A stretch of 64,000 nucleotides of DNA from Actinomyces dentalis DSM 19115. Lineage in GTDB: Bacteria; Actinomycetota; Actinomycetes; Actinomycetales; Actinomycetaceae. The translations under genes and the position numbers were made by a program. The stretch is taken from positions 1-64,000 of the forward strand of contig NZ_AUBL01000003.1 of assembly GCF_000429225.1 (NCBI RefSeq). The letters are read 5' to 3'. A model generated the notes under the pieces. It saw only the letters and a list, made by a program, of their open reading frames with translations. It ran no database searches and was not told the origin of the DNA. Positions 1 to 64,000 of the stretch are shown here, piece by piece; within the stretch, counting starts at the first letter, position 1, and each line of letters begins with the position of its first letter.

Positions 1-1
1 G

Positions 2-154
2 CCCGCCACCATCCACCTCAGCAGGAGCACCGCCTGGGCCCGGCAGGTGGCCGCCCTCTGCCACGGACGCGCGTCGTGCGCCCTGCGGTGGGCGGCCAAC
101 CACAGGCAGATGGTGTGGGCGATGGACTCGGGAACATCCAAAGTGGCAGGATAG
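2..154 (+). CDS. C-terminal fragment of an unidentified protein, cut by the window edge
   Basis: An open frame enters from the left edge and ends at TAG 152-154, giving about 50 residues with no start codon in view. Third codon positions are almost all G or C, as in the coding genes of this window, so I read it as the true 3' end of a gene. The residues are rich in Trp, Arg and His (for example RWAANHRQMVWAMDSG), and I do not recognise a family. Its position directly before a CHAT-protease gene on the same strand suggests it may belong to the same accessory module, but this is inference. From 155 to about 300 I see no convincing coding frame. Confidence 0.4.
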   Translation, partial: PATIHLSRSTAWARQVAALCHGRASCALRWAANHRQMVWAMDSGTSKVAG

Positions 155-300
155 GACAGCACGCGGGGACCCCCTGGTAGCGAATCCAGTGGTCAGAACA
201 CACTATCCCGGGCGGCCCCCGCGCGCACCACCCCCGCCCCCGCCCAATCCCCCCCGCGCCACTGCGCCGATCCCGGCCAGTCCAGGGGCCCTCCTGGTGA

Positions 301-1275
301 GAAAGGCTCAATATTCAGTCCGCTAAGGCGCACCTGGCGGAGATCCCACCAGGAACCGCGGCTCTTTTCCTCGCTCCTGTACCCGAGCGCCCTGAACTCG
401 TAGCCCACCTCATCATCGACCACACTGGAAGCTCAACCTGTTCCGTTGCTGAGCTCCCCGACGAGACGGTCCGCGCGATTGCCGCGCTGCACGAGGGCAA
501 TCACTATCTGACGCATCAGGAGCTCAGCAGGTTCTCGCGAATCATCCCTTCGGAGATCCTAAGACTTCCTCCCGGCACGCCGATCCTTCTGGTCCCGCTC
601 GAAGAACTGTGGCCGATCCCGTGGCCAGCGATTCCTCTCCAGGGCACCGCTGAAGAGCCCCTCGGACAACGGCACCCGCTAAAACTCTGCCCCTCGCTGT
701 CTGTTGCAACCGCGGTGAGGAGAAGAAGCTTCCCCGCCGAACGCCGCGTACGAGCGTGGATTGGCCCTGACGTTCTTTCAAAAGAATCCTGGCCCTTCAA
801 AGACTCGGACTGGTGCCACTCGTCGACGGAGATCCTCGAAGCACTGACCAATGGAACTCCGAACCAGGATGCCGTGGTTGTTGCTCACGGGGTTCCTGCA
901 GAAGGAATTACACACGCACTGGTCCTCGATGAAGGAAAATTCCTCACTCCCTTCGAGGCGATGATCGGCACACCACCGGGCAGGGTCGGACTGCTGACGT
1001 GCTGGAGTGCTCACACACCCATCGGCTCGTCCGGAGACCCGCTTAACGTTGCAACGGTCATGCTCGCACGAGGAGCTAATAGCGTATTAGCGACTTCTGC
1101 CGAACTCGCCGATGATTCTCTGAGCGGGATCTTCGCAGGCAATGTGATTCATGACGTCTCTGAAAGTGATTGGGGTCGCTCTCTTCAGAGGGCCATCACC
1201 CGGTTCTCACGCACGGAGCCGTTCCAGGAGGACCTTTCGAGATGGGCCCCTCTGCGCGTTCTGGGCGCGTGGTGA
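301..1275 (+). CDS. CHAT-domain (caspase-fold) protease, 5' end unresolved or truncated
   Basis: The frame is open from the TGA at 298-300 to the TGA at 1273-1275 and encodes a CHAT domain. Visible are the early strand PPGTALFLAP, the core segment ILLVPLEELWPIPWPAIPL followed by CPSLSVA, the catalytic His in VVVAHG (codon 886-888) and the catalytic Cys in LLTCWS (codon 1000-1002). CHAT proteases are caspase-like peptidases often paired with TPR or STAND proteins in conflict and self-killing systems. No ATG, GTG or TTG lies in frame before GTG 715, and starting there would delete half the domain. An ATT at 313 is preceded by GAAAGG, so a rare start is possible; otherwise the gene is 5'-truncated. 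GC is clearly lower than in the neighbours, which suggests acquisition. Confidence 0.6.
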   Translation, partial: ERLNIQSAKAHLAEIPPGTAALFLAPVPERPELVAHLIIDHTGSSTCSVAELPDETVRAIAALHEGNHYLTHQELSRFSRIIPSEILRLPPGTPILLVPLEELWPIPWPAIPLQGTAEEPLGQRHPLKLCPSLSVATAVRRRSFPAERRVRAWIGPDVLSKESWPFKDSDWCHSSTEILEALTNGTPNQDAVVVAHGVPAEGITHALVLDEGKFLTPFEAMIGTPPGRVGLLTCWSAHTPIGSSGDPLNVATVMLARGANSVLATSAELADDSLSGIFAGNVIHDVSESDWGRSLQRAITRFSRTEPFQEDLSRWAPLRVLGAW

Positions 1276-1291
1276 CGATTGAGAGCAAGCC

Positions 1292-1624
1292 GTGTTCGAC
1301 CAGGATCTGACTAATCTGGCCTTCCAGTTCCAGAGAGAAGGATTGATCTCTGCCGAGATCAGTGGAAGACCTCCGCGCCTCTTAGCCCGAGGGAAGTGCC
1401 CTCGGTGCGGACAAACCTTTGACATCAACATGCCCATGTCTATCGTCGCGGTGGGGCATTTAGGACTAGGACTCGGCAAGAGAAGGAGATTATTGGAATC
1501 GGCTCCCAGTACCTCCAGATATATTACACAATCCGTGATCTGCAACGCAAGGCTCGAGGTGGAAGGGACAACCACTGAATGCGGCGCCTGCTTCAAGTTG
1601 TACGCAAAACGCCCCGAAGGATAA
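1292..1624 (+). CDS. Small zinc-ribbon protein next to the CHAT gene
   Basis: A 110-residue protein starting at GTG 1292, 16 bases after the CHAT stop. GAGAG precedes it, and an in-frame TGA at 1280-1282 excludes any earlier start. Two CxxC pairs, CPRC near residue 36 and CGAC near residue 99, would form a zinc ribbon or treble-clef-like site. The segment between them holds a Gly-Leu-rich stretch (GHLGLGLGKRRRLL). No known family is recognised. The tight same-strand spacing to the CHAT gene and to the membrane-protein gene (three bases downstream) indicates one operon, so it is probably an adaptor or regulator of that module. GC is low here (for example around 1440-1540), consistent with foreign origin. 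Confidence 0.6.
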   Translation: MFDQDLTNLAFQFQREGLISAEISGRPPRLLARGKCPRCGQTFDINMPMSIVAVGHLGLGLGKRRRLLESAPSTSRYITQSVICNARLEVEGTTTECGACFKLYAKRPEG

Positions 1625-1627
1625 CCC

Positions 1628-2293
1628 ATGAACGATCAGACGGCCCCGAATGACCCTCACTCCGACCTGCCCGCCATTCCGCCTCGAGCACCCACAGAAG
1701 AAGAGCGCGCAGCCCTTTCGGAGTGGAAACTACTGATAGAGACAGCGACGCAAGAGGTTTCCGAATCGGCGACCAAATGGCGAGAAGGACTACTGGCTCT
1801 GGTGACCACAGCATCGTCAGGGCTGCTAGTAATTCGAAGCACCGAGTTGTCAACCCTCCAGGGCGTCATGTTCTGGATAGTATTGATAGCATGGTCAACG
1901 GCATCAGTCGCAGGCATGATCGGGGTCTGGTACTCGCTCTCCGCCAGTGCGGGCACGCCGATAGAGATTGACTACAGCACGTTTGCGAGAGACTATGGCT
2001 CGGTCGAGGGGTTCCGCATAGAGCAGAGCCTTCACATTGCAAGAACACTGCGAACAGCCCGTCTCGCAGTCATACTCAGCCTCACTCTCACCCTGATCGG
2101 AGCATTCTCGCTCCACCTGTCACACAATGTCGTAGAACCAAGACTCTTGATCGAAACCACGACGGGGAGCTTTTGCGGATCGGTGGAATCGGCGGACCAC
2201 GGTGAGATCCATCTTCTGATCGACGGCGAGCGCGATGCGCGCGTGTTCCCCTTCTCCGACGTTTCCAACCTCAGCGTTCACAGTTCCTGCTGA
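1628..2293 (+). CDS. Membrane protein of the CHAT module
   Basis: A 221-residue protein with a clear ribosome site (AAGGAT, five bases before ATG 1628). After a charged N-terminal helix (residues about 20-55) there are hydrophobic segments near residues 57-72, 80-103 and 143-165. A C-terminal soluble region of about 55 residues ends in SSC, and its alternating pattern looks like a small beta domain. I recognise no family. Three genes (CHAT protease, zinc ribbon, membrane protein) form a compact operon. By analogy with known conflict modules the membrane protein could be the effector released or triggered by the protease, but nothing in the sequence proves this. Confidence 0.6.
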   Translation: MNDQTAPNDPHSDLPAIPPRAPTEEERAALSEWKLLIETATQEVSESATKWREGLLALVTTASSGLLVIRSTELSTLQGVMFWIVLIAWSTASVAGMIGVWYSLSASAGTPIEIDYSTFARDYGSVEGFRIEQSLHIARTLRTARLAVILSLTLTLIGAFSLHLSHNVVEPRLLIETTTGSFCGSVESADHGEIHLLIDGERDARVFPFSDVSNLSVHSSC

Positions 2294-2988
2294 ATCCGCG
2301 GTCACTACTCGCAGAGCACAGGGCTGCAAGGAAAGGAGAGGGAGCGCACGGACCTCCTCGTCTCCGCACCCGCCCATCCCCGTCACCACCTTGATCCGGG
2401 CCCATCCCGGGATCTTTCTGGTGAGAAGGACGCATTCTCCCCTCGGTGGGAGTGCGCACTGGAATGAGAGGCTCCTCCAGGGCTCAGGAGAGGAAGCTTT
2501 TCTTAGTCCAGAAAGTCCCTCTCGCTCCGGCGCAGGATCTCATCGAGCCGGGTGACGCGGCATCGGCAAGGTCCCCGCGCGCGACCGCGTTCCTCTTTGA
2601 CGGCCGACGGGTCGAACACCCCGTCGTTGCCCCCGCGTCGATGCCGACGGGTACGTCAACGTGCATACCCTCCCCCAGCTCCCACCCGGAGCGCGGACCC
2701 GTGCGGGGTCTCCGGGCGAGCACGACGACGTGACGTCTCACACCTGATGTCCCCGCGCTGAGCGCCGCCGTCGTCGAGACCCCAGCGGTCGGACGTCACC
2801 TCGTCCAACGGGGCCTCCACGTGCTCGACGGCGCGCCCGAGTCCGAGGGCACCGCTGGCATCCGCCCTCGGCTCCTGGTCCGCGGGACGCCGTGAGGCAG
2901 GTTCCACACGGACACTCAGCGCGCGTCCAGGGCGGCAGCGGGTAGCCTCACGATCGCCATCGCCGCACGCACCCCTGGGAGACGCCCC
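2294..2988. other. 695-bp region without a convincing gene, upstream of uppP
   Basis: No frame here shows both coding-like third positions and a start. A short reverse-strand stretch ending in TAA near 2500 (reading GVFDPSAVKEERGR) looks protein-like but is interrupted upstream, so it may be gene debris. A block near 2371-2440 resembles 241-312 before the CHAT gene (see findings). A candidate -10 for uppP, TAGCCT, lies at 2943-2948, about 40 bases before its ATG. Confidence 0.4.
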
Positions 2989-3855
2989 ATGAACTGGCTG
3001 CACGCCGTCATCCTCGGCATCGTTGAGGGCATCACCGAGTTCCTGCCCGTCTCCTCCACGGGTCACCTCAACATCGTTGAGAAGCTCCTCGGCTACCAGA
3101 TCGACGACAAGGGCATGACCGCCTTCACCGCCATCATCCAGATCGGGGCGATCCTGGCCGCCGTCGTCTACTTCTGGAGCGACATCGTGCGCATCGTCGT
3201 CGCCTGGTTCAAGGGCCTGGCGAGCAAGGACGCGCGCAAGGACCCCGACTACACCCTGGGCTGGGGCATCATCCTGGGCTCCATCCCGGTGGCCGCCGTC
3301 GGCCTGCTGCTCAAGAGCTTCATCGAGGTCACCGCCCGCTCCATGTGGGTCATCGCCGGCGCCCTCATCATCTGGAGCGCCGTCATGTGGTTCGCGGACG
3401 AGCACTCCGACGGCCCGGTCGGCGCCACCCACGCCTCCACCGGCAAGGGCATGAGCGAGGTCAAGGTCAAGGACGCCCTCATCATCGGCTCCTTCCAGGC
3501 CCTCGCGCCCGTGCTGCCGGGCATCTCCCGCTCCGGGGCGACCATCTCCGCGGGGCTGTTCCTGCGCTTCGACCGGGTGACCGCCACCCGCCTGTCCTTC
3601 TTCATGGGCATCCCCGCGCTCATCGCCGCGGGCCTGCTCGAGGCGGTCACGGCGGCGGAGGACATCAGCTCCCCGCAGATCGGGTGGACCGCCACGATCA
3701 TCGCGACCGTGGTCTCCGGCGTGGTCGCCTACGCGACGATCGCCTGGCTGCTGAAGTTCGTCTCCTCCAACAAGTTCACCGACTTCCTCCTGTACCGGGT
3801 GGCCCTGGGCGTGATCATCATCGTGCTGGTGGCCACGGGCACTATCGCGGCCTGA
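2989..3855 (+). CDS. uppP: Undecaprenyl-diphosphatase UppP/BacA
   Basis: A 288-residue integral membrane phosphatase that recycles undecaprenyl pyrophosphate to undecaprenyl phosphate, the lipid carrier for peptidoglycan and surface glycans, and confers bacitracin tolerance. The family signature EGITEFLPVSSTGHL is at residues 13-27, and the second signature PGISRSGATI is near residue 180. Six to eight hydrophobic segments span the rest. Length fits the family (about 270-290). ATG 2989 is preceded by GGGAG. It stands alone, convergent with the OmpA-like gene downstream. High GC and codon use match the core genome, in contrast to the genes to its left. Confidence 0.95.
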   Translation: MNWLHAVILGIVEGITEFLPVSSTGHLNIVEKLLGYQIDDKGMTAFTAIIQIGAILAAVVYFWSDIVRIVVAWFKGLASKDARKDPDYTLGWGIILGSIPVAAVGLLLKSFIEVTARSMWVIAGALIIWSAVMWFADEHSDGPVGATHASTGKGMSEVKVKDALIIGSFQALAPVLPGISRSGATISAGLFLRFDRVTATRLSFFMGIPALIAAGLLEAVTAAEDISSPQIGWTATIIATVVSGVVAYATIAWLLKFVSSNKFTDFLLYRVALGVIIIVLVATGTIAA

Positions 3856-3861
3856 GCGGCC

Positions 3862-3893
3862 CCGCCCCGCCTCCCCGTTGGGATGCGGGGCGG
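3862..3893 (+). terminator. GC-rich hairpin after uppP
   Basis: A perfect 9-bp stem (CCGCCCCGC at 3862-3870 with GCGGGGCGG at 3885-3893) encloses a 14-base loop, six bases after the uppP stop. There is no U tract, which is common for actinobacterial terminators. It lies between convergent genes. Confidence 0.5.
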
Positions 3894-4056
3894 CGGCGCG
3901 GGCGGCGGGACTGGTCACCGCTGCCGCCCGCCGCCCCGCCCGCCCTCGCGGTGACGCAGAGAGGGACCGACGAGGGCCAGCGCGACGGCCGGCGGGACGG
4001 GCGACCTGCCGTTTCCGCCGGTTTCGCGTGTCTTCTCCGCCGGTTTCAGCGGCGAA

Positions 4057-5679
4057 TCAGCCCTCGACGGGCACGTCCGTCAGGCGCCAGGGGACCGGGG
4101 TGTACTTCGAGTCGGCGGGGCGGTCCACGATCACCGTCTTCTCCCCCGTGTCCGGCCACGCCATGCAGATGCGGGCGCTCCGCCCGTCCTCGGACAGGGA
4201 GATCAGGTTGAGATCGGCCAGGGGCCGGTGCGAATCGGCGCCGACGGGCAGGTAGTCGACGGGGAAGACGTAGTTCCCGCCGGAGATCAGCGTGACTCCG
4301 CTGGCGGCGACGATCGAGCTGACGCCGCCGAGCTCGCCGCGGGCGTTGTTCAGCCCGAACCCGGCCGAGTCCCTGAAGTAGGTGGACAGGAACTTCAACT
4401 TCTGATCGTTCCCCGACACGACGAACTCGCCGAAGAGCAGCCCGCCGCGCCGCGTCACCTTGTCCAGGACGATGGTGACCCCCGGGTCGTCGGCGCCGCT
4501 CGAGACGGAGACGCCGTCGGGCCCCTTCGCGCTGGGCCCGGCCGCCTGCGGCGCGTCGCCCCCGCCGGGGGTCTGCGGGGCGTCCGGCTTGGTGCCGCCG
4601 GTGGGCGTGATGACGATCTCGACGCGGCGGTTGGCGGCGCGGGCCGCGTCGTCGGTGCCCTGCGCGCGGGGTTCGGTCTCGCCCTTGCCGGTCGTCTGAA
4701 CCGTCCACGCCGACAGGGGCGTGAGCTGCCCCAGGCGGTCCGACACCGCCTGCGCCCGCTTCTCCGACAGCGTCTGGTTGTAGGCGTCGTCGGCCACGTC
4801 ATCGGTGTGACCGGTGACGGTCAGGGCCCCGCCGTCGGGGTACGAGGCGATGGTGTCCGACACCCCCTTGAGGATCCCCTCGGCGTCGGCCGACAGGTCC
4901 GCCGAGTCCGACTCGAAGGACACGTCGTTGGACACCGTCACCTTCACCGAGTCATCCGTGGTCAGCTCGCTGGTGGACCGGTCGACGGCCTCGACGTAGC
5001 GCTCCAGGGCGAGCGGCGCCGCCCGGTTCTGATCGGGCTCCGCCTCCTTGAGGACCGCCTGCGCATCGAGGTCCGGGACGGCGCCGGCGTCCACGACCGG
5101 CACCTCGAAGAAGCCCGTGTCGCTGAGCATGACCGTCACGCTCGTCACCTCGGGTCCCACCCCGCCGAAGGTAGGGTGGTAGTCGGCCGACCCGCCAGCC
5201 TTCACGCCGGGCAGGCCCGCGACGGCGCCCCGCGTCGTCACCCAGACGCGGCCGGCGCCGGGATCGACCATTCTCAGGGGCCGAGTGGCCGTCAGGTCAT
5301 GCACAACGGTGCCGACCCACCGGTCGCCGACGCCCAGCTCGCCGTCCTGGATCGGGTCGTCGGACGGACGGTCGACGTGGAGGCACAGGATCGAGGAGGA
5401 TTCGTCCACGCGCACGAGCGGGCCGATCCTCACGTCGAGGGTGTGGCCGCCCAGGACGTTCTCGAGGCGGGTGTCGACCGCCGTCGGGGCGGTCGACGGC
5501 GAGGCCGCGCCGGGCGTCGAGGATCCATCCGCCGAGGGCGCGCCCGCCGTCGGCACCGGCACACTGTCGTTGCAGGCGGCCGCGGCGCCGATGGCGAGGG
5601 TCAGGAGCGGCAGGGTCAGGGCATGACGGCGGGTCAGGACGCGGCGGCGGGGCGGGAGGGGACGATTGGCGGAAGGCAC
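4057..5679 (-). CDS. OmpA-family lipoprotein
   Basis: A 540-residue secreted lipoprotein. GTG 5679 is chosen because it gives a short Arg-rich N-region, a hydrophobic core and a lipobox ending AAAC (about residue 36), with GAGGTG six bases upstream. An alanine/serine/proline linker follows, then a domain of unknown type. An OmpA-C peptidoglycan-binding domain lies near residues 250-370, with the hallmark VTGHTDDVADDAYNQTLSEK and the closing RAANRRVEI. A C-terminal beta-rich domain of about 150 residues completes it. OmpA-C domains bind diaminopimelate or its replacement in peptidoglycan, so the protein probably tethers the membrane surface to the wall. It is monocistronic and convergent with uppP. 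Such lipoproteins occur in Actinomycetaceae and are not outer-membrane porins. Confidence 0.8.
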   Translation of the reverse strand: MPSANRPLPPRRRVLTRRHALTLPLLTLAIGAAAACNDSVPVPTAGAPSADGSSTPGAASPSTAPTAVDTRLENVLGGHTLDVRIGPLVRVDESSSILCLHVDRPSDDPIQDGELGVGDRWVGTVVHDLTATRPLRMVDPGAGRVWVTTRGAVAGLPGVKAGGSADYHPTFGGVGPEVTSVTVMLSDTGFFEVPVVDAGAVPDLDAQAVLKEAEPDQNRAAPLALERYVEAVDRSTSELTTDDSVKVTVSNDVSFESDSADLSADAEGILKGVSDTIASYPDGGALTVTGHTDDVADDAYNQTLSEKRAQAVSDRLGQLTPLSAWTVQTTGKGETEPRAQGTDDAARAANRRVEIVITPTGGTKPDAPQTPGGGDAPQAAGPSAKGPDGVSVSSGADDPGVTIVLDKVTRRGGLLFGEFVVSGNDQKLKFLSTYFRDSAGFGLNNARGELGGVSSIVAASGVTLISGGNYVFPVDYLPVGADSHRPLADLNLISLSEDGRSARICMAWPDTGEKTVIVDRPADSKYTPVPWRLTDVPVEG

Positions 5680-6050
5680 GAGACACCTCTTCGTATGGCC
5701 GATGGAGTACGGAGCACGCGGCCGGCCGGTTTCACGGGCCGGCCGGCGGCACTCGCCACCGTAGACGCCCGCCCGCCGCCCGCCCATGGGGAGAAGCGCC
5801 CGGTCCCCTCCCCGTCCGTCCCCGTGGACAACCTGTTCGGAGCGTCCTCGGCCGGCGAGCGGGATGGGGGCTTGACACCTCGCCGGCGCCCACCGGGCCG
5901 CCGGTCGCTCCGAGGATGCCACGGCCCTGTTCGATCCACCGCCCGACTCCGGCGCCGCAGATGCGGATCGGCCCGACGAGTGACACAGCAGTGCGGATGT
6001 CTCCAACAACAGAACACCCCCGCTCCGCGCATGCCAGCGGCTCGATCCCG
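5680..6050. other. Divergent intergenic region between the lipoprotein and TPR gene 1
   Basis: About 370 bp without a gene-like frame. It must hold the promoter of the lipoprotein gene on the reverse strand. I see no strong consensus -35/-10 pair and no repeat. The TPR gene promoter lies at its right end and is listed separately. Confidence 0.4.
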
Positions 6051-6062
6051 TAGACTGCCGGC
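6051..6062 (+). promoter_or_regulatory. Leaderless -10 (TAGACT) of TPR gene 1
   Basis: TAGACT at 6051-6056 is followed by exactly six bases and then ATG 6063. This spacing places the transcription start at the start codon. The same TAGACT-N6-start arrangement precedes TPR genes 2 and 3 and hicA. Confidence 0.55.
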
Positions 6063-9000
6063 ATGGTCGCCCTCTCCCTGATCCCGCTCGGCACGCGCCT
6101 GGCCGAGTTCGTACTGCAAGCCCCGGTCGTGATGGCCGTCCCGTCCGCCGACGCCCTCGGCGAGGAGGTCGCCTCCCGTCTGGAGGCCGGGGTCACGGAT
6201 GCCCGACGCCGATGCGAGGAGCAGGGCGTTGACGCCGTCCTGCTGCGCGGTGCGGCGACCGAGGTCGAGATCCTCCTCGCGGAAGTGGTCGCCGATGACG
6301 ACGCCGTCGGAGCCCTCGCCCGGGAGCCCGGTCACTTCGAGGAGACCCTTCGCGAGCGGGCCCGGGATCGCCGCCGGGACGTGGAGGCGGCGGTCGAACC
6401 CTTCTTCGACGCGCTCGTGGGGGCCGTCTGCGGGGAGTTCGCGCGACTGGTACCGGAATCCGCGTGTCCTCGGCGCGGGGACCCCACCCGCCCGCGCATC
6501 CGGTTCGGCAGCCGTCCCGCGGAAGATCCCGGGTTCGTCGTCAGGCGGGAGCAGGCGAGGCTGTTCGACGCCGTCTTCTCCGAGGCCGCGCCGCGCACGG
6601 TGCTCACGGGAGCGGCCGGCAGCGGGAAGTCGCAGCTCGCGACCGCCGTCGCGGCCCGCTGCGAGGCGGAGGGCTGGCCGCTCGTCGCCTGGATCAGCGC
6701 GGAGTCCCGCGGGGCCCTCGTCTCGGGGTTGTCCGGCCTCGGCCGAAGGCTCGGCGTCGACGGCGGGCGGCAGCACTCCCCCGAGGATTCCGCGCGGCGG
6801 TGCCTTGAGGCGCTGGCGTCAGCGGAACGGGCGGACCGGCTCATCGTCCTGGACGATTTCGACAGTCCCGACGACCTGACCGACCTCATCCCTCGTGGGG
6901 AGGGGCTGCGAGTCCTGGCCGCGACGAGACGAACGGATTGGGATCAGGACCGCTTGGCGCATATTCGCGTGGGGGGCTTCGAGCGAGAGCAGTCGATCGG
7001 AATGCTGCTCGACCGCACGAATCAGACCGACCGCGAGGCGGCGGACGCCATCGCCGAGACTCTCGGCGACCTGCCGCTGGCAGTTTCGCAGGCCGCGGCA
7101 ACTATCAAGCGCGGCCGGTACGGTCTCGAGGATTATCTCGAGCAACTCGAGAAAGGCTCCTCGAGGCCACGGCGCCACCGTCCGGAGGGGGATTGTTCCG
7201 AAGCGATTGGTACAGCTCTGCGGCTGGACTTCCAGAGTGCGTTCGAATGGATCGGGAGTCGGAGCCCGCGCCAGGCCATGATCACCCGTTACAATCTCGG
7301 CATTCTCGCCCTGCTCGCCGCCTCGGGAATACCCAGACGCTGGATGGAGGGCGCGGACGAGGGGTCCTCCGACGCCCGTGAGGCGCTGAACGCGCTCATC
7401 GAGTCCTCGGTCTGCAGACTGTCGGAGGACGGCACCAGGGTGATGCTGCCCCGGCTTCAGGTCCAGGTCATCCACGAGGACTGGGAGAACGATCCGGTGC
7501 AGCGGGAGCGGACCGAGAGGGAGGCGGTCGGTCTGCTGAATGTGGCGGATTTCTTCTACATACAGAAATCGCAGGGGGAGGTCCGGCTCCGGGAGGTCCT
7601 CGACCTTGTGGACCAGTTGCGGGCGACGGCCGAGCAGAACTACTCGAAGAACCTGTTCGCTAATCCCCGAATCGGAGACGCCATCACGGCCGTTCTCCAG
7701 TGCACGGCGGAACTCGGGATTCCCCAGGCGTCCCTGCTCCTGTCCGGCGCCGTGGAACGTCTCAGCGATTCCCTGGGATCCGATCATCCCGAGGTCGTTC
7801 TGCGCGCGCGCACCAGTCTCGCCTACGCCTACAGGGATACGGAAAGGCTCGATGAGGCCATCGACCTGTACGAACGGGCCCTCGCCGACAGCGCCCGCGA
7901 TCTGGGGCCGGATCACCCCCGCACCCTCGCCGTCCGCGACGCTCTTGCGGGTGTTTACCGGGAGACGGGCGAACTCGATCGGGCCATCCCCCTGTATGAA
8001 CGCAGTCTCGCCGATCGACTCCGCATCCTGGGCGCCGATAATCTCGATACTCTGCGCTCGCGCAACAATCTCGCCTACGTATATCAGACTGCGGGAAGAC
8101 TCGATCAAGCCATTGATCTGTTCACGCAGAATCTGGCGGAGCACGAGCGCCTCCTGGGCCCCGATCACGCCCTCACCCTCAGTGCCCTCAGGAATCTCGC
8201 CAACGCCTGCCAGGAGGCGGGCAGGATCGACGAGGCCACACCCCTGTTCGAGCGGGTCCTCACTGACAGCATCCGCATTCTGGGGCCCGATGATCCCGGC
8301 ACCTTCATCTCCCGCAACAATCTCGCGGGAGCCTATCAGGGGTCGGGAAGGATCAACAAGGCGATTCCCCTGTTCCAGCAGAACCTCACCGACAGTGCTC
8401 GGGCCCTGGGTCCCGATCATCACGACACGGTCGTTTTCCGCAACAATCTTGCGAACGCCTACGCGATCGCGGGGAAGCTCGACCGGGCCATCCCACTGTT
8501 CGAGCAGATCCTCAACGATCACGAACGATCCCTGGGGCCGGACCATCCCCACACCCTCGCCTCCCGGGGGAATCTCGCAGATGCTTATCGGGAGGCGGGC
8601 CGACTGGAATCCGCCATTGACCTGTTCACGAAGAACCTGGCATATCACGAGCAGATCCTCGGCCCCGAGAATCCAAATACTCTCTCATCGCGCAACAACC
8701 TCGCGGGTTCATATAAGGACGCGGGCAGGCTGGAGAAGTCCATCGAGCTGTTCGAGCGGGTCCTGACGGACCGCGAACGCATTCTCGGACCCGATCACCC
8801 CGACACCCTCGCTTCCCGGAGCAATCTCGCGGGCGCCTACCAGGAGGCGGGGAGGATTGATGAGGCAATTCCCCTGTTCGAGCGGGTCCTGACGGACTGC
8901 GAGTGCTCATTGGGGACCGCGGATCCTCACACTCTCGCCGCGCGAAACAATCTCGCGGGCGCGTACTTGAAGTCGGGTAAGCTGGATCAGGCCCTCCTCC

Positions 9001-9560
9001 TGTTCGAGCAGGTTCTGACGGACCGCGAACAGGCTCTGGGCACCATGCATCCTCTCACCATTATCTCGCGCGGCAATCTCGCGGGCGCCTACGGGGACGC
9101 GGGCGAGCTCGCCCTGGCCGCCGATATGTTCGAGCAGACCCTGGTTGACAGTCAGCGCGTTCTGGGACCCAACCACCCGCACACCCTCACCTCGCGCAAT
9201 AACCTCGCCAGCACCTGTCTCGCGATGGGGAGGTTCGACCGGGCCATCGACCTGTTCGAGCAGAATCTCGCCGAGAGCCAGATACTCCTGGGACCCGACC
9301 ACCCGCACGCCATAGCCTCCCGGGGAAATCTCGCCGCGGCTCATCGCGATGCGGGCAGGCTCGACGAGGCCATCGACCTGTACGAGCGGACCCTGGCCGA
9401 CTGCGAACGGGTCCTCGGCCCCAAGCACCCCCAGACCGAGCTCTTCAGGAATAGGCTCGCCGCCGCCTACTGGGCCGCCGAGCGCTCCGAGGACGCCAGG
9501 GCCCTGCTGGGCCCTCTGCCCGATATCGATGGCACAGGTGCGGACCGGACCGGCGACTGA
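6063..9560 (+). CDS. STAND-type NTPase with 14 C-terminal tetratricopeptide repeats
   Basis: A 1165-residue protein. Residues 1-135 form a helical N-terminal domain shared with the next two genes (it begins with the shared PLGTRLA). A STAND/NB-ARC-like NTPase follows, with Walker A GAAGSGKS at 183-190, Walker B LIVLDDFD near 260-267 and a GDLPLAVSQA (GxP-type) motif near 337. A winged-helix-like segment containing LNALIESSVCRL lies near 440. From about residue 570 there are 14 TPR units of 42 residues, each ending LGPDHPxT. STAND proteins act as signal-sensing switches: TPRs sense a ligand and the NTPase drives oligomerisation of an effector. No known toxic effector domain is visible, so the N-terminal domain may recruit one. 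Its closest logical partner here is the CHAT gene, but they are 5 kb apart and linkage is only inferred. Confidence 0.85.
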   Translation: MVALSLIPLGTRLAEFVLQAPVVMAVPSADALGEEVASRLEAGVTDARRRCEEQGVDAVLLRGAATEVEILLAEVVADDDAVGALAREPGHFEETLRERARDRRRDVEAAVEPFFDALVGAVCGEFARLVPESACPRRGDPTRPRIRFGSRPAEDPGFVVRREQARLFDAVFSEAAPRTVLTGAAGSGKSQLATAVAARCEAEGWPLVAWISAESRGALVSGLSGLGRRLGVDGGRQHSPEDSARRCLEALASAERADRLIVLDDFDSPDDLTDLIPRGEGLRVLAATRRTDWDQDRLAHIRVGGFEREQSIGMLLDRTNQTDREAADAIAETLGDLPLAVSQAAATIKRGRYGLEDYLEQLEKGSSRPRRHRPEGDCSEAIGTALRLDFQSAFEWIGSRSPRQAMITRYNLGILALLAASGIPRRWMEGADEGSSDAREALNALIESSVCRLSEDGTRVMLPRLQVQVIHEDWENDPVQRERTEREAVGLLNVADFFYIQKSQGEVRLREVLDLVDQLRATAEQNYSKNLFANPRIGDAITAVLQCTAELGIPQASLLLSGAVERLSDSLGSDHPEVVLRARTSLAYAYRDTERLDEAIDLYERALADSARDLGPDHPRTLAVRDALAGVYRETGELDRAIPLYERSLADRLRILGADNLDTLRSRNNLAYVYQTAGRLDQAIDLFTQNLAEHERLLGPDHALTLSALRNLANACQEAGRIDEATPLFERVLTDSIRILGPDDPGTFISRNNLAGAYQGSGRINKAIPLFQQNLTDSARALGPDHHDTVVFRNNLANAYAIAGKLDRAIPLFEQILNDHERSLGPDHPHTLASRGNLADAYREAGRLESAIDLFTKNLAYHEQILGPENPNTLSSRNNLAGSYKDAGRLEKSIELFERVLTDRERILGPDHPDTLASRSNLAGAYQEAGRIDEAIPLFERVLTDCECSLGTADPHTLAARNNLAGAYLKSGKLDQALLLFEQVLTDREQALGTMHPLTIISRGNLAGAYGDAGELALAADMFEQTLVDSQRVLGPNHPHTLTSRNNLASTCLAMGRFDRAIDLFEQNLAESQILLGPDHPHAIASRGNLAAAHRDAGRLDEAIDLYERTLADCERVLGPKHPQTELFRNRLAAAYWAAERSEDARALLGPLPDIDGTGADRTGD

Positions 9561-9644
9561 ACGGGGCGCGGGCCGGACCGGCGACCGAGCGGGCGCGGGC
9601 CGAGCTTACGGCCGGTACGAATGCAGGCATCGGTGCTCCGGCCT

Positions 9645-9661
9645 GACGGCGGGGCGCCGTC
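9645..9661 (+). terminator. Hairpin between TPR genes 1 and 2
   Basis: A 7-bp stem (GACGGCG / CGCCGTC) with a GGG loop is followed by a pyrimidine-rich GTCCTTCCTT. It separates gene 1 from the gene 2 promoter. A diverged copy sits at 12439-12455. Confidence 0.45.
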
Positions 9662-9689
9662 GTCCTTCCTTCACCGGCGGGTCGACTTG

Positions 9690-9701
9690 TAGACTCCCGG
9701 C
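9690..9701 (+). promoter_or_regulatory. Leaderless -10 (TAGACT) of TPR gene 2
   Basis: TAGACT 9690-9695 is followed by CCCGGC and ATG 9702. The preceding 25 bases, including TTCACCGGCGGGT, are conserved before gene 3. Confidence 0.55.
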
Positions 9702-12332
9702 ATGACCACCTTCTCCCTGGTCCCGCTCGGCACTCGTCTGGCCGCGCTCCTGCTGCGCGCCTCGGTCATGACAACCACCCCGCTCCCGCCGTCGGACGAT
9801 GCGACGGCCGCCCCGCCCGCCGACAGCGCGGCTGCGCCAGTCGAGGAGGTCCACGTCGACTGGCGCGACATCGCTGCTCTCAGGAAGCGGGGCGATGAGG
9901 CGGCCGAGGTCCTCGGCGGGCGGATCGCCTTCCATCTGGAGGCCGGGGTCGCAGATGTTCGGCGCCGGTGCGAGGAGCGGGGCGTCGACGCCGGTCTGCT
10001 GCGGGGCGCGGTGACCGAGGCCGAGCTCCTCCTGGGCGAGTTCGCGGCTGACGACGCCGTCGTCCTGACCATTGCGCGCGAGCCCGACCGCGTCGAGCAG
10101 GTCGTCCGCAGGCGCGCCCAGAAGCACCGCCAGAACACGGGAGCAGGGGCCGAGCCCTTCTTCGACGCCCTCGTGCGGGCCATCATCGGGGAGATCACCC
10201 GTCTGGCGGGAGTCGGAGGCTCCCGACAAGAGGCCGCCGACGGCGTTGCACCGGCCTTCCAGAGCGTGCTCGAACAGATCAGGAGTCGGAGCCCGCGTCA
10301 GGCGGTGATCGCGCGCTGCCAGCTCGAAACTCTCGCCCTGCTCGCCGCCTCCGGTGTCCCCGCGCGCTGGCTGGAGTTCGCAGATGAGGGATCCGACGAC
10401 GCCCGCGAGGCCCTGAACGCACTTATCGAGTCCTCGGTCTGCCGACTCTCCAAGGACAGCTCGACAGTCGGACTGCACCCGCTTCAAGGGCTGATGATTC
10501 GGGAGTCCTGGGAGGCCGAACCAGCGCATCGGGAGCGGATCGAGAAAGAGGCGGTCGGGCTCCTGGATATGGTGAACACGGTATTCATTCGGGAATCACA
10601 GGGGGAGAATCGACGACGAGAGGTACTCGATCTCGCAGACCAGTTGCGAGAGATTGCCGATCAGGACTACTCAAGAAGCCTGTTCGCCGACCCGCGCACC
10701 GGAAAGATCCTCGCAGCCGGTTTGCTGTACGTCATGGAACTCGAGGGAATCGAGTCCGCTATATCCCTGTCCAACGCGGTGGATAATCTTGTCCGCTCCC
10801 TGGGCCCCGACAATTCCTATACCCTGATTTCGCGCAATAACCTCGCGTGCGCCTACCGGGATGCGGGCAGGCTCGACGAGGCCATCGACCTGTTCGAGCA
10901 GGTTCTCGCCGGCCGACTCCGGGTCTTGGATCCTGATCACCTCGACATCCTGGCCTCTCGGAACAATCTCGCCGCCGCCTACGAGTTGGCGGAGAGACTC
11001 GACGACGCCATTCCCCTGTTCGAGCAGAACCTCACTGACTGCGAACGCATTCTGGGATCCGATCATCTCGACACCCTGGCCTCTCGGAACAATCTCGCGG
11101 GCGTCTACAAGTCCGCGGGCAGGCTCGACGAGGCCATCGACCTGTATGAGCGGACTCTGGCCGACCAGTCGCGCATCCTGGGACCCGACCACCCCGACAC
11201 CCTCTCCTCCCGGGGAAATCTCGCCGCCGCCTACGAGTCCGCGGGCAGGCTCGACGAGGCCATCGACCTGCTTGAACAGAACCTGAGCGACCGGCTGCGC
11301 ATCCTGGGACCCGACCACCCCGACACCCTGACCGCCCGCAATAACCTCGCCTCCGCCTACAAATCCGCGGGCGGGCTCGACAAGGCCATCAACCTGCTCG
11401 AGCAGAATCTGACGGACCATGAACGGATCCTCGGGCCCGACCACCCCCGCACCCTCATCTCTCGCAATAACCTGGCAGGATCTTACCGGGATGCGGGCAG
11501 GCTCGACGAGGCCATCGACCTGTACGAGCGGAACCTCGACGACGGTCTGCGCATCCTCGGCCCCGACCACTCCTATATCTTCAGTTCCCGAAACAATCTC
11601 GCCGGCGCCTACGAGTCCGCGGGCAGGCTCGACAAGGCCGTCCCACTGTTCGAGCGGACTCTGGCCGACCGTGAGCGCGTCCTGGGGCCCGACCATCCCG
11701 ACACCTTGACCGCCCGCAACAACCTCGCTGGCGCCTACCACGCCGCGGGCAGGCTCGACAAGGCCATCGACCTGCTCGAACAGAGCCTCACTGACCGGGC
11801 TCGTGTCCTTGGCCCCGACCATCCCGACGTCCTGGGGGCCCGCAACAACCTCGCCTCCGCCTACAAATCCGCGGGCAGGCTCGACGAGGCCATCGACCTG
11901 TACGAGCAGAACCTCAAAGACTGCAGGCGCATTCTGAGTCCCGACCACCCCGACGTCTTCCTATTCCGCGATAATCTTGCGGACGCCCGCAGGAAGGCGG
12001 GAGAACTGGACCGGGCCATCGACCTGTACGAGCGGAACCTCGACGACCGCCTGCGCGTCCTGGGGCCCGACCATCCCGACACTCTGGCCTCGCGCAACAA
12101 CCTCGCCCTCGCCTACGAGTCAGCGGGCAGGCTCGACGAGGCCATTGACTTGTACGAACAGAACCTGACCGACTGCGAACGCCTCCTGAGCCCCAATCAC
12201 CCCTACATCGAGATCTTCAGGGACAACCTCGCAGACGCTTATCGCGCCGTCGGACGCGATGAGGACGCCAAGGTCCTGCTGGGTCCTCTGCCCGATATCG
12301 ATGGCACGGGTGCGGACCAGACCGGCGACTGA
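9702..12332 (+). CDS. TPR protein lacking the NTPase domain (paralogue A)
   Basis: An 876-residue paralogue of the preceding STAND protein. The N-terminal domain (about residues 1-170) contains PLGTRLAALLLRA and EPFFDALVRAIIGEI, and is somewhat longer than in gene 1. It passes directly into the winged-helix-like segment (LLAASGVPARWLEFADEG, ALNALIESSVCRL). The region that carries Walker A and B in gene 1 is missing, a loss of about 250 residues. Eleven complete 42-residue TPRs and a final partial unit follow, with very regular RNNLAxAYxSAGRLDEAIDL cores. Without an NTPase it cannot act as a nucleotide-driven switch itself. It could be a decoy, sensor or scaffold that hetero-oligomerises with gene 1 through the shared N-terminal domain; this is inference. 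Confidence 0.85.
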   Translation: MTTFSLVPLGTRLAALLLRASVMTTTPLPPSDDATAAPPADSAAAPVEEVHVDWRDIAALRKRGDEAAEVLGGRIAFHLEAGVADVRRRCEERGVDAGLLRGAVTEAELLLGEFAADDAVVLTIAREPDRVEQVVRRRAQKHRQNTGAGAEPFFDALVRAIIGEITRLAGVGGSRQEAADGVAPAFQSVLEQIRSRSPRQAVIARCQLETLALLAASGVPARWLEFADEGSDDAREALNALIESSVCRLSKDSSTVGLHPLQGLMIRESWEAEPAHRERIEKEAVGLLDMVNTVFIRESQGENRRREVLDLADQLREIADQDYSRSLFADPRTGKILAAGLLYVMELEGIESAISLSNAVDNLVRSLGPDNSYTLISRNNLACAYRDAGRLDEAIDLFEQVLAGRLRVLDPDHLDILASRNNLAAAYELAERLDDAIPLFEQNLTDCERILGSDHLDTLASRNNLAGVYKSAGRLDEAIDLYERTLADQSRILGPDHPDTLSSRGNLAAAYESAGRLDEAIDLLEQNLSDRLRILGPDHPDTLTARNNLASAYKSAGGLDKAINLLEQNLTDHERILGPDHPRTLISRNNLAGSYRDAGRLDEAIDLYERNLDDGLRILGPDHSYIFSSRNNLAGAYESAGRLDKAVPLFERTLADRERVLGPDHPDTLTARNNLAGAYHAAGRLDKAIDLLEQSLTDRARVLGPDHPDVLGARNNLASAYKSAGRLDEAIDLYEQNLKDCRRILSPDHPDVFLFRDNLADARRKAGELDRAIDLYERNLDDRLRVLGPDHPDTLASRNNLALAYESAGRLDEAIDLYEQNLTDCERLLSPNHPYIEIFRDNLADAYRAVGRDEDAKVLLGPLPDIDGTGADQTGD

Positions 12333-12438
12333 ACGGGGCGCGGGCCGGGCCTGCGACTGAGCGGACGCGTCCAGACTCCGGCGACTGAACGGGCCGGGCC
12401 GGCGGCCGGTACGAATGCAGGCATCGGTGCTCCGGTCC

Positions 12439-12455
12439 GACGGCGGGACACCGTC
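12439..12455 (+). terminator. Hairpin between TPR genes 2 and 3
   Basis: A 5-bp stem (GACGG/CCGTC) followed by TTCCTCCTTT. It is the diverged duplicate of the 9645-9661 hairpin. Confidence 0.35.
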
Positions 12456-12484
12456 TTCCTCCTTTCACCGGCGGGTTGGTCTTG

Positions 12485-12496
12485 TAGACTCCCGGC
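12485..12496 (+). promoter_or_regulatory. Leaderless -10 (TAGACT) of TPR gene 3
   Basis: TAGACT 12485-12490, spacer CCCGGC, ATG 12497. The spacer is identical to that before gene 2, so each paralogue keeps its own promoter. Confidence 0.55.
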
Positions 12497-15127
12497 ATGA
12501 CCACCTTCTCCCTGGTCCCGCTCGGCACTCGTCTGGCCGCGCTCCTGCTGCGCGCCTCGGCCATGACAACCACCCCGCCCCCGCCGTCGAATGACGCGAC
12601 GGCCGCCCCGTGCGCCAACGGCGCGGCCGCACCGGTCGGGGCGACGCGCGAGGACTGGCTCGCCGTCGAGAACCTCAGTGGGCGGAGCAATGAGGCGGCC
12701 GAGGTCCTCGGCGGGCGGATCGCCCCGCGTCTGGAGGCCGGGGTCGCGGACGCCCGGCGCCGGTGCAAGGAGCGGGGCGTCGACGCGGGTCGACTGCGGG
12801 GCGCGCTGGCCGAGGCCGAGCTCCTCCTGGGCGAGTTCGCGGCGGACGACGCCGTCACCCTGACCATTGCGCGCGAGCCCGACCGCATCGAGGGGGTCGT
12901 CCGCAGGCGCGCCCAGAAGCACCGCCAGAACGTGGGAGCGGGGGCCGAGCCCTTCTTCGACGCCCTCGTGCGGGCCGTCATCGGGGAGATCACCCGTCCG
13001 GTGGGAGCCGGGGACTCCCGACAAGAGACCGCCGACGCCGCGCAGCCGTCCTTCCAGAGCGTGCTCGAACAGATCAAGAACCGGAGCCCGCGCCAGGCGG
13101 CGATCGCGCACCGCCACCTCTGGATTCTCGCCCTGCTCGCCGCCTCCGGCGTCCCCGCGCGCTGGCTGGAGTTCGCGGATGAGGGATCCGACGACGCCCG
13201 CGAGGCCCTGAACGCACTCATCGAGTCCTCGGTCTGCCGACTCTCCAAGGACGGCTCGAAGGTCGTGCTGCCGCCGTCTCAGGGCGGGGCCGTCCGGCAG
13301 GAGTGGGAAGTCGAACCGGCTTATCGGGAGCGGATCGAGAAAGAGGCGGTCGGGCTCCTGGAGTTGGTGAACACGGTATTCATCCGGAAGACACGAGGAG
13401 AGAACCAGCGACAGGAGGCTCGCGATCTCGTAGACCAGTTGCGGGCGATCGCTGATCAGGACTATTCAAGGGGCCTGTTCGCCGACCCGCGCACCGGAGA
13501 AATCCTCGCAGCCGGTTTGCTGTACGTCATGGAGCTCGAGGGCACCGAGGCCGTTATATCCCTGTCCGACGCAGTGGAGAACCTTGCTCGTGCCCTGGGC
13601 CCCGACAATTCCTACACCCTGATCTCGCGCAATAACCTCGCGTGCGCCTACCGGGATGCGGGCAGACTCGATGAGGCCATCGACCTGTTCGAACAGGTTC
13701 TCGCCGACCGACTTCGTGCCCTGGAGCCGGATCACCTCGATATCTTGGTTTCTCGGAATAATCTTGCGGACGTCTGCAAGTCCGCGGGCAGGCTCAACGA
13801 GGCCATTCCCCTGCTCGAGCAGAACCTCACTGACTGCAAACGCATTCTGGGGCCCGACCACCCCGGCACCCTGACCGCCCAGAACAATCTTGCCGACGCC
13901 TACGAGTCCGCGGGCAGGCTCAACGAGGCCATCGACCTGTATGAGCGGACTCTGGCCGACCAGTCGCGCATCCTGGAACCCGACCACCCCGACGCCCTGA
14001 CCACCCAGAACAACCTTGCCGCCGCCTACAAGTCCGCGGGCAGGCTCGACGAGGCCATCGACCTGCTCGAACAGAACCTGAGCGACCGGCTGCGCGTCCT
14101 GGGCCCCGACCACCCCGGCACCCTCGTTTCACGCAACAGTCTTGCCGACGCCTACAAGTCGGCGGGCAGACTCGAGCAGCCCATTCGCTTACTCGAGCAG
14201 AACCTGACGGACCATGAACGGATCCTCGGACCCGACCACCCCCGCACCCTCATCTCTCGCAACAACCTTGCAGAATCCTACCGGGAGGCGGGCAGGCTCG
14301 ACGAGGCCATCACCCTGCACGAGCGGAATCTCGCCGACCGCCTGCGCATCCTCGGCCCCGATCACCCCTCTATCTTCGGTTCCCGAAGCAACCTCGCCGG
14401 CGCCTACTATGCCGCGGGCAGGCTCAACGAGGCCATCGACCTGTTCGAACAGAGCCTGAGCGACCGGCTGCGCGTCCTGGGCCCCGACCATCCCGACACC
14501 CTGACCGCCCGCAACAACCTCGCCGACGCCTACCGGTCCGCGGGCAGGCTCGACGAGGCCATCGACCTGTACGAACAGAGCCTCAATGACCGGGCTCGTG
14601 TCCTTGGCCCCGACCATCCCGACGTCCTGGGGGCCCGCAACAACCTCGCCTTCGCCTACCGGTCCGCGGGCAGGCTCGACGAGGCCATCGACCTGTACGA
14701 ACGGGTCCTCGCCGACTGCAGGCGCATTCTGAGTCCCGATCATCCCAGCATCTTCCTATTCCGCAATAATCTTGCAGACGCCTACCTGAGGACGGGAGAA
14801 CTGGACCGGACCATCGACCTGTACGAGCAGAACCTGGCCGACCGCGAGCGGGTCCTGGGACCCGGCCACCCCGACACTCTGACCTCTCGCCACAATCTCG
14901 CCACAGCTTACTGGTCCGCGGGCAGGCCCGGGGACGCTATTCTCCTGTTCGAACAGACCCTGGCCGAGGCCCTACGGGCCCTGGGGCCCGACCACTCCGA
15001 CACCAGACTCTTCAGGAAGAAGCTCGCAGACGCTTATCGCGCCGTCGGACGCGATGAGGACGCCAGGGCCCTGCTCGCCCCGCCGTCCGCCTCCGACGGC
15101 GAGAAGGCGGGCCGGCCCGAGGACTGA
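12497..15127 (+). CDS. TPR protein lacking the NTPase domain (paralogue B)
   Basis: An 876-residue tandem duplicate of the preceding gene, equal in length and architecture: N-terminal helical domain, no Walker motifs, winged-helix-like segment (WLEFADEGSDDAREALNALI), eleven full TPRs plus a partial one. Differences concentrate in TPR helix positions facing the concave groove, for example NNLADVCKSAGRLNEA against NNLAAAYELAERLDDA in repeat 2. This is what selection for different ligands would give. The C-terminal tail (PPSASDGEKAGRPED) differs from the GPLPDIDGTGAD tail of the other two. The stop TGA 15125-15127 overlaps the ATG of a hicA remnant. Confidence 0.85.
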   Translation: MTTFSLVPLGTRLAALLLRASAMTTTPPPPSNDATAAPCANGAAAPVGATREDWLAVENLSGRSNEAAEVLGGRIAPRLEAGVADARRRCKERGVDAGRLRGALAEAELLLGEFAADDAVTLTIAREPDRIEGVVRRRAQKHRQNVGAGAEPFFDALVRAVIGEITRPVGAGDSRQETADAAQPSFQSVLEQIKNRSPRQAAIAHRHLWILALLAASGVPARWLEFADEGSDDAREALNALIESSVCRLSKDGSKVVLPPSQGGAVRQEWEVEPAYRERIEKEAVGLLELVNTVFIRKTRGENQRQEARDLVDQLRAIADQDYSRGLFADPRTGEILAAGLLYVMELEGTEAVISLSDAVENLARALGPDNSYTLISRNNLACAYRDAGRLDEAIDLFEQVLADRLRALEPDHLDILVSRNNLADVCKSAGRLNEAIPLLEQNLTDCKRILGPDHPGTLTAQNNLADAYESAGRLNEAIDLYERTLADQSRILEPDHPDALTTQNNLAAAYKSAGRLDEAIDLLEQNLSDRLRVLGPDHPGTLVSRNSLADAYKSAGRLEQPIRLLEQNLTDHERILGPDHPRTLISRNNLAESYREAGRLDEAITLHERNLADRLRILGPDHPSIFGSRSNLAGAYYAAGRLNEAIDLFEQSLSDRLRVLGPDHPDTLTARNNLADAYRSAGRLDEAIDLYEQSLNDRARVLGPDHPDVLGARNNLAFAYRSAGRLDEAIDLYERVLADCRRILSPDHPSIFLFRNNLADAYLRTGELDRTIDLYEQNLADRERVLGPGHPDTLTSRHNLATAYWSAGRPGDAILLFEQTLAEALRALGPDHSDTRLFRKKLADAYRAVGRDEDARALLAPPSASDGEKAGRPED

Positions 15128-15189
15128 TGCGAACCGTCCCGAAAGTCACGCGAGATGCACTGCGCGCCATGGAGAGGAGCAAGGCATGA
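15127..15189 (+). pseudogene. 3' remnant of a hicA toxin gene
   Basis: A 20-codon frame whose PKVTRDALRAMERSKA matches the C-terminus of the intact HicA downstream (PKVTRDALRAIERSKA). Only the last third survives, fused just after the TPR gene 3 stop. The catalytic part with the active-site His is absent, so it cannot be a toxin. It overlaps the following hicB-like start by ATGA, exactly as in the intact pair. Confidence 0.75.
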
Positions 15190-15383
15190 GCGAGACCGTC
15201 ACCGTCACGGCCCGACGCTGGTCCGGAGGTTGGGAGCTGTGGAGCGGAGACGACTGCTGGACCCAGGTCGCCCGCCTCGACCGGGCCCGCCAGCAGGTCG
15301 TCGACTACCTCGACACTGTCGACGAGGACACCGACCACTCCGACTGGACCATCACCGTCGTCCCCGAGACGGCGCCCGCGTGA
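15186..15383 (+). CDS. Truncated HicB-like antitoxin duplicate
   Basis: A 65-residue protein starting at ATG 15186. It matches the first 65 residues of the intact HicB at 15645 (shared segments QVARLDRARQQVVDYLDTVD and EDTDHSDWTIT) but ends in VVPETAPA. It therefore keeps the partial-RNase-H-like HicB fold and lacks the C-terminal helix-turn-helix that the intact copy uses for operator binding. It may still bind HicA as an extra antitoxin, or be decaying. The segment 15140-15383 is a duplicate of 15599-15838, shifted by 459 bp. Confidence 0.65.
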   Translation: MSETVTVTARRWSGGWELWSGDDCWTQVARLDRARQQVVDYLDTVDEDTDHSDWTITVVPETAPA

Positions 15384-15444
15384 AAGACGGCGTCAGCGGG
15401 CTCCGCACGCCGTCGTCCTCACAACCACCGCATATTAACGGTAC

Positions 15445-15456
15445 TAGACTGACGTG
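15445..15456 (+). promoter_or_regulatory. Leaderless -10 (TAGACT) of hicA
   Basis: TAGACT 15445-15450, six bases, then GTG 15457. This is the same geometry and hexamer as the TPR genes, and it favours GTG 15457 over the adjacent GTG 15454 as the start. The upstream CGCATATTAACGGTAC is unusually AT-rich for the window. Confidence 0.55.
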
Positions 15457-15648
15457 GTGACCAAGCCCATGAAGTACCGGGAGCTCGTCCGTCTTCTGAC
15501 CGAGGCCGGCTTCACCCCCCGACGGGGCAAGGGCGACCACGAAGTCTGGCGCAACGGCGCCGTGAGCGTGACCATTACACGGACGCGCGAGGTCTCCCCG
15601 AAAGTCACGCGGGATGCACTGCGCGCCATTGAGAGGAGCAAGGCATGA
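15457..15648 (+). CDS. hicA: HicA-family mRNA-interferase toxin
   Basis: About 63 residues with the HicA double-stranded RNA-binding fold: MKYRELVRLLTEAGFTPRRG, then the conserved GDHEVW containing the active-site His, then VTITRTREVSPKVTRDAL. HicA toxins cleave mRNA and tmRNA and are held inactive by HicB. GTG 15457 is preferred because a TAGACT -10 lies six bases upstream. The stop TGA 15646-15648 overlaps the HicB ATG by ATGA, ensuring translational coupling. Length fits the family (55-80). Its own 3' third also exists as a remnant at 15127. Confidence 0.85.
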   Translation: MTKPMKYRELVRLLTEAGFTPRRGKGDHEVWRNGAVSVTITRTREVSPKVTRDALRAIERSKA

Positions 15649-16013
15649 GCGAGGCCGTCACCGTCACCGCTACCCGCTGGTCCGGCGGTTGGGAGCTCGA
15701 GATCGACGAGAACCACCACACCCAGGTCGCCCGCCTCGACCGCGCCCGCCAGCAGGTCGTCGACTACCTCGACACCGTCGACGAGGACACCGACCACTCC
15801 GACTGGACCATCACCGTCATCCCCGAAGTAGCCTCCCTCGACCGGGTCCACGCGGCCAGGGAGACCGCCGACCGCGCCCGGGCCCTCCAGGAGGAGGCCG
15901 CCACCGCCTGGCGCGAGGCCGCTCTCGCCCTGCGCGCCGAAGGGCTGTCCGTCGCCGACGCCGCCACCATTATGGGCGTCTCCCGCGGCCGCATCTCCCA
16001 GCTCACCGCCTGA
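15645..16013 (+). CDS. hicB: HicB-like antitoxin with C-terminal helix-turn-helix
   Basis: A 122-residue partner of HicA. Residues 1-65 form the HicB-like fold (VTVTATRWSGGWELEI, QVARLDRARQQVVDYL). A helical linker follows (about 66-95). A helix-turn-helix near residues 96-122 (LRAEGLSVADAATIMGVSRG) would bind the promoter for autoregulation. The ATGA overlap with hicA is typical of the pair. The order toxin then antitoxin is normal for hicAB. Because the antitoxin carries the DNA-binding domain, repression of the TAGACT promoter upstream of hicA is expected from family knowledge. Confidence 0.85.
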   Translation: MSEAVTVTATRWSGGWELEIDENHHTQVARLDRARQQVVDYLDTVDEDTDHSDWTITVIPEVASLDRVHAARETADRARALQEEAATAWREAALALRAEGLSVADAATIMGVSRGRISQLTA

Positions 16014-16033
16014 GCCGGCGGCGCGCAGAGTCC

Positions 16034-16058
16034 CCGGCCCCCAAAAAAAGGGGGTCGG
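16034..16058 (+). terminator. Hairpin after hicAB
   Basis: A 9-bp stem with one G-U pair (CCGGCCCCC / GGGGGTCGG) and an A7 loop lies 20 bases after the hicB stop. No U tract follows. Confidence 0.5.
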
Positions 16059-16070
16059 GTGCGGGGTCGC

Positions 16071-16156
16071 ATCCGCGCCCCGCACGGGAGGCTGCGTTGA
16101 CCGGGTCCGCTCCTCTCGGGCCCGGGCGGGATCCGCGCCCCGCATGAGAGGCTGCG
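16071..16156 (+). repeat. Direct repeat, two copies 60 bp apart, before sbcD
   Basis: A 26-base unit (ATCCGCGCCCCGCA followed by a variable two to four bases and GAGGCTGCG) occurs at 16071-16096 and 16131-16156. The second copy supplies the GAGAGG ribosome site for sbcD. The 60-bp offset equals that of the duplication at the end of sbcC. Confidence 0.7.
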
Positions 16157-16159
16157 CCC

Positions 16160-17668
16160 ATGCGGATCCTGCACACCTCCGACTGGCACCTGGGTCGGAC
16201 CTTCCACGGCCGAGTGCTCGACGACGCCCACGCCGTCTTCGCCGACCACCTCGTCGAACTCGCCCGCGCCGAGGCCGTGGACGCCGTCGTCGTGTCCGGG
16301 GACATCTACGACCGCGCCATCCCGCCCACCGACTCCGTCCGCCTCCTGGACGAGACCCTGCGCCGCCTGAGCGACATCACCCGCGTCATCCTCACCCCCG
16401 GCAACCACGATTCCGCCCGGCGCCTCGGCTTCGCCTCCGATCTCCTGCGCGAGGGCCTGACCATCCGCGCCCGCGTCGCCGACGTCGACCGGCCGATCGT
16501 CATCCCCGGCCCCGACGGCGGCGACGGGCTGTACGTCTACGCCCTGCCCTACCTCGACCCCGACGCCGCCCGCGAGACCCTGCCGCCCCTGCTGGCCGAT
16601 CGTCTCGGCGAGGAGATGGCCGACGCCGCCCGGACCGCCGACCCCGAAGGCGCCCGGACCGCCCCCGAAGGCGCCGGGGGCCACTCGGAGAAAGCGGCCG
16701 GCGATCCTCCCGGGACCGCCTCCGACGCCGCCACCCGGCGCCTGCCCCGCAGCCACGAGGCGGTCGTCTCCGGCGCGCTGCGACTGGTCGCCGCCGACCT
16801 CGCCGCCCGCCGCGCCGCCGCCCCCGCCCGCGTCCCGGCGCTGGTCATGAGTCACGCCTTCGTCGTCGGCGGTCTGCCGAGCGAGGAGTCCGAGCGGGAC
16901 ATCCGGGTCGGCGGCGTCGACTCCGTGCCCTCCGGGGTCTTCGCCTCCCTGGGCGGCTCGCCGTCGGCCCGCGAGTGCGGCGGGCTCGACTACGTCGCCC
17001 TCGGGCACCTGCACCGTCCCCAGGAGATCCGCTCAGCCGGCGGGGCGGGCGGCGCGGGTCGACGGAACGGACCGGACGATGCCGGCGGGGCGGGTCGGCC
17101 GAACGGGCCGGGCAAGGCCGACGGAACCGGCGGGCCGGAGGCCAGCGAGTCGGATGAACCGGACGAGTCCGGTCCGCCGCAACGGGGCTCCCGGCCGGGC
17201 CCGCGCCTGGTCTACTCGGGCAGTCCCCTCGCCCTCTCCTTCTCCGAGGCCCCCTTCCCCAAGTCCTCGGTCCTGGTCGCACTGGGTCCCGACGGCGTCG
17301 CCTCGCTAGAGCGCGTCCCCGCCCCGGTGCCGCACCGCATCGAGACCGTCACCGGAACCATGGACGAACTCCTGAGCCCCGCCTGGGATCACGCCGCGGG
17401 CGCCTGGGTGCGGGCCGTCGTGCGCGGGCCGATGCCGCTGGGCGCGACCTCGCGGTTGCGCGAGCGCTTCGGGCAGGTCCTGGCGATCGTGCGCGAGGAG
17501 GACGAGGAGGCGCCCCGCGAGCGCATCGTCGTCACCCGGGCGGCGGACCCGCTGGAGGTGTCGGCGCAATTCCTCGCCGAGGTCGCCGAGCGCGAGCCGA
17601 GCCCCGCCGAGCGCGCCGTCCTGGCCCGGGCCTACGAGGCGGTCCTCGCCTCCCGCGGGGGCGAATGA
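16160..17668 (+). CDS. sbcD: SbcD nuclease subunit of SbcCD
   Basis: A 502-residue Mre11-like metallophosphatase that, with SbcC, cleaves hairpins and processes DNA double-strand ends. The manganese-binding motifs are in order: HTSDWHLG (residues 4-11), VVSGDIYDR (about 46-54), LTPGNHDS (about 77-84), VMSHAFVVGG (about 230) and ALGHLHRPQ (about 278). A Gly/Asp-rich low-complexity insertion (about residues 290-350) separates the phosphatase core from the cap domain, making the protein longer than the usual 380-420. ATG 16160 follows GAGAGG. The stop overlaps the sbcC start (ATGA), so the two subunits are translationally coupled. Confidence 0.95.
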   Translation: MRILHTSDWHLGRTFHGRVLDDAHAVFADHLVELARAEAVDAVVVSGDIYDRAIPPTDSVRLLDETLRRLSDITRVILTPGNHDSARRLGFASDLLREGLTIRARVADVDRPIVIPGPDGGDGLYVYALPYLDPDAARETLPPLLADRLGEEMADAARTADPEGARTAPEGAGGHSEKAAGDPPGTASDAATRRLPRSHEAVVSGALRLVAADLAARRAAAPARVPALVMSHAFVVGGLPSEESERDIRVGGVDSVPSGVFASLGGSPSARECGGLDYVALGHLHRPQEIRSAGGAGGAGRRNGPDDAGGAGRPNGPGKADGTGGPEASESDEPDESGPPQRGSRPGPRLVYSGSPLALSFSEAPFPKSSVLVALGPDGVASLERVPAPVPHRIETVTGTMDELLSPAWDHAAGAWVRAVVRGPMPLGATSRLRERFGQVLAIVREEDEEAPRERIVVTRAADPLEVSAQFLAEVAEREPSPAERAVLARAYEAVLASRGGE

Positions 17669-20600
17669 TGCGTCTGCACCGACTGACCATGACCGCCGTC
17701 GGCCCCTATGCGGGCACCGAGACGATCGACTTCGACCGCTTCGCCGCCTCCGGCCTGTTCCTGCTGACCGGCCCCACCGGGTCGGGGAAGACGACGATCA
17801 TCGACGCGATCGTCTTCGCCCTCTACGGGGACGTGGCCGACGCCGACGACTCCTCCAAGGACCGCATCCGCTCCCGCCTGGCGGGGCCGGAGACCCAGAC
17901 CGTCGTCGAGCTGGTGTTCTCCACCTCGGCGGGCGCCTACCGGGTGCGCCGCACGCCCGCCTACCGGCGGCCCAAGCGCCGCGGCACGGGCACCACCCCG
18001 GAGCGGGCGAGCCTCAAGGTGTGGCGGTTGACCGGTCCGGACGGGCGCAGCGCCGACGACGCCGTGCTGCGCCCCGACGAGGCGGGGCCGGAGCTGGCCC
18101 GGGCGGTCGGGCTCAGCCGGAGCCAGTTCACGCAGACGGTGGTCCTGCCCCAGGGCAAGTTCGCGCGCTTCCTGCGGGCCAGCTCCGACGAGCGGCACCT
18201 GCTGCTGCGCGACGTCTTCGGCACCCGCGTCTACGACGACCTTCAGAAGGAGCTCGCCGATCGGGCCCGCGGCGCCAAGCGCGCGGCGGAGTCGGCCCGC
18301 GCCGACGTGCGCAGCGCCGCCGAGGCGCTCATTGCGCTGCTGTGCGATGCGGACGGGGCGGACGACGACGCGGACGGGGCGCCCGATCCAGCCGATCGCC
18401 TGCGCCTGGCCACGGCCGGCGCCGAGGTGGACGCCGTCGCCGTCGAGGCCGTCCTGGACGAGGCCCGCGCCGGACTCGACGCCCGACTCGCCCGAACGGA
18501 GGCGGACCTCACCGAGGCCCGGGAGCGCAGGAGTCGTGCGACCGCCGCCCTGGAGGAGGCGAAGGACCTCGCCGCCCGCCTGGCCCGGCGCGCCGAGCTC
18601 ATGGAGGCGGGGCGGCGCCTGGAGGACGGCGCCGCGCGGGCGCGGGAGGACGTCGATCGGCTCGACGCCGCCCAGCGCGCGGCGCGGGTCGCCGGCGTCG
18701 AGGCCCTCGCCCGCCGTTCCGCGCTCGGCGCGAGGGCCGCGCTGGAGGATCTGGCGCGGGAGGGTGCGGGCGACGGCGAAGGCGAGGATGCGGGCGACGG
18801 GGCCCGCGCCGAGATGGCCGGCGCCCTCGACCGCCTCGACCTGGACCATCTTGGGGCCGCCGCCCCGCAGGCGGATCCGACCGCTGCCCCGGCGATAGAC
18901 CCGACCGCCGCCCCGGGACCGAACTCGGTCGCGGCCCCGGGACCGGAGGCCGGCCCGACCGCGACCCCGCAGGCCGGGTCCGCACCGGAGACTGAATCCG
19001 TCCCGCAGGCGGATCCGACCGCTGCCCCGCCCCCTGTCCCGCCGCTGTCGAGCACGGCCGCCCTCCTGGAGGATCTGCGCGTTCGGGCGAAGGCCGCCCG
19101 GGAGCGCGCCGCCGCCCTCGCGCCGCTCGAGGAGCTCGAGCAGGACCTTGGCGCCCGCCGTGCCGAACTGGATGAGCGCCGCGCGCAGGAGGCGGAGATG
19201 CACGACCTGGTCGTGCGCGACGAGGAGGCGCTGGCGGCCCTGCCTCAGGACGAGGATCGGCTGCGCGCCGGTCTGGCCGCCGCGCGGCGGGCCAGTTCCC
19301 GCCTGCCCGCCCTGGAACTCGCCCACGAGCGGGCGGCCGCCCGCCTGGAGGCGCACGAGCGGCTCGCCGAGGTCGCCGAGCGCCTGGAGACCGCCGCCGG
19401 CGCCGTCGAGCAGGCCCGGACCGGGGCCCTCGCGGCCCGGGACCGGGCGCACCGGCTGCGCCGCCAGTGGATCAGTGCGACCGCCGCGGGTCTCGTCGGC
19501 GAGCTCGTCGAGGGCGAGCCCTGCCCGGTCTGCGGCTCCCCGGACCACCCCGCCCCCGCCGAGGCCGGCGCCGAGGCCGTGCCCCGCGCCGACGTCGAAC
19601 AGGCCGAGGACGAGGCCCGCCGGGCCGAGGCGCTCCTCCAGGAGGCCGTCCTGGACGCCGAGCGGCTGCGCACCGAGCGGGACGCCGCGGCCGACCGCGC
19701 GGGGAGGGGCACCCGGGCCGAGGCGGCCCGGGAAGTCGAGTCGGCCGCCGCCGCCCTCGAGGCGGCCCGCGACGAGGCCGCGGCGGAGGAGCGCCTGGAC
19801 GCCGAGTTGGCCGAACTGGGCCGGCGCTCGGCCGAGCTGTCGGAGCGCCTGGCGGGGCGGCGGGAGGCCCTGGCGGGCCTGCGCGCCTCCTCGCAGACCC
19901 TGGACGAGCGGCTGCGGGCCGACGCCGCCCGCATTGAGTCGGCGCGGGGGGACGCCGGCACCGTCGCCGAACTGCGCGCCGGCCACTCCGCCCGGGCGGA
20001 CGCCGACGAGCGCCTGGCCGATCTCACGGCGGGGGCGCGCGACGCCGTCCTGTCCGCCATCGAGGCGGCCGGGGCCCTGGCCGACGCCCTGCGGGCCGAG
20101 GGCTTCGCCGACGCCGGGGCCCTGGCCCAGGCCGGTCTGGACCCCGGGGCGCGCGAGGACCTGGCCCGGCGGGTCCAGGAGACCGCCGTCGAGGCCGAGC
20201 GCGTGCGCCGCGGTCTGGCGGAGGGGGCCGTCGCCGCCCTCACCGGTGAGGAGAGCGCCGACGTGGAGGCGGCCGAGGCCGACGGCGAGGCGGCCGAGGC
20301 GGCCTGGCGGGAGGCCGTCGAGGCGCGCAGTTCCCTGCGGGCGCGGCGCGACGCCGTGGAGGCCTCGTGCCGGACCCTGAGCCGGGCCGTGACCGCCCTG
20401 GGAGCCGCGACCGGCGATGCCGCGGCCCTGGTGGAGGTCTCGGCCCTGGCCTCCGGCTCCGGCTCCAACCGCCGGGCCATCCCCCTGGCGAGCTGGGTGC
20501 TGCTCGAGCGCTTCGCCGAGGTCCTCGTCTTCGCCAACCAGCGCCTGGAGCACATGTCCGGCGGGCGCTACGCCCTCGTCCGCGTCGATGACGAGAAGCA

Positions 20601-20970
20601 GGCCGCGCGCAGGCGCGGGCTCGGACTGGGCGTCGTCGACCGCCTCGGCGGCGAGGCGACGCGGGATCCGCGGACGCTGTCCGGCGGGGAGACCTTCTAC
20701 GTCTCCCTGGCCCTGGCGCTGGCGCTGGCCGACGTCGTGACCACCGAGTCCGGTGGGATCGCCATGGAGACGCTGTTCGTGGACGAGGGCTTCGGGTCCC
20801 TGGACCCCGAGGCCCTCCAGGACGTCCTGGCCGAGCTCTCGCGGCTGCGGGCCGGCGGGCGCACCGTGGGGATCGTCAGTCACGTCGAGGAGCTGCGCCG
20901 TCAGATCCCCGACCAGATCCGGGTCGGCCGCGACGATCGGGGCTCCCGCCTGCGCACGATCGGCGGTTGA
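17665..20970 (+). CDS. sbcC: SbcC ATPase subunit of SbcCD
   Basis: An 1101-residue Rad50/SMC-like ATPase. The N-terminal Walker A is GPTGSGKTTIIDAI (about residues 35-48). Two long Ala/Glu/Arg-rich coiled coils flank the zinc hook CPVC near residue 618, which dimerises two molecules. The C-terminal half carries the signature LSGGET near 1008 and Walker B ETLFVDEGFGSLD near 1035. An Ala/Pro/Asp-rich insertion (about residues 405-455) interrupts the first coiled coil and lies outside the conserved core. It drives ATP-dependent conformational control of the SbcD nuclease. It overlaps sbcD by four bases. The last 11 codons including the stop are duplicated 60 bp downstream. Confidence 0.95.
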   Translation: MMRLHRLTMTAVGPYAGTETIDFDRFAASGLFLLTGPTGSGKTTIIDAIVFALYGDVADADDSSKDRIRSRLAGPETQTVVELVFSTSAGAYRVRRTPAYRRPKRRGTGTTPERASLKVWRLTGPDGRSADDAVLRPDEAGPELARAVGLSRSQFTQTVVLPQGKFARFLRASSDERHLLLRDVFGTRVYDDLQKELADRARGAKRAAESARADVRSAAEALIALLCDADGADDDADGAPDPADRLRLATAGAEVDAVAVEAVLDEARAGLDARLARTEADLTEARERRSRATAALEEAKDLAARLARRAELMEAGRRLEDGAARAREDVDRLDAAQRAARVAGVEALARRSALGARAALEDLAREGAGDGEGEDAGDGARAEMAGALDRLDLDHLGAAAPQADPTAAPAIDPTAAPGPNSVAAPGPEAGPTATPQAGSAPETESVPQADPTAAPPPVPPLSSTAALLEDLRVRAKAARERAAALAPLEELEQDLGARRAELDERRAQEAEMHDLVVRDEEALAALPQDEDRLRAGLAAARRASSRLPALELAHERAAARLEAHERLAEVAERLETAAGAVEQARTGALAARDRAHRLRRQWISATAAGLVGELVEGEPCPVCGSPDHPAPAEAGAEAVPRADVEQAEDEARRAEALLQEAVLDAERLRTERDAAADRAGRGTRAEAAREVESAAAALEAARDEAAAEERLDAELAELGRRSAELSERLAGRREALAGLRASSQTLDERLRADAARIESARGDAGTVAELRAGHSARADADERLADLTAGARDAVLSAIEAAGALADALRAEGFADAGALAQAGLDPGAREDLARRVQETAVEAERVRRGLAEGAVAALTGEESADVEAAEADGEAAEAAWREAVEARSSLRARRDAVEASCRTLSRAVTALGAATGDAAALVEVSALASGSGSNRRAIPLASWVLLERFAEVLVFANQRLEHMSGGRYALVRVDDEKQAARRRGLGLGVVDRLGGEATRDPRTLSGGETFYVSLALALALADVVTTESGGIAMETLFVDEGFGSLDPEALQDVLAELSRLRAGGRTVGIVSHVEELRRQIPDQIRVGRDDRGSRLRTIGG

Positions 20971-21031
20971 GCCAGCAGACGAGGACGCCCCGGAGGCCGG
21001 GGCTCCCGCCTGCGCACGATCGCCGGCTGAG
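20938..21031 (+). repeat. 60-bp offset duplication of the sbcC 3' end
   Basis: The 34 bases at 20938-20971, which include the sbcC stop, recur at 20998-21031 with two substitutions, exactly 60 bp (20 codons) later and in the same frame. The simplest reading is a tandem duplication of a 60-bp unit after which the second copy became untranslated. Confidence 0.75.
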
Positions 21032-21077
21032 GTCCGGGCGGCGGTCGCCCGGGACCCGGACCAGCCGCGCCTGCGGC

Positions 21078-21548
21078 TCAGGCGCCCAGCCGCTCCGCCA
21101 GCGGGGCGCGCTCGGAGACGTCGAACCACAGCAGGTCCGCGTCCGCTGCCCGTTCGAAGGCCTCCTCGTCCCCCGTGCGCGCCGCCCGCACATCCGCCTC
21201 GGCCCGCTCCTCGTCGACCAGCAGGGCCGCCACGTCGTCCCAGGACACGGGTCCGAGGAGCTCCACCGTCCCCGGCAGCGCGTCCGGCCCGACGGCGAGC
21301 TCGCGCACCGCCTCGGCGTCGACGTCCGCGGCGATGACGATGCGCCGGTCCGCCGCGCCGTCCGCGGACGGTTCGGCCAGCAGCACGAGCGAGGCGTCGG
21401 CCGCGCACAGGCTCGCCGACATCTCCAGGCCCTCCTCATCCTCCTCCGGCAGCGCCCGCGCCAGCTGCGCGGTCACGGCATGGGCGGGGCGCGCGGAGAT
21501 CTCGGGGGCGGACAGGTCGGCGGCGGTGGCGGGGATGTAGATGCGCAT
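21078..21548 (-). CDS. DUF6912-family protein
   Basis: A 156-residue acidic protein of a small actinobacterial family of unknown function. It begins MRIYIPATAADL, as family members do, which is why ATG 21548 is chosen over the longer upstream frame. A CACACT -10-like hexamer lies six bases before the start and supports leaderless transcription. The C-terminal region WFDVSERAPLAERLG is also typical. No catalytic motif or membrane segment is visible. It converges with sbcC and is not clearly part of an operon. Confidence 0.7.
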   Translation of the reverse strand: MRIYIPATAADLSAPEISARPAHAVTAQLARALPEEDEEGLEMSASLCAADASLVLLAEPSADGAADRRIVIAADVDAEAVRELAVGPDALPGTVELLGPVSWDDVAALLVDEERAEADVRAARTGDEEAFERAADADLLWFDVSERAPLAERLGA

Positions 21549-22460
21549 GGGACCAGTGTGCCCCGCCCCGCGCCTCTTCCCGGTCCCCTCGCCGAAACGG
21601 CGGAGAACCGCCGGACCCATCGAGGCGTCCGACCGGGCTCGACGCGCCGAGTCCGGCCGATCAGTCGCCGATCCTCAGTCGCGGGGCGGTTCCGGTGCGT
21701 CCTCGGAGGTCGTTTTGGCGCTCTGGGAGGATCGTTCGCGCCGGCACTCCGGGTGGGTCCAACAGTTTCCGCATGATTCCGCGGTTTTCGCAATAGTGCA
21801 GTCGGGTGCGGGACGGAACGATCCTCCCAGGGCGCCATTTCTCGTGCCTGACGCCCGCCGTGGCCTCCGCCGTCCGCCGCCCCGGAGGTAGGAGTCGGCG
21901 TACGCCCCCGTCGGCCTCCCGCGAACGCCCCGCTGTTCGCCGCCCCGGAGGAGTCAATATGGTTGCAGCTCGACTCGGCGGTGCATGTACCACCATCCGC
22001 CGCCCCGGGGGACTTCGATTCGGTGATGTCATCTCGTCTCGCATTGTGCGAGACGGGCTCGCGCGGATTGAGTTCGTGTGGATTGTGCCGGGCCGGGCTC
22101 GCATTGCGCGAGTCGAGATGGATCTCGGCGAGCAGACCTGGAATTTCGTGAACCGGCCTCGGGGTGAGCCCCCTGGCGCGGTGGCGTATCCGGCGCGGGG
22201 AGGCGCCATCCCTGGTCGGATGCGGTCGAACCGGGGGCCGCGGCCTTGAATCATCAGCGGGTCACTCCGGGCGCCCCGCAAGTCCCATGCGTCCCATCGG
22301 GCCGGGCGCCGCGATCCGCGAGCACGTCACTTAACCTGCGAGCACGTCACTTAACCCGCGAGATCGCCGGGTAACCCGCGAGAACGTACCTCTAGCAGAC
22401 GTTCTCGCGGGTTAAGTGACGATCTCGTCGTCTACCCGACGATCGGGGCGCCCGGTCCGC
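21549..22460. other. 912-bp non-coding region with GC repeats and a hairpin array
   Basis: No frame is convincingly coding. The right third holds the 20-bp repeat/hairpin element listed separately. The centre has three spaced copies of CGCCGCCCCGG (ending near 21888, 21951 and 22011), about 60 bp apart. The left part carries GAAACGGCGGAGAACCGCCGG, a small inverted repeat. Short AT-richer islands (21950-22130) with repeated CATTG(T/C)GCGAG motifs suggest regulatory or decayed sequence. No recognisable RNA gene was found. Confidence 0.45.
22317..22418. repeat. Array of 20-bp units ending in a 15-bp perfect hairpin
   Basis: Four contiguous 20-bp units start at 22317, 22337, 22357 and 22377. Their shared start is CGCGAG (TGCGAG in unit 2), and units 1-2 are identical after the first base (GCGAGCACGTCACTTAACC). 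The array then runs into inverted copies. AACCCGCGAGAACGT (22373-22387) pairs perfectly with 22399-22413, and CACTTAACCCGCGAG (22348-22362) pairs perfectly with 22404-22418, so two 15-bp stems compete. It sits beyond the 3' end of the P-loop ATPase gene. A related element occurs at 45974. Confidence 0.75.
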
Positions 22461-24530
22461 TCAGCTCGCGTGCCGCCCCTTGCGGCGACGGGGCGGCCGA
22501 CGCGCCTCCCGCGAGGTTCGTTGAGGCGTCTCCCGGGCGGTCGGCGGCGTCACCGGCGGCGGCATCGGCGGCGTCACCGGTTGCGACGGCGTCCGAGGCG
22601 CCGGTGATGTCGCCGAAGAGGGCGCCGTGAACGGAGTCGCCGCGGACGGCGGGAACGCCGCGGTGGGCGCCGCAGACGGGGGCGCCACGGGCGGCATCGT
22701 CCGGGGCGGCATCGGCGGCGGTGGGGGCGGGGGCGGCGCGGAGGCCCCGGGCGGCGCAGGCGACATGGGCGTCCCGGGCGGAGAAACCGCGAATGGGAGC
22801 GGAGGCGCGGACGCTGGCGGCACGGGCGGCGAGGGTATCGCGGAGGCACCGGGCGCTTCGGGCGCGGAGGACGCCGCAACCGGCGCGGAGACGTCCTCGG
22901 GCGCGTCGGCGCCGTCCCGGCCCGGCCCCGCCCCGGGCGCCGCCGTCCGGGGCGGGGAGCGCCGCTCAGCGCGCCGATCCCGCCACCTGCGCAGGAGCCC
23001 GCGCCGCCGCTGGCGCGAGGCGGTGCGCCGGGCGCCGGCGGCCGGATCGATCCGGTCCACGAGGACCGCGAGCGCCCGCCCCAGGGCGCTGCCGGGGGCG
23101 CCGTCGAGCACGCTGCACCCGGCGAGCATGCACTGGTCGGCCACCGGATCCTCCGGCAGCAGCGTCACCTCCTCCAGCCCGCCGAAGCGCGCCAGCGCCT
23201 CCCTGACCGCGCGCTCGGGGGACGGGCCGGCCGCGGAGGCGCGCACCCGGTTGACCACCACCTCGATCCTGCCGGCGGGGCGCTCGCCCTCGTCGAACTG
23301 GGAGACGAGCTGGAGCAGGCGGCGCACTCCGACGGGGTCCGCCGCCCCCACGATGACGACGACGTCGGCCGAGCGCACCAGGGACGCCGCCAGGGCGTCG
23401 CGCCCCGGTTCGAGGGTGTAGTCGTCGACCTCGTCCTCCAGCGGCCCGCCGGCGATGTCGACCACCGTCCAGGCGGCCACCTCCCGGCACCCGGTCCACA
23501 CGTCCGCCATGGGCGAGGGCGGCAGCTCCCGCCAGCGCCCGGAGCGCCCCAGGCCGCTGAGCAGGCTGTGGTCGGGGCCGACCGGGACGAGCAGACCGAC
23601 CAGGCTCTCGGTGTCCAGGCGCGAGTGCGAGGCGAGCCGGGCGGCCGTGGCCAGGGAGGAGGAGTCCTCGGGCAGGCCGAGGACTTGGACGAGGCTGGGG
23701 GCCTCGACGTCGGCGTCGACGAGGACGGACCCGCCCGCCCGGGCCAGGCCGTGGGCCAGTGAGGCGGCGACCGTGGTGCGCCCCGGCGCGCCGTGCGGCC
23801 CCCAGACGACGGCGAGCCGCCCCTCGCGGGGCTGGGCCGTCTCCGCTCCGGCGTCCGGCGGGGAGCCCGGCAGGGGGCGCCCGGCGGCCGCGGCGCGCGT
23901 CCGGGCCGACCCGTCCCGGTCCGGCGCGGACGCGGGGTGCCGGCCGTCCGCATCCGAACCGGCGATGGACCGGCCGCCGCCCGGCGCGGACGCCGGGCGG
24001 GCGCCGCCGGGCGGGCCGGGCATTCGCGCGTCGGGCGGGTCGGCGGATGCGGCGGACACGGCGGGGGCTCCGGACGGACCGGAGGCGGCGAACGAACCGG
24101 ATGCGGCGGACACGGCGGGCGGACCGGCGGGCGGGAGCGCCGGCGCGGCCTTCGCACCGCCCCGGCGGGCGATCAGCTGGAGCCGGGCGCGCAGCATGGC
24201 GGGGTCGACCCGGCGCGGCATGGTGGGCCATCCGGCGGCGGCCCAGCGCCGCTCCTCGTCGTCGTCGTCCACGAGGAGGACGCCGGCGACGCCGCACCGC
24301 TCCAGGCGGTCCAGGACGGTGCGGTCGAGGTCGTCGAAGCCGGTGTCGAGGACCGCCAGCCGCGCCAGACCCGCCAGGGCGGCGCTGAGCAGCTCGGCGA
24401 CGTCTCCGCAGCGGCGCACGACCCTCAGGCCGCTGCCGGCGGCGTCGAGCGCCCGCACGATCGCGGCGTCCTCCCCCGTCAGGGCCAGCAGGACGCCGTC
24501 GGCGCCGCGCCAAGCGGGAGGGTGGCTCAT
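22461..24530 (-). CDS. CpaE/TadZ-like P-loop ATPase with proline-rich tail
   Basis: A 689-residue protein. Residues 1-120 resemble a degenerate receiver-like domain (LAVLDTGFDD, VLLVDDDDE). A Gly/Ala/Pro linker leads to a MinD/ParA-type P-loop core from about residue 230, with WGPHGAPGRTT as Walker A and VLVDADVEAPSL as the following switch. The Walker lysine is arginine, a variant I believe is common in actinobacterial members. The C-terminal 140 residues are Pro/Ala-rich and end in a basic patch (RRPPRRRKGRH). CpaE/TadZ ATPases localise Flp pilus machinery. No tad secretion ATPase or pilin gene is nearby, so the role may differ. The start ATG 24530 overlaps the stop of the SAF gene (ATGA), so the two are coupled. 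Confidence 0.75.
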   Translation of the reverse strand: MSHPPAWRGADGVLLALTGEDAAIVRALDAAGSGLRVVRRCGDVAELLSAALAGLARLAVLDTGFDDLDRTVLDRLERCGVAGVLLVDDDDEERRWAAAGWPTMPRRVDPAMLRARLQLIARRGGAKAAPALPPAGPPAVSAASGSFAASGPSGAPAVSAASADPPDARMPGPPGGARPASAPGGGRSIAGSDADGRHPASAPDRDGSARTRAAAAGRPLPGSPPDAGAETAQPREGRLAVVWGPHGAPGRTTVAASLAHGLARAGGSVLVDADVEAPSLVQVLGLPEDSSSLATAARLASHSRLDTESLVGLLVPVGPDHSLLSGLGRSGRWRELPPSPMADVWTGCREVAAWTVVDIAGGPLEDEVDDYTLEPGRDALAASLVRSADVVVIVGAADPVGVRRLLQLVSQFDEGERPAGRIEVVVNRVRASAAGPSPERAVREALARFGGLEEVTLLPEDPVADQCMLAGCSVLDGAPGSALGRALAVLVDRIDPAAGARRTASRQRRRGLLRRWRDRRAERRSPPRTAAPGAGPGRDGADAPEDVSAPVAASSAPEAPGASAIPSPPVPPASAPPLPFAVSPPGTPMSPAPPGASAPPPPPPPPMPPRTMPPVAPPSAAPTAAFPPSAATPFTAPSSATSPAPRTPSQPVTPPMPPPVTPPTARETPQRTSREARRPPRRRKGRHAS

Positions 24531-25231
24531 GAGCTCTGGCCCGTCGGCACGAGGACGAGCGGCCCCTGACCCCCCGCGGCGGTGAGCACGGGCCTCACGA
24601 GTTCGACGGGGACGAGGACCTCGACGCTGACGGTGGTGCCGCTGACGAGCCCCGTGTCCTTCTGGCCGATCGAGACGATGATGAGGTTCTGGGCGACGAG
24701 CTCGGCCTGCGGGGCGTCCGCCCGACCCGCCGCGGCGGACTGGGAGGACTGGTCGGGCAGGGCCCACAGGTCGGCGTAGTCCCCGGCCTTGACGCCTGCG
24801 GGCAGGCCCTCGGCCACCTCGATGAGGATGGAGCGCAGGTTCTGCTCCTGGGCCGGTCCGACGGCGCCGGCGGGCAGGAGCTCGCCGGCCTTGAGCGAGC
24901 GGGTGGCGACGGCGCCGGCGGGCAGGTCGCCGGCGCGCACGTAGGCGCCGGTCCCCGGATGCGAGGAGACGACCGTCAGCACGCCGTCGGCGCCCAGGTC
25001 CGCCCCCGGGGCGACGTCCTGGGCCAGGACGTAGATCTCCTCGGTCTCGGCGGCGGCGTCGACCGCCCAGGCGCCCAGGGCGACGGCGGCGCCGATGAGG
25101 GCTATGCCGCCGGTGAGCCGCGGATCCCGCCAGGGCCTGGAGCGCAGACGCGGTGGGCGGGAGCGGCCGCGCGGCGGCGTGGTCGTGTCTGTCGGGCCCT
25201 GGGAACGGGGGCGACGGAAGGCTGGACTCAT
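24527..25231 (-). CDS. SAF-domain membrane-anchored protein (CpaB/RcpC-like)
   Basis: A 234-residue protein. ATG 25231 is preferred to the ATG 18 bases upstream because AAGGAGGA lies six bases before it. A basic N-terminal tail (RRPRSQG, RSRPPRLRSRPW) precedes one transmembrane helix (about residues 43-62). A SAF domain follows (about 68-130: YVLAQDVAPGADLGADGVLT, then DLPAGAVATRSLKAGELLPA) and a beta-rich C-terminal region ends in LVLVPTGQSS. SAF domains occur in pilus assembly CpaB/RcpC and flagellar FlgA. Together with the ATPase that overlaps it, this is a widespread actinobacterial pair whose substrate is not established. Confidence 0.8.
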   Translation of the reverse strand: MSPAFRRPRSQGPTDTTTPPRGRSRPPRLRSRPWRDPRLTGGIALIGAAVALGAWAVDAAAETEEIYVLAQDVAPGADLGADGVLTVVSSHPGTGAYVRAGDLPAGAVATRSLKAGELLPAGAVGPAQEQNLRSILIEVAEGLPAGVKAGDYADLWALPDQSSQSAAAGRADAPQAELVAQNLIIVSIGQKDTGLVSGTTVSVEVLVPVELVRPVLTAAGGQGPLVLVPTGQSS

Positions 25232-25343
25232 GAGGTCCTCCTTGCTCACTCATGATGGTCGTGGATGCTGGGAGGGGGTCTCAGAGCATCCGTGATGTGT
25301 TTCAGGGATAGCGCACAGCGCTTCGCAATGTGACAATGGTGCC

Positions 25344-25559
25344 ATGAGCACCACGTTCCTGACTATCGCCGACGTCGCCGAGAGACTGCAGTTGTCCGCC
25401 CAGGGCGTCCGCTCGCTCATTCTGTCCGGGGATCTGCCCGCCATCCAGGTCGGGGCGCGGCACCTGTGGCGCGTCCCGGAGGACGCCTTCGACGCCTACG
25501 TCGAGCGCCAGCTCGCCTCGACGCGCGAGATGGTCGCCGCAGGGCGCGCGGAGGGCTGA
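25344..25559 (+). CDS. Excisionase-type helix-turn-helix protein
   Basis: A 71-residue MerR/excisionase-like DNA-binding protein. FLTIADVAERLQLSAQGVRS is the winged-helix recognition helix, and GDLPAIQVGARHLWRVPEDAFDAYVERQLA is the wing and C-terminal helix, given here as two motifs, GDLPAIQVGARHLWRV and PEDAFDAYVERQLA. It is likely a small transcription regulator, not a phage excisionase, because no integrase or attachment site is near and homologues are conserved in this chromosomal context. It is divergent from the SAF gene. GACAAT lies six bases upstream of the ATG, compatible with a weak leaderless promoter. Confidence 0.8.
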   Translation: MSTTFLTIADVAERLQLSAQGVRSLILSGDLPAIQVGARHLWRVPEDAFDAYVERQLASTREMVAAGRAEG

Positions 25560-25578
25560 ACCCGGCCGGGCGCCCCGC

Positions 25579-26139
25579 TCAGCGGCTGCGCACCGCCTCC
25601 ACGGCCGCGAGCAGCACGCTGGTGCGCCCCCGCCGGGGACGCACGGGCTCCAGCCGCGAGGCCGGGTCGATGCCGTCGACGAGGACGTCGACGTGGTCGG
25701 CCCCGACCCGCGAGAGCCTGCCGACCACCTCCCCCGCCGCGAGCAGGAGGCGCGCCCTCGCGCCCTGACGCGCCAGGGCCCGCAGGGCCGCGGTCAGACC
25801 GGACCCGCCCGATCCGCCCCGGGCCGGATCGGCGACGGGCGCGGGGCCGGGCAGTGACGAGACGACGGCGATGGCCCGCACGGGCACGAGCGTGCGCAGC
25901 CCCTCGCCCTCGTCGATGACGAGGACCTCCCCGCCGGCTTTGAGCAGGCGCCCGTCCACGGCGAACCCGGAGAGGGTGCGCATGTGGAGCTCGGCGCCGA
26001 CGGCGTTGCGCAGGCGGTCGAGGATCCGGATCCCGGCCAGCTCGGCCTCGGCGAGATCCGCGCTGGCGGCGGCGATCTCGGCCCGCCGCTCCGCGTCGAA
26101 GCGGCTCTCCAGGTCTGCCAGAAGCGCGTCCCACTCCAC
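25579..26139 (-). CDS. Conserved actinobacterial protein of unknown function
   Basis: A 186-residue protein starting at GTG 26139. An N-terminal helix (LLADLESRFDAERRAEIAAA, about residues 6-25) is followed by a beta-rich domain with GGEVLVIDEGEG and a second half with HVDVLVDGIDPAS and VLLAAVEAVRSR. It has no catalytic signature and no membrane segment. Homologues sit beside the excisionase-type HTH gene in related genomes, and the two are convergent here with 19 bases between them. Some annotations call such proteins Fis-like regulators, which I cannot support from motifs. Confidence 0.65.
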   Translation of the reverse strand: MEWDALLADLESRFDAERRAEIAAASADLAEAELAGIRILDRLRNAVGAELHMRTLSGFAVDGRLLKAGGEVLVIDEGEGLRTLVPVRAIAVVSSLPGPAPVADPARGGSGGSGLTAALRALARQGARARLLLAAGEVVGRLSRVGADHVDVLVDGIDPASRLEPVRPRRGRTSVLLAAVEAVRSR

Positions 26140-26189
26140 GGCCCCACCCCATCACACCCGCGCCGACCGGACAAGACTCGCCGAAGCAC

Positions 26190-26219
26190 TTGACAGTACC
26201 GACACTAATCACGCATGAT
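26190..26219 (+). promoter_or_regulatory. Promoter of the LysM gene
   Basis: Consensus -35 TTGACA (26190-26195), an 18-bp spacer and -10 CATGAT (26214-26219) predict a start near 26226 and a leader of about 35 bases. The leader ends in a small hairpin (GAGAT 26245-26249 / ATCTC 26256-26260) whose six-base loop AGGAGC is the ribosome site, immediately before ATG 26261. Confidence 0.6.
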
Positions 26220-26260
26220 CAAATCATCTCAAACATAGTCGTTCGAGATAGGAGCATCTC

Positions 26261-27100
26261 ATGCGCACCCGCCTGCGTCTCGGCGCCCTCACCCTCCTCG
26301 CCTCGGCCCTGGCCGTCGGGCTCGCCCTCGCCGCCTGCGACGCCGCCGGCCGGCTGGCCTCCGCTCCCCCCTCCGCCTGGGGCCCGACGGCGCTCACCCG
26401 GGCGCTCGTCCTCCTGGCCTGCGGCGCGGGCGCGCTCGGCGCCGCCTGGCACGCGCTCTCCGGAGCCCTGGCCGTCATCGCCCTGGCCGGCCCCGCCCCC
26501 TCGACCCGGGGAGCCGGGATCCGCCGCGCCGCGCTCCGGGCCCTGCACCGCTGGGGCGCCCCGATCATGCGGCGCACGACCGCCGGGGCCCTCGTCGCCG
26601 CGGTGGCGGCGGGCGCCCCGGCGATGGCCGCGCAGGCGCCGGGGGCGTCCGACGACCTGGGCTGGGCGCCCACCGCCTCGGCATCCGCGCCCGCCGAGCC
26701 CGCGCCCGCCCCCGGCCCGGACGCCTCCCCGGGCGCCGAGCCCGCGGCCCCGCGGCCCGATCCCGCCGCGGGAGCGCCGAGCGGGGAGACATCGGCCGCG
26801 GACCCGCCGGCCGGGGATCCACCGGCCGCGGAGGCGCCGAGCGCGCCCGCGACCACCCACCAGGTGAGCGCCGGGGAGTCGCTGTGGTCGATCACGCAGG
26901 AGCTCCTCGACGCCGGAGCCGCGGAGGCCCCGACGGACCCGTCGTCGGGCGGGCCGAGTGCGCAGGCCCGGGTCGCGCGGGCGTGGCCGATCCTGTACGC
27001 GGCCAACGCCGAGAGCATCGGCGCCGACCCCGACCTCATCCTCCCGGGGACCGTCCTGAGCGTGCCCGAGGACCTCCTGAGACCGCCGTCCCGCCCCTGA
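26261..27100 (+). CDS. LysM-domain membrane/secreted protein
   Basis: A 279-residue protein. Two N-terminal hydrophobic helices (about residues 8-27 and 43-75) and a third near 105-125 (TAGALVAAVAAGAPAMAAQA), which could act as a signal-anchor, precede an Ala/Pro-rich spacer (about 130-195). The C-terminal LysM domain starts at HQVSAGESLWSITQELL (about 197) and ends with LILPGTVLSVPEDL. LysM binds N-acetylglucosamine in peptidoglycan. The domain is interrupted by an acidic/Ser-rich insertion (APTDPSSGGPS), longer than in the canonical 45-residue unit. It probably sits at the wall-membrane interface. It is followed after 12 bases by the Rv3235-family gene. Confidence 0.8.
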   Translation: MRTRLRLGALTLLASALAVGLALAACDAAGRLASAPPSAWGPTALTRALVLLACGAGALGAAWHALSGALAVIALAGPAPSTRGAGIRRAALRALHRWGAPIMRRTTAGALVAAVAAGAPAMAAQAPGASDDLGWAPTASASAPAEPAPAPGPDASPGAEPAAPRPDPAAGAPSGETSAADPPAGDPPAAEAPSAPATTHQVSAGESLWSITQELLDAGAAEAPTDPSSGGPSAQARVARAWPILYAANAESIGADPDLILPGTVLSVPEDLLRPPSRP

Positions 27101-27112
27101 GAGGAGACCGCC

Positions 27113-27784
27113 GTGACCGCCGAGCCGATGATCCTGACCCAGCCGGGTGCGCCCGCGCCGCGCAACACACCCGCCCGACTCAATGCACCCGCGCAGCTCG
27201 AGGCGCCCGCACCGCCCCCGACGCCCCCTCCGCTTCAGCCGGGCGCGCCGTCGAGAGCCCCGGCCCGCGCACCGGCGCATGCCCCGGCCCGCGTCCCGGT
27301 GCGCGTGCGCCGCACCGGGGCGGGCGGCGCCGCCGTCGCGCCCGCGGCCCTGACCAACGCCGAGATCGACCGAGGATGGGACCGGCTGCGCTTCCAGCCG
27401 GCCCTCCAGCCCCGCAAGACCCAGACCGAACGGGCGGGCACGACCCGGCCGCAGATCTGCCCGGACCCCGTCCGGGTCGTGCGCGCCGTCGTCACCGCCG
27501 CCGTGGAGGTCCTCGCGGGTCTGCGCCCGGCCACCCAGCTGGGCCGCTGGACGACGCCGGAGCTCTACGACGCCATCGCCCGGCGCGCCGGTCTGGCCAG
27601 ACGGATCCTGGGCGAGTACGGATCCGTGCGGCCGCGCGTGCGCTCGGTCGATCTCCAGCTGACGCGCTCGGGCGCCTACGAGGCCTGCGTCATGGTCGAG
27701 GACGGGCACCGCCTGCGGGCCGCGGGCGCGCGCGTGGAGCCGCGCCACGGCCGGTGGGTGCTCTCCGCCCTGGAGGTCGGCTGA
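27113..27784 (+). CDS. Rv3235-family protein (DUF6459)
   Basis: A 223-residue protein beginning at GTG 27113 behind GAGGAG. The first 110 residues are Pro/Ala/Arg-rich and probably disordered. The C-terminal domain (about residues 135-223) matches the Rv3235 family found beside secA in actinobacteria, with VVRAVVTAAVEVLAGLRPAT, LGRWTTPELYDAIARRAGL and a closing RWVLSALEVG. Function is unknown. It is co-transcribed with the LysM gene and convergent with secA, the same position as in Mycobacterium. Confidence 0.8.
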   Translation: MTAEPMILTQPGAPAPRNTPARLNAPAQLEAPAPPPTPPPLQPGAPSRAPARAPAHAPARVPVRVRRTGAGGAAVAPAALTNAEIDRGWDRLRFQPALQPRKTQTERAGTTRPQICPDPVRVVRAVVTAAVEVLAGLRPATQLGRWTTPELYDAIARRAGLARRILGEYGSVRPRVRSVDLQLTRSGAYEACVMVEDGHRLRAAGARVEPRHGRWVLSALEVG

Positions 27785-27906
27785 GCCCGGCCGAATCGCC
27801 GCCGCGGGCCGTCCGCCCGGAAGGCCGCCCGGCGCCGCGAAGAGCCGCGTCGGCCCGGCCCGTCACCGGACCGACGACGTTCCGGTGACGGCGCCGGCCC
27901 GGCTGC

Positions 27907-30867
<2,961 letters not shown>

Positions 30868-31145
30868 GCTGGCATCTCCCTTGTCGGTGGTGGGACGCGG
30901 GCCCCGGCGGGCCGCGTCCCCCGCCCGGTCCCACCGGGCGCAGTCGATGGTCATCGTAGTGGACCGCACGACGGCGGCGACCGGCGCGCCGCGTGGTCTT
31001 GCTCGCGGCGATACCGCGGCCGCGGCCCCTCCCCCGCGGCCCTCCGCCGCGGGGCGCGCGGCTCCACGGCCCGGCCCGCCCGCCCCGGCGGCGCGGCCCT
31101 GTGGACAACCGGGGGCCGGCGGACGGCGGCGTGGGATCATCGTCC

Positions 31146-32105
31146 GTGTCCGCACCGACCCCCGCCCCCGCGCCTCCGCCCGCCTCCCCCCGCCGCCCGG
31201 CGCGGTCCGACGGCGCGGGGCCGACGCCGGGACGGGAGGCCGCCCGCCTGCTCCTGCCCGTCTCCTGCGCCGGCTGCGGACGGTGGGAGACGGCGCTGTG
31301 CCCCTCGTGCCGCGCCCTGCTGCGCGCCCCGCCCCTCGCCGTCGAGCGCGCCGAGGCCGCCGCGGGACTGCCGATCCTCGCCCTGGCCCCCTACGCCGGG
31401 CCGGTGCGCGCCATGGTGCTGGCCTGGAAGAGCGGCCGGAGGGAGGACCTGTCCGCCGTCATGGAGGAGGCGGGCGCCGCCGGAGGCGCGGCCTGGGCGG
31501 CGGCTCTGGGCGGCTCGGGGCGCGAGACCCTGCTCGCCTCCCGCGGGCTGCTGGTGGTGCCCGCGCCCTCGGGCGCGGCGCGGCGGCTGCGCGGGCGGCT
31601 GGTGGCGGCGCGGCTGGCCGACGCCGTCGCCCCGGCCGTCGCCCGGGAGTTGGGGCGCTCCTGGCGCCGCGCCGGCCGGCCGGCGGGGCCCGTGGTCGTG
31701 CTGAGCGCGGACGTGCTGCGGCGCGGCCCGGCCTCGGGCGGCGCGCACCAGGCCGGACGCTCGGCCCGGCAGCGGCGGCGCAACCGGTCCGCCCCGCCGC
31801 GGGTCCTGGCCCCCGTCCGCGGCTGGAGCGTCCTGCTGGTCGACGACGTCGTGACCACCGGGGCGACTCTGGGCGCCTGCGCCCGCGCCCTGGAGGGGGC
31901 CGGGGCGCGGGTCCTGGGCGCCCTCGTGGTGGCCGCCCCGCCTCCCCCGCGGCGCGGCGCCGAGCGCGTGCCGGGACCGCGCCCGAGCCGTCCCGGCGAT
32001 GGGGCCGCCCACGGTCGGGGCGATGGCCCGGCCCGCGCGCCCGGAGCGTCCGCGGGCGGCGATCGCGGGGCGCGCCGGCCGTCGTCGGAGCCCGGCATGG
32101 TGTAA
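31146..32105 (+). CDS. ComFC-like phosphoribosyltransferase-domain protein
   Basis: A 319-residue protein if started at GTG 31146; the start is uncertain because the N-terminus is Pro/Ala-rich. A zinc-binding pair CAGC and CPSC (about residues 42 and 54) is followed by the ComFC core [19 protein letters not shown]. The PRPP-loop [14 protein letters not shown] (about residues 230-243) marks the type I phosphoribosyltransferase fold. ComFC/GntX proteins act in DNA uptake or processing in competent bacteria, but most actinobacterial members have no tested role. A Pro/Arg-rich tail of about 60 residues is atypical. The equivalent gene lies between secA and the HPF gene in Mycobacterium. Confidence 0.8.
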
Positions 32106-32107
32106 CT

Positions 32108-32228
32108 TGTTGTGTCACAACACACAAGGCGCGGCGGCCCGCGAACGGGCCGCCGACCCGCCCCGCGGGGCGGATGGCAAGGAGGTGATCGGCGACCTTC
32201 CAGTGCCCGCCGTGAGGTTGCGGCGGGC
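32108..32228 (+). promoter_or_regulatory. hpf leader with an inverted repeat and two GC hairpins
   Basis: TGTTGTG/CACAACA (32108-32122) is a perfect 7-bp inverted repeat around one base, resembling an operator with CRP-like TGTG/CACA half-sites. It is followed by a 16-bp perfect palindrome (32158-32173) and an 8-bp stem-loop (GCCCGCCG 32205-32212 with 32221-32228). Long structured leaders fit stress-regulated hpf. No clear -10/-35 was found. Confidence 0.45.
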
Positions 32229-32284
32229 ATCCCCACCCGATCCCCCTCCACGGGATCATCAGGACCCAGAAAGGGATTCCCACC

Positions 32285-32926
32285 ATGGACATCACCGTCG
32301 TCGGCCGTAACGCTGAGATCAGCTCTCGCCTGCGGGACTACGTCGAGGAGAAGGCCACCAAGGTCGAGCAGTTCGACCCCCGCGTCCAGCGCGTCGAGGT
32401 CGAGGTGACCCACGAGCGCAACCCGCGCCAGGCGGACACCGCCGAGCGCGTCGAGGTCACCGTCATCTCCAAGGGGCCGGTCATCCGGGCCGAGGCCACC
32501 TCCTCCGACCGCTTCGCCGCCTTCGACATCGCCATGGGCAAGCTCACCGAACGCTTGCGCCGCGCGCGCGACCGCAAGAAGGACCACCGCCGCTACGTGG
32601 TCGCCGCCGTTCAGGAGCGCGCCGAGCAGGCGGGCGAGGAGCCCGTCGTCCCCGAGACCGACGACGCCCCCATCGAGGACTCCCCCTCGGCGCCCACCGA
32701 GCACGGCGTGGCCGTCGAGTCCCAGCTCGGCGACTCCCCGGTGATCGTGCGCCAGAAGCTGCACGAGGCGACGCCGATGACCGTGGACGAGGCCCTGTAC
32801 CAGATGGAGCTGGTGGGCCACCCCTTCTACCTCTTCATCGAGAGGGCCACCAAGCAGCCCTGCGCCGTCTACCACCGGCACGGCTGGACCTACGGCGTCA
32901 TCCGCCTCGACGCCCAGGTGATGTAG
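32285..32926 (+). CDS. hpf: Long-form ribosome hibernation-promoting factor
   Basis: A 213-residue protein. The N-terminal HPF/YfiA domain is at residues 1-100 (MDITVVGRNAEISSRLRDYV, KLTERLRRARDRKKDH) and the C-terminal dimerisation domain is at about 155-213 (EALYQMELVGHPFYLF, YRHGWTYGVI), joined by an acidic linker. Long HPF dimerises 70S ribosomes into inactive 100S particles in stationary phase and protects them. ATG 32285 follows AAAGGGATTCCCACC. Length is normal for actinobacteria. It is monocistronic. Confidence 0.95.
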   Translation: MDITVVGRNAEISSRLRDYVEEKATKVEQFDPRVQRVEVEVTHERNPRQADTAERVEVTVISKGPVIRAEATSSDRFAAFDIAMGKLTERLRRARDRKKDHRRYVVAAVQERAEQAGEEPVVPETDDAPIEDSPSAPTEHGVAVESQLGDSPVIVRQKLHEATPMTVDEALYQMELVGHPFYLFIERATKQPCAVYHRHGWTYGVIRLDAQVM

Positions 32927-32962
32927 GGGCGCGGCGTCCGGACGGGCGGGCCCGGCCCGGGC

Positions 32963-34801
32963 TCAGGCCAGGCAGTAGCCGACGTCCTGAAGATCGGTGG
33001 CCGCCACCCGCCAGGTCCCGTCGTTGCGGTGCCAGATCTGGCCGGCGGAGTCGGTCAGCAGCACCAGCCCGTCCGTCCGGTTCGCGGTCAGCTCCACGGC
33101 GCCGGCCAGCCCGGGGATGGTCGCCGCCGTCCCCCCGACCTGGATCTGCTTGACGTCGGGCGCGCCGGCCCCGCCGTCGGCCAGGACCGCCACGGCCACC
33201 GGATCGGACCAGGCCAGCGCCCGCGTCCCCCCGGCCCCCGGGACGGTCAGGGGCGGTCCCAGGCGCTGCGGGAGTCCCCGGGCGTCGCGCACGATGACGG
33301 CCGCCTCGACCCGGTCCGCCGTCTCGCCGTCCACCAGCCGGCGCACGACCAGGCGCTCGGACTCGGCCGAGACGTCCAGGGCCAGGACCCGGCTGCCGAC
33401 CAGCCACTCCGCCGCCAGATCGGCCCGCAGCCCCGCCCGGTTGAGCACGACGATCTCGCCGCGGGCCGCGGTCCACGTCCAGCCGTGGCGGTCGATGACG
33501 GGGGGCGTCATCCCGCCGCCGCTCTGGCCCGCGCCCGCCTGATCGCCGCCGTCGGCCTGGTCGCCATCGCCCGCCTGGTCGCCGCCGGCCTGGTCGCCGC
33601 CGGCCGTCTGACCCGCGGACTCGTCGTCGACGGAGTGGATGACGCTGGCCACGGACCTTCCCGGCGCCAGCAGGAGCATGCTGCGGCCGGCCAGGGCGAC
33701 GATGGTGCCGTCGGCGCCCACGTCGGGCCACCGGGCGCTCGTCGTCCCCAGCGCCCGGGAGGTCGCCAGGGTCTCGCGGGCCGTGGACAGCCCCCGCACG
33801 ACGTTGCCCCCGCTCATGCCTATGGCCTGTCCGGAGGCGCCGGGGGCGGCGTCCAGATCCGCGGCCCCGCCCAGGGCGGTGCCCGCGTCGGCGTCCCGCG
33901 GATCCTCCCCGTCGCCGAGCGCGCGCACGCTCACGGAGTGGATGCCGGCGACCTGGGTGAGGGTGCGCTCGATCTGGGCGACGAGCAGGGCCCGGCCGGT
34001 CGGGTCGAGCGCGGCGGCCTCGGAGCTGACGCTGACCGTGACGGCCCCGTCCGCCGGCAGGGGGGCGTCGAGGCCCCCGAGGAGCCGGAGCCCGGGCGGC
34101 ACGAGGGTGTCCGCGCCCGGGGCGAGCCAGTCCGAGGGCCCCCCGAGCAGCAGGCGCATGAGCGCGGGCGCCGCGGTGCGCAGGGCGGCCCACCGCAGCT
34201 CGGGCACGGCCCGCTCGCGGTCCAGCGACAGGAAGTGCAGCAGGTAGGCGGAGAACTCCTGGCCGAAGACCGGCTCGGGCAGCAGGATGCCGTCGGGGAG
34301 CGCGGCGATGCGCCACTGCCCCGTGGAGTCGGCGGTCAGGGAGTAGGACACGGCGTGGTCCTCGTCGTCCCGGGGGGTGAGGATCCCGGCGCCGTCGAGG
34401 CTGCCGATGAGCCGGGTGCGCAGATCGACGGCGCCCTCCCCGGCCTGCTCGACGACGGGCGACTCGGAGCCGGTGTAGACCATCACGATCTCCTGGGGGC
34501 GCCAGGAGTCGGCGGCCGCCTTGGTCAGGAAGCTCCGGGCGGTGGCGAAGCCGTCGGAGTACCCGGCGGCGCAGGCGCGCAGGAAGCCCTCCACGATCTC
34601 CTTCGGGGAGGCGCCGACCTCGGGCCCGGCGGCGCTCTGCACGAGCGAGTCCCCCTCGGCCACGACGACGTCGGACTGCCTGACCTCGCCGTCGCGGGGC
34701 AGCCGGGCGCAGGCGCCCACCGCCCCCGCGCCGCCCAGGGCCGCGAGCAGAGCCGCGCGCCGGCTGATGAGGGGGGCCCGGGCCCCCGGCGCCCGGGTCA
34801 T
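32963..34801 (-). CDS. lpqB: LpqB lipoprotein, partner of MtrAB
   Basis: A 612-residue lipoprotein. The signal peptide is ISRRAALLAALGGAGAVGAC, with the lipidated Cys near residue 33. The LpqB N-terminal region (about 40-190) carries the GerMN-like sporulation/germination fold near 200-320, and a degenerate beta-propeller forms the C-terminal half. A Gly/Asp/Gln-rich repeat (GGDQAGGDQAGDGDQADGG) of about 35 residues interrupts the propeller and is species-specific. In mycobacteria LpqB binds the MtrB sensor domain and modulates MtrA phosphorylation, cell division and resuscitation. ATG 34801 overlaps the mtrB stop (ATGA); the three genes are one operon mtrA-mtrB-lpqB. Confidence 0.9.
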   Translation of the reverse strand: MTRAPGARAPLISRRAALLAALGGAGAVGACARLPRDGEVRQSDVVVAEGDSLVQSAAGPEVGASPKEIVEGFLRACAAGYSDGFATARSFLTKAAADSWRPQEIVMVYTGSESPVVEQAGEGAVDLRTRLIGSLDGAGILTPRDDEDHAVSYSLTADSTGQWRIAALPDGILLPEPVFGQEFSAYLLHFLSLDRERAVPELRWAALRTAAPALMRLLLGGPSDWLAPGADTLVPPGLRLLGGLDAPLPADGAVTVSVSSEAAALDPTGRALLVAQIERTLTQVAGIHSVSVRALGDGEDPRDADAGTALGGAADLDAAPGASGQAIGMSGGNVVRGLSTARETLATSRALGTTSARWPDVGADGTIVALAGRSMLLLAPGRSVASVIHSVDDESAGQTAGGDQAGGDQAGDGDQADGGDQAGAGQSGGGMTPPVIDRHGWTWTAARGEIVVLNRAGLRADLAAEWLVGSRVLALDVSAESERLVVRRLVDGETADRVEAAVIVRDARGLPQRLGPPLTVPGAGGTRALAWSDPVAVAVLADGGAGAPDVKQIQVGGTAATIPGLAGAVELTANRTDGLVLLTDSAGQIWHRNDGTWRVAATDLQDVGYCLA

Positions 34802-36669
34802 CGGCGGTGCCCCGGACGGGTCTGGACGTCCTCGGGGGTCTGGGCGGTGGACACGAAGCCGGGCCCGCGCACGGTGACGCGGCCGCGCTCGCCCTCGACC
34901 GCCTCGCGCACGGCCCCCGGGGGCGGGGCGGGGGCGTCGTCGCCCTCCTCGGGCGTGATGATCGTGCGCGGCTCCGTGGTCCGGCGCGAGGCGGGGGCGG
35001 GGGGCAGGTAGGTGGCCTTGACGGCGGGGACGACCCCGGCGGCCCGGAACCCCGCCTTGGCCAGCTCGGGGGCGTCCTCGGGGACAACGTCCAGGGGGCG
35101 CGGGCCCGTGAGCGCGCCGCGCTCGCCGTCGGCGCCCAGATGGCGCGGCAGGGTCAGCAGGAAGGAGGCGCCCTCGTCGGGCCAGCCCCACACCTCCAGC
35201 GTGCCCCCGTGGAGGACGGCATCCTCGGCGGAGATCGACAGGCCCAGGCCCGTGCCGCCCAGGGTGCGCTGGCGCGAGGGGGCGGCGCGGTAGAAGCGGT
35301 CGAAGACCTTGCTGGCGACCTCCGGGGTCATGCCCACGCCGTGGTCGCGCACCCGCACGGCGACGGCGCCCTCGTTGCCGGCCACGGTGATGTCGATGGG
35401 GGTGCCCTCGGCGTGCTCGAGGGCGTTGACCAGGACGTTGCGCACGATCCTCTCCACGCGCACGGTGTCCATCTGCGCCACGACGGGCTCGTCGGGGGCG
35501 TGGACGCGCACGTCCGCGCCCAGGCGGTCGATGTGGATCTGGTTGTCGGCGATGACGGCCTCGACCAGGGCGGTCAGGTCCTGCTCGGCCACCGACAGCC
35601 GGACCTTCCCGGAGTCGACGCGGGAGATGGCCAGCAGGTCGTCGAACAGGCGGCGGAAGCGGGTGACCTCCCGCAGGAGGATGTCCAGGGAGCGCAGGGC
35701 GAGCGGGTCGTCGATCTCGTCGCGGACCTCGTCGAGCCGCTCCGCGGCCAGGGTGATGGAGGTCAGCGGGGTGCGCAGCTCGTGGGAGACGTCGGAGACG
35801 AACAGCCGCTGCACGCTGGACAGGCGCTCCCAGTTCTCCAGCTGGCGCGCCAGGGAGCCGGCCATCTCGTTGAAGGAGCGCGACAGCGTGGCGATCTCGT
35901 CCTCGCCGGTGACCTTCAGGCGCTCGTCCAGGTGGCCCTCCGCCAGGCGCTGGGCCGCCAGGGAGGTGCGCCGCACGGGGATGAGGACGCCGACGGCCAG
36001 GGCCCACACGGTCAGGACCAGCATGAGGAGGAAGCCGATGGCGGCCAGGGCGATGGCGCGCGTGGTGAGATCGATCAGCTGCTGCTCGGGCTGGAGCGTG
36101 TAGACGAGGTAGAGGTCGTAGCCCCCGGCCGTCGGCACGCTGACGCGCGAGCCGACGATGATCCCGGGGACCTGCCCGCCGTCGGCGCCGGGGACGGTCA
36201 CCGACTTCCAGTACTGGCGCCCCTCCTGGCCGCCGGCGACGGTGGCGGCCAGGTCGTCGCCGACGAGGCCGAGCAGCCCGGGGTCGGTGTACATGTTGTT
36301 GACCACGGGGGTGGAGGTCTCGTCGGAGGCGCGCAGGAAGACGACGCCGATGGCGCCCGATGCGGCCGAGATCTGCCCGAGCTTGGCGACCATGTTCTTG
36401 GTGGCGACCGCCACCTGGTCGGCCGTGGTGGTGTCCGCGTTGTCGAGCTCGGCCTGCGCCGCGGCGACCCGCTGGTGGGCGTCGCTGAGGATGGCCGCGC
36501 TGCGGTCCTCGAAGACGTCGTCGCGGATGAGATTGGATACGACGAGGGTGAGCAGGACGATGAGGACGATGCCGATGCTCAGGGTCAGCGCGACCATGCG
36601 CAGGCCGAGACTGCGCCTGAACAGTCCGAACGCGTCCCCCGGGTGAAGGCGCCGGGCGCCCGCGGTCAC
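34798..36669 (-). CDS. mtrB: Sensor histidine kinase MtrB
   Basis: A 623-residue kinase. GTG 36669 overlaps the mtrA stop (GTGA), which decides the start. Two transmembrane helices (about residues 23-45 and 218-240) enclose an extracellular sensor domain. HAMP follows at about 240-290, then the H-box VSDVSHELRTPLTS (about residue 318), the N-box NVLVNALEHA (about 430) and G-boxes (DHGVGM, GGTGLGLSI). MtrB phosphorylates MtrA in response to cell-wall or osmotic signals and sits at the septum in mycobacteria. The C-terminal tail of about 100 residues after the ATPase is Pro/Arg-rich and variable. Confidence 0.95.
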   Translation of the reverse strand: MTAGARRLHPGDAFGLFRRSLGLRMVALTLSIGIVLIVLLTLVVSNLIRDDVFEDRSAAILSDAHQRVAAAQAELDNADTTTADQVAVATKNMVAKLGQISAASGAIGVVFLRASDETSTPVVNNMYTDPGLLGLVGDDLAATVAGGQEGRQYWKSVTVPGADGGQVPGIIVGSRVSVPTAGGYDLYLVYTLQPEQQLIDLTTRAIALAAIGFLLMLVLTVWALAVGVLIPVRRTSLAAQRLAEGHLDERLKVTGEDEIATLSRSFNEMAGSLARQLENWERLSSVQRLFVSDVSHELRTPLTSITLAAERLDEVRDEIDDPLALRSLDILLREVTRFRRLFDDLLAISRVDSGKVRLSVAEQDLTALVEAVIADNQIHIDRLGADVRVHAPDEPVVAQMDTVRVERIVRNVLVNALEHAEGTPIDITVAGNEGAVAVRVRDHGVGMTPEVASKVFDRFYRAAPSRQRTLGGTGLGLSISAEDAVLHGGTLEVWGWPDEGASFLLTLPRHLGADGERGALTGPRPLDVVPEDAPELAKAGFRAAGVVPAVKATYLPPAPASRRTTEPRTIITPEEGDDAPAPPPGAVREAVEGERGRVTVRGPGFVSTAQTPEDVQTRPGHRR

Positions 36670-37349
36670 CTCGCGTCGCCGGCGCGGTAGCCGACGCCGC
36701 GCACGGTGACGACGATCGTCGGGTGCTCGGGATCGTGCTCGATCTTGGCGCGCAGCCGCTGCACGTGGACGTTGACCAGGCGGGTGTCGGCGGCGTGCTG
36801 ATAGCCCCACACCTGCTCGAGGAGCTCATCGCGGGTGAAGACCTTCCAGGGGGTGCGCGCCAGGGTGACGAGCAGGTCGAACTCCAGGGGGGTCAGGGAG
36901 ATGACCTGGCCGTCGCGGCGCACCTGGTGGCCCGAGACATCGATGTCCAGGTCGCCGGCGCGCACGTGCTCGGCGGCGTCGGCGTCCGCCACGCGCCGCA
37001 GGCGGGTGCGCACGCGCGCGAGCAGCTCCTTGCTCTTGAAGGGCTTGGTCACGTAGTCGTCGGCCCCCGCCTCCAGGCCCGCGACGACGTCCTGGGTGTC
37101 GGTGCGCGCGGTGAGCATGATGACCGGCACATCGGACTCGGCGCGGATGAGGCGGCACAGCTCGACGCCGTCGACACCGGGGAGCATGAGGTCGAGCAGG
37201 ACGAGATCCGGCTCGACCTGGCGGAAGATGTCCATCGCCTTGGCGCCGTCTGCGCAGAACGAGGGCGTATGGCCCTCGGACTCGAGCATGATGCCGATCA
37301 TCTCTGCCAGGGCGGTGTCGTCGTCAACGACGAGGATGCGGGTGCTCAT
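36666..37349 (-). CDS. mtrA: Response regulator MtrA
   Basis: A 227-residue OmpR-family regulator. Receiver domain residues 1-120 show VVDDDTALA, the phosphoacceptor Asp in LVLLDLMLPG (about residue 53) and the Lys in VTKPFKSKEL. The winged-helix DNA-binding domain is at 130-227 (LTPLEFDLLVTLARTPWKVF, VNVHVQRLRAKIE, RGVGYRAG). ATG 37349 has AGGATG upstream, and length agrees with MtrA orthologues (about 228). MtrA is an essential activator or repressor of cell-wall and DNA-replication genes in many actinobacteria. A TAGCAT -10-like hexamer lies on the reverse strand at 37373-37378, within the divergent promoter region shared with the next gene. Confidence 0.97.
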   Translation of the reverse strand: MSTRILVVDDDTALAEMIGIMLESEGHTPSFCADGAKAMDIFRQVEPDLVLLDLMLPGVDGVELCRLIRAESDVPVIMLTARTDTQDVVAGLEAGADDYVTKPFKSKELLARVRTRLRRVADADAAEHVRAGDLDIDVSGHQVRRDGQVISLTPLEFDLLVTLARTPWKVFTRDELLEQVWGYQHAADTRLVNVHVQRLRAKIEHDPEHPTIVVTVRGVGYRAGDAR

Positions 37350-37508
37350 GAGCACATCCTGGCACACAGATGATGCTAACACGCTTAGGTCGTCAGATCT
37401 TGACTCGGATCACGTCTCGAGACGGAAGGCCGATCGCGCCCCGGGCGCAGGACGTCTCCTCCTGCGGACGGATGCCCCCGGTGCGAATGCGTGCCAGCAT
37501 TGATTCCC

Positions 37509-38672
37509 ATGAACAACCACGACGACTCCGGCTGGCAGTCCCCGTCGGACGACTCCGCGGACCGGGAATCCCCCCGGCCTCAGGACGACGCCCCCCGGTT
37601 CGGCGCCTACGGCTCGCCCCCGCCCGGTCGGGACGACGCCGGCTATCCGGCGCCGCCGACGCCCGCCGGCGCGGACTGGGACGCGGCGGGCGGTTTCTTC
37701 CTCGCGCCCAAACCGGGCATCATCCCCCTGCGCCCGCTGAGCATCGGGGAGATCATCAGCGGGGCCTTCGAGTCCCTGCGCGCCAACCCCCGCGCCATGT
37801 TCCTGCCCTCGCTCATCGTCCTGACCGCCACCGGCGCGCTGTCGGCGGTGCTGAACTACTTCGGCGCCAGCCTCCTCCTCTCCCGCGTGGGCGCCCTCCT
37901 CAACAATTCCTCCGACGCCGGACCCTCCGAAATCCTGCCCGCATTCATAGGCTCATTCGCCTCCCAGATGGTGGGCGCCCTGCTCACCGCGCTGGCCACC
38001 ACCATCCTCACCGGCCTGCTCATCGTGGCGGTCTCCCGCTCCGTCCTGGGCCGCATCGCCACCCCCGGCGAGGTCTGGGAGCGCACCAGGGGCCGCATTC
38101 TGCCCCTCATCGGACAGACCCTGCTCATCACCCTCATCACCATCGTCGCCGATATCATCATCCTGGTCATCGGCGTCGTCCTCATCGCCGTCATCGCCGC
38201 CTCCATCATGGGCTCGGACCCGGGGGCGGGCGCGATCATCGCGACCCTCCTGGTGGCCCTCGCCCTGATCGTCCTCGTCTTCATCGCCGCCGTCTTCCTC
38301 GTCGTGCGCCTGTCCCTGGCGCCGGCGGCGCTCATGCTGGAGAACACCGGCGTCATCGAGGGCATCGGGCGCTCCTGGGCGCTGACCCGCGGCTCCTTCT
38401 GGCGGGTCCTGGGAATCCTCGTGCTCGCCGGGCTCATCACCGGGCTCGTCACCGGGACGCTGTCCTTCGGCCTGGGCATGGTCTTCGGCGTCGTCTCCGT
38501 GGGCCTGCCCGCGGCGCAGCCCCTCGTCTCCGCCGTCACCGTGCTCCTGACCTCCGTCCTGTCCGCCCTCGTCCTGCCCTTCACCGCGGCCGTGACCGCC
38601 CTGACCTACATCGACCTGCGCATGCGCACCGAGGGCCTGGACGTCGAGCTGCGTCAGGCGGCGGGCGTGTGA
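37509..38672 (+). CDS. Multi-spanning membrane protein, GDPD membrane-domain type
   Basis: A 387-residue protein. The first 75 residues are hydrophilic, Asp/Pro-rich and disordered. LRPLSIGEIISGAFESLRAN near residue 78 is the typical opening of the glycerophosphodiester-phosphodiesterase membrane-domain family, followed by six hydrophobic segments. No phosphodiesterase catalytic domain is attached, so enzyme activity should not be assumed. ATG 37509 was chosen over an upstream GTG-type start because it lies closest to the charged N-terminus. It is the first gene of an operon with DUF4129, DUF4350, MoxR and DUF58 proteins, divergent from mtrA. The same neighbour set occurs in other actinobacteria and may assist membrane or envelope complex assembly. 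Confidence 0.75.
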   Translation: MNNHDDSGWQSPSDDSADRESPRPQDDAPRFGAYGSPPPGRDDAGYPAPPTPAGADWDAAGGFFLAPKPGIIPLRPLSIGEIISGAFESLRANPRAMFLPSLIVLTATGALSAVLNYFGASLLLSRVGALLNNSSDAGPSEILPAFIGSFASQMVGALLTALATTILTGLLIVAVSRSVLGRIATPGEVWERTRGRILPLIGQTLLITLITIVADIIILVIGVVLIAVIAASIMGSDPGAGAIIATLLVALALIVLVFIAAVFLVVRLSLAPAALMLENTGVIEGIGRSWALTRGSFWRVLGILVLAGLITGLVTGTLSFGLGMVFGVVSVGLPAAQPLVSAVTVLLTSVLSALVLPFTAAVTALTYIDLRMRTEGLDVELRQAAGV

Positions 38673-38703
38673 GTCCGGCCCCGCCCGCCCGCCGGTGCCC
38701 GCC

Positions 38704-39393
38704 ATGAGTCCGCTCCCGGCCCTGATCGCCGCCGCCGACGCGCCCGCCACCCCCGGCGCGCAGGAGGCCCGCGAAGCCGCCGAGGCCGAGCTCGCCAAGC
38801 CCGCCTACCACCCCGTCCCGAACCTGCTGGGCCGGCTGTGGAGGTGGCTGGTCGAGCACCTCGACCCGACGACCGCCATCCCGGGGATCCCGCCCCTGCT
38901 CTCCGGGCTCATCGTGCTCCTGGTGCTCGTGACCTGCGTCGTCCTGCTCGTCGTCCTGCTGCGCCGGTTCAGGCCGGTCGGCCGCTCCCGGCGCGCCGCC
39001 CGGCTCTTCGACGACGAGCGCGACGCGCGGGCCCTGGCCCGCGCGGCCGACGCCGCCGCCGAGCGCGGCGACTGGGACGCCGCCGTCGTCGAGCGCTTCC
39101 GGGCGATCATCCGCTCGCTGGACGAGCGCGGCCTCATCGAGGACTACCCCGGCATGACGGCCCACGAGGCGGCCGCCCTCGCCTCGTCGGCCCTGGGGGC
39201 CCTGGGCGGGGAACTGACGCGGGCGGCCGTGCTCTTCGACGCGGTGCGCTACGGGGAGGTCGTCTCCACCGCGGAGCAGGACGCGTGGATGCGCGACCTG
39301 GCCCGGCGCGTGGACGCCGCGCGGATCGACCGGGCCGGGGCCGCCGGGGCGCACAGCGCGGACGCGGCCGCGCCCGCGGGGAGGCGGGCGTGA
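38704..39393 (+). CDS. DUF4129-domain membrane protein
   Basis: A 229-residue protein with one strong transmembrane helix (LLSGLIVLLVLVTCVVLLVV, about residues 62-81). The DUF4129 cytoplasmic helical domain follows (about 95-210), with WDAAVVERFRAIIRSLDERG and the conserved PGMTAHEAA. DUF4129 proteins are typical members of MoxR-DUF58 operons, and the domain is also found at the end of transglutaminase-like proteins. ATG 38704 is used; a GTG nine bases earlier is possible. The last codons overlap the next gene by GTGA. Confidence 0.75.
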   Translation: MSPLPALIAAADAPATPGAQEAREAAEAELAKPAYHPVPNLLGRLWRWLVEHLDPTTAIPGIPPLLSGLIVLLVLVTCVVLLVVLLRRFRPVGRSRRAARLFDDERDARALARAADAAAERGDWDAAVVERFRAIIRSLDERGLIEDYPGMTAHEAAALASSALGALGGELTRAAVLFDAVRYGEVVSTAEQDAWMRDLARRVDAARIDRAGAAGAHSADAAAPAGRRA

Positions 39394-40576
39394 GCGCCCC
39401 GGCACGGGAAGAGCGCCCCTCCCGCCCGGAGGGGGCCGGGACCGGCTCCCAGGTCGTCGGCGAGCCGATCGGCGCGCGCCTGAGGCGCTGGCGCCCGTTC
39501 CTCATCGTCACCGCCGCCCTCGCCGTCGTCGCGCTCGCCACCAGCCTCATGCAGCCGACGACCTCGAAGATCCCCTACGCGATCGACAACCCGAAGGGCA
39601 ACGGGACGCAGGCCCTGGCCCAGCTCCTGCGCGACGAGGGCCTGCGCGTGAGGAGCGCCGACTCGGTGTCCGAGGCCGCCGCCGCGGGCCCGGGCACCAC
39701 CGTGGCGGTGGTCAACATCGGCCTGCTGACCGACGACCAGCGCGCCGCCCTGGCCCGCTCGGGCGCCGACATCACCGTCGTCGGCGCGCTCTACCAGAAC
39801 TTCGACGGCCTGACCGCCGGGATGGTCCCGCAGGGCGCCTCCGCCACCGGCGTCCTGGCCCCGCACTGCCGGGACGACGACGCCGTGGCCGCCGAGGCGC
39901 TCGCCGGCTCCCGGGGCTCGGTGTCCGTCGACGAGGATGCGGGCGCCGCCGGCTGCTTCCCCGTGGGCGAGGACCGGTTCGCCTACGCCACGGCCCGCCT
40001 GCCGGGAGGGGGGAGGCTGCGGGTCATCGCCGACGCCGACCTGGTGGCCAACGGCGCCCTGGCCCGCTCCGGCCACGCCGCCCTGGCGATCCGCGCGCTC
40101 GGCCACCACGAGCAGCTCCTGTGGTTCGACGCCTCCCAGTCGGGCCCGCCCTCCGTGTGGGACACCCCCTCCCTGCCGCCGTGGATGCCGCCGCTCATGC
40201 TCCAGCTCGGCCTCGCGGTCCTCGTGGCCGCCCTCGCGCTCGGGCGGCGCTTCGGACGGTTCGCGCGCGAGGACCTGCCCGTGCTCGTGCGCGCCACGGA
40301 GACGACCCGCGGACGCGGGCGCATGTACCGGCGCGCCGCCGACCGCCGCCGGGCCGCCCAGGCGCTGCGCGCGGGCACCGCCCTGCGGCTGGGCCGCAGG
40401 CTCGGCGTGCCCGCCTCCGCCGAGCCGGGCGACCTCGTCGAGGTGGTGGCCCGCGCCGCGGGCCTGCCGGACCGGGTCGTCGCCGGCCTCCTGCACGGCC
40501 CCACTCCCCCCACCGACAGGTCCCTCGCGGACCTGGCCGCCCAGCTCGACCGACTCGAGAGCGAGGTCTCCTCACC

Positions 40577-40580
<4 letters not shown>
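39390..40580 (+). CDS. DUF4350-domain protein
   Basis: A 396-residue protein. GTG 39390 overlaps the upstream TGA. After a short cytoplasmic tail there is a transmembrane helix (FLIVTAALAVVALATSLM, about residues 37-54). The DUF4350 extracytoplasmic domain follows, with YAIDNPKGNGTQALAQLLRD and GTTVAVVNIGLLTDDQRAAL. A second transmembrane helix is near 270 (PLMLQLGLAVLVAALALG), then a basic cytoplasmic tail. DUF4350 is related to ABC-transporter accessory GldG-like folds. Its constant place between DUF4129 and MoxR genes suggests a MoxR client or cofactor complex. The stop overlaps the moxR ATG. Confidence 0.8.
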
Positions 40581-41617
<1,037 letters not shown>

Positions 41618-41654
41618 GCGCGCGCCCGCCCATGCGCGGGGAGAGGAGGAGAGC

Positions 41655-42947
41655 GTGTACCTGACGCTGCGCAGCGTGTGGGCGATGGCGCTCGGCGCCG
41701 TCGCCGTCATCGCCTTCCCGCGCCCGCTGTCGGCGGTGGTGTGGACCGCGGGGGTGGCCCTGGCGGTCCTCGTCGACGTCGTCGCCGCGCCCTCGCCGCG
41801 CGCCATGCGGGCCGAGCGGGAGGCGCCCCGCGCCATCCGCCTGGGCGAGTCGGCCACGGCGACGCTCACCATCGGCAACGGGGGCCGGCGCCCGGCCCTC
41901 CTGCAGGTGCGCGACGCCTGGCCGCCGTCGGCCGGGGCCGACGCCGCCCGCCCGACCATGGCGGTGCCCGCCGGCGAGCGCCGTCGCATCCGCACCGTGC
42001 TGACCCCGACCCGCCGCGGCGACCGCCGCGCCGACCTGGTCACCATCCGCGTGCGCGGGCCCCTGGGCCTGGCCGGGCGGCAGGCCTCCCTGCGGGTGCC
42101 GGCGCGCGTGCGGGTGCTGCCGGCCTTCGCCTCGCGGCGCCACCTGCCCAGCCGCCTGGCGCGCCTGCGGGAGATGGACGGGCGCAGCGCCGTCAATGTG
42201 CGCGGGGCCGGCACCGAATTCGACTCCCTGCGCGAGTACGTGGTGGGCGACGACGTGCGCTCCATCGACTGGCGCTCGTCGGCCCGGCGCGGCGAGGTCC
42301 TCGTGCGCACCTGGCGCCCGGAGCGGGACCGGCGCGTCCTCGTCCTCATCGACACCGGGCGCCTGGCGGCCGCCCGCCTGGGCGACGAGCCGCGCCTGGA
42401 CGCCCAGATCGAGGCCTGCCTGCTGCTGAGCGCCCTGGCCTCCCGGGCGGGCGACCGCATCGACGTCGTGGCCCTGGACGAGCGCGTGCGCGCCCAGGTG
42501 CGCGGGCGGTCCGGCCCGGCGCTCATGAGCGCCCTGGCCGACGCGCTGGCGCCCGTGGACGCCGCCCTGACCGAGACGAACTGGGCGCTGATGACCGACA
42601 CCGTGCGCTCCGCCCTGTCCCAGCGCGCCCTCGTCGTCGTCCTCAGCGCGCTCGACGGCGCCGGCGCGGACGCGGGCATGCTCCGCGCCCTGGGGGCCAT
42701 GGCGCGCGACCACGCGGTGGTCCTGGCCTCCGCGACCGACCCCGGGCTGGAGGAGCTGCGACGGCGGCGCTCGGACGCGGAGGCCGTGTACACGGCCGCG
42801 GCGGCCGAGCGCGACCTGGTCGAGCTCGACGCGGTGCGCGCGCGCCTGCGCCGCGGCGGCGTCGAGGTCGTGCGCGCCGAGCCGGGCGACCTGGCGCCGC
42901 GGCTGGCGGACGCCTACCTGATGCTCAAGGCCGCGGGAAGGCTGTGA
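41655..42947 (+). CDS. DUF58-domain protein, MoxR partner
   Basis: A 430-residue protein starting at GTG 41655 after GGAGGAGAG. Two N-terminal hydrophobic segments (residues 5-45) anchor it. The DUF58 signature GTEFDSLREYVVGDDVRSID lies near residue 192, followed by a von Willebrand factor A-like fold (VLVLIDTGRLAA, VVVLSALDGA). The MIDAS metal motif DxSxS is replaced by DTGRL, so metal binding may be lost. It is the last gene of the operon. The family is commonly linked to MoxR in envelope stress or complex assembly. Confidence 0.85.
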   Translation: MYLTLRSVWAMALGAVAVIAFPRPLSAVVWTAGVALAVLVDVVAAPSPRAMRAEREAPRAIRLGESATATLTIGNGGRRPALLQVRDAWPPSAGADAARPTMAVPAGERRRIRTVLTPTRRGDRRADLVTIRVRGPLGLAGRQASLRVPARVRVLPAFASRRHLPSRLARLREMDGRSAVNVRGAGTEFDSLREYVVGDDVRSIDWRSSARRGEVLVRTWRPERDRRVLVLIDTGRLAAARLGDEPRLDAQIEACLLLSALASRAGDRIDVVALDERVRAQVRGRSGPALMSALADALAPVDAALTETNWALMTDTVRSALSQRALVVVLSALDGAGADAGMLRALGAMARDHAVVLASATDPGLEELRRRRSDAEAVYTAAAAERDLVELDAVRARLRRGGVEVVRAEPGDLAPRLADAYLMLKAAGRL

Positions 42948-43027
42948 TGCGGGCGGGCGGGCGCGTCGTCGGCGGGCCCGGTGCGCACGCCGCCGGCCCG
43001 GACCGCGGCCCCCGCACCGGGGCCGGC

Positions 43028-44023
43028 TCAGGCCGCCACGGCCTCGCTGAGACCGGCGTCCTCCTCCGCCAGGTCGCCGGTCCGGCCCGACGCGGCGGCG
43101 CGGCGCCCCAGGACGAGGGTGTAGGCCCACAGGAGCGCGAGCGCGAGCGCGCCGGCGGTGATCTTGGCGGGCCAGGGCACGGGCGCGGGCGTGACGAAGG
43201 CCTCGATGAGGCCGGCGACGGCGAGCGCCGCGGTCAGGCCCACGGCCACGGTGATGAGGGAGCGCCCCTCGGCCGCCAGGGCGGTCGCGCGCGGGCGCGG
43301 GCCGGGCGCGAGCATGGTCCAGAACAGGCGCAGACCGGCGGCGCCGGCGATGAAGATGCAGGTGAGCTCGAGCAGCCCGTGGGGCGAGATGAGCGCCAGG
43401 AAGAGCCCGAACAGGCCGTGGTCGGCCATGACGGCGCCCGCCTGGCCCAGGGCGACGGCGTTGGCGTAGAGCATGTAGGCGGGCAGGAGGCCGGTGATGC
43501 CGCCGGCCACGCACACGGCGGCGATGCGGGCGTTGTTGGTCCACACCATGGCGGCGAAGTCGGGGGCCCTGTAGGCGGAGTAGTAGGACTCGAACTGCTC
43601 GTGGGCGTAGCCGCTCAGCTCGCTGGGGCTGCCCAGGGCGGACATCGCCTCCGGGCTGCGCAGGGTCCACACCCCGACGATCACGGCGATGGCCAGTTCG
43701 ACGACGGTCACGCCGAGGGTCCACCAGCGCAGGCGGTACAGCGCGGCCGGCACGCTCTCCAGCACGTAGCGGCGCGCGTCGTTCGGGGTCACCTCGCGGG
43801 TGCCCGTCACGCGGCCGCGGGCGGCGGCAACGCGGGTCGACATCAGTGCGATCAGCTGCGGCTCGGGGGCGCTGGTGCGGATGCGCGACAGGTCCCTGGC
43901 CGCCGACCGGTACAGGCCGACGAGCTCATCGACCTCGGCGCCGGTGAGCCGGCGGCGGGAGACCAGATGGTCCAACCGCTCCCACTGATCCCGGTGGGCG
44001 GCGGAGAAGGCATCGATATCCAC
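43028..44023 (-). CDS. Stage II sporulation protein M family (SpoIIM, DUF95) membrane protein
   Basis: A 331-residue protein. The N-terminal helical cytoplasmic part (WERLDHLVSRRRLTGAEVDE) is followed by five or six transmembrane segments, with the family motif SPHGLLELTCIFIAGAAGL near residue 217. SpoIIM drives engulfment in Bacillus, but non-sporulating actinobacteria keep a paralogue beside RDD and MoxR-DUF58 genes, whose function is unknown. Start GTG 44023 has AACACT six bases upstream, compatible with leaderless transcription. It is divergent from the RDD gene with only 14 bases between start codons, so the two promoters overlap. Confidence 0.88.
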   Translation of the reverse strand: MDIDAFSAAHRDQWERLDHLVSRRRLTGAEVDELVGLYRSAARDLSRIRTSAPEPQLIALMSTRVAAARGRVTGTREVTPNDARRYVLESVPAALYRLRWWTLGVTVVELAIAVIVGVWTLRSPEAMSALGSPSELSGYAHEQFESYYSAYRAPDFAAMVWTNNARIAAVCVAGGITGLLPAYMLYANAVALGQAGAVMADHGLFGLFLALISPHGLLELTCIFIAGAAGLRLFWTMLAPGPRPRATALAAEGRSLITVAVGLTAALAVAGLIEAFVTPAPVPWPAKITAGALALALLWAYTLVLGRRAAASGRTGDLAEEDAGLSEAVAA

Positions 44024-44037
44024 GGCAGGAGTGTTTC

Positions 44038-44895
44038 ATGACCGATATGACGGACGCCTCGTCCGAGCGAATGATGACGCCCGAGCTCATGATCACCGGG
44101 GAGGCCGTCGCCCTGGAGATCATTCCCGCGTCGGTGGGCCTGCGCCTGCTGTCGGGCCTCATCGACTACGGCCTGTACGCGGCGGGCGCGGTCCTGACCC
44201 TCGCCACCTGGTCCGCCGCCCAGGCGCACCTGTACCCGGGCATGTCGTTCGCGGCCGCCATCGCCCAGGTCTCCGTGCTGGCCCTGACCTGGATGGTGGT
44301 GATCCCGCTCACGGTCGAGGTCCTCTCGCGCGGCAGCAGCGCCGGCCGGCTCGTCACCGGCTGCCGGGTGGTGCGCGACGACGGCGGCGCCATCCGGCTG
44401 CGGCACAGCCTCGTGCGGGCGCTGGCCGCCGTGATCGAGGTGTGGCTCGTCCAGGGGATACCCGCCGTGTGCTCCTGCATCGTCACCAAGCGCGGCAAGC
44501 GCCTGGGGGACCTGCTGGCGGGCACCTACGTCATCAACGAGCGCTCGGGGGCGATGAGCGCCCCGCCCCTCATCATGCCGCCCGAGCTCGCCGGCTGGGC
44601 CGCGCAGACGGACATCCGCCCCCTCCCGGGGAACCTGGCGCTGGCGGGCCGGACCTTCCTCCAGCGCACCGCGACCCTCCAGCCGGCCGCCCGCGCGCGC
44701 CTGGGGGCGGGCCTGGCGGCGTGGATCCTGCCGTTCGTGGCGCCCCCGCCGCCCGCGGGCACGCACCCCGAGCGCTTCCTGGCGGCCGTGCTGTGCGAGC
44801 GCCGGGACCGGGAGCTGGCCATGAACCTGCACGACCGGGCCGTGGAGGAACGCGACGTCCTGCGTCTGGAGCGCCTGCCCTACGGGGTGGCCTAG
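44038..44895 (+). CDS. RDD-family membrane protein
   Basis: A 285-residue protein with ATG 44038 behind AGGAG. The RDD domain starts near residue 30 (GLRLLSGLIDYGLYAAGAVL, with conserved Arg and Asp). It continues through four hydrophobic segments and GRLVTGCRVVRDDGGAIRL, then RGKRLGDLLAGTYVI as KRGKRLGDLLAGTYVI. A C-terminal soluble helical tail of about 110 residues follows. RDD proteins are proposed ion or solute transporters; the substrate is unknown here. It pairs divergently with spoIIM, a common actinobacterial arrangement. Confidence 0.88.
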   Translation: MTDMTDASSERMMTPELMITGEAVALEIIPASVGLRLLSGLIDYGLYAAGAVLTLATWSAAQAHLYPGMSFAAAIAQVSVLALTWMVVIPLTVEVLSRGSSAGRLVTGCRVVRDDGGAIRLRHSLVRALAAVIEVWLVQGIPAVCSCIVTKRGKRLGDLLAGTYVINERSGAMSAPPLIMPPELAGWAAQTDIRPLPGNLALAGRTFLQRTATLQPAARARLGAGLAAWILPFVAPPPPAGTHPERFLAAVLCERRDRELAMNLHDRAVEERDVLRLERLPYGVA

Positions 44896-44942
44896 CCGGG
44901 CCCGGGGCGGCCCGGCCCGGGCCGCGGCGGAGGGGCGGGGCG

Positions 44943-45386
44943 TCAGTCCTCCTTCTCGCCGCGCAGCACCCGCAGGTGGCCCCGACGCGCGATCTCGCCG
45001 TCGCCCAGCCCCGTGAGGTGGTCGGGCAGCGTGGCGGGGTCGTGGGTGACGGGGGCGGGGATGATCCCGCCGGGGCGCCCGGAGCGCTCGGCCGGGCGGG
45101 GCTTGGGGCGCGAGCTGCGCGAGGCGTCGCGCACGGCGTCGGCCAGGGCCAGGAGATCGTCCTCGCTGGGCCGGGCGGGCTCGAAGGACGTGGCCAGGCG
45201 GATCACCTGCCAGCCGCGCGGGGCGGTGAAGGACTCCACGTGCTTGGAGCACAGGTCGTAGGCCTCGGGCTGGCGCTCCGTGGCCAGGGGCCCGATGACG
45301 ATCGTGGAGTCCGCGTACACGCTGGTCAGGGTGGCGACGGCGGGGTTCTCGCAGCCGGGCCTGCGGCAGCTTCTGACGCTTCTCAC
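44943..45386 (-). CDS. DUF3499-family protein
   Basis: A 147-residue protein. RSCRRPGCENPAVATLTSVY gives two cysteines (CRRPGC) at the N-terminus, and a second cysteine (YDLCSKHVESFTAPRGW) near residue 45 completes a probable zinc site. The middle is disordered and Arg/Pro-rich. Function is unknown; the family is restricted to actinobacteria and sits beside the Zn-peptidase-like gene and near whiB2 in Mycobacterium (Rv3258c region). GTG 45386 is preceded by TAGCCT with six bases between, so the mRNA is probably leaderless. Confidence 0.88.
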   Translation of the reverse strand: MRSVRSCRRPGCENPAVATLTSVYADSTIVIGPLATERQPEAYDLCSKHVESFTAPRGWQVIRLATSFEPARPSEDDLLALADAVRDASRSSRPKPRPAERSGRPGGIIPAPVTHDPATLPDHLTGLGDGEIARRGHLRVLRGEKED

Positions 45387-45485
45387 CAGGGCAGGCTACC
45401 GCGCGCGGGCCCGCTGCGGGAATTCCCCTCCCGCGCAATCCGCACGACGTCGTCGGCCGGACGGCGCGGTACGTATGGTGGTGCG

Positions 45486-45947
45486 GTGACCTCTTCGACG
45501 CAACCCGGCCCGCCCCAGCGCCTCCCCGTGCCCGCGCCGACTCCCGCGCGCCGGCGCGACCGTCACGGCCGCGGGCTGCGGGGGCCGCTGCTGCCGCCGA
45601 TCCTGCCCGCCTGGCGCACGCGGGCGGAGCGATTCGACGAGCTCGTCACCTCGGCGGCCGACGACCTGGCCCGCGACTGGCCGCAGATCGCGCGCATCCA
45701 GTTCGCGGTCGAGGAGGTGCCGCCCTCGGACCCCGCCCCCTGGGAGCGCGGGGCGGTCCTGGGCCGGGGCTTCGCCGCCGAGCCGCGGGCGGGCCTGCCG
45801 GCCCGGGTGGTCGTCTACCGCCGGCCGGTGACCTCGCGGGCGGCCGACGAGGGGGAGCTGGCCGATCTGGTGCGCCGCGTCGTCGTCGAGCAGGTGGCCC
45901 TCATGCTGGGGCGCCGCCCCGAGGAGATCGACCCGGACATCCCCTGA
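45486..45947 (+). CDS. Zincin-like metallopeptidase-family protein, active site degenerate
   Basis: A 153-residue protein. GTG 45486 is chosen because a TATGGT -10 ends six bases before it. An Arg/Pro-rich N-terminus is followed by the conserved fold (FDELVTSAADDLARDWPQIA, FAVEEVP, VVYRRPVTSRA). The position of the HExxHxxG zinc motif reads VVVEQVALMLGRRPEEID. Glu and Gly align but both His are missing, so peptidase activity is unlikely. The same degeneration seems common in actinobacterial members, which points to a non-enzymatic conserved role. It is divergent from DUF3499 and convergent with DUF5719, as in the mycobacterial Rv3258c-Rv3259-whiB2 block. Confidence 0.8.
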   Translation: MTSSTQPGPPQRLPVPAPTPARRRDRHGRGLRGPLLPPILPAWRTRAERFDELVTSAADDLARDWPQIARIQFAVEEVPPSDPAPWERGAVLGRGFAAEPRAGLPARVVVYRRPVTSRAADEGELADLVRRVVVEQVALMLGRRPEEIDPDIP

Positions 45948-45973
45948 CCTTCACGGAACCGGCGGAAACGACG

Positions 45974-46033
45974 CGCGAGATCACCGGGCAACCCGCGGGA
46001 ACGTCCGCCAGGGACACGTCCTCGCGGGTCGGC
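45974..46033. repeat. Second copy of the 20-bp repeat/hairpin element
   Basis: CGCGAGATCACCGGGCAACC (45974-45993) matches unit 3 of the 22317 array at 18 of 20 positions. The next unit and the inverted arm CGTCCTCGCGGGT also correspond, giving an imperfect stem of about 14 bp. It lies between two convergent gene ends, where a bidirectional terminator would be expected. Confidence 0.65.
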
Positions 46034-46067
46034 GGCGTCCCCGCTGCGGCGGGGCGGGGCCCCGCCA

Positions 46068-47579
46068 TCAGCGCGGGAGCAGGGACAGGGCGTCGGCGAC
46101 GGCGGCGTCGGACACGGGCGGCACGACGGCGATGAGCGTGCCGGGCACATCGCCGCCGACCTCGGCGGTCACCACCGCGGCGGCCGCCACCGACGCGCCC
46201 TCCGCTCCGCGGAGGGTGAGGGCCGACACCCCCGCCGGCAGCTCCGGGGCCACGGTGCTCCCGGCCGGAACGCCCACCTCCTGGCTCCACGAGCCGTCGG
46301 CGGCGGCGATGGCGATGGCGGCCGCGGCCGCGCCGGAGTTGGAGATGGTCAGTGTGCTCGTCATGCCCCCCGCCGGCAGGGTCAGCGCCCCGGAGACGGT
46401 CGCCTGCGAGTCCTGCGCCTGGATCCAGCCGACGTCGTGGACCAGCGCCCCCGAGCGCGCCGGATACTCCCCGCCGCTGCGCACCAGCCGCACGGCCGCC
46501 CCGACCGCCCGGTCCGAGGTCACGTGCACCCCGTAGGATCCGGGGCTCACCCCGGCCAGGCTGATGTCGAAGACGGCGCCGGGATCGACGACGACGCCCG
46601 AGGCGCCGGCCAACTGCGACTCCCCCTCGGGCCCGAGCATCGACAGGGACACGGTCGCCGCCTGATCGCCCGGGTTGACGATGCGCACGGCGGGGACGTC
46701 GGAGGACACGGCGCCGGCCGCATCGGCGCTCTGCCCCTGTTTGGCGGGGTCGACGAGCACGACGCCGGGCACGGTCAGGTCCGTGCCGGGGGCCGCCCCC
46801 GCGGTCAGGACCTCCGCGCCGGCCGGGGTCTCGCCGTCGAGGGACTCGGTGGCCAGGGCCGGGATGAGGGTGCCGCCCTCGGAGGTCACCGACAGGGCCA
46901 GGCGCGGGTCCGCGGCGGCGCTCTCCAGCAGGACGCCGACGGTCTGCCCCGCGGGCACCGCCACGATCCCCCCGGAGGGCAGCGAGATGGGGCCGGTCGA
47001 GCCGTACAGGGCGACCGTCGCCGTGACGGTGGTGGCGCCGGGGTTGGTCAGGCGCAGCTCGGCCGAGGAGCCGACGGCGCTCGACCCGCCCACGATCCAC
47101 GACACTGCGCCGTCGGGGGCGCAGGGCGCGGCCGTCAGGCCCCGCAGGTCCCCGGCCTCGGTCAGCGTGGTCACCAGCCCGGTCGCGCTCGCGGAGATCG
47201 CCGATCCCGGGTGCACGGTGAGGATGCCGCCCTCGGCGCTGTCGATGCGCAGCGGCGTCGAGGGGTCGAGCTCCCGGCCGCCGTAGAGGGCCGACCGGGC
47301 GTCGCCGAGGAGGGTGATGGAGGTGGTGGCCGCGGCGGGTCGCAGATCGACGGCGCCCAGGGTGTTGGCGGGCGCGGCCGGGCAGGCGTAGACCGTGTCG
47401 GCCGCGGGGGCGGGCACCTGGAGGGCCCGGACCAGGGGCTCGGGGGCGGCCGGGACCCGCTCGCCCCACCAGGTCAGGGCGGCGGCGCCGGACACGAGGA
47501 GGACGCCGGCCATCAGGGCGGCGACGCGCGCGAGCATCGGCCTTCCGGGGCCCCGGGTTCGACGGCGGCGGGTGCTCAT
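46068..47579 (-). CDS. DUF5719-family secreted protein
   Basis: A 503-residue exported protein. An Arg-rich N-terminus (RRRRTRGPGR) and one transmembrane or signal helix (ALMAGVLLVSGAAALTWWG, about residues 21-39) precede a repetitive beta-rich ectodomain. The ectodomain has Ig-like or Alphaproteobacterial-adhesin-like strands rich in Ala, Gly, Val and Thr (for example VRIVNPGDQAATVSLSML). DUF5719 is an actinobacterial family encoded directly after a large glycosyltransferase; ATG 47579 overlaps that gene's stop by ATGA. A role in presenting or organising a surface polysaccharide is plausible from context only. Confidence 0.8.
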   Translation of the reverse strand: MSTRRRRTRGPGRPMLARVAALMAGVLLVSGAAALTWWGERVPAAPEPLVRALQVPAPAADTVYACPAAPANTLGAVDLRPAAATTSITLLGDARSALYGGRELDPSTPLRIDSAEGGILTVHPGSAISASATGLVTTLTEAGDLRGLTAAPCAPDGAVSWIVGGSSAVGSSAELRLTNPGATTVTATVALYGSTGPISLPSGGIVAVPAGQTVGVLLESAAADPRLALSVTSEGGTLIPALATESLDGETPAGAEVLTAGAAPGTDLTVPGVVLVDPAKQGQSADAAGAVSSDVPAVRIVNPGDQAATVSLSMLGPEGESQLAGASGVVVDPGAVFDISLAGVSPGSYGVHVTSDRAVGAAVRLVRSGGEYPARSGALVHDVGWIQAQDSQATVSGALTLPAGGMTSTLTISNSGAAAAAIAIAAADGSWSQEVGVPAGSTVAPELPAGVSALTLRGAEGASVAAAAVVTAEVGGDVPGTLIAVVPPVSDAAVADALSLLPR

Positions 47580-50500
47580 GCGACGCTCCTCCTGCCCCTG
47601 AGCGGCAGGGCCCACAGGATGGTCAGGGCCCAGACGATCCAGATGACCCGGGTCATGGCGGTGGCCGGTGCGGACCGGTGCTCGATGACGAGTTCGCCGC
47701 CCGCCCCCGCGGGGACGGCGAAGGCCTGCCGCCAGGCGCCGTCGGGCGGCGCGGCGGCGCTCAGGGGCGCGCCGTCCAGGGTGGCCCGCCAGCCCGGGTC
47801 GGCGCGCTCGGCCAGGACGAGGGTGCGCGGGGCGTCGGCGGTCTCGATGGTCGTGCTCACCCTCCCGGCGCCGGAGGGCACGGCCGTCACCGCGCCGTCG
47901 GCGGACACGAGGGTGAGGCGGGCGACGTCCCCCGGCTGGGAGGGGCCGACCCGCCAGGAGGTTCCGACGACGGTCTGGGCCAGGGGCTCCAGGCCCGGGG
48001 TCGCGTCCAGCCCGGCGCGGGCCGAGGCGGCCTTCTCCCCGGCGCGGTCGGTGAGCAGGACGACGGCGATGCCGTGGGCGGCCAGGTCGGTGGCGACGCG
48101 CTCGTCCTGGCCCGTCACGGCGCGGGCGACGACGTCGGCGAGGTCGGCGTCGGCCGCGTCGCCCAGGTCGATCGCGGCGTCCGTCCCGTCCCGGGCGGCG
48201 GACCCGCCGCGCAGGCGGGCGTCGGACCAGCCGGTGGTGCGGTCGGCCAGCTGGGCGAACAGGACGTCGGGGGTGACGTCGGTCAGCTGCGTGCCCCTTC
48301 CGCGCCACAGGCGCAGGGCCACCCCCTCCGACGTGGGGGTCAGGACCAGGACCCGGCCGGCGGTCGGCGCGCGCTCCAGCTCGCCGGCGATGACGGGCAC
48401 CTGCTGGGAGGCCGGGCGCAGCGCCATGACGAGGGCCCCGGCGCCCTCGCCCGTGGAGCCGGCGGCGGCCGCGGCCCAGGTCCCGCCCACCAGGACGGGC
48501 ACGAGGACGGCGACGAGGCCGACGCCGACCGTGCTCAGGTGGCGCCAGCCGAAGGAGTAGCGCACGAGGCCGACCCGGACGGCGTCCCCAGCGGTCAGGG
48601 CCGAGGCGAGCATGCCGGCCAGGGCGAGGCTGATGCCGGTGCCGGCCCAGCCGGTCGCGAGCCGGACGCCGGTGCCGTCGAGGGCGGTCCCCAGGCCGGT
48701 CACGTGGCGCGCGGCCAGGAGCGCCAGGGCGAGGCCGCCCAGGGCCAGGAGGGCGCCGGTGCGGGCCCGCCGTCCGCGCCGCCCGCGCGTGAGGAGGCCG
48801 GCCGCGGCGAGGACGGGGACGACGGCGAGCCCGATGAGGACGGCGAGGCGGGGCGCCCGGGCCAGGGCGGTGCCGGCCAGGAGCGCCTCCAGGCTCACGG
48901 GCAGGCCCAGGAGCGTCTCGACGCCGCTGGGGCGGCCGGGCGCGGCCACGGGAAGCCCGGGGTCGGTCAGGAGGTAGCGCAGGCCCCCGTGCCAGGACCC
49001 GGTGGCGGTGATGAGCCTCCAGGCGCGCCAGCAGGCGGGCGCGGCGGTGACCGCCACGGGCACCAGCGTGAGCATGAGCCGGGCCCGCGAACCGCGCGCC
49101 GCCAGGAGCACCAGCACGAGGACCGGGACGATGACCAGGGCGCTGGAGGGCGCCGCGGCGACGACGACGCCGAACAGGAGGCCCGCGAGGGCCGCCGCCG
49201 TCGGCGAGCCGGGGCCGCAGCGCTCGGCGGCCGCGGCGCGGGCGGCCGCGCCGCGGGAGGTGCGGGCGGAGATGCGCAGCTCGCGATCGTCGTCGGCGGG
49301 GCCGTCCGCGGACCTCGTCGCGGCCTCCTCGTCCGGGGTCTCCTCCGCCGTATCGTCCGAGTCCTCCTCGGCGGCCTCCTCCGGGGGGGCCGGATCCGGC
49401 TCCTCGGGCGCGGGGACGACGGCGGCGTCGGAGGCGGTGCGGGCCGGGTCCGCGGCGGTCTCCAAGGGGTCGGCCCCGGTCCGCTCGGCCCCGTCCTCGG
49501 AGCGGTCGGTCCCGCCCGCGACGTCCGGCGAAGCGGCCGAGCCGGTCGGAGTTCCGGCGCCGGCTGGATCCCCGGCGGCCCCGGCGCCGGCCTCCCCCTC
49601 GGCATCGGGGGCGCCGGCGGTGTCGATCCGCTCGGTGTCGGCGTCGGCCCGGGACCCGGTAACGGGGGCGCCGGTCACGCCCCCGGCGCCGGCTGCGGCG
49701 TCGGCGCCGGCCTCGTCGTCGACGGCCTCGGCCCATGCCCCGGCCTCGTCGTCGGGCCCCGCGACCGGCGTCGGATCCGACGTCCGCTCCGCGTCCGCCG
49801 CACCGGCTGCATCCGCCGCGTCCGCCGTCTCCTCCTCATCCGGCCGCCCCAGGGTGTCGAGGCGCTCGGAGGTGAGGAGATCGGCCTCGTCCCGCTGCTC
49901 CCGGGTCAGGTGCCGGGCGCCGACGAGGCCGGAGAGCACGGTATCGCGCCGGTCGACCCCGACGGCGCGGGCGAGGGCGGTCAGCGCCCAGGGCAGGGTG
50001 AGATGGACCAGGACCGGGGCCAGGCGCCCCTGCCCGAGGGCGAGCAGGAGGGCCGGCGCACCGGCCCACACCAGGGCCGCCCAGGCGCGCAGCGTGGTGC
50101 GCCGGGTGACGGTGCCGGCGGCGTACCAGGCTCCCACGGCGGCCAGGGGCACGGCCAGGATCACGAGCAGGTGGACGAGCGCGCCCCCGTCCAGGCCCGC
50201 GAGCGAGCCGAAGGCGAGGGGCGGCGCCAGGAGGGCGAGGAGGGGGTTGAGCGTCCCGGGGTACCCGTCGCCGGAGCCGCTCCAGGTGCTCCAGGCCGCC
50301 TCCCACAACTGCCGCCAGGTGAGGTCGAGCAGGGGCAGCGCCCCGCCCGTCACGGCGCGGGCGACCAGGATCCCGGAGGTGCCGACCAGGCCGATGGCCG
50401 CGGCGATCGCGACCGACGCCGCCAGCATCCGGCGGCGCCGGCGGGTCAGGACCGCCAGCTCTCGCAGCTCGAGCTCGGAGGGGGCGGCGGCGCGGGCGGT

Positions 50501-51844
50501 CCGTTCGCGCTCCTGGCGGGCGCGATCGCGCCGGCCCGCGCGGATCTCGGAGGCGGGCACGTACAGCTCGGCCACGACGGAGCGGGGCACGGTGGCCAGC
50601 TCGTCGAGACGGCGCCGCTCGGCCCGCAGGCGCCGATCGGCCCCGGACACGGCCCCGGCCGCGGCGAGCTCGTCGCGCGCCAGGCCCGGGGCCTTGGACA
50701 GCAGCCGCCACGCGGCGCGGACGAGCCCCAGAATGAGGATCCAGGGCAGCAGGAGCGCCAGGGGCCGGGGGGAGAGGGTCGCCCAGGACCGCAGCTGGGC
50801 CGTCCGGCGCGCCCGGAAGGAGCGCTCGGCGTCGGGCTCGGGCTCGCCGACGACGGGCTCGCGCCGCTCCCCGTCCCCGTCGGCCGAGCGCGGCGCGGCG
50901 GTGCGGAAGCGGGGCCGCAGGCCGAGGTAGGAGGCGCGCCGGTGGCGGATTCGGGCGCGGGGCACGACGACGACGCGGTGACCGGCCAGGCGCAGGGCGC
51001 GGGAGATCGCCAGGCCGTCGCCGAAGGGGCCGATGTCGTCGCTCAGGGCGTCCAGGGCGGACCAGGCGGAGCGGCGGATGAGGGCCCCGGCGGTGCCCAC
51101 GGCGAGGACGTCGCTGCGGGAGTCGTACTGGCCCTGGTCGATCTCGCCCTCGACAATGTCGTTGGTGCGGCGCGCGGAGGCGGTGACGCGCAGGCCGACC
51201 TCGAGGAGCTCCTCGGGACGCTCCCAGTCGACCTGCTTGGGCCCGGCCATGGCGACGGTGCGGGTGTTGGCCACGACCGCCCGCAGCTCGGCCAGGCAGG
51301 TGGGCTCGGGAGCGGAGTCGTCGTGGAGGAGCCATATCCACGAGCCGGGGGTGGGGCCGTCGGCCCGGCCGTCCGACTGGGCGAGGGCCTCGGCCCGGGT
51401 GATGGGCGAGCGCGCGCCCCGCGGCGGGGTCCTGGGCCCCTTCTGGTCGGGGCGCTCGCCGCTGTCCCTCATCGAGCCGCCGATGGAGCGGGGCCCGCGG
51501 GCGCGGCGGCGCTCGCCGGCGGCGACCAGCTCGGCGTAGCGGCTCAGCCCCTGCCGCACGGCGGCGAGGAAGGTGGTGGCCTCGGGGGTGCGCACGACCC
51601 GCACATCGGCGACGTCGTCGAGCCCGGAGTCGGCGACGGCGTCCTCGACGGGGGTGCCGTCGCCCAGGCCGTTGGCGCGCGAGGCGGCGTCGATGAGAAG
51701 AACGACCTCAGGCGGCCGGGTCTGGGCCGCGACGGCCCGCAGCGTCCGGTCCAGATACGGGGTGACCCCGCAGGAGACGACGACCGCGAAGGTCTGCAGT
51801 CCGAGTGCTGAGGTGTGGGCGGCAGAGTGGGCCGCCGACGTCAT
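47576..51844 (-). CDS. Giant membrane glycosyltransferase (GT2 plus multi-spanning region)
   Basis: A 1422-residue protein. The GT2 domain (residues about 15-330) has FAVVVSCGVTPYLDRTLRAV, the acidic motif LLHDDSAPEP and AMAGPKQV. It is split by a low-complexity loop near 115-150. From about residue 355 there are 12 or more transmembrane segments in two blocks. Between the blocks lies an acidic Asp/Glu/Ala/Thr segment of about 185 residues (666-851). The C-terminal 300 residues form an extracytoplasmic domain with a final helix (MTRVIWIVWALTILWALPL). It probably adds sugars from a lipid-linked donor at the outer face. Start ATG 51844 overlaps the whiB2 stop, and the stop overlaps DUF5719, so whiB2, this gene and DUF5719 are one transcript. 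Confidence 0.85.
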   Translation of the reverse strand: MTSAAHSAAHTSALGLQTFAVVVSCGVTPYLDRTLRAVAAQTRPPEVVLLIDAASRANGLGDGTPVEDAVADSGLDDVADVRVVRTPEATTFLAAVRQGLSRYAELVAAGERRRARGPRSIGGSMRDSGERPDQKGPRTPPRGARSPITRAEALAQSDGRADGPTPGSWIWLLHDDSAPEPTCLAELRAVVANTRTVAMAGPKQVDWERPEELLEVGLRVTASARRTNDIVEGEIDQGQYDSRSDVLAVGTAGALIRRSAWSALDALSDDIGPFGDGLAISRALRLAGHRVVVVPRARIRHRRASYLGLRPRFRTAAPRSADGDGERREPVVGEPEPDAERSFRARRTAQLRSWATLSPRPLALLLPWILILGLVRAAWRLLSKAPGLARDELAAAGAVSGADRRLRAERRRLDELATVPRSVVAELYVPASEIRAGRRDRARQERERTARAAAPSELELRELAVLTRRRRRMLAASVAIAAAIGLVGTSGILVARAVTGGALPLLDLTWRQLWEAAWSTWSGSGDGYPGTLNPLLALLAPPLAFGSLAGLDGGALVHLLVILAVPLAAVGAWYAAGTVTRRTTLRAWAALVWAGAPALLLALGQGRLAPVLVHLTLPWALTALARAVGVDRRDTVLSGLVGARHLTREQRDEADLLTSERLDTLGRPDEEETADAADAAGAADAERTSDPTPVAGPDDEAGAWAEAVDDEAGADAAAGAGGVTGAPVTGSRADADTERIDTAGAPDAEGEAGAGAAGDPAGAGTPTGSAASPDVAGGTDRSEDGAERTGADPLETAADPARTASDAAVVPAPEEPDPAPPEEAAEEDSDDTAEETPDEEAATRSADGPADDDRELRISARTSRGAAARAAAAERCGPGSPTAAALAGLLFGVVVAAAPSSALVIVPVLVLVLLAARGSRARLMLTLVPVAVTAAPACWRAWRLITATGSWHGGLRYLLTDPGLPVAAPGRPSGVETLLGLPVSLEALLAGTALARAPRLAVLIGLAVVPVLAAAGLLTRGRRGRRARTGALLALGGLALALLAARHVTGLGTALDGTGVRLATGWAGTGISLALAGMLASALTAGDAVRVGLVRYSFGWRHLSTVGVGLVAVLVPVLVGGTWAAAAAGSTGEGAGALVMALRPASQQVPVIAGELERAPTAGRVLVLTPTSEGVALRLWRGRGTQLTDVTPDVLFAQLADRTTGWSDARLRGGSAARDGTDAAIDLGDAADADLADVVARAVTGQDERVATDLAAHGIAVVLLTDRAGEKAASARAGLDATPGLEPLAQTVVGTSWRVGPSQPGDVARLTLVSADGAVTAVPSGAGRVSTTIETADAPRTLVLAERADPGWRATLDGAPLSAAAPPDGAWRQAFAVPAGAGGELVIEHRSAPATAMTRVIWIVWALTILWALPLRGRRSVA

Positions 51845-52158
51845 ACGGCACGCCGCTTGAGCTTGCGACGCTCGCGCTCGGACAGGCCGCCCCAGATGCC
51901 GAAGCGCTCGTCATTGGCCAGGGCGTACTGGAGGCACTCCTCGCGCACCTCGCAGGTGGCGCACACGCGCTTGGCCTCGCGCGTCGAGCCGCCCTTCTCG
52001 GGGAAGAAGGCCTCCGGATCGGTTTGGGCGCACAACGCCCGCTCCTGCCAAGCGAGGGGACCCTCGTCGAGGTCGTCGGCGCCGAAGAGGAGGATGACCG
52101 CCTCGTCATCGGCCTCATCGGTCCGCTTCAGCGGACCCTCACCGAGGATGTTCCACAC
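51841..52158 (-). CDS. whiB2: WhiB2-type iron-sulfur regulator
   Basis: A 105-residue Wbl protein. Four cluster-binding cysteines are seen in ALCAQTDPEAFFPEKGG and CATCEVREECLQYAL. The G(V/I)WGG turn reads ERFGIWGGLSERERRKLK, followed by the basic tail KRRAV. This is near-identical to mycobacterial WhiB2/WhmD and Streptomyces WhiB, the septation and cell-division regulator that works with sigma factor and WhiA. GTG 52158 is chosen because a consensus promoter lies at 52198-52226, downstream of the next possible ATG (52278), and GAAGGGA sits eight bases before the GTG. Genes downstream in the operon are the glycosyltransferase and DUF5719. Confidence 0.93.
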   Translation of the reverse strand: MWNILGEGPLKRTDEADDEAVILLFGADDLDEGPLAWQERALCAQTDPEAFFPEKGGSTREAKRVCATCEVREECLQYALANDERFGIWGGLSERERRKLKRRAV

Positions 52159-52197
52159 GATCGCGTCCCTTCGTCGTCCATCGTCCAGCTCACAGGA

Positions 52198-52226
52198 ATT
52201 ACACGGATGTGAGCTTGACGAGTCAA
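52198..52226 (-). promoter_or_regulatory. whiB2 promoter
   Basis: On the reverse strand, -35 TTGACT (52226-52221), a 17-bp spacer and -10 TGTAAT (52203-52198) predict a start near 52190 and a leader of about 32 bases carrying GAAGGGA. GCTTGAC/GTCAAGC, an inverted repeat with a two-base centre, spans 52213-52228 and covers the -35. Confidence 0.75.
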
Positions 52227-52230
52227 GCGG

Positions 52231-52258
52231 GGTCACGGAAAGACGTCTTTTCGTGACC
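52231..52258. promoter_or_regulatory. 28-bp near-perfect palindrome upstream of the whiB2 -35
   Basis: The half-site GGTCACGGAAAGAC (52231-52244) is mirrored by GTCTTTTCGTGACC (52245-52258) with one mismatching pair. Its edge is five bases from the -35 hexamer, the position of a class I activator or a repressor operator. It is not a gene-end hairpin because both flanking genes diverge from it. Confidence 0.6.
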
Positions 52259-52393
52259 AACTGGCAGGATTTAGCCAATCACCGTTACCTTACCGAGTCC
52301 TGGGAAGAGCGATGAAGAGGGGTGGGAGAGTGGGGTGAAGCCACCCACAGCAGCGATTGCAAGCGGATCCGGCGGTCCTGCTTCAATGTCTTC

Positions 52394-53302
52394 ATGACCC
52401 CGTTCCCCGACTCCGCAGATCCCTCGACCGAGCCCAAGAACACCTCTCGCCACGATGGCATCTTCCATCCCGACAGCACCTTCAATACCTCTCATTCCGA
52501 CAGTTCCTCCAGCATCTCCCGTTCCGGCGGCATCTCGCGCCCCGAGGGCGACCCGCTGCTCGGCATCCTCCCCACCGCCGCCGACGCCGACCGCCCCTGG
52601 CTCGTGTGGTACTCCCCCGACGAGCGCATCGAGCTCACCGGCCACGTGCTGAGCATGTGGGCCGCCAAGACCGCGGGCCTGCTGAGCGCGGAGGCGGGCG
52701 GGCGGCCCCGCGTGCACGTGGCCCTGGAGCCGGGGTGGCGGGCCCTGACCTGGTGCCTGGGGACGTGGCTGACCGGCGGGCGGGTCCTCATGGGTCCGGC
52801 GGCGCTGCTCGGCGCCGCCGGGACGCACGAGCCCGACGCGAGCGTCGCCGACCGGCCGGAGGCGCTGGCCCCGCGCGCCGGGGTCCAGGTCCTGGTGCCC
52901 CGGGCCTCGCTGGCCACGGGCTGGGACGGGGCGCTGCCCCCGCTCGTGCTCGACGGCGTCGCCGACGTCATGCCCCACCCGGACGCGTTCGCGCCCGTGC
53001 GCACCGGGGCGGAGCGGACGGCGCTGACGCTCGTGACCGGCGGGGGCGCGGTGGACATCGGGCGCGGCGAACTGGCGGACGCGGCGGTCTCGGCGGCGCC
53101 GGACGCCCGGGCCGTCCTCGTGCGCGCCCCCGACGCCGCCGGGGCCGTGCGGGCGGTCCTGGCGGCGTGGGCGGGCAGGGCGACGGCGGTGCTGCTCGAC
53201 GCCGCGGCGCCGGATTCGCTCGCGCGCACCGCCGCCCGCCAGGAGGGCGCGGTCGCGCTCTCGCCGCAGCCGGTCGCGGCGGCCGCCGGGAACCCTGGCT
53301 GA
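52394..53302 (+). CDS. TIGR03089-family protein
   Basis: A 302-residue protein of a family restricted to actinobacteria that resembles the N-terminal half of AMP-binding (acyl-CoA synthetase-like) enzymes but lacks their catalytic signature. Visible are RPWLVWYSPDERIELTGHVL, WAAKTAGLL and WRALTWCLGTWLTGGRVLM. An ATP-binding YTSGTTG motif is absent. The 50-residue N-terminal tail is Ser/Asp/His-rich and its start is uncertain; ATG 52394 is used because upstream codons read into the palindrome region. Divergent from whiB2, as in relatives. Function is unknown. Confidence 0.7.
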   Translation: MTPFPDSADPSTEPKNTSRHDGIFHPDSTFNTSHSDSSSSISRSGGISRPEGDPLLGILPTAADADRPWLVWYSPDERIELTGHVLSMWAAKTAGLLSAEAGGRPRVHVALEPGWRALTWCLGTWLTGGRVLMGPAALLGAAGTHEPDASVADRPEALAPRAGVQVLVPRASLATGWDGALPPLVLDGVADVMPHPDAFAPVRTGAERTALTLVTGGGAVDIGRGELADAAVSAAPDARAVLVRAPDAAGAVRAVLAAWAGRATAVLLDAAAPDSLARTAARQEGAVALSPQPVAAAAGNPG

Positions 53303-53389
53303 CGGCGGCGGGCGCGCCGCCGCCCGGCTCGGGGAGCGCCGGCCGCCGCCGGGGCGGCTCCCGGCTCGAAGCCGGCGCCGGGGCGCGGC

Positions 53390-54580
53390 TCAGGGCACGT
53401 CGGCCTGGGCGAACTCCCCCTCCCCCTCGACGGCGAGGGTGCGCTCGTCGGCCCCCACGAACAGGGCCCGCCCGCGGGTCAGCTCGGCGCTGCCCGCGGG
53501 CGTGGTCACCGTCGTCGTCCCCTCCAGGCCCAGGAGGATCCGCGGACCCCGCCCGGGCACGGGCACGCGCCCGTCCTGGGGGACGACGGTGGTCACCAGC
53601 AGCTCGAAGTCGTCCACGGGGGCGTAGTAGGCGCGGGTGGCGCGGGACAGGTACTCCGGCGCGGGCCGCACGGGCGGGGCGGCGACGTAGTCGACGCAGG
53701 CGAGCATGGCGGGCACGTCGACGTGCTTGGTGGTCAGCCCGGCCCTCAGGACGTTGTCGGAGGAGGCCATGATCTCCACCCCCAGGCCGCTGATGTAGGC
53801 GTGGACGGACCCGGCGGGCACGAACAGCGCCTCGCCGCGCCTGAGGGTGACGGGGTTGAGCAGGAGGGCCGCGGCGATCCCCGGGTCGTGGGGGAAGGCC
53901 CGCGCCATCTCGACGACGTTGGCGTCGACCCGCCGCGACGGTGAGCGCCCCTCGGCCAGGCGCCGGGAGATCTCGGCGACGAGCTCGGCCATCTCGGAGG
54001 CCTCCGGCCGGGTGTCGGCGGAGACGAGCTCGGTGAAGGCCTGCCGGATGCCGAACCGCGTGGGGTTGAGCCGCAGGGTGCGCCGCATGCGCCGGGCCGG
54101 CGGGCTGTCCAGCCCCCCGAGGACCTCGGCGGCCCGGCGCGGGGCCCGGAAGCCGGCGACTGCCTCGAAGCGGGTCAGCGCCAGGACCATCTCGGGCTTG
54201 TGGTTGGAGTCCTTGAAGCTGCGCACCGGGGAGTCCGGGGCGACGTCCGCGGCGTTCTCCCGCTCGAATCCCCGCACCGCCTGCTCCAGGGAGGGGTGCA
54301 CCTGGAGGGACAGGGCCCGGTCGGGGGCGATGATCTTGAGGAGGAAGGGCAGCTGGGGGCCGAAGCGGCGCATGATGTCCTCGCCCAGGAACCGGTCGGG
54401 GTCGGAGGCGAGCAGCGCGGCCAGCGTGCGCCCGTCCGCCAGGCGGGTGGGCCCGGCGGGGTGGGCGCCGTACCACTGCTCGGCCCACGGGGCGCCGTCG
54501 GGCTCCAGGCCCAGCATCTCGGGGATGGCCGTCGTCGAGCCCCAGTCGTAGGACTGCCGTGCGCCGTCGAGTCGTTCCAT
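53390..54580 (-). CDS. manA: Type I mannose-6-phosphate isomerase
   Basis: A 396-residue cupin isomerase interconverting fructose-6-P and mannose-6-P and feeding GDP-mannose for glycans and lipoglycans. Zinc ligands are visible in LSLQVHPS (about residue 93), HKPEM (about 131) and GSVHAYISG (about 265). The family opening reads [17 protein letters not shown] and [10 protein letters not shown], and length is typical. ATG 54580 is preceded by GGAGGA. TACCCT (reverse strand, 54631-54626) is a likely -10, giving a leader of about 40 bases. Its place beside TIGR03089 and whiB2 matches the mycobacterial manA neighbourhood. Confidence 0.95.
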
Positions 54581-54666
54581 GGCGAAGCGGTCCTCCGGGG
54601 TCGGGTGCGGGGTCGAACATGCGGCAGGGTAGCGCGGATCGGGTCCGCACTCCGCGAAGACCGGTG

Positions 54667-54864
54667 TCACAGGGAGTCGATCAGCTCCCGGACGACCTGG
54701 GAGGCGGTGGTGCGCCGCAGTCGGGCGACCTCGTCGAGCTTGGAGCGCCGAGCGGCGTCGAGGCGGAGGACGAGCGGGCGATCCCGGCCGCCCGCGCCCC
54801 GCGGGGCGGGTGGACGCGCGGGGCGGACGCACCGGCTGTGCCATTGGGCCGAAGCGCCGCCCAT
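54667..54864 (-). CDS. Small ribbon-helix-helix-like protein
   Basis: A 65-residue protein. The last 40 residues ([20 protein letters not shown] then [16 protein letters not shown]) have the strand-helix-helix pattern of CopG/Arc-type DNA-binding proteins: alternating LVLRL as the ribbon, then two amphipathic helices. The first 25 residues are Arg/Pro/Gly-rich and may not be translated if a later start is used; no other ATG is available. It is divergent from rmlA with 16 bases between, so it could regulate the glycan cluster. No toxin partner is adjacent. Confidence 0.6.
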
Positions 54865-54880
54865 GCGTCAGACTGTGCCC

Positions 54881-55753
54881 ATGCGAGGCATCATCCTGGC
54901 CGGCGGGTCCGGCACGCGACTCAACCCGATCACCCTGGGCACCTCCAAGCAGCTCGTCCCGGTCTACGACAAGCCGATGATCTACTACCCGCTGAGCACG
55001 CTCATGCTCGCGGGCATCCAGGACGTGCTGGTCATCACCACCCCGCACGACGCCGAGAGCTTCCACCGGCTGCTGGGCGACGGCTCCCGGCTCGGCGTCG
55101 ACCTGTCCTACACCGTCCAGGAGGTCCCCAACGGCCTGGCCCAGGCCTTCGTGCTCGGAGCCGACTTCATCGGCGGGCAGAGCGCGGCCCTCGTGCTCGG
55201 CGACAACATCTTCTACGGCCCCGGCATGGGCACCCGGCTGCGGCGCCACACCAACCCCGACGGCGGCGTCGTCTACGCCTACCGGGTGGCCAACCCGAGC
55301 GACTACGGAGTCGTCGAGTTCGACGAGGACTTCAAGGCCGTGTCCATCGAGGAGAAGCCCGCCCGCCCCAAGTCCGACTACGCGGTGCCGGGCCTGTACT
55401 TCTACGACAACGACGTGGTCGGGATCGCGCGCGGCCTCAAGCCCTCGGCGCGCGGGGAGTACGAGATCACCGACATCAACCGCGCCTACCTGGAGGCCGG
55501 GCGCCTGACGGTCGAGGTCCTGCCCCGCGGCACGGCCTGGCTGGACACGGGGACCTTCGACTCCCTGGCGAACGCCACGAGCTTCATCCGCACCATCCAG
55601 TACCGCCAGGGCCTCAACATCGGCTGCCCCGAGGAGATCGCCTGGCGCATGGGCTTCATCGACGACGACGGCCTGCGCGAGCGCGCCGAGCCCCTGGTCA
55701 AGTCCGGCTACGGGCAGTACCTGCTCGACATCCTGGCCCGCGAGCGGCGCTGA
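54881..55753 (+). CDS. rmlA: Glucose-1-phosphate thymidylyltransferase
   Basis: A 290-residue nucleotidyltransferase making dTDP-glucose, the first step toward dTDP-rhamnose and related sugars. It has the signature [16 protein letters not shown], then [41 protein letters not shown] and [12 protein letters not shown], at normal family length. ATG 54881 has CAGACT six bases upstream, matching the leaderless pattern seen elsewhere in the window. rmlB, rmlC and rmlD are not in view, so the product may be used for another dTDP-sugar or supplied in trans. It opens a surface-glycan region that runs to the right edge. Confidence 0.95.
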
Positions 55754-55793
55754 GCGGCGGACGGCCGGGCGGAGGGCGGGCGGCCGGCGCGCC

Positions 55794-56870
55794 TCAGATC
55801 AGGTCGCGGGACCTCATGTCGACCAGGGCGTCGATGAGGGTCCGGTTGTCGTCCACCGTGAGGGCCCCGATGTGGCCGACGCGGAGCAGGGTCTGCGCGA
55901 GCTCGCCTCCGCTGGGGGTGACCCAGATCCCGTAATCCGTCTTGAGGGTCTCGACGACGTCCTTCGCGCCGGCCGTCGTCGGGTGGAGCGGAGTCACCGC
56001 GTTCGACAGGCTCTCGGAGGTGATCTCGAAGGGGAGTCCCGCCAGCCGGCGCCTGAAGTCCCCGGCGAGGAGCCCCGTCCTCGTGATCTCGGCCTCGACA
56101 CCGCCCCTCTCCTCGATCTCGCGCAGCCTCTGGTTGATCTGGAGGAGGACGCCGACCGCCGGGGTGAAGGGGGTCTGCCCGCGGTCCCCGTTGGCCAGCG
56201 CGCTCCTCAGGTCGAGGTACATGCACTTGCTCGGGTGGGCCGCCACGCGCGCCAGGGCCCGCGGGGACAGGGCGATGAGGGAGATCCCCGGCGGGCAGGC
56301 CAGCGCCTTCTGCGACCCCGCGATGACGACGTCGATGCCGGCTGCGCCCATGTCCAGCGGGTCGGCGAGGAAGGAACTGATCGCATCGACGACGAGGAGC
56401 AGCCCGTTGCGCCTGCAGAAGTCGGAGATCAGGTCGAGGTCGTAGAGCACCCCGGTCGAGGTCTCGTGGATATTGACGACGAAGGCCGTGAATCCCCGCG
56501 CACCCTCGAATGGTTTCAAATCGTCGTCGGTCAGCGCCCTGCCGAACTCCGGGGAGATGCGCTCGAAGTCGACGGAATACAACTCGCACAACTCGCAGAA
56601 GCGCCTGCCGAAACTGCCGCCGTCGACGACGACGGCCCGGTCGTCCTCGCACAGGACATTCATAATGGAGGCCTCCATCGAGGCCGTTCCGGAGCCCGTG
56701 ATGAAGACGGCGCGAGAGCCCTCGGGAGCGTGCAGCAGATCGAGGAACATCCGCTCGTTCTCCTTCATCACGGCCGAGAATTCCGGGGTCCGGAAGTATG
56801 GGACCTGCTCGCCGCCGATCCTTCTGATGGAGTCGTCGGCCTGGACCGGTCCGACGGTGAAATTGATCAT
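55794..56870 (-). CDS. Class V aminotransferase of the glycan cluster
   Basis: A 358-residue PLP enzyme of the alanine-glyoxylate/2-aminoethylphosphonate transaminase group. Visible are INFTVGPVQADDSI, VFITGSGTASMEASI (cofactor phosphate site), HETSTGVLYDL, VVDAISSF (the PLP-binding Asp) and the Lys in IAGSQKALACPPG. ATG 56870 is chosen because AAGGATG lies seven bases upstream, although a longer frame exists. Genes of this type beside cytidylyltransferases often build an amino group on a small alcohol or phosphonate that is later CDP-activated. No PEP mutase is visible, so a phosphonate product is not supported. It is transcribed after the fused cytidylyltransferase gene. Confidence 0.8.
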   Translation of the reverse strand: MINFTVGPVQADDSIRRIGGEQVPYFRTPEFSAVMKENERMFLDLLHAPEGSRAVFITGSGTASMEASIMNVLCEDDRAVVVDGGSFGRRFCELCELYSVDFERISPEFGRALTDDDLKPFEGARGFTAFVVNIHETSTGVLYDLDLISDFCRRNGLLLVVDAISSFLADPLDMGAAGIDVVIAGSQKALACPPGISLIALSPRALARVAAHPSKCMYLDLRSALANGDRGQTPFTPAVGVLLQINQRLREIEERGGVEAEITRTGLLAGDFRRRLAGLPFEITSESLSNAVTPLHPTTAGAKDVVETLKTDYGIWVTPSGGELAQTLLRVGHIGALTVDDNRTLIDALVDMRSRDLI

Positions 56871-57003
56871 TGTCGCATCCTTATGCAGCAGTTCCATGGG
56901 GGACCAGCGCCCTCCGCGCCCCGCGATCGGGGCGGTGACCGGGTCGGTCCGACGCGGACCACCCTACCGACCGCGGGGAGCGGCGGCGTCGGCCCTCGCG
57001 GGC

Positions 57004-58350
57004 TCAGATGGTGTGGACGCCCGCGCCGCCCCTGAAGATCTCGATGATCTCCGCGATCTTCCTGGTGAGCTCCTCGGTGACGATGCTCTCCCGCGCCTCG
57101 TTGCGGATCCTGCGGACGAAATCGGCCAGCTCGTCCCGGATGCCGTCGCCCTCGAACTGGTAGAAGTAGCGGCGGTTGTCCCGCGGATCCTCCTTGCGGA
57201 TCTCGAAGTAGTCCATCTTCCACCACGGCGCCGGGGCGTAGACGTACCCCCTGGTGCCGGCCACGACGAGGTCGCCCTCGGCCTTGACGCCGCCCCCGGC
57301 TTTGAGGGTCGCCTCGGCGCGCGGGTACCTCATGATGATCTTCGTGTACTGGTCGACGTGCGAGGCCTCGTCGAACGAGGCGATGAAGGACAGGTCCACC
57401 GGGTCGTGGCCGAGGATGTCCAGGGCGGGCAGCAGCACGTACGGCCCCCAGTCCGTCATCGCCCCCGCCCCCTCGCGCCGGTCGCCGGACCAGCTCGGGC
57501 GCACGTGCAGGCTCGTGCAGGTCGCCTCGACGCTCTTCACCTCGCCGATGACCCCGCCCTTGAGCAGGAGCTTCATCCGCTGGAAGGCCAGGGAGTACGC
57601 GGTCTTCAACGCCTCGGCGAAGACCAGGCCCCGGTCCCGGGCGAGGTCGAGCAGTTCGGCCGCGTCGCCCGCGTCCAACGCGACCGGGGTCTCGCACAGC
57701 ACGTGGACCCCGTGCTCCAGCGCCTTCTTCGCGACCAGTGAACGTTTGCGCGGCGAGACCACCGCGTACACCGCGTCCACGGCCGGGAGGAGCTCCTCGA
57801 GGTCGGCCGCCTCCTCGACCGGGGATTCGCCCCCCCTCCCCGCCGTCCCGGACGGCCCCCGGTCGGCGTCGAGGCACATCGTCACGCGCAGTCCGCCCAC
57901 GTGGCCGCACTCCTCCAGGAGGCGGTCGAGCGATGTCCCGTCCCCCACGACGCCCAGGCGCAGGTCGTGGCCGCCGCTGCGCAACTCGGTGCTCGAGATC
58001 CCCCGGGTCCGCGGCAGGTAGACGACCTTGCAGAACTCCGAGAGGTAGTCGAACCTGCCCGCCCAGTCGTCGCCGATGGCGAAGACGTCGACGCCGTAGC
58101 GCCTGATGTCGTCGATCTTCTGCCCCTCGTACTCCTCGATGATCACCTCGTCGGCCAGGCCCGTGGCCTTGACGGCCTCGACCCGCTCATTGAGGGACTG
58201 GCGCACGAGGAGCTTGCCCCGCATCTTGTCGAACCCCTCGGTGGTGACGCCCACGATGAGGCGGTCCCCCAGGGCGCGCGCGTTGCGCAGGAGGTTGATG
58301 TGTCCGCGGTGCAGGAGATCGTACGTGCCGTACGTGATGACGGTGACCAT
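57004..58350 (-). CDS. Cytidylyltransferase fused to a Gfo/Idh/MocA-type oxidoreductase
   Basis: A 448-residue two-domain protein. Residues 1-132 are a TagD-like glycerol-phosphate cytidylyltransferase (ITYGTYDLLHRGHINLLRNA with the HxGH CTP site, GDDWAGRFDYL and the closing RTRGISSTEL). Residues 137-448 form an oxidoreductase: Rossmann start LRLGVVGDGTSLDRLL, LCETPVALDAGDAAE and a C-terminal half with EGDLVVAGTRGYVYAPAPWW. In the Gfo/Idh motif EKP the Lys position reads CETP, so the catalytic Lys is Thr or shifted. ATG 58350 is preceded by GGAAAG; a TTG 12 bases earlier is rejected. A CDP-linked polyol or modified glycerol made in one polypeptide is the likely theme. It precedes the aminotransferase gene in the same direction. 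Confidence 0.85.
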   Translation of the reverse strand: MVTVITYGTYDLLHRGHINLLRNARALGDRLIVGVTTEGFDKMRGKLLVRQSLNERVEAVKATGLADEVIIEEYEGQKIDDIRRYGVDVFAIGDDWAGRFDYLSEFCKVVYLPRTRGISSTELRSGGHDLRLGVVGDGTSLDRLLEECGHVGGLRVTMCLDADRGPSGTAGRGGESPVEEAADLEELLPAVDAVYAVVSPRKRSLVAKKALEHGVHVLCETPVALDAGDAAELLDLARDRGLVFAEALKTAYSLAFQRMKLLLKGGVIGEVKSVEATCTSLHVRPSWSGDRREGAGAMTDWGPYVLLPALDILGHDPVDLSFIASFDEASHVDQYTKIIMRYPRAEATLKAGGGVKAEGDLVVAGTRGYVYAPAPWWKMDYFEIRKEDPRDNRRYFYQFEGDGIRDELADFVRRIRNEARESIVTEELTRKIAEIIEIFRGGAGVHTI

Positions 58351-58774
58351 TATTCTTTCCAATCGGGCGGAGTCGGGATCTTCGTGGCTCAGGGCTCATC
58401 CGGATGCGCCCGGCGATCGGCGGCACACCGACGCCGGACCCCTCGGGCCCCTCGATCCACCGCGTGAACGGCCTTGACGCGGTCATGGTACTCGTGCGCC
58501 GCCCAAGAGGCTCGCCGCCGCGACCGGACCCCGGCGCCGCCCGCCGCGGGCGTGCGCCCGGAGCGCCGGCGATGTCCAGGCCACTGGATCGCCCCCGCGG
58601 AGCCCGCGTTGCACTCCCGGTCAACACGCCGAGAACCCGGGGCACCGGGCAACCGGCCGCAGGCTTTGCCGCCCCCTGGCCGGAGGCCGGGCGCCGTCGT
58701 ATGCTTCCGGGTGCTGGCTTCCCCCTTCAGCCCTAGGCCGATCAGGGCTCCATTGACGTCAGAGTGAGGCTTCA
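58351..58774. other. Divergent intergenic region in the glycan cluster
   Basis: A 424-bp region with no gene-like frame. TATGCT at 58700-58705 could be a -10 for the rightward glycosyltransferase, without a clear -35. ATTGAC occurs twice near the right end (58752 and 58774), the second including the TTG start. Nothing else was recognised. Confidence 0.35.
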
Positions 58775-59782
58775 TTGACTTTCATCAGCATTATCATCCC
58801 GGTGTACAATGCGGAGGAATTTCTGGACTCCTGCCTGACAAGCATTATCGGACAGACCCACGATGACTGGGAAGTCATCGTCGTGGACGACGGCTCGTCC
58901 GACCGGTCTCCCGAGATATGTGACGGGTACGCCGCCCAGGACCCGCGGTTCCGCGTCGTCCACCAGGACAACGCCGGGACGAGTGCGGCGCGCAACGCCG
59001 GTATCGCCATCGCCGAGGGCGACTACATCACCTTCATGGACAATGACGACTGGTGGCTGGACTCGACGTGCCTCGCCAAGGTCGTCGCCTCTCTGGTCGA
59101 GCGGCCCGTGGACCTGTTGTGGCACATGAGCTGCCGGTCGAACTTCGACGGCACGCAGATTCAGGACACCGAATCGACCGCCCTGGCTCGACGCGTCGCC
59201 GAGTTGCCAGTCGGAGATGCGATCCGCCTCATCATCGATAGCGGGATGACGACGAGCGCCGTGTGGACCAAAGTGGTGCGTCGCCGCCTGCTGGCAGAGC
59301 ATGGCATCGTCTTCCCCACGGGGATGCGCAACGAGGACACGGAGTGGAGCGCCAAGGTCCTGGCCCATTGCGCGTCCGTCGGCTGGTTCGACGAACGCTT
59401 CTACGTGTATCGCATGGGGCATCCCTATGCGCAGACCTCGCACAGGCTCGCGCCTTCGTCGGTCATTGATCTGGAGAAGATCCTGCGCGAGAACCTCACT
59501 CTGGCAGAAACACTGCCCGGTGATCGTTGCGCCGCGCTCAAGGCATTCTTGGCGTACCCGTTCATCGTCTGGGTCGGTCAGGCGTCCGCGCTGAAACTGC
59601 TCAAGGAGCACGACGTCGCGCGACGGGAACTGCTCTCCCAACTGGGCCCGGTCACGGGCTTCAGCCGCGACTCGACCGCCCGCGCGGTGAGTATCGCGTG
59701 CCGCGTCCTGGGTGCCCGGAATACTGCGCGTCTGCTGGGGCTGGCCTTCAGGAGGAAGCACCCCCAGCACACAGCCGCCTGA
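58775..59782 (+). CDS. Family 2 glycosyltransferase
   Basis: A 335-residue cytoplasmic GT-A enzyme. It has the textbook opening ISIIIPVYNAEEFLDSCLTS, then VIVVDDGSSDRSPEI, NAGTSAARNAGIAIAEGDYI and the DxD-like FMDNDDW near residue 91. NEDTEWSAKVLAHC near 190 is the usual acceptor-site acid. The C-terminal region carries an amphipathic helix and the basic end RRKHPQ. The start is TTG 58775, with GAGTGAGG seven bases upstream, the only candidate that keeps the N-terminal strand. The sugar donor cannot be read. It sits alone, convergent with licD. Confidence 0.85.
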   Translation: MTFISIIIPVYNAEEFLDSCLTSIIGQTHDDWEVIVVDDGSSDRSPEICDGYAAQDPRFRVVHQDNAGTSAARNAGIAIAEGDYITFMDNDDWWLDSTCLAKVVASLVERPVDLLWHMSCRSNFDGTQIQDTESTALARRVAELPVGDAIRLIIDSGMTTSAVWTKVVRRRLLAEHGIVFPTGMRNEDTEWSAKVLAHCASVGWFDERFYVYRMGHPYAQTSHRLAPSSVIDLEKILRENLTLAETLPGDRCAALKAFLAYPFIVWVGQASALKLLKEHDVARRELLSQLGPVTGFSRDSTARAVSIACRVLGARNTARLLGLAFRRKHPQHTAA

Positions 59783-59831
59783 GCGGAAGCGGATCGGATC
59801 CGTCGCCGCGGGCCGCGGACGGGCCCCGGCA

Positions 59832-60716
59832 TCAGCTCCGGGGGGCGTGGGGCCCCAGGATCACCGTCGACGCCTCGTGGTTGACCCGCTGGTCCTCCGG
59901 CGGCAACTGCATGTAGTCGCCGTAGTGGCGGGTCAGGATGGTGTCGAAGTCCCGGGCGGTCATGACGGTGGTGTCCTCGAAGGGGACGCGCTGGGCGGGG
60001 AACAGTTCGTCCAGTGAGGCCGACCAGTGCGCAGGATCCCGGGTCGAGAAGTCCCCCAGTCTCGTCGATCCGCTCCCCTCGTAGCGACGGGCGGCGCGCT
60101 CCCAGCGCCTTTCGAGGGTGATCGGCTTGACGCGGGCGGCGCGCAGCCCCCAGTGGATCAGGTGCATGATGGCGCCGGCGAGCTGCTTGACGGGGAAGGG
60201 CAGATCGACCTCGGGGGTCGGGGTCCCGTGGAGGAACAGCAGACGCCCCCACAGCCACGTCGACCGGGCCTGGCGGGAGAAGGCGGACGGGTCCTCGGGG
60301 ATCGGGTCGAGCGGGAAGAGGTCGATGCCGATGGGAATGGGGAATTTTCGGTTCCTGGCCACCTTCGGGGTGAAGGTCGACCCTACCAGCCCCAGGATGC
60401 CGAAGGTTTTGGGGTAGTCGGGGTGCGACCGCGAACTGAGGACCTCGAACTCGGGCGGCAGGATCGCCGGCGCCTCGGCGAGGAAGCGCTCGTAGTCCCC
60501 ACGAGGCATATACACGTCGATGTCGTCGTCCCAGGGGATGAATCCCTTGTGCCTCGCGGCGCCGATCGCGGTCCCGCCGCACACGACGTAGGAGATTCCC
60601 AGCTGCTCGCACACGGCGTCCAGCTCCCGGAGAATCATGAGGAGCGCCGCGTGGATCTTATTCAGCAGCTCGGGGTCGGTCGTGTCCTGAGGATCTTTTT
60701 GTTGCGAGTCACTCAT
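59832..60716 (-). CDS. LicD-family phosphotransferase
   Basis: A 294-residue nucleotidyltransferase-fold protein that transfers phosphocholine or a similar CDP-activated group to glycans. The LicD signature VCGGTAIGAARHKGFIPWDD is near residues 44-63, followed by DIDVYMPRGDYERF. LEVLSSRSHPDYPKTFG-like text (EVLSSRSHPDYPKTFG) and PIGIDLFPLDPIPED also match the family. ATG 60716 is preceded by AAGGA. It is the last gene of an operon after the LicB-like permease and the LicC/LicA-derived gene, an order close to lic loci of Streptococcus and Haemophilus. Actual substrate (choline, ethanolamine, aminopolyol) is not readable. Confidence 0.88.
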   Translation of the reverse strand: MSDSQQKDPQDTTDPELLNKIHAALLMILRELDAVCEQLGISYVVCGGTAIGAARHKGFIPWDDDIDVYMPRGDYERFLAEAPAILPPEFEVLSSRSHPDYPKTFGILGLVGSTFTPKVARNRKFPIPIGIDLFPLDPIPEDPSAFSRQARSTWLWGRLLFLHGTPTPEVDLPFPVKQLAGAIMHLIHWGLRAARVKPITLERRWERAARRYEGSGSTRLGDFSTRDPAHWSASLDELFPAQRVPFEDTTVMTARDFDTILTRHYGDYMQLPPEDQRVNHEASTVILGPHAPRS

Positions 60717-60775
60717 GGCGGTCCTTCGCACGGAGGCGTACCTATCGCGGGCATACTACTCGTAGTCGAGGCGGG

Positions 60776-61771
60776 TCATGCTGCGGTTACGCCGCCGTCG
60801 CCGTCAGGACTGGCGCCGAGCCCGCCGTCAACGCCGGCCCGCCTCCGACCGCGCAGTGGTCGCAGGTCCTCCCAGCGGGGGGTCGCCGCGAGCACCGTGC
60901 CCGTGAGGATGACGACGCAGCACCCCACCTGGAGCGGGCTCGGCGCGGTGCGCAGCAGGATCAGGGCGAAGACGACGGCCCAAGCGGAGTAGGAGATGTT
61001 GAGCGCCATGCCCCGGGAGGCCCCGATGGTGCCGATCGCCTTGTAGTAGAACAGGTAGGAGGCGGTCCCGGCCAGGGCGGCCAGGGCGATGACGCCGGTG
61101 GCGGGGGTCGGCACGGCCCGGGCGGCGAAGCCGAGGGCCCCCGAGACCGGTGCGACGACGACGAGGTAGGTCAGTCCCGACGTGGTCTGCCGGATGTGCA
61201 GGGCGGTCTCGTTGTCCACCTTGTCGTCCCTCATGCCCCAGGCCAGGACGACGGCCTCCGAGCCCCAGCCGAAGACGCAGCCGAGCGCCGCGAGCACGCC
61301 CACGAGCGCGGAGCCGCGCGTCTGCTCGGCGGAGGAGGACCAGCCGATGAGCACAATGGCGCTCAGGGCGACCAGGAGGGCGGCGATCTGGCGGGGCCGC
61401 ATCCGCTCGCCCAGCAGGAGGAGGGCCAGCAGGGTCCCCACGGCGGGGTAGAAGGTGGAGATGATCGCGGTGTACCCGGGGCCGATGTTATTGATGGCGA
61501 TGAGGTAGCCGGTCATGCCGACCGGTCCGCCGAGCAGGGCCCCGACCACGACGGCCAGGCCCGAGCGCGTCCTGATCGCGGCCAGGGTGTCGCCCAGGCG
61601 CCCCCGCACCGTCATGTACACCAGGAGGATGAGGGCGCAGACGGCGTCGTGGAGCGCGGCACTGGCCAGGGAGGCCTGTCCCGCGCCGAGGAAGGGCGCC
61701 AGTGCCAGGGCCATGCCGAGCACAACCGTGTCCAGGCCCCACAGGGCTCCGGAGAAGATGCCGTACCTCAT
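60776..61771 (-). CDS. LicB-like DMT-superfamily permease
   Basis: A 331-residue protein with ten hydrophobic segments in two EamA halves. It opens MRYGIFSGALWGLDTVVLGM and has YTAIISTFYPAVGTLLALLL and NISYSAWAVVFALILLR, typical of choline permease LicB and its relatives. ATG 61771 overlaps the stop of the upstream gene (ATGA), fixing the start. A 25-residue Gly/Asp tail ends the protein. In lic loci LicB imports choline for LicA; here the kinase seems damaged (see neighbouring gene), so the imported substrate may go elsewhere. Assignment to LicB rests on context plus fold, and another metabolite transporter is possible. Confidence 0.8.
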   Translation of the reverse strand: MRYGIFSGALWGLDTVVLGMALALAPFLGAGQASLASAALHDAVCALILLVYMTVRGRLGDTLAAIRTRSGLAVVVGALLGGPVGMTGYLIAINNIGPGYTAIISTFYPAVGTLLALLLLGERMRPRQIAALLVALSAIVLIGWSSSAEQTRGSALVGVLAALGCVFGWGSEAVVLAWGMRDDKVDNETALHIRQTTSGLTYLVVVAPVSGALGFAARAVPTPATGVIALAALAGTASYLFYYKAIGTIGASRGMALNISYSAWAVVFALILLRTAPSPLQVGCCVVILTGTVLAATPRWEDLRPLRGRRRAGVDGGLGASPDGDGGVTAA

Positions 61772-62754
61772 GCCCGGGCCCCCTTCGCGGTCGCGCGGGC
61801 GGCCGACTCGTACTCGGCCAGCAGACGATCGACGTGGTCCGCGGCGTGGCGGTAGTAGATGAACAGCCACTCGCCGACGAGCTCCAGGGAGGCGGTCTCG
61901 GCCCGCCGGTCGATGATCTTGTCGGTGCCGATGCCCGGATGCCGGTAGACGTACTCCCGGTCGTCGACGGCGAAGTGGCAGAACGGGTTGGTGATGCCCT
62001 GCTTGAGGGGGTAGAAGTCGTGGATCTGAGACTTGGCGCAGCCCAGGGCCGAGGAGATGATGCCGATCACCTTCGAGTCGACGTTCTCCATGAGCATCGG
62101 GTCGAAGCCCCTGATCTCGTCGACGGAGTCGAACTCGTTGATCACCCCCGCCGGGTAGCGCCGGATGACCATGTCGAGCTCCTTGACGTGGTCGAGGTAG
62201 ATCGACTCCCGCAGCAGGGGGGCGGTGCGGGGCAGGTCGTAGACCTCCTCCGGGATCCGGGTGAAGGCGGCGGAGAAGGCCCGGTCGAAGTAGGCGTGGC
62301 CGAGCATGATCCAGGCGTCGCGCCCTCCGATGGTCGCGCCGAACTGCTCGGCCAGGTGGAAGAAGTACTCCTTCTTGCAGCCCACCACCACGGCGACGTC
62401 AGTGATGCCCGCCTCGTGGAGCTGGCGGATCTGGCACTCGATGAGGGTCTCACCGCGCACGCGCAGGGTCCCCTTGGGGTGCTCGTAGGAGATGGGGGCG
62501 AAGCGCTCGGACAGGCTCGCAACCATGATGACGGCGTTGTTCACGCGGTACGGCTCCGTCGCCTCCAGGCCGGCGTCCGTGATGCGCCGCCGGCCGACGA
62601 CGCAGCCGCGGGCCTCGAGCTCGCGCACGGCGGCGTTGACGCTTCCCAGGGACATGCCCGTGGCCTCGTGGAGCCGGCACTGGGTGAGGGGCTCGTCGGC
62701 GCGCGCGAGCGCGTGGAGGACGTCGAACTGGGACTGGGTGAGAGAAGTGGGCAT
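61768..62754 (-). CDS. Winged-helix/LicC/LicA fusion protein with two apparent internal deletions
   Basis: A 328-residue protein. Residues 1-60 are a MarR-like winged helix (LTQSQFDVLHALARADEPLT, GSVNAAVRELEARGCV). Residues 70-115 start a LicC-type cytidylyltransferase (NNAVIMVASLSERFAP, HPKGTLRVRGETLIECQIRQ, VAVVVGCKKEYF). After FGATI the text jumps to GGRDAWIMLGHAYFDRAFSA and DSVDEIRGFDP. It then continues into the LicA choline-kinase N-terminus (SSALGCAKSQIHDFYPLKQG, REYVYRHPGIGTDKIIDRRA) but stops after about 50 more residues ending in a tail helix. Full fusions known to me are near 600 residues. So the CTP/metal part of LicC and most of the kinase appear missing, and the AAG of the nucleotide loop reads VAS. 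It may be catalytically dead and retained as a regulator. AATGGT lies six bases before the ATG. Confidence 0.7.
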   Translation of the reverse strand: MPTSLTQSQFDVLHALARADEPLTQCRLHEATGMSLGSVNAAVRELEARGCVVGRRRITDAGLEATEPYRVNNAVIMVASLSERFAPISYEHPKGTLRVRGETLIECQIRQLHEAGITDVAVVVGCKKEYFFHLAEQFGATIGGRDAWIMLGHAYFDRAFSAAFTRIPEEVYDLPRTAPLLRESIYLDHVKELDMVIRRYPAGVINEFDSVDEIRGFDPMLMENVDSKVIGIISSALGCAKSQIHDFYPLKQGITNPFCHFAVDDREYVYRHPGIGTDKIIDRRAETASLELVGEWLFIYYRHAADHVDRLLAEYESAARATAKGARA

Positions 62755-63119
62755 CGGTCCACCATTCGTTCGTCGAGGTCGAAGTGCCGGCGTGCGTTCG
62801 AATGTAGCCGGTGGCCGGGAGGCGCGAGCGCCGAGGAGGTGTCGTCTTCCTCTCGGCGCTCGCCCCAGGGTGTCGGCGAGGCCGGAGGCGGATTGTCCGA
62901 TGTCCGGTGTTCTCGGGGTGCCGGCGTGGCGGGGCGCGGCCGATCCGCGGGATGGACGCTGGGCGTGGCGCGCCCCGGGACGTTCCTCGAGAACTGGCGC
63001 GACAGGCCGGTCGTGATGGATGATGGCGCCGGCCCCGGGGCGGGGCTCGACTCTCAACACCACCCGTCGTCCCCGCAGTACCGTCGGCGCCCACCAGGCC
63101 CTACCCAGTCAGGTTTTTG
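62755..63119. other. Divergent intergenic region between licC-like gene and flippase
   Basis: 365 bp without a gene-like frame in either direction. AATGGT, the possible leaderless -10 of the left gene, lies at 62761-62766 on the reverse strand. The end reads AGGTTTTTG directly before ATG 63120, where AGG could be a weak ribosome site. No repeat or operator stands out. Confidence 0.35.
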
Positions 63120-64000
63120 ATGACTCCACCAGATCCCTCAGTCGGGTCTTCCGATCAGCCCGAGCAGCTCCCGCTGCGGACCAACATCATCTGGAGCTCG
63201 ACGGGCTCCTTGACCAAGACGATGTGCAACTGGCTCATCACCATCGCCGCGGTCCGCCTCTCGTCGGGTTTCGACACCGCCGGCGTTCTCGCGCTCGCCA
63301 TGTCCATCTCCAACCTCGTCGTCCCGATCGCCGAGTACCGCCTGCGCACCGTGCAGGTCACCGACGTCCGAGGAGAGCACACCGCGCGGCAGTATCTCGG
63401 CATGAGGGTCCTGTCCTCCGCGGCGGCGATGATCATCGGCGCGGTCTACACGCTCGTCACCAGCAAGCTGAGCCTGTTCCTCGTCATCACCGTCTACTGC
63501 GCCTCGCAGGTCATCGCCACCTTCCTCGAGGGGTTCCACGCGACGGAGCAGAGGCACATGCGGATGGACTACATCGGCATCTCCTACCTCCTCCAGGGCG
63601 GTGGCGGGCTCATCGCCTTCATCGTCGGCATCTCTCTTCTCGACTCGCTCCTGGCAGCGGTCAGCCTGCTCACGCTCATCACCCTCGTGATCGCCGTCGC
63701 CTACGACATCCCCCGCGCGCGGCGGTTCGGCAGCATCCGCCCGGTGATCGACTGGAGGGACGCGGGACTGACCTTCGCCAGGCTCTTCCCCCTCGCCATG
63801 GTCACCGCCGCGCTCAGCGTCGTGACCCTGGTGCCCCGCCAATACCTCGACACGCATCTCGGCTCCAAGGCCCTCGGGATCTACGCCTCGGTCGCCGTCC
63901 CCGCCGTCATCATCCAGGCGAGCGCCGCGTACATCTACACGCCGATCCTCGGCCGCCTCATCGAGCTTCTGACCACCCGGAAGCGCAAGGCCCTCACGCT
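63120..64000 (+). CDS. Polysaccharide flippase (Wzx-like), truncated by the window end
   Basis: An open frame from ATG 63120 to the right edge, 293 codons seen, no stop. After a 20-residue polar tail there are at least seven hydrophobic segments: ITIAAVRLSS, LALAMSISNLVVPIAEYRL, LSSAAAMIIGAVYTLVTSKL, LFLVITVYCASQVIATFLEG, GGGLIAFIVGISLLDSLLAA, LITLVIAVAY and AMVTAALSVVTLVPRQYLDT. The last of these is followed by LGIYASVAVPAVIIQASAAY, a pattern typical of the MATE/MOP flippase family. It would export lipid-linked repeat units for the glycan encoded here. The shadow frames on the reverse strand over this region are not genes. Confidence 0.85.
   Translation, partial: MTPPDPSVGSSDQPEQLPLRTNIIWSSTGSLTKTMCNWLITIAAVRLSSGFDTAGVLALAMSISNLVVPIAEYRLRTVQVTDVRGEHTARQYLGMRVLSSAAAMIIGAVYTLVTSKLSLFLVITVYCASQVIATFLEGFHATEQRHMRMDYIGISYLLQGGGGLIAFIVGISLLDSLLAAVSLLTLITLVIAVAYDIPRARRFGSIRPVIDWRDAGLTFARLFPLAMVTAALSVVTLVPRQYLDTHLGSKALGIYASVAVPAVIIQASAAYIYTPILGRLIELLTTRKRKALT

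Follow-up and report, generated by a model that had tools for sequence, protein, structure and literature searches.

The window analysed here, the first 64,000 nucleotides of contig NZ_AUBL01000003.1 of Actinomyces dentalis DSM 19115, carries a shortened gene for a winged-helix (wHTH)-LicC-LicA fusion, followed by intact genes for a LicB-type EamA permease and a LicD phosphotransferase (Table 1). The open reading frame of the remnant starts with the ATG at 62754 and stops with the TGA at 61770-61768, sharing an ATGA overlap with LicB; LicD lies 44 nt after LicB if the first GTG is its start. The original prediction that the remnant heads an operon with LicB and LicD is borne out, both of these being intact, and the same 4-nt LicCA/LicB overlap recurs in 5 of 13 relatives (the LicB start was located in 13 of the 14 examined). 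LicB and LicD are common to this locus and to the lic1 pathway (LicA, LicB, LicC and LicD) described for Haemophilus and Streptococcus pneumoniae (PMC10434233 and PMC4364537), whereas LicC and LicA in this group are joined in a single polypeptide that begins with a winged helix, and in A. dentalis both catalytic cores are lost.

Because the window also encodes ManA and RmlA, and the contig beyond it carries, by eye, a flippase-like gene and further rhamnose and glycosyltransferase genes, the region is read as a surface polysaccharide locus. It includes a fusion of a TagD-like glycerol-3-phosphate cytidylyltransferase with a Gfo/Idh/MocA dehydrogenase, adjoined by a class V aminotransferase that resembles AEP and phosphoserine transaminases and scores below all their NCBIfam cut-offs. 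Among the matches listed for the 49 genus genomes, sorted by score, the full-length TagD-Gfo fusion was found only in A. dentalis, and the lower-scoring matches listed each cover one part only. The window also encodes a large TPR protein of 1165 aa, in which Pfam matches at least 11-13 TPR units and which contains an AAA-like stretch.

Table 1. Features of the lic operon, its upstream region and other genes of the window
Feature	Position	Strand	Evidence or remark
wHTH-LicC-LicA remnant, cut	61768..62754	-	328 aa, frame open, 984-bp coding length
Winged helix, residues 1-70, MarR-like	62545..62754	-	Still predicted to fold, with pLDDT of 77-93 in 10-residue blocks
Junction of 75-aa LicC deletion	62329..62343	-	Alignment with intact relatives
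Junction of 200-aa LicA deletion	61876..61884	-	Alignment and search with the intact G008 protein
LicB-type EamA permease, intact	60776..61771	-	ATGA overlap with remnant
LicD phosphotransferase, intact	59832..60731	-	Pfam and genus comparison
GAAC half-site 1, retained	62796..62799	-	Comparison with the array of relatives
GAAC half-site 2, retained	62768..62771	-	28 nt after half-site 1; 27 in most relatives
Lost half-site	62826..62830	-	CGCTC where relatives have GTTCA
Perfect 12-bp inverted repeat, 16-nt loop (hairpin)	62824..62863		Divergent intergenic region; covers the place of the lost half-site
TagD-like/Gfo/Idh/MocA fusion	57004..58362	-
Class V aminotransferase	55794..56897	-
Large TPR protein	6063..9557	+

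Architecture of the remnant and its two deletions

The remnant was aligned with 39 intact rows, comprising 26 genes of the genus and 13 named loci, at least four of which repeat a genome among the 26. In the LicC part, 75 aa are missing relative to 38 of these rows and 77 aa relative to the remaining one; in the LicA part, 200 aa are missing relative to all 16 rows in which the anchors were located, the 23 rows without an anchor match being left out of this count. Since the extreme end of LicA (GEWLFIYYRHA...) is retained, both deletions are internal, in agreement with the two in-frame deletions originally predicted, and the AAG to VAS change noted in the nucleotide loop is real. The predicted origin from a full-length wHTH-LicC-LicA protein gained further support from the intact 600-aa protein of genome G008, which, searched against the A. 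dentalis genome, matched three pieces corresponding to its residues 1-138, 213-366 and 567-593. Set against the single ORF of about 600 aa with three domains, the remnant has 328 aa and recognisable domains, two of which are cut.

Pfam recognised a MarR-like winged helix (MarR_2) at residues 5-60 and the start of a MobA/NTP-transferase domain at 74-130, the latter slightly below the cut-off. On the solved structure of S. pneumoniae LicC (1jyk) the remnant aligned in two pieces, to chain residues 27-102 (E 2e-9) and 171-250 (weak, E 0.59 alone), while the LicC and LicA parts of the intact G008 protein matched 1jyk unbroken over 27-247 and choline kinase 4r77 over 36-299, respectively. AlphaFold2, run with 12 sequences, gave a mean pLDDT of 56 and a pTM of 0.37 for the remnant and was confident for the wHTH only (blocks of 77-93, against 26-72 in the later blocks); by eye, the recognition helix of this domain appears intact.

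The metal and substrate residues of LicC are D105, R129, D192 and E216 according to the available text of PMC6697681; their numbers were placed on the 1jyk alignment by our own count. D105 and R129 fall within the deleted stretch, and the remnant keeps a glutamate at the D192 position as well as E216, with the tryptophan that precedes the D192 position replaced by arginine. The Brenner motif (172-181) and the choline kinase motif (190-213) of LicA, as delimited in PMC4364537 and likewise placed on the alignment by our own count, both lie inside the missing 200 aa. Judged by these alignments, the residues on which LicC and LicA activity depends are absent from the remnant, as are both catalytic cores.

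The sequences flanking the LicC junction in intact relatives share 5-11 of 15 bp, with a longest exact run at the junction of 6 bp (17 of 22 genes, those with anchors; one of the 17, L011, appears mis-anchored), and deletion by recombination between direct repeats is unsupported by these flanks. An intact licA or licC gene elsewhere in the genome, for which the original prediction proposed to look, was not found: the 600-aa query matched only the three pieces of the remnant, and PF01633 gave no match, although this profile may miss the present LicA subfamily. A plasmid search returned four records, none named as from this genus.

Distribution of the fusion and a putative operator

Among 49 genomes of the genus, an intact fusion of about 600 aa is present in 30, nothing was found in 18, and a cut gene occurs only in A. 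dentalis; one match, in G030, crosses a stop that by its coordinates is the gene's own end. In the named genomes, all 13 related loci have ORFs of 596-726 aa that include the LicC stretch missing in the remnant, and the aligned relatives carry the same wHTH N-terminus, that is, a winged helix fused to an enzyme. Across the family, 84 of 213 genomes match the fusion. A family of equally short, conserved homologues, named in the original prediction as the observation that would speak against this origin, was seen neither in the 49 genus genomes nor among the matches listed for the 213 family genomes, and no other short gene with both halves appeared among the latter. The remnant is, on the evidence of sequence comparison, a descendant of the full-length fusion and no working member of it. 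LicD and LicCA (whole or cut) co-occur in the same 31 of 49 genus genomes, and A. dentalis alone combines LicD with a LicCA that is not intact. Five genomes (G060, G022, G011, G001 and G069) have the intact fusion and LicD with no LicB match, and may use another choline importer. For A. viscosus and A. gerencseriae, a published survey records Lic-1 enzymes as well as phosphocholine detected with antibodies (PMC10434233).

Upstream of the fusion, a whole-genome pattern search located GTTCA-N25/26-YGAAC-N19-23-YGAAC in 30 of 30 genus genomes with the intact gene, the pattern being mirrored in G019 and G068, while the reversed control pattern was absent from all 49. The pattern had been built from 26 of these 30 genomes; of the others, G060 and G069 are new tests, and G066 and G068 are near sequences already used. 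Further hits, probably chance matches, fall in 2 of the 18 fusion-less genomes and at one more site in G022; neither the genome of A. dentalis nor that of its sister G015 has a match. In a separate comparison of 34 upstream regions (including A. dentalis; four come from a genome already represented or from one close to it, and four more loci lacking an anchor were left out), 30 showed GTTC(A), a GAAC 31 nt on and another GAAC 27 nt further, slightly less in some. The four without the array are A. dentalis, G031 (where the start codon had been set too late, the array being found later), and G019 and L042, in which it is mirrored. Single-base shuffles produced the array in 0.2% of cases, and the spacer between the first two half-sites has a pairwise identity of 38% (25 of 26 rows, selected because they carry the motif). 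The first half-site pair is also present in three Atopobium loci and, with one base changed, in Adlercreutzia; the third half-site was not evident in any of these.

In A. dentalis, two of the three half-sites are retained, and the place of the lost one lies in an arm of the perfect hairpin; the interval 62755-62875 has a fold z-score of -3.25. A promoter and terminator scan of 62700-63200 returned nothing, and no exact 6-mer palindrome was common to at least three of the upstream regions. The LexA motif of SOS boxes is GAAC-N4-GTTC, and such a reading of the GAAC/GTTC half-sites was rejected, as they lie 31 and 27 nt apart. An interpretation of GTTCA as a plain -35 box is less likely, since by eye TATAAT comes directly after GTTCA at the Atopobium loci L050 and L051 (two of three), while TAnnnT stands just before GAAC in many Actinomyces rows.

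Since the array accompanies the intact gene in 30 of 30 genomes and its reversed control occurs in 0 of 49, the intact fusions are probably self-regulated enzymes comparable to BirA, with the array as a putative operator. An array of this kind would be expected of an enzyme that acts as repressor of the operon it belongs to. BirA is an enzyme whose N-terminal domain binds DNA and whose operators are inverted repeats, and is itself autoregulated in only one of the groups studied, according to PMC5343134. As in BirA, a biosynthetic enzyme is fused to a winged helix in the intact relatives, whose operon is headed by a spaced inverted repeat; unlike it, they would combine choline kinase with cytidylyltransferase and bind a different putative operator, and the A. 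dentalis copy has lost the enzyme and part of that operator. The conserved array, with the probable self-regulation through it, is what is new in the present analysis. A wHTH-LicC-LicA regulator is not named in the titles and abstract openings of the literature searched, and the word 'fusion' does not occur in the available text of PMC10434233.

Substitution pattern and the sister genome

Beyond the deletions, the remnant is altered at 14 of 126 columns invariant among 26 relatives (drawn from the 30 intact genus genes, leaving out G060, G066, G068 and G069), against a maximum of 4 of 116 in any one relative and 27 of 2939 for the 26 taken together. The changes are distributed over the wHTH (2/19), LicC (8/74) and LicA (4/33), and a single transition from the nearest codon accounts for 13 of the 14. 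With all 39 rows the remnant is changed at 12 of 100 columns (wHTH 2/12, LicC 7/59, LicA 3/29), followed by L051 with 6 of 106 (2/14, 2/61 and 2/31, respectively). The operon neighbours behave differently: compared with 15 relatives each, LicB of A. dentalis is changed at 0 of 121 invariant columns (up to 7/128 in one relative) and LicD at 1 of 73 (up to 6/78), the LicD relatives being one best hit each, with paralogues mixed. The difference between LicCA and LicB plus LicD corresponds to a Fisher p of 1.3e-5 with columns treated as independent. Because 14 of 126 invariant positions are changed in the fusion while LicB and LicD are quiet, selection appears to have left the fusion as a whole and not its neighbours, which look constrained, with no visible sparing of the wHTH.

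The nearest genome to A. dentalis is G015, with 97% SecA identity over 600 aa against 92% for the next best. Its LicB is 94% identical to that of A. dentalis (dN/dS 0.29, compared with 0.18 for SecA), and searches of G015 found neither LicD nor a LicCA match. By eye, about 20 codons resembling the end of LicCA precede this LicB and end in the same ATGA; a blastn comparison of 20 kb of G015 with the window plus 8 kb aligned nothing beyond LicB and the 34 bp preceding it. The isolated G015 LicB lies at L066 9506-10480 (-), inside an otherwise different locus.

Set against the excess of changes, neither stops nor frameshifts were found: the frame is open over 328 codons. In a simulation at matching divergence, about half of the copies had no stop (0.47 and 0.54 at the two rates closest to it); multiplied by 1/9 for two in-frame deletions, and with small indels not counted, an open frame would arise by luck in about 5-6% of cases. 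Some selection on the frame is therefore likely. This low chance is one of the points in favour of a proposal already made in the original prediction, that the cut protein may have become a choline- or CDP-sensing regulator. In the form considered here, the wHTH would bind DNA and the LicC and LicA stubs would serve the licB-licD operon as a dimerising or sensing part. The confidently modelled winged helix and the two GAAC half-sites kept agree with it, as do the intact relatives, which are very probably self-regulating, and the 2/19 changes of the wHTH lie within the range of intact proteins (G019 has 4/23). However, 2/19 also resembles the rate of the dead parts (8/74 and 4/33), few as these wHTH changes are; the GTTCA half-site is lost; the choline- and nucleotide-binding parts are deleted or changed; and the sister G015 lost nearly the whole gene and kept LicB. 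A regulatory role would suit the ancestor, given its ancestral wHTH and the array in intact relatives, whereas a new sensor in A. dentalis is considered improbable, although the wHTH, folding on a loose tail, may bind DNA.

The assembly is a draft in 90 contigs, listed as 100% complete, and one strain of the species was examined, so that the deletions could in principle be an assembly or sequencing artefact. This is very unlikely: the 14 invariant-site substitutions, the changed operator region and the gene loss in G015 agree in direction with the deletions, the missing pieces are absent from all other contigs, and in relatives no long repeats flank the corresponding LicC stretch.

Probable decay of the fusion and possible donors for LicD

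The reading that best accounts for these observations is that the remnant is a decaying descendant of an intact, probably self-regulated wHTH-LicC-LicA fusion, and it is held with good, though not full, confidence. In the intact relatives, the LicA part would phosphorylate choline and the LicC part would activate the product as CDP-choline, while the winged helix would bind GTTCA...YGAAC...YGAAC at the head of its own operon; the enzyme may in this way sense its substrate or product and control its own supply. In the A. dentalis lineage, two in-frame deletions would have removed both catalytic cores, one half-site of the putative operator would have been lost, and substitutions, most of them transitions, would be accumulating in the remainder at sites invariant in relatives. 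Translational coupling of LicB through the ATGA overlap may have kept the frame open, which would explain its persistence, and the sister species would have gone further, keeping LicB alone. Against decay stand the open frame itself, the apparently intact recognition helix, the two half-sites kept, and the fact that decay of the wHTH as such is unproven, the number of changes being small and exceeded in G019. In addition, an intact LicD is odd if no donor is made: either the loss of LicCA is recent, or LicD uses another donor.

The original prediction had offered, as an alternative, that the operon obtains CDP-choline from elsewhere. No other licA or licC that could provide it was found in the genome, and what is left of the proposal is a different donor for LicD. 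LicD would then take another CDP-activated group, made for example with the TagD-Gfo fusion and the aminotransferase, leaving the choline enzyme free to decay, which is compatible with the decaying remnant favoured above. An intact LicD in a genome in which no LicC or LicA was found, the single case among 49 genus genomes of LicD accompanied by no intact LicCA, and the full TagD-Gfo query matched in A. dentalis only, among the matches listed, all fit such a change of donor. The TagD-Gfo and aminotransferase genes nevertheless lie outside the lic operon, with an opposite-strand glycosyltransferase between, and the substrates of these enzymes are guessed. PntC, the AEP cytidylyltransferase of PMC6697681 (in its available text), shares a LicC-like fold with the remnant, as reflected in a weak match to 6pd1 (E 0.0038), but acts on AEP, and no PEP mutase was found in the genome of A. 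dentalis or of its sister G015; replacement of choline by AEP or another phosphonate was rejected on this ground, which closes that route to a new donor. A change of donor is accordingly rated as doubtful. The chain as a whole, in which phosphocholine decoration is run by a self-repressing enzyme, the A. dentalis enzyme is dead, and LicD serves another CDP-activated group through the TagD-dehydrogenase and the aminotransferase, is a speculative and rather unlikely combination; if true, the locus would represent a donor switch in progress.

The remnant itself would be a case of ordinary gene decay. Surface phosphocholine matters for host mimicry, according to PMC10434233, and how it is controlled in this group is not described in the titles and abstract openings of the literature searched. 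The comparison presented here leads to the prediction that, in Actinomyces and its neighbours, the CDP-choline-making enzyme is probably its own transcription factor, acting on a precisely spaced operator, and the intact LicD of A. dentalis, with no known donor, makes the donor range of LicD testable.
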